A stretch of DNA of 12,742 nt, from positions 1-12,742 of the forward strand of contig JAJYJX010000060.1 of assembly GCA_021789095.1 (NCBI GenBank), read 5' to 3'. This DNA comes from a bacterium (GTDB lineage Bacteria; JAMCPX01). The stretch's first letter is position 1; each line of letters starts with the position of its first letter. The position numbers and the translations under genes were made by a program. A model generated the notes under the pieces. That model ran no database searches. It had not been told where the DNA came from and saw only the letters and a program-made list of their open reading frames with translations. Below are positions 1 through 12,742 of this stretch, one piece after another.

Positions 1-2
1 CC

Positions 3-68
3 GATCTTGAAAGCGCAGCGGCGGAGATACCGTATTTCTTCTCGGAGGTGGAGATGAATGCATATTGA
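3..68 (+). CDS. ndk: Nucleoside diphosphate kinase, C-terminal end only (partial)
   Basis: Only the last 21 codons and a TGA stop (66-68) lie in the window; the 5' part is outside. The readable end contains ESAAAEIPYFFSEVEM, which fits the conserved C-terminus of nucleoside diphosphate kinase (typically SxExAxxEIxYFFxExE). That enzyme transfers the gamma phosphate of a nucleoside triphosphate to a nucleoside diphosphate through a phosphohistidine; the catalytic His region is not visible here. Placement just upstream of rlmN supports the call, because ndk-rlmN is a recurrent order in Proteobacteria and relatives. The other two forward frames hit stops within the first 60 bases. The call rests on about 20 residues plus context. 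Confidence 0.72.
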   Translation, partial: DLESAAAEIPYFFSEVEMNAY

Positions 69-82
69 GGTTATAAACGGAG

Positions 83-180
83 TGTCATTACGAGGAGTGG
101 CACTACGGTGCCACGACGAAGTAATCCCACAGAGACGGAGAGATTGCTTCGCAGCGCTTAAGCGCCACTCGCAATGACAG
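83..180. repeat. Dispersed palindromic repeat (GTCATTGCGAG...GCAATC family) between ndk and rlmN
   Basis: The outer arms TGTCATTACGA (83-93) and TCGCAATGACA (169-179) are inverted with one mismatch, and GTGGC/GCCAC lie just inside them. CGAAGTAATC (117-126) pairs with GATTGCTTCG (142-151), again with one substitution that would be a G-U pair in RNA. Nested within are a perfect 7-bp hairpin GTGGCAC/GTGCCAC (97-103/108-114) closing a TACG tetraloop, and a perfect 12-base palindrome GCGCTTAAGCGC (154-165). The core resembles a widespread intergenic repeat beginning GTCATTGCGAGG. That family link is from memory of such elements, and only one copy is present here. It fills nearly all of the ndk-rlmN gap and shows no coding sequence. 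Confidence 0.75.
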
Positions 181-191
181 AAGCAGATAGA

Positions 192-1232
192 ATGACAAAG
201 ACAGACATCAAATCGCTGACAATGGAAGATCTCGGACAGGTGCTTGGAGAGCTTGGCATGCCAGCTTATAGCGCAAAACAAATATTTACATGGCTTTACA
301 AAAAGCATGCTTCTGACTTTGAGCAGATGACGAATATATCCAAGTCTTCAAGGCGTTTGCTTTCAGAGCAGTTTGAAATTTCCACTCTCAAGATACTGAG
401 CAAAAAGGTTAGTCAGGACAACACAACAAAGTATCAATTCCTCCTGGATGACGGCTGTACAATCGAATCCGTGCTCATACCCATGGGCAGGTGGCATACA
501 CTGTGTGTGTCGACGCAGGTCGGATGCGCGCTTGGATGCAGGTTCTGCCTTACCGGTATAAAGGGATTCAAAAGGCAGCTCGGCGTATCAGAGATGATAA
601 ACCAGCTTGAAGGCGTACGATCAGACTGTCCTGAGACACCTGTTTCGCACATTGTGTTCATGGGCATGGGTGAGCCGTTCGCAAATTATGACAATGTAAT
701 GAAGGCAATTGATATCCTGACATCGGAACACGGATATCAATACTCCGCACACAGGATCACGGTATCAACAGCAGGACTCGTTCCACAGATCAAGCGCTTT
801 ATCAATGAATCAAAAGCACATCTTGCTGTATCGCTGAACGCAGCGTATGACGATGCGAGATCATTGCTTATGCCTGTCAATAATACATACAGCATAAAGG
901 ACATCATGGATGCAGTTAAAGATTATCACCGGAAGCGCAAGGGATGGATCACTTTTGAATATGTAATGATAAAGGGCATTAATGACGGTATAGGCCATGC
1001 AATACAGTTTGTTAAGCTTACAAGGGACTTCCCGTGCAAGGTAAACCTGATCCCATTCAACAGGCACTGGGGTGCTGATTATGAAAAACCGGATGAAGAG
1101 CACATACATGCATTTCAGGAATACCTTTTAAACCACAACATAACATGCATGATCAGAACAGCCAGAGGTGAAGAGATAGAGGCTGCATGCGGGCAGTTGG
1201 GCGGGGTTAAAAACTTCGAAGGAGGCGATTAA
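192..1232 (+). CDS. rlmN: 23S rRNA (adenine-C2)-methyltransferase RlmN, dual-specificity radical SAM enzyme
   Basis: Cytoplasmic radical SAM enzyme that methylates C2 of A2503 in 23S rRNA, and of A37 in some tRNAs. Numbered from the ATG at 192, the cluster motif CxxxCxxC (CALGCRFC) supplies C112, C116 and C119. The preceding TLCVSTQVGC gives C105, equivalent to the assisting Cys118 of E. coli. The C-terminal EAACGQL gives C333, the cysteine that becomes methylated (Cys355 in E. coli). MGMGEP and VSLNA, typical of the family, are also present. The product is 346 aa, a normal length. An in-frame ATG at 174 would add six residues, but it lies in the arm of the upstream repeat and has no Shine-Dalgarno. 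The 192 start (MTKTDIKSLTMEDL) matches how family members begin and has a weak AGAAG eight bases upstream. The 3' end carries the next gene's ribosome-binding site. Confidence 0.96.
   Translation: MTKTDIKSLTMEDLGQVLGELGMPAYSAKQIFTWLYKKHASDFEQMTNISKSSRRLLSEQFEISTLKILSKKVSQDNTTKYQFLLDDGCTIESVLIPMGRWHTLCVSTQVGCALGCRFCLTGIKGFKRQLGVSEMINQLEGVRSDCPETPVSHIVFMGMGEPFANYDNVMKAIDILTSEHGYQYSAHRITVSTAGLVPQIKRFINESKAHLAVSLNAAYDDARSLLMPVNNTYSIKDIMDAVKDYHRKRKGWITFEYVMIKGINDGIGHAIQFVKLTRDFPCKVNLIPFNRHWGADYEKPDEEHIHAFQEYLLNHNITCMIRTARGEEIEAACGQLGGVKNFEGGD
1221..1225 (+). promoter_or_regulatory. Shine-Dalgarno of the metallo-hydrolase gene, inside the end of rlmN
   Basis: GGAGG lies seven bases before the ATG at 1233 and encodes the end of RlmN (Gly-Gly-Asp). 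The rlmN TAA is immediately followed by the next ATG, so translation of the two genes is probably coupled. The same GGAGGCGATT decamer occurs on the minus strand at 10142-10151 before the MCP gene. Confidence 0.8.
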
Positions 1233-2123
1233 ATGGACATTCACACTATAGACATTAACTTTTTCAAACCGGGCTCAATAGCAAGCTTTTTGATAGAGAC
1301 ACGTGACGGTCCCTTTCTGATAGAAACAGGGCCCGATACAACATTCAAAAATCTGACAGCTTCCCTTAACCGTCTGGGTTATGCTGTAAAAGACATCAAA
1401 AATGTGTTTGTAAGCCATATACATCTGGACCATGCCGGAGCTGCATGGCACTTTGCAGAGGCGGGCGCAACGATCCACGTTCACGGCAACGGTGCAAGGC
1501 ATATGGCTGATCCGTCCAAGCTCATTGCATCCGCAAAACAGATCTACAAGGAAGACATGGACAGGTTGTGGGGACAGATTAGACCCGTACCCGCAGATCG
1601 CACCCACGCAACAACGGACGGAGAGACCGTAAACATCGGCGGCGTAAGCGTTCAGGTTATGGAAACACCCGGGCATGCCTCACACCATAATGTTTACAGA
1701 ATAGACAATGTTATGTTTACCGGTGATATCGGCGGCGTGCGCATTAAAAGCGGGCCTGTTTTTGCGCCGACACCGCCGCCAGACATAAATGTGGAAGTCT
1801 GGCGCGAATCTATCAAAAAAATACGCCAGCTAAAGCCATCGACACTATACCTTACTCACTTCGGTATGTTCAACGATGTCACAGAGCATCTTGAAAGGCT
1901 CGAAGATATGCTGCTGCAATGGACAGACTGGATCGGAAGCAGACTAAAACAGGGTAAGCAGGATGAGATCATTATCAAAGAATTTGAGGTATATTTTAAA
2001 GGGTTAATCCAACAAATAAACGGGGATGAAGGGCTTTTTGAACGCTATGAGCTGGCGGACCCGGCATATATGAACGCACCCGGGCTTATCCGCTACTGGA
2101 GGAAATTCAGGGCTGGAAAGTAA
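1233..2123 (+). CDS. Metallo-beta-lactamase-fold metallo-hydrolase
   Basis: A 296-residue protein of the metallo-beta-lactamase superfamily. The zinc-binding signature HIHLDH gives H62, H64, D66 and H67. Further candidate ligands follow in the expected order: H148 in TPGHASHH, D165 in MFTGD and H209 in LTHFG. The first 30 residues form the usual beta-strand entry (SFLIETRDGPFLIETG). There is no signal peptide, so a cytoplasmic enzyme is expected. The C-terminal 80 residues (after 215) look helical and carry no motif I recognise. Substrate cannot be read from the sequence; glyoxalase II-like thioesterase or phosphodiesterase activity is possible. A true antibiotic beta-lactamase is unlikely without an export signal. 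The start follows the rlmN stop with a strong GGAGG, so the two genes are almost certainly co-transcribed. Confidence 0.9.
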   Translation: MDIHTIDINFFKPGSIASFLIETRDGPFLIETGPDTTFKNLTASLNRLGYAVKDIKNVFVSHIHLDHAGAAWHFAEAGATIHVHGNGARHMADPSKLIASAKQIYKEDMDRLWGQIRPVPADRTHATTDGETVNIGGVSVQVMETPGHASHHNVYRIDNVMFTGDIGGVRIKSGPVFAPTPPPDINVEVWRESIKKIRQLKPSTLYLTHFGMFNDVTEHLERLEDMLLQWTDWIGSRLKQGKQDEIIIKEFEVYFKGLIQQINGDEGLFERYELADPAYMNAPGLIRYWRKFRAGK

Positions 2124-2197
2124 TGAGCACAAAAATGCATTCGCAAATTTCCCTATTGCATGTTTGGGTTAATGAAGTTTTAAGTCACAAACTTTAG
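2124..2197. other. Convergent intergenic gap without a clear terminator
   Basis: This is the gap between the stop of the plus-strand hydrolase and the stop of minus-strand pyrD. It contains one weak inverted repeat, AAGTTT (2175-2180) and AAACTT (2189-2194), with an 8-base loop. The stem is AT-rich and has no following T-run on either strand, so I do not call it an intrinsic terminator. Termination here may be factor-dependent or inefficient. Confidence 0.5.
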
Positions 2198-3136
2198 CTA
2201 TCTGAAAGCACTGCCGATCAACGATTTAAACTGCTGTATGCCCGCATCCGAGAGGTATTTATCCAGCTGTTTTACGAGCTGCGGTGTAGCACAGGGATTG
2301 ATGAAATTTGCGGTGCCGGCCTGTACCGCTGATGCACCTGCGAGTGCGTACTCTATAATATCTTCCACAGTTGATATCCCGCCGACACCGATGATCGGGA
2401 TATCAATCCTGCCGTACGTATCATAAACAAGCTTCAGGGTTACAGGCTTTATAGCGGGGCCTGAAAGTCCGCCTGATTTTGCTCCGAGAAACGGGGCCCC
2501 GCTCTTTATATCAATGGCCATAGCGGGGTACGTATTTGCGATGCTGACGGCGTCAGCTCCTCCTCTCTGCGCTGAAATGGCAATATCGATAATACTGGTA
2601 ACCATTGGCGACAGCTTAACAATAAGCGCTTTATCCGTTTCGTCTCTCACCTTGCGGGTAATCGTCTGCACAACCAGGGGATCCTTGCCAAACTCCGCAC
2701 CGCCCGCCTTTACATTCGGACATGAGATGTTCATTTCAAGGCCGTCTATCCTCTTCAATTTGTTTAATCTTCTTGCGAGCTCTACATACTCCTCCATTTC
2801 CGTTCCGAAGATATTTACTATGATCTTTGTATCTATGTCCCTGAGCTGCGGGATGACACTGCCCAGAAATGCGTCAACCCCTATATTTTCAAGGCCTATT
2901 GAATTTATAAGCCCGCACGGTGTTTCTTTAATCCTTGGTCCGGGGTTGCCTTTTCTGGGCTCGATGGACAGACCCTTTGTCACAAACCCGCCGATATCTC
3001 CGAGGGAGAAAAATTTCTTATATTCGACGCCGTACCCGAATGTACCTGATGCTCCCATGACAGGGTTTTTAAGGGTAAGCTTTCCGATCTTTACCTGCAG
3101 TGATTTTTTATTCATGTATTGTTCATCTTTTCCCAT
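2198..3136 (-). CDS. pyrD: Dihydroorotate dehydrogenase, class 1B catalytic subunit (PyrD)
   Basis: FMN enzyme of de novo pyrimidine synthesis, oxidising dihydroorotate to orotate. Visible landmarks in the 312-residue product are ASGTFGYG (29-36), FVTKG with K54, NSIGLEN (78-84), NISCPNVKAGG with the class 1 catalytic base C139, IVKLSP with K174, GGLSGPAIKP (222-231) and the phosphate-binding GVGGIS (250-255). The active-site Cys (Ser in class 2) and lack of an N-terminal membrane helix favour soluble class 1. Overall form favours 1B, which normally works with the Fe-S/FAD subunit PyrK to pass electrons to NAD; no pyrK is in this window. The start at 3136 is supported by AGGAG seven bases upstream. 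The alternative ATG at 3115 (MNKKSLQVKIG) matches the usual family N-terminus but has a poor ribosome site. The gene sits 48 bases downstream of cheB in the same direction and may be read from the che transcript. Confidence 0.94.
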   Translation of the reverse strand: MGKDEQYMNKKSLQVKIGKLTLKNPVMGASGTFGYGVEYKKFFSLGDIGGFVTKGLSIEPRKGNPGPRIKETPCGLINSIGLENIGVDAFLGSVIPQLRDIDTKIIVNIFGTEMEEYVELARRLNKLKRIDGLEMNISCPNVKAGGAEFGKDPLVVQTITRKVRDETDKALIVKLSPMVTSIIDIAISAQRGGADAVSIANTYPAMAIDIKSGAPFLGAKSGGLSGPAIKPVTLKLVYDTYGRIDIPIIGVGGISTVEDIIEYALAGASAVQAGTANFINPCATPQLVKQLDKYLSDAGIQQFKSLIGSAFR

Positions 3137-3143
3137 CGCCTTA

Positions 3144-3148
3144 CTCCT
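3144..3148 (-). promoter_or_regulatory. Shine-Dalgarno of pyrD, overlapping a hairpin arm
   Basis: AGGAG on the minus strand is seven bases before the ATG at 3136. Three of its five bases (3146-3148) also belong to the 3' arm of the GGAGAGG/CCTCTCC hairpin in the adjacent repeat. The site decides for the upstream pyrD start and could be partly masked when the hairpin forms. Confidence 0.55.
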
Positions 3149-3176
3149 CTCCTCACAGGGGAGAGGCCGGGTGAGG
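3146..3176. repeat. GC-rich palindromic repeat between cheB and pyrD (REP-like)
   Basis: CCTCTCC (3146-3152) pairs with GGAGAGG (3160-3166). Alternatively CCTCAC (3151-3156) pairs with GTGAGG (3171-3176). The two stems share bases and cannot form together. The string of CCTCTCC, GGGGAGAGGCCGGG and GTGAGG resembles a very common interspersed repeat in bacterial genomes; that is recalled, not searched. It occupies most of the 48-base cheB-pyrD gap. No T-run follows on the minus strand, so it is not a standard intrinsic terminator, but it could stabilise mRNA ends or attenuate read-through. Confidence 0.65.
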
Positions 3177-3184
3177 GAACAACT

Positions 3185-4280
3185 CTATCCCTTTGCCCAT
3201 CTGTTCAGTTCTATCGGGATCAGGTAATAAGGCAGGACACGGTCTATCTTTCCTGTCGCTATTGCCTCCTTTGGCATGCCAAAGATAACGGAAGTCTCCT
3301 CCGATTCCGCTATTGTATACCCGCCTGTATCTTTTATAGCCTCTATGCCCTTCTTGCCGTCATCGCCCATACCTGTAAGCACAACCCCTGCACACATTCT
3401 GCCGAATTCCTGTGCAGCAGAGATGAACATCTCATTCACGGAGGGGATGAACTTGTCCCGCTCCCTGCGCGGTATAAGGTTCAGTATCCTTTTGCCATCA
3501 GCGCTTTGTATAGTTACACTGTAGCCGCCCGGACATACAAAGACAGTCCCCTGACTCAGGGCGTCCCCGTGCTCCGCCTCCTTTACATTGAAACCGGTGT
3601 ATTTGTTCAGCCTCTGGGCAAATGTATTCGTGAAGCCCGGCGGCATGTGTTGTGATATTATTATGCTGACCTTAAGATTTTTATCCAATCCGGCTATTAT
3701 TCTCTGCAGTGCAGAAAGGCCCGCCTGTGGATGAACCAATGGCTATGAGCTTGAATCCCGTATAAACACTTTCCCGGACCCTGTCCGCGCCGGTAACTTT
3801 CACTATAGGCTTTACCGAGGTATCAACCCCAAGGTTGAGTTTTATAGTTATGTCCGCTATCCTCCTCTGGACATTTTTCAGATTGATAGTACGTACATGG
3901 AGGACCTTCTTTATAACATCCTCTTTTATGGAATAAAGTTCCATGGATGCCTTTTTCACGGGCTTGGGGATAAAATCTACAGCTCCCATCTCCATTGCTT
4001 TGAACACGCTTTCCGAATCGGCCTTTGAGCTGATGACAATAGTCGGCGTCGGCCTTGTCCGCATGAGTATTCTCAGGAATGTAAAGCCGTCCATCCTGGG
4101 CATTTCAAGATCCAGTGTTATAACGTCAGGCAAGAGCTCGTTTACTTTCTTTAATCCGTCCTCGCCGTCTGTAGCTGTACCGATTACCTTGATGCCGCTG
4201 TTCGATTCGAGCATACTTTTGAATGATCTCCTGTTAAATGCTGAATCATCTATTATAAGGACCTTTACCTTCTCACTCAT
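3185..4280 (-). pseudogene. cheB: Chemotaxis response regulator / protein-glutamate methylesterase CheB, interrupted by a one-base frameshift
   Basis: CheB removes methyl groups from MCP glutamates (and deamidates glutamines) when its receiver domain is phosphorylated by CheA. The first frame (3681-4280) gives the receiver, with DD at 11-12, phosphoacceptor D57 in TLDLEMPRMDG and K106 in FIPKP. A linker and the catalytic nucleophile motif GSSTGGP (S184 by position) follow. It then runs into unrelated codons and a stop. The rest of the methylesterase continues in another frame (3185 to about 3739) with ALQRIIAGL, QHMPPGFT (catalytic His) and GMGDDG (catalytic Asp). Dropping one T from the TTT run (AAA on the plus strand, 3715-3717) restores STGGPSALQRI and a 364-residue protein of normal length. 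The ATG overlaps the cheR stop by four bases (ATGA). The break is probably a sequence error or a recent mutation; the domains are otherwise intact. Confidence 0.9.
3715..3717 (-). other. Site of the cheB frameshift (extra base in a 3-base homopolymer)
   Basis: On the coding strand the sequence reads GGC GGG CCT TTC TGC, whereas the expected reading is GGC GGG CCT TCT GCA (Gly-Gly-Pro-Ser-Ala). One surplus T in the TTT run accounts for the whole shift. No stop codon or obviously rare codon sits at the slip point, which argues against programmed frameshifting. Confidence 0.85.
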
Positions 4281-5164
4281 TTTGACGGCTTCCTGTAAAC
4301 GAGATCGTTTTTGAGCTGGATAAGTTTGAACATGCTTGTAACATTTATCAAAGACTCTGCATGTCCAAGCAACAGCCAGCCGTTGTTGTTCAGTTTTTCA
4401 TAGAACCTTTCGGTGAGTTTTCTTTTCGATTCCTGATCAAAATATATAAGTACGTTACGGCATATAATTACATCCATCGAAGAAAGGAGATTCATGACGG
4501 TGCTGTCCATAAGGTTTATGTGTGAAATCTTTACCATATTCTTGATTTCGTCTTTTATCCTGAACTTGTCTCCGTGTGGTTCGAAATACTTTTTTTTGTA
4601 ATAATCGTCGGTTACCCTGAAAGATGAACTTCCGTATATGCCTTTGCGTGATATCGTAAGTACCCTCTGACTTATATCTGTTGCATGTATCTCGAGGTTG
4701 AAATCCTTGTCCGTTCCCTGCTCCTTCGCCATGATCGCTATGGTATAAGCTTCTTCGCCCGTTGACGAACCCGCACTCCATATGCGCAGGGAGGGTTTCG
4801 GGATGTAAGACTTCTCATCCTTTATTGTCGGAACAATCTCTTCAAACAGTGCTTTCAGCTGCAGTATCTCCCGGAAAAAATATGTCTCGTTCGTTGTAAG
4901 AAGATCAACGACTATACTTAATTCTTCCTCTTTTTCCTGATCATACTTAAGGAAGAAATAATAATCCCTGAAAGAATTAAGCTTTCTGGCAGTCAGCCTG
5001 CCGGTAAGCCTTGATACAAATATGTATTTCTGGTCATCGGAAAAATATATGCCGCTGTATTCTTTTATAAAATCCCTGAGCCTCTGAAAGTCTTCATCCT
5101 CAAGGACAACCGTATTGTTATTATGCGTAAGCGTGCTGTTGTAGATACTATCGTTTATCTTCAC
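4277..5164 (-). CDS. cheR: Chemotaxis protein methyltransferase CheR
   Basis: SAM-dependent enzyme that methylates specific glutamates on the cytoplasmic arms of MCPs, opposing CheB. The product is 295 aa. The N-terminal helical CheR_N domain (about 20-85) leads into TTNETYFFRE (90-99). The SAM-binding loop WSAGSSTGEE (129-138) has Ser where many family members have Cys, followed by HATDIS (160-165) and CRNVLIYFD (235-243), all in family order. There is no TPR extension and no obvious receptor pentapeptide partner. The start is GTG (5162-5164), 17 bases inside the end of the HEAT-repeat gene, with AAGGAAG ten bases upstream. The first 20 residues are Asn/Thr-rich and not conserved. The stop overlaps the cheB start, so the pair is translationally coupled. 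Confidence 0.96.
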   Translation of the reverse strand: MKINDSIYNSTLTHNNNTVVLEDEDFQRLRDFIKEYSGIYFSDDQKYIFVSRLTGRLTARKLNSFRDYYFFLKYDQEKEEELSIVVDLLTTNETYFFREILQLKALFEEIVPTIKDEKSYIPKPSLRIWSAGSSTGEEAYTIAIMAKEQGTDKDFNLEIHATDISQRVLTISRKGIYGSSSFRVTDDYYKKKYFEPHGDKFRIKDEIKNMVKISHINLMDSTVMNLLSSMDVIICRNVLIYFDQESKRKLTERFYEKLNNNGWLLLGHAESLINVTSMFKLIQLKNDLVYRKPSK

Positions 5165-7094
5165 TGTGATCGTACTTCCTTAGTAAGGATAAAGCCCTCC
5201 CCTTGATCCCGGGGTTCCGGCTTAAATCAAGGCTTCGCAGAATACGGTAAGCCGTATCACTGTTTGTCCTGCCAATCATGTGTATTACTTCCGTTACAAT
5301 ATCACCGTCTTCGCTCGACAAAACCTTTTCTATTTCATCCGTACAGTTATCAACCGATATATCCATGAGCGTCTGAAGTGCTGTCAGCTTTACGGCAGGG
5401 AATTCATCATCCGTGTATTTTTTTAAGATCCCGATCGCCTCGCTTGTTTGCGGAGAATCTTTCAGGTGCTTGACAATCTCCACCCTGACCCATGGATCTT
5501 CGTCATGTATAAGCCACTTGATTATATCTATAAATCTTTCCGGTTCAATGGAGAAAATAGCCCTTATTGCTTCTATTCTCACGTCCCTGCTTTCATCCGC
5601 CAGGGCCATCTGAACATCCTCGAGGGACGCATTGAGTTTTAGAGTACCTATTGTCGATATTACTGCCGCACGGACAGAGGCTTCACTGTCGTTCATAAGT
5701 GTCTTTATGTCCGCATCCATCTGTTCCCTGTAAAAGCTGGCAATCAGCCTTGCCGATGACAGCCTCAGCAGATAATCATTGCTGTGTATCATGCCGCGTA
5801 TGATATCTGCAGCAGGGATAGTCAGGTGTCTGCCCACTTTTATAAAGTTTTCGACAGCAGCATTGTCTACATCCTTATTGTCCGAAGTCATGAGCTTGAC
5901 CAGAAGCTTCAGACTGTGTTCCTCGATATGCTTTCCGAGTGTATGCGCAAGAAGAACGAGTATGTCCTGTGAATCCTCGAAGTTGAGCAGGTACGATAAT
6001 CCATCAGGCGGGGGGGCTTTCATGTCAGGCAGCTGGGATAGATATCTGAGCCCTGCCTTTATCTGTGCTTCACTTTTGTTACCTACAATCAATCCAACGA
6101 CATCGGTTCTTACAGGTTCCCCCATATCAATCAATGCTGACACGCTTGCATCCGCAGTATCGGGATCATCCGCGTATCTGAATATCACCTCTATACTGCT
6201 TTTTATGCCCGACCAGCCCATGATCCTGATTCCCGCTGTTATAACGGACCGGTCTACGCTCGACAGCATCTTGCCCACAATGTATGACTCATATATGCCC
6301 GACCGCATTACGGCATTTTGTATATAGGATTTGCCGTCAGCGTCCACGCTGTTGTACAGCTGTAGTAAAGACTTTGCGGCGGAATCCCTGTTTGATCTTT
6401 TATTGTCCCTGACCCCGTCCAGAAGGTAGGAAACAACCGTGGGATCGTGCGTTGAACCCAGCAGATCAAATACTGCCTTTTTCAGCAACGGATCATCCAT
6501 GAGTGATATTATATTTTTGATCGGCAGCTTGAATCCCTTCCTGCCGAGATTGGCAAGAGCCTCAAGGGTGGAGAACACAATATAGATTTCCCTTTTTTCC
6601 AGGAGCTCGCTGAGATGAGGAATGGTGTCCTCTGTACCAAGCTTGCCCAATGCTTCCACTGCTGCTGTCGATAAATTCTGCTGTGCACTGTGAGTAAGCT
6701 CAATGAGCAACTCTATGGCCCTTGTATCGCCTATGTCGCCAAGCACGTCAACAAGGAGTTTTGACAGTTCCCATTGTTCTGCATCAATAGCATTCAAGAT
6801 CTTTTCGACTGCTTTTGGCCCGCTCCTTGTCAGCCCTTCAACGCCTGCTGTTCTGAGCCCTGCGTTGTCCTGGGCATTGATTATATCTATAAACAAATCC
6901 GTAAGCTTATCTGACTGGTGTGCTTTTAACAGCGCTTCAAGGGCCGTTTTTCTTACTCTGAAGCTTTCGTCACCAAGCAGCAGTTTAAACAGTGCGATGT
7001 TCCCCTCAAAGGGCAGTTTCTCGATCTCTTCCGCAGCATGAAGCCTCTCCTCTTCGGTCATATGCATTATTTCGTCTGTCCTGTTTACCATCAT
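5148..7094 (-). CDS. Large HEAT-repeat protein of the che operon
   Basis: A 648-residue all-helical protein built of HEAT (PBS-lyase-like) repeats from about residue 30 to the end. Typical units include LLLGDESFRVRKTALEALLK near 38-57, LSTAAVEALGKLG near 141-153, and a regular run in the C-terminal third (SEASVRAAVISTIGTL, SRDVRIEAIRAIF, EDPWVRVEIVKHL, EFPAVKLTALQTLMD). There is no signal peptide, membrane segment or catalytic motif. Such solenoids serve as protein-binding scaffolds, so it may tether array proteins, the neighbouring ATPase or the zinc-ribbon protein; this is inference. It overlaps the upstream zinc-ribbon gene by four bases (ATGA) and cheR by 17, which makes it an integral part of the operon. 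A second ATG follows the first directly, so the exact start may be one codon later. Confidence 0.9.
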   Translation of the reverse strand: MMVNRTDEIMHMTEEERLHAAEEIEKLPFEGNIALFKLLLGDESFRVRKTALEALLKAHQSDKLTDLFIDIINAQDNAGLRTAGVEGLTRSGPKAVEKILNAIDAEQWELSKLLVDVLGDIGDTRAIELLIELTHSAQQNLSTAAVEALGKLGTEDTIPHLSELLEKREIYIVFSTLEALANLGRKGFKLPIKNIISLMDDPLLKKAVFDLLGSTHDPTVVSYLLDGVRDNKRSNRDSAAKSLLQLYNSVDADGKSYIQNAVMRSGIYESYIVGKMLSSVDRSVITAGIRIMGWSGIKSSIEVIFRYADDPDTADASVSALIDMGEPVRTDVVGLIVGNKSEAQIKAGLRYLSQLPDMKAPPPDGLSYLLNFEDSQDILVLLAHTLGKHIEEHSLKLLVKLMTSDNKDVDNAAVENFIKVGRHLTIPAADIIRGMIHSNDYLLRLSSARLIASFYREQMDADIKTLMNDSEASVRAAVISTIGTLKLNASLEDVQMALADESRDVRIEAIRAIFSIEPERFIDIIKWLIHDEDPWVRVEIVKHLKDSPQTSEAIGILKKYTDDEFPAVKLTALQTLMDISVDNCTDEIEKVLSSEDGDIVTEVIHMIGRTNSDTAYRILRSLDLSRNPGIKGRALSLLRKYDHSEDKR

Positions 7095-8017
7095 GCCACC
7101 CCGAATTCTTTTTTCTTTTTTGCTATTAACTCATTCATGGATTCGGTCAGATAATCGGCCTTCTGTCGTATATATTCAGGTACTCTCTTGATAAACAGCC
7201 GCCTCCCTTCTTCGAGATCGTTTTTCAGCTCCTCTTCGATATTGCCCTGCCTTATTCCCTTTTCAAGGAGTTCCTGGTTGTAAAGTGCGATGTCAGAAAT
7301 GATAATACGCGCTAGTCTCTTCGCCTTTTCGATGTCTTGCGTATCAGCCGTTGTATGTACGAGTTCCTCTTCTTTGAGTTTCCTTGCATCTTCGGCTGCT
7401 ACTTTGGGCGCAACAATTCCCTTGACGCCAATGCCGACCTGCACGGCTGCTGCCTGTTTGGGTGTCACCTTTATTTCTTCCTGATTACCCAGCAGGCTGT
7501 TTATTTTCGGCACCAGACTGTCGCGTATTCTGTGCTTTTCTATAAAATCGTCTGCACCGTACAGACTCTGTGGCAGGCGTTTGTACCTTGTTTGATCGTA
7601 TATGGATGCAATAAGTATGACTTTTATATCCTCGAGCCTCTTATCCTTCTTTATGATTTCCGGGAATTCAAAGCCGAATATATCCTGCAGTGCGACATCC
7701 ACAACGACAACCTCCGGATGCATATCAGCCATTACCGAGAGAGCTTCAACGCCGTTCTTGGCGTACAGCGGCAGGAATCCTGCTCCTTTTAAAAGTTCCC
7801 CTATCATTTCCCTTATCGAGCTCGACGAATGCGCTATGAGTATTTTCTTGCCGGCCGCCATAACAGGGAGGCCCGGGACTTCTTTTTTGGCAGGCACCTT
7901 TTTCTTAAGGAGAAAAATCTTCCCGCACTTTCTGCACTTCAGTTTTAAACTATCCCCGGAAAGCTTATCCTCGGATATCCTGTATCTTGTGGAACATTTG
8001 GGACAGGCTATTATCAT
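7091..8017 (-). CDS. Zinc-ribbon / degenerate receiver-domain protein
   Basis: A 308-residue protein with three parts. Residues 1-35 are an MJ0042-type zinc ribbon with CPKC (5-8) and CRKC (28-31). Residues about 57-175 resemble a response-regulator receiver: VVVVDV places D107 as the phosphoacceptor and DDFIEK places K161. However, the acidic pair expected after the first strand is replaced by A62-H63-S64, so Mg2+ binding and phosphorylation are doubtful. After an Ala/Lys-rich linker, residues about 225-305 form a charged helical segment (KAKRLARIIISDIALYNQ onward). I recall similar segments at the ends of other zinc-ribbon proteins in deltaproteobacteria-like genomes. There is no DNA-binding output domain and no membrane segment. 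It lies eight bases after the MCP stop and overlaps the HEAT gene. It could be an array adaptor or output protein. Confidence 0.86.
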   Translation of the reverse strand: MIIACPKCSTRYRISEDKLSGDSLKLKCRKCGKIFLLKKKVPAKKEVPGLPVMAAGKKILIAHSSSSIREMIGELLKGAGFLPLYAKNGVEALSVMADMHPEVVVVDVALQDIFGFEFPEIIKKDKRLEDIKVILIASIYDQTRYKRLPQSLYGADDFIEKHRIRDSLVPKINSLLGNQEEIKVTPKQAAAVQVGIGVKGIVAPKVAAEDARKLKEEELVHTTADTQDIEKAKRLARIIISDIALYNQELLEKGIRQGNIEEELKNDLEEGRRLFIKRVPEYIRQKADYLTESMNELIAKKKKEFGVA

Positions 8018-8025
8018 GCTCGGAC

Positions 8026-10140
8026 CTAAACCTTGAACATCCTCAATATATCCTGAAGAACTTTTGATTGCTTATCAAGCGATTTCGAGACATCGTTAAG
8101 CTGTGAAACGCTTTGCAGATTTTCGCTGGACGATGTCTTGATCCTGCCCAAAGATGTCACAACAAATTCGTTTGTTCTTGCCTGTTCCTGCGTTGCCTTG
8201 TTTATAAAGTTTACCATCTCTGATATGTTCTCTATCGCCTGGCTTATAAATTTAGAGCTCTTGGACTGTTCTTCCGTGGAGTTCCTTACCTGCTCCGAGA
8301 CACTTCTCATCCTCTCCGCCGCCTTCGTTATCTGCTCCGACCCTCTGGCCTGTTCCTGCGTTGCCTTTGCTATCTCCACCATCATGGTCGTTATATTCGT
8401 TATCGCATCGGTTACCTCCCTGGATGCCTTAGTCTGATCCTGCGTTGCTTTTGCTATTTCACCCGCCATAAGGCTTGATTGTGATGAACTTTCAGATATC
8501 TTCAGCAGGACCGCACCAGCAGTATTTGCAAGTTCGCTTCCCTTTTCAACTGTTTCACTTCCTGAGACAACGGATTCCCTTGCCTGAATGGATTCTGCCT
8601 GGACAGCCCTTATAATATTTGTTATCTCTTTCGTTGACGCTGCTGTCCTTTCTGCAAGTTCCTTAATCTCGTCGGCAACGACTGCAAAACTTTTACCGTA
8701 CTCGCCCGACTGCGACGCTATAATGGCGGCGTTCAGGGCAAGCAGATTGGTCTGGGCCGTCACCTCCTCTATAACATTCAGTATCTTCCCTATTTCATCA
8801 ACCTTCTGTACAAAGCTTCCTATTGTTTCTGCAACACGGTTTGAAGCTTCCCTGATCTGCTTCATGCCGTCTATTGTGGTGTTAACGGCTGCAACCCCTT
8901 CCTTTGCGTCACTCATAACCCTATTTGCAATGTTTAAAGTCTTATTTGCGTTTGCCTCTATCTGTTTTGTTGATGCGTCCATCTCGACTATGGAAGTTGC
9001 TGTCTCATCGGTTATCTTAAGAAGTTGATCCACATTTGATGCAACCTGTTTTATCGATGCACTCATCTCTTCTATTGAAGAAGTCGTTTCCTCTATGGCC
9101 GAGGACAACATTTCAACATTCTCAAGTACCTCTTCTATGCTCGACGACAGTTCCAGTACGGAAGACGCACTCTCTGTCGATGAAGTATGAAGTGTATCGG
9201 TATTCTTTGCTATGTCTTTTATCGATGCATTAAGCTCCGTCATTGATGATGATGTATCTTCCACGGATTTTTCCTGTATCTCTGAGGATTCCAGAAGCTT
9301 TGAGGAATTGCTTGTTATCTTCTGTACAACATCTACGATCGCCTCAGACGTTGTCCTTACATTGCCCAGTACCTTTCTCAAACTGGCCGACATGGCATTA
9401 AATGAATCTGCAAGCATGCCGACTTCGTCCTTGGACTGAGAAGTCACGGTCTGAGTGAGATCACCTTCGGCAAGTGCCGATGCTTTCTCGGCTATCATGG
9501 GAATCTGTCCTACTATCCTCTGGGCAAACACAAGGGTCATCAAGGCCCCGACAAAAAAGATTATCAGCACGATTAAAACAGCTCCCAGTATAATTGATGT
9601 AAATTTCTTTGATATGCTTTTCAGGGTCATCCCTATATACACGTGTCCCCTTACAACATTTGCCTGCTCAACAACACCCTGGACGTTGATTTGGGAGGTT
9701 GACGTAACAACATTCTTGTTGATCGCTATGAATTCGCCCGCTGAACCGAGTTTGATTGCAGACGTCTTGTCTTGGGGGGTTGCAAGTATTGTACTTATAC
9801 GGTCCGAAATGCCCTGCGCCCTGAACCTTGACACCAGCACATTATCTTTCGTGTCTGTAACCACCGCATATTCTATGTCCTTGTCCTTGAAGACGTTGTC
9901 CATAAGTTCATTCAGCAAAACCTTATCCTCTGCGATAACTCCGAACCTTATATTGTATGCAAAATCCTCGGCTATTACATTCCCTCTTTTTTCAAGCTCA
10001 TCCGTAAATATGGACCTGGCCAATAAGAGGTAATATACACTGTAAATGGCACTGAGCGCTATGATGCCTATTATTATATAAATAATAAATTTAAGCCTGA
10101 GGCCGTGCCTTATATTTTGCAATTCTCCTATAAATTTCAT
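8026..10140 (-). CDS. Methyl-accepting chemotaxis protein with a long cytoplasmic hairpin
   Basis: Membrane chemoreceptor of 704 aa. TM1 is at about 16-40, followed by an extracytoplasmic sensor of about 140 residues (41-181) that may be a single-Cache/PAS-like fold. TM2 is at about 182-206, HAMP at about 207-258, then a coiled-coil signalling hairpin to the C-terminus. The tip is recognised by QTNLLALNAAI...SGEYGKSFAVVADEI (463-492). By alignment to Tsr the turn falls at E480, leaving about 221 and 224 residues in the two arms, roughly 32 heptads each. Both arms contain four tandem 28-residue repeats (about 297-408 and 561-672). There is no C-terminal CheR-docking pentapeptide. The start is the ATG at 10140, preceded by GGAGG; it overlaps the cheW stop as TGATG. 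A TTG one codon earlier is less likely. It probably feeds CheA through the two CheWs encoded upstream. Confidence 0.95.
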   Translation of the reverse strand: MKFIGELQNIRHGLRLKFIIYIIIGIIALSAIYSVYYLLLARSIFTDELEKRGNVIAEDFAYNIRFGVIAEDKVLLNELMDNVFKDKDIEYAVVTDTKDNVLVSRFRAQGISDRISTILATPQDKTSAIKLGSAGEFIAINKNVVTSTSQINVQGVVEQANVVRGHVYIGMTLKSISKKFTSIILGAVLIVLIIFFVGALMTLVFAQRIVGQIPMIAEKASALAEGDLTQTVTSQSKDEVGMLADSFNAMSASLRKVLGNVRTTSEAIVDVVQKITSNSSKLLESSEIQEKSVEDTSSSMTELNASIKDIAKNTDTLHTSSTESASSVLELSSSIEEVLENVEMLSSAIEETTSSIEEMSASIKQVASNVDQLLKITDETATSIVEMDASTKQIEANANKTLNIANRVMSDAKEGVAAVNTTIDGMKQIREASNRVAETIGSFVQKVDEIGKILNVIEEVTAQTNLLALNAAIIASQSGEYGKSFAVVADEIKELAERTAASTKEITNIIRAVQAESIQARESVVSGSETVEKGSELANTAGAVLLKISESSSQSSLMAGEIAKATQDQTKASREVTDAITNITTMMVEIAKATQEQARGSEQITKAAERMRSVSEQVRNSTEEQSKSSKFISQAIENISEMVNFINKATQEQARTNEFVVTSLGRIKTSSSENLQSVSQLNDVSKSLDKQSKVLQDILRMFKV

Positions 10141-10685
10141 CAATCGCCTCCTGGTTTTTGCTTTTTGTCTTTAAAAATAAGATTTTTGAATTGAACCCTT
10201 TCCGTGGTTGTCAATATTCTATCCAGGTCCAGGACAAGTATTATCCTGCCTTTGTCGCTGACAACGCTTGATAAATATTCCGACTCTATGCCCTGTACTA
10301 TCTTCGGCGGCGGCATAACCTTCCCCCTCGGTATCTTTAAGACCTCCTTCACTTCATCAACAATAAGACCGACTATCTTATCAACAACTTTTATGATAAC
10401 TATCCTGATTTTTTCGTTTTGTTTTTCTCTCATATTTTCAGGCTGGATCTCGAATCTCTTTCTCATATCTATCACGGGTATAATCGCGCCTCTCAAGTCT
10501 ATAACGCCTTCAAGGAACTCCGGCGCCCTAGGCACTCTTGTTACCGGTATATATTTAACAATCTCAACTATTTTCATAATATCAATGGCATAAAATGAGC
10601 TGCCTATCCTTATGAGGATAAGCTGAACATCGCCCTGGGCCGGTGATACATCTTTATTTACTCTTTGGGTGCTTTGTTTTGTCAT
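10140..10685 (-). CDS. cheW: CheW coupling protein (compact copy)
   Basis: A 181-residue single-domain CheW that links receptors to CheA. After a short polar leader (1-18) the CheW fold runs from VQLILIRIGSSFYAIDI to about 160. The conserved core is PVTRVP (47-52), FLEGVIDLRGAIIPVIDMRKRF (58-79, with the LRG arginine R65) and GLIVDEV (106-112). A lysine-rich C-terminal tail (about 165-181) is an unusual extra. The ATG lies five bases after the upstream cheW stop with only a weak AAGG, so re-initiation is likely. The stop overlaps the MCP ATG by one base. This copy differs strongly from its neighbour and is not a recent duplicate. Confidence 0.95.
   Translation of the reverse strand: MTKQSTQRVNKDVSPAQGDVQLILIRIGSSFYAIDIMKIVEIVKYIPVTRVPRAPEFLEGVIDLRGAIIPVIDMRKRFEIQPENMREKQNEKIRIVIIKVVDKIVGLIVDEVKEVLKIPRGKVMPPPKIVQGIESEYLSSVVSDKGRIILVLDLDRILTTTERVQFKNLIFKDKKQKPGGD
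10147..10151 (-). promoter_or_regulatory. Shine-Dalgarno of the MCP gene
   Basis: GGAGG on the minus strand lies six bases before the ATG at 10140, inside the last codons of the compact cheW. It favours the ATG over the TTG at 10143 and, with the TGATG stop/start overlap, points to coupled translation of CheW and the receptor. Confidence 0.75.
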
Positions 10686-10690
10686 ACTAT

Positions 10691-11446
10691 TCAGACCTTA
10701 AGCATATCGGATTGCTTGAGTATTTCTTCCAGCTTTAACAGGATCGTGAATCCTCCATTGCTTGTACTGATACCTGCAACAAACTTTATATCCACATTGC
10801 TGACAAGCTCTGCTGATTGTATTGATTCAGCAAGAACCTTCTTTACCATAGGTATGCTGTCAACAACCAGTCCCGTCATTGTATCTTCAAAAGAAACCAT
10901 AATAAATCTGGTATCCTGGGTAAAATTAAGAAACGGCAGTCCTATGCGCTTCCTTAAATCTACAATGGGTATAATCTCACCGCGAAGTACTATTATGCCA
11001 AGAACAAAGTCCGATGTATTCGGCACCGGGGTTATTTCTTTTACCCTTATAATTTCTTTTACAACATTGAGTTCTATAGCATACTCTTCCTCTTCCAGGG
11101 TAAAGCAAAGGAGTTCTTTTTCTCTTGTTTCTGCCGGGTATTTTTTCAATTCCTCTACGGCAAGTTCCGCAAAAGGCTTCCCCTCCGCTGCGTGACCTCC
11201 GCTTTCCGGTGCTCCGGCGCCGGCCCGGGTGTCCTGGATACCGGTTGCCGGTTCCTCGCCTCTGACTTCCGGCATGGGTACTCGCACAGAAGGTCCGGGA
11301 GTCTGGATCTGCTGCCCGGAGTCTGGTGCCTTAAGTACAGTGTCAAAAGTTTGTTTGTCCGGAGTCTGCTGTTTGCTCTCTGCAGCTTTCTGCTTTGCGC
11401 CTGCCTGCTGTTCTTTTGCTTTTTTTCTCAGTTTTGAAATATCCAT
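10691..11446 (-). CDS. cheW: CheW coupling protein with a long low-complexity N-terminal extension
   Basis: A 251-residue protein whose CheW domain occupies about 108-248: ELLCFTLEEEEYAIEL, then EITPVPN (137-143), FVLGIIVLRGEIIPIVDLRKRIG (147-169, LRG arginine R155) and GLVVDSI (192-198). The first about 105 residues are disordered-looking. They start basic and Gln/Lys/Ala-rich (MDISKLRKKAKEQQAGAKQK), then become Pro/Gly/Glu-rich. The DNA of this extension is clearly more GC-rich than its surroundings and contains short direct repeats. The extension may be a tether or interaction tail; no known motif is seen. The start lies one base after the ATPase stop and lacks a strong Shine-Dalgarno, so coupling to upstream translation is likely. 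Confidence 0.94.
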   Translation of the reverse strand: MDISKLRKKAKEQQAGAKQKAAESKQQTPDKQTFDTVLKAPDSGQQIQTPGPSVRVPMPEVRGEEPATGIQDTRAGAGAPESGGHAAEGKPFAELAVEELKKYPAETREKELLCFTLEEEEYAIELNVVKEIIRVKEITPVPNTSDFVLGIIVLRGEIIPIVDLRKRIGLPFLNFTQDTRFIMVSFEDTMTGLVVDSIPMVKKVLAESIQSAELVSNVDIKFVAGISTSNGGFTILLKLEEILKQSDMLKV

Positions 11447-11447
11447 A

Positions 11448-12257
11448 TTATGTTAAACTTATTTTTATGTCCTCTATGATAGCGTTTATTGCGCTGTCAT
11501 CTATAATGCCGAGATCTTCTCCGTAACCGTACAGCAGCGCATTGTTGCAAATGGTGTTTATCGTTCTTGGTATGCCGTGCGAATACCTGTAGATCAATTC
11601 TATTGCAGGTCCGGTGAACAACGGTTCTGTCCTGCCCGCCACCTGAAGCCTGAAATTAATGTATTTCCCGGTATCCTCCATGCTGAGAGGCCCGAGGTGA
11701 TATGACATCCCGATCCTCTGCCTGAATGCATTGTAATACCTTGATCCCAGCCTGTCCCTGAATTCTGTCTGGCCTATAAGGATAATCGTGATCAGGTTCA
11801 TGTTGTCAAGCTGGTAGTTTGTCAGAAGCCTGATCTCGTCTATCGTACTCTTTGACGGGATTAACTGCGCTTCATCAACAAATACAACGGGGGAGACATG
11901 CTCTTCGTACAAACTTGCTATTCTTTCGCTCATCTGCTCTACTATATCATTCTTGAAGTATTTCACATCTTCTATGCCAAGCCGTTTTGCAATAGTCTTG
12001 AGAAACTGTGTGGGGGAAAGCCTTGGATTTATAATGTTGATGATCACATAGTTTTCATCCAGGGAATCCATGGCAGACCTTGATATTGTTGTCTTGCCTG
12101 AGCCGATGTCCCCTGTCAGCACTGCCAGTTCTTTCTCCTGGATTGCAAAAAGTATACGTTCAAGGGCTTCCTCATGCTGGCGGGACTTGTAGAGGTATTT
12201 GGGATCCGGTGTTTTACCGAACGGTTTTTCGTTTAATCCATAGAATTTTTCGTACAT
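11448..12257 (-). CDS. ExeA/GspA-type AAA+ ATPase inside the che operon
   Basis: A 269-residue P-loop ATPase. The N-terminus MYEKFYGLNEKPFGKTPDPKY is the hallmark of the ExeA/GspA/MshM family. Walker A is GDIGSGKT (49-56), Walker B VVFVDEAQ (124-131), a sensor 1-like region IGQTEF (161-166), and sensor 2 GIPR (228-231). The protein ends after the AAA+ lid; it lacks the membrane segment and peptidoglycan-binding domain found in full-length ExeA, so it should be cytoplasmic. Known relatives help assemble type II secretion, MSHA-type pili or exopolysaccharide machinery. Here the gene lies two bases after the cheA stop and one base before cheW, so it is a core operon member. A role in array placement or in driving an envelope/pilus output is inference. 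The family call is firm; the function is not. Confidence 0.93.
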   Translation of the reverse strand: MYEKFYGLNEKPFGKTPDPKYLYKSRQHEEALERILFAIQEKELAVLTGDIGSGKTTISRSAMDSLDENYVIINIINPRLSPTQFLKTIAKRLGIEDVKYFKNDIVEQMSERIASLYEEHVSPVVFVDEAQLIPSKSTIDEIRLLTNYQLDNMNLITIILIGQTEFRDRLGSRYYNAFRQRIGMSYHLGPLSMEDTGKYINFRLQVAGRTEPLFTGPAIELIYRYSHGIPRTINTICNNALLYGYGEDLGIIDDSAINAIIEDIKISLT

Positions 12258-12259
12258 GA

Positions 12260-12742
12260 TCAGCTCTTGACCGCCTCCTCTATGAATATTGATGTATCCA
12301 GCACGAGCACTATTTCGCCCGATCCGACGTCAGCGGCTCCGGCAATGCCCCTGACACCTTTTAACAGTTTGCCAAGCGGTTTTATGACAACATCCTGCTG
12401 ACCTACGAATTTATCAGCAAGAATGCCTATCCATCTTTCACCGCTGCCGACAACAACAATATAATAGCTTTCCGCGCCCCTGCCGTGGTCCGTACTGAAA
12501 TTGAAAAGCCTTGAAAGCCTTATTACAGGCAGGACAGTATCCCTGAGCTTTATTACCTCTTTATTCTCAACGATCCTTATTTCGTCTGCCCTGATAGACA
12601 GGCTTTCATTTATGGAATTCAAGGGCACAGCATAGCGCCTGCCATCGGATTCAATGAGCAGTGCCTGGATAATAGCCAGAGTAACTGGCAGGGTCAAAGT
12701 AAATTTTGTCCATTTGCCCTCCTGAGTATCAACATCTATCAT
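12260..12742 (-). CDS. cheA: Chemotaxis histidine kinase CheA, C-terminal part (partial)
   Basis: Only the last about 160 residues are in the window; the gene enters from beyond 12742. The visible part starts at the end of the ATP-binding P4 domain (GKWTKFTLTLPVTLAIIQALL, the G-x-x-T-x-F-T-L-x-L-P segment). It continues through the CheW-like P5 domain (RRYAVPLNSINESLSI, EVIKLRDTVLPVIRLSRLF, ERWIGILADKFVGQQDVVIKPLG, GEIVLVLDTSIFI). P5 binds CheW and the receptor tips. The protein ends shortly after P5, so there is no fused C-terminal receiver. The His-containing P1 domain and the rest of the kinase are outside, as is the operon promoter. An ATG at the window edge is most likely an internal methionine. 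The stop is two bases before the ATPase ATG. Confidence 0.95.
   Translation of the reverse strand: MIDVDTQEGKWTKFTLTLPVTLAIIQALLIESDGRRYAVPLNSINESLSIRADEIRIVENKEVIKLRDTVLPVIRLSRLFNFSTDHGRGAESYYIVVVGSGERWIGILADKFVGQQDVVIKPLGKLLKGVRGIAGAADVGSGEIVLVLDTSIFIEEAVKS

Follow-up and report, generated by a model that had tools for sequence, protein, structure and literature searches.

A soluble AAA+ ATPase related to GspA/ExeA is a recurrent member of chemosensory operons and is commonly encoded next to a CheW with a conserved N-terminal head

Introduction

Chemosensory arrays are usually described as being built by receptors, CheA and CheW alone, and in some species they are placed by ATPases of the ParA family. 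ParC is one such protein, a ParA/MinD-type ATPase. The array protein ParP has an N-terminus on a long proline-rich linker that binds ParC, and a CheW-like domain that enters the arrays (PMC5706961). TnsB attaches to TnsC by a 15-residue tail that is carried on a non-conserved linker (PMC9371665). The ATPase domain of ExeA is needed for the complex of this protein with ExeB (PMC4098917), and GspA proteins without the periplasmic part also exist (PMC9239104).

Here we describe an AAA+ ATPase related to GspA/ExeA that is encoded within a chemosensory (che) operon. In the literature searched, which lay mostly outside subscription journals, we found no che operon reported to include an AAA+ or ExeA/GspA ATPase, and the main text of a paper on the Geobacter che clusters mentions no ATPase, HEAT or secretion-pathway protein. 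The stretch of DNA analysed (the window) is one entire contig of 12,742 nucleotides, C194 of genome G000.

Results

The ATPase gene lies between cheA and a cheW gene

An earlier note on this DNA, made from its sequence alone, had described a secretion- or pilus-type ATPase tightly wedged between cheA and cheW. The ORF coordinates (Table 1) bear out this spacing, as the ATPase gene starts 2 nt past the stop of the cheA fragment and ends 1 nt before the ATG of a gene for a CheW with a distinctive N-terminus, hereafter the headed CheW. The identity of the upstream neighbour as cheA also held, with the qualification that the contig contains only the last 160 aa; in relatives the CheA at the same place is complete, with Hpt, dimerisation, HATPase and CheW domains. 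With this CheA and with CheW, MCP, CheR and CheB, the locus has the composition of a Che system. The HEAT-repeat protein is present in most of the long Nitrospirota operons examined, and the zinc-ribbon/receiver protein is kept in the window's family and in genomes G047, G061 and G062.

CheB is split in the window between overlapping receiver (3681-4280) and methylesterase (3185-3739) ORFs, and is a single intact ORF in relatives L091, L094 and L095; the split may be an assembly error or a real frameshift. The hairpin tip of the MCP reads NAAIIASQSGEYGKSFAVVADEI in place of the usual AAIEAARAGE, with 11 occurrences across the window and the loci of its family and varied tips elsewhere. Relative L094 encodes a 652-aa SMC/RecN-like AAA protein (14701-16659) upstream of its PATAN gene.

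Table 1. Features of the chemosensory locus, in coordinates of the window
Feature	Position	Strand	Basis or remark
AAA+ ATPase, 269 aa, soluble, che-linked clade	11448..12257	(-)	ORF, ATG start; Pfam AAA_22
Walker A, residues 49-56 (GDIGSGKT)	12090..12113	(-)	G49/G52/G54-K55-T56 conserved
Walker B region (VFVDEAQ), D128-E129	11865..11888	(-)	Conserved throughout
Q180-R181, putative arginine finger	11715..11720	(-)	Conserved throughout; role predicted from the AAA+ fold
Sensor 2, residues 228-234 (GIPRTIN)	11556..11576	(-)	G228, P230, R231, I233, N234 conserved
cheA, last 160 aa only (contig end)	12260..12742	(-)	ORF and profile matches
Headed CheW: head, ~95-aa variable linker, CheW domain	10691..11446	(-)	Pfam CheW, residues 111-245
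Head motif, residues 1-12 (MDISKLRKKAKE), candidate ATPase docking peptide	11411..11446	(-)	Conservation, co-occurrence with ATPase
Second CheW, headless	10140..10685	(-)	Pfam CheW, 122 bits
Chemoreceptor (MCP, HAMP)	8026..10143	(-)	Pfam
Zinc-ribbon and receiver-domain protein	7091..8017	(-)	Pfam
HEAT-repeat protein	5148..7094	(-)	Pfam
CheR	4277..5164	(-)	Pfam
CheB, two frames here (receiver, methylesterase ORFs)	3185..4280	(-)	ORFs, Pfam

The arrangement recurs in at least six phylum-level groups

The same gene order was found in seven other genomes of the window's family, and the arrangement is also present in the candidate-phylum genomes G022, G047, G051 and G056. G051 has two separate che operons (L096 and L099), each with an ATPase and a headed CheW. 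Phylum searches around the candidate-phylum genomes showed these to be small separate groups, that of G047 adding the linked genomes G061 and G062. When a profile of twelve linked ATPases was run against 395 Nitrospirota genomes, it gave 93 matches. All 92 matches above 340 bits lie directly after CheA, so that 92 of the 395 genomes have the arrangement; a match at 289 bits is not linked to CheA, and other relatives (266 bits or less) are likewise unlinked. A wider sample of 386 genomes gave the same picture, with every match above 328 bits linked and those at 296 bits or less, for which flanks were read, unlinked; it added the linked genomes G517, G548, G559, G651, G683, G715, G759 and G777. 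The arrangement therefore spans Nitrospirota and at least five other phylum-level groups, and the genome search for an ATPase near cheA proposed in the earlier note has found the neighbourhood to recur. A chance or contig-specific neighbourhood is ruled out by this recurrence in the family, in Nitrospirota and in other phylum-level groups.

The genes of CheA and the ATPase overlap at 63 of 108 measured junctions. Upstream, in the 51 Nitrospirota loci with enough flanking sequence, CheY is encoded in 49 and a PATAN (DUF4388)-receiver protein in 40. In many bacteria that bear pili and often have no flagella, the ATPase gene is a constant part of a chemotaxis-type operon.

The linked ATPases form their own clade

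The linked ATPases occupy one side of a single branch in a tree with 81 rows (bootstrap/SH-aLRT 95/90), and this branch is present in 98% of bootstrap trees. On addition of Aeromonas ExeA, an EPS ExeA and a transposon ATPase the linked clade stays (89/72), and the transposon ATPase, on a long branch, adjoins it. E. coli GspA was left out as a reference because it is too divergent (branch length ~10). A scattered origin of the linkage to CheA is ruled out by the single clade in both trees. The question raised in the earlier note, whether linked copies form a clade apart from the secretion and EPS relatives, is thus answered in the affirmative; its label of a secretion- or pilus-type ATPase is right as to ancestry, but not as to placement, since the linked proteins are not found among the secretion and pilus ATPases.

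The linked ATPases are soluble AAA+ proteins with conserved catalytic motifs

Against Pfam the ATPase matches AAA_22 with 74 bits. The best NCBIfam model is TIGR03015 (XrtA/PEP-CTERM ATPase), which is matched over its full length at 235.8 bits, under its cut-off of 324.5. Alignment of 116 linked copies and ~90 unlinked relatives showed Walker A, Walker B, Q180-R181 and sensor 2 to be invariant or nearly so, in agreement with the earlier description of Walker A, Walker B and sensor 2 as intact; comparison of linked with unlinked copies also revealed clade-specific positions, including K15, D64, L132, P134, N154 and G183. With motifs, fold and lid all in place, the protein is an AAA+ ATPase by profile and predicted fold. 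One in-frame stop interrupts a few linked copies (G065:C50, G360:C149, G147:C232, G715:C17), which may mark pseudogenes, assembly errors or recoding.

An AlphaFold2 model of relative L036, in which the ATPase is read through into the headed CheW, has pLDDT >90 almost throughout the AAA+ part, and its nearest folds are Orc/Cdc6, MuB and TnsC (Z ~20-21 over 231-256 residues). A PDB search with the single ATPase sequence gave no match; a profile search reached MuB and TnsC. No homologue was found in phage records. The genes flanking the linked ATPases in the loci examined are che genes, with no transposase. On an Alicyclobacillus plasmid (L303) a homologue with 34% identity is flanked by genes for a DDE transposase and a DUF5348 protein, which indicates that the ATPase family also occurs with transposases.

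A C-terminal transmembrane segment was predicted in none of the 116 linked copies, as against 25 of 90 unlinked copies, and the tail past the AAA+ domain has a median of 5 aa in the 116 linked copies compared with 68 aa in unlinked ones. The linked proteins lack the C-terminal transmembrane segment and periplasmic peptidoglycan-binding region that define GspA/ExeA. The suggestion that a truncated form acts as a cytoplasmic partner thus holds in so far as the C-terminal membrane segment is absent throughout, but "truncated" is not apt, as an AAA-only length is normal for TIGR03015 (269 positions).

A conserved head on CheW is inherited together with the ATPase

In 102 of 107 linked loci the CheW encoded beside the ATPase begins with a head of consensus MD[IL]xx[IA]RKKAK; a linker that varies in length leads from it to the CheW domain, and the whole protein has 162-351 aa across loci. 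Among the 102 heads, D2 is conserved in 98%, R7 in 100%, K8 in 98% and K9 in 95%; no head could be recognised in G073, G083 and G092, the three linked Nitrospirota loci that diverge most. The AlphaFold2 model of the window's headed CheW alone has a helix at residues 3-24, a disordered linker and a CheW fold. By successive tens of residues, the pLDDT of the head is 59/80/52 in the L036 read-through of ATPase and CheW and 73/65 in CheW alone, so that the ATPase brings no clear gain in order to the head.

Of the 92 Nitrospirota genomes with the ATPase, 77 match a DNA pattern for the head, as do 16 of the 303 without it (Fisher p 5e-50, with kinship ignored); a reversed-pattern control also matches about a dozen or more genomes. 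Nine of the 16 ATPase-negative genomes with the pattern were examined, and in seven of these the match has no CheW domain. In G440 the ATPase gene is cut at a contig end, and G302 has a genuine headed CheW with no ATPase found in the genome. Seven genomes have a split operon, in which the ATPase is still beside CheA but the headed CheW is encoded in another che cluster, together with MCPs. The retention of both in these seven split operons shows co-inheritance of head and ATPase beyond plain linkage, with shared ancestry uncorrected. Taken as sequence evidence, the headed CheW points to CheW as the partner of the ATPase, and the head probably docks on it; such a basic head could instead bind DNA, membrane or CheA.

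The head resembles those of GspB proteins

A start of the type MS.I..ALKKAE.E was found on the gene after the ATPase in 22 of 74 unlinked cases, compared with 26 of 2299 background ORFs, a set that includes the same ORFs. Aeromonas ExeA is followed by MSTLLKALRRAD. This ExeA is a 547-aa ORF with a peptidoglycan-binding-like end, and MSTLLKALRRADQ comes next, in the place of ExeB. Scored on a profile of GspB heads, the che heads were separated from ORF N-termini with an AUC of 0.96, and 9% of composition-preserving shuffles reached the median che score. By this measure the che head resembles the heads of GspB proteins, a likeness that may or may not reflect common descent.

Other proteins of 250-330 aa encoded next to GspA-type ATPases (L050, L085, L068), perhaps polysaccharide kinases, likewise begin with GspB-type heads (MSKIYEALKKAEKER). 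After the unlinked sister ATPases L294, L295, L298, L300 and L217, the next protein has another short motif at its N-terminus (MVRITDIL..., MLKLSQVIKKGL...) together with a low-complexity stretch; these motifs perhaps follow the same docking logic with other partners. The window's genome itself has a second copy of the ATPase, in an EPS/XrtA-like cluster.

Genomes with the arrangement often lack FlhA

FlhA was found in 13 of the 51 genomes with the ATPase and in 22 of the 29 without it (p 2e-5, among related genomes and with kinship ignored). PilT was present in all 51 ATPase-positive genomes tested, and PilT-family matches were present in all 80 genomes sampled, so that the presence of PilT alone says little. 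In the window's genome and seven other members of its family FlhA was not found and PilT was present. PilT, the frequent absence of FlhA and the PATAN-receiver neighbours together suggest that the output is non-flagellar, and that the che system bearing the ATPase probably has a pilus-based output.

Discussion

These data suggest that an ATPase and its adaptor have been added as a module to a chemosensory system, as an ATP-driven part of sensory arrays of which we found no description in the papers searched. We regard it as an evenly balanced proposition that the soluble AAA+ ATPase is a dedicated chemosensory component which, with the headed CheW as its partner, gathers, positions or remodels arrays. 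The headed CheW would be the adaptor, with its N-terminal head docking on the ATPase and its CheW domain, to judge from the normal CheW fold, entering the CheA-receptor array. Oligomerisation of the ATPase under the control of ATP could then gather, position or remodel arrays, and ATP binding and hydrolysis would control their clustering, place or turnover, in a mode analogous to that of ExeA with ExeB, TnsC with the TnsB hook and ParC with ParP. From the array, CheY and the PATAN(DUF4388)-receiver proteins would carry the signal to an output other than flagella, for which type IV pili are the likeliest candidate.

A broader reading, which we put forward tentatively and consider somewhat doubtful, concerns the origin of this module. 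A GspA/GspB-type ATPase and head peptide may have moved from the assembly of envelope machines to arrays, with the head grafted onto CheW; an AAA+ rather than a ParA-type ATPase would then assemble or position the CheA-receptor array by type IV pili in a widespread class of chemosensory systems, and GspB, possibly kinases, and CheW would all use the head as a general code for docking on this ATPase family.

By our own weighing there are two main rivals to the array component. In one, which we think unlikely, the ATPase would be a regulator of kinase activity, bound to CheA or to the headed CheW and serving as a sensor of ATP state or a remodeller, with no role in siting arrays. The closest linkage of the ATPase is indeed to CheA, with overlapping genes at the majority of junctions, and in split operons it remains by CheA while the headed CheW moves off; but the conserved head is on CheW, not on CheA. 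Ranked just below it, and likewise unlikely, is an output effector that keeps the GspA-type job of assembling a pilus, secretin or polysaccharide-export machine, here under Che control. This would suit the named relatives, which sit with T2SS or EPS genes, the second copy of the window's genome and the presence of PilT in all 51 genomes tested; but in the loci examined the linked ATPase is always by CheA and usually by a headed CheW, none of its 116 copies has the C-terminal membrane region, and CheW occupies the partner position. We give little credence to a third possibility, that the ATPase binds DNA in the manner of MuB, TnsC and Orc and ties arrays to the nucleoid: the nearest solved folds are DNA-binding AAA+ proteins and some relatives are transposon-encoded, but the ExeA branch acts at the membrane and the window's receptor has a HAMP domain and a predicted membrane region. 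A hitch-hiking gene without a signalling role is very improbable, as the general caution that operons may hold unrelated genes is set against an own clade that spans at least six phylum-level groups and is co-inherited with the CheW head in trans.

If the array component is the correct reading, array biology would gain an ATP-driven step, through an AAA+ ATPase with a dedicated CheW adaptor in at least six phylum-level groups. Assembly ATPases would moreover be seen to be re-used by exchanging what lies behind a docking peptide, and a testable partner and motif become available for lineages whose surface behaviour is hardly known.

Of the systems already described, GspA/ExeA with GspB/ExeB shares a homologous AAA+ domain (the linked ATPase is ~40% identical to that of Aeromonas ExeA); in both, the next gene downstream encodes a partner whose short N-terminal head is rich in KK/RR. 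The linked ATPase differs from GspA/ExeA in having no membrane segment and no peptidase-like or peptidoglycan-binding region, in being encoded in a che operon and in forming a separate clade, and its partner, unlike GspB/ExeB, is a soluble CheW; the GspAs without a periplasmic part sit with gspB, unlike the che-linked proteins. The XrtA/PEP-CTERM ATPase (TIGR03015) is the best named model, matched over its full length and with the same AAA-only length, but the context of the linked copies is che in every linked locus and not EPS/XrtA. TnsC and MuB are among the nearest solved folds (Z ~20), and the short terminal peptide of TnsB, carried on a non-conserved linker (PMC9371665), is arranged much as the head is on the headed CheW; yet TnsC and MuB are only 13-18% identical to the linked ATPase, act on DNA and have no che linkage. 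ParC-ParP, which positions polar arrays in Vibrio, likewise has genes for an NTPase and a CheW-like adaptor within a che operon, and ParP, like the headed CheW, has an N-terminal binding region, a long linker and a CheW-like domain (PMC5706961), whereas the linked ATPase is AAA+ by profile and fold and has no sequence relation to ParC. The Pil-Chp and PATAN-receiver systems have the same CheA, CheW, MCP, CheY, CheR, CheB and PATAN-receiver proteins in genomes with PilT, to which the operons described here add the AAA+ ATPase, the headed CheW and the HEAT and zinc-ribbon/receiver proteins.
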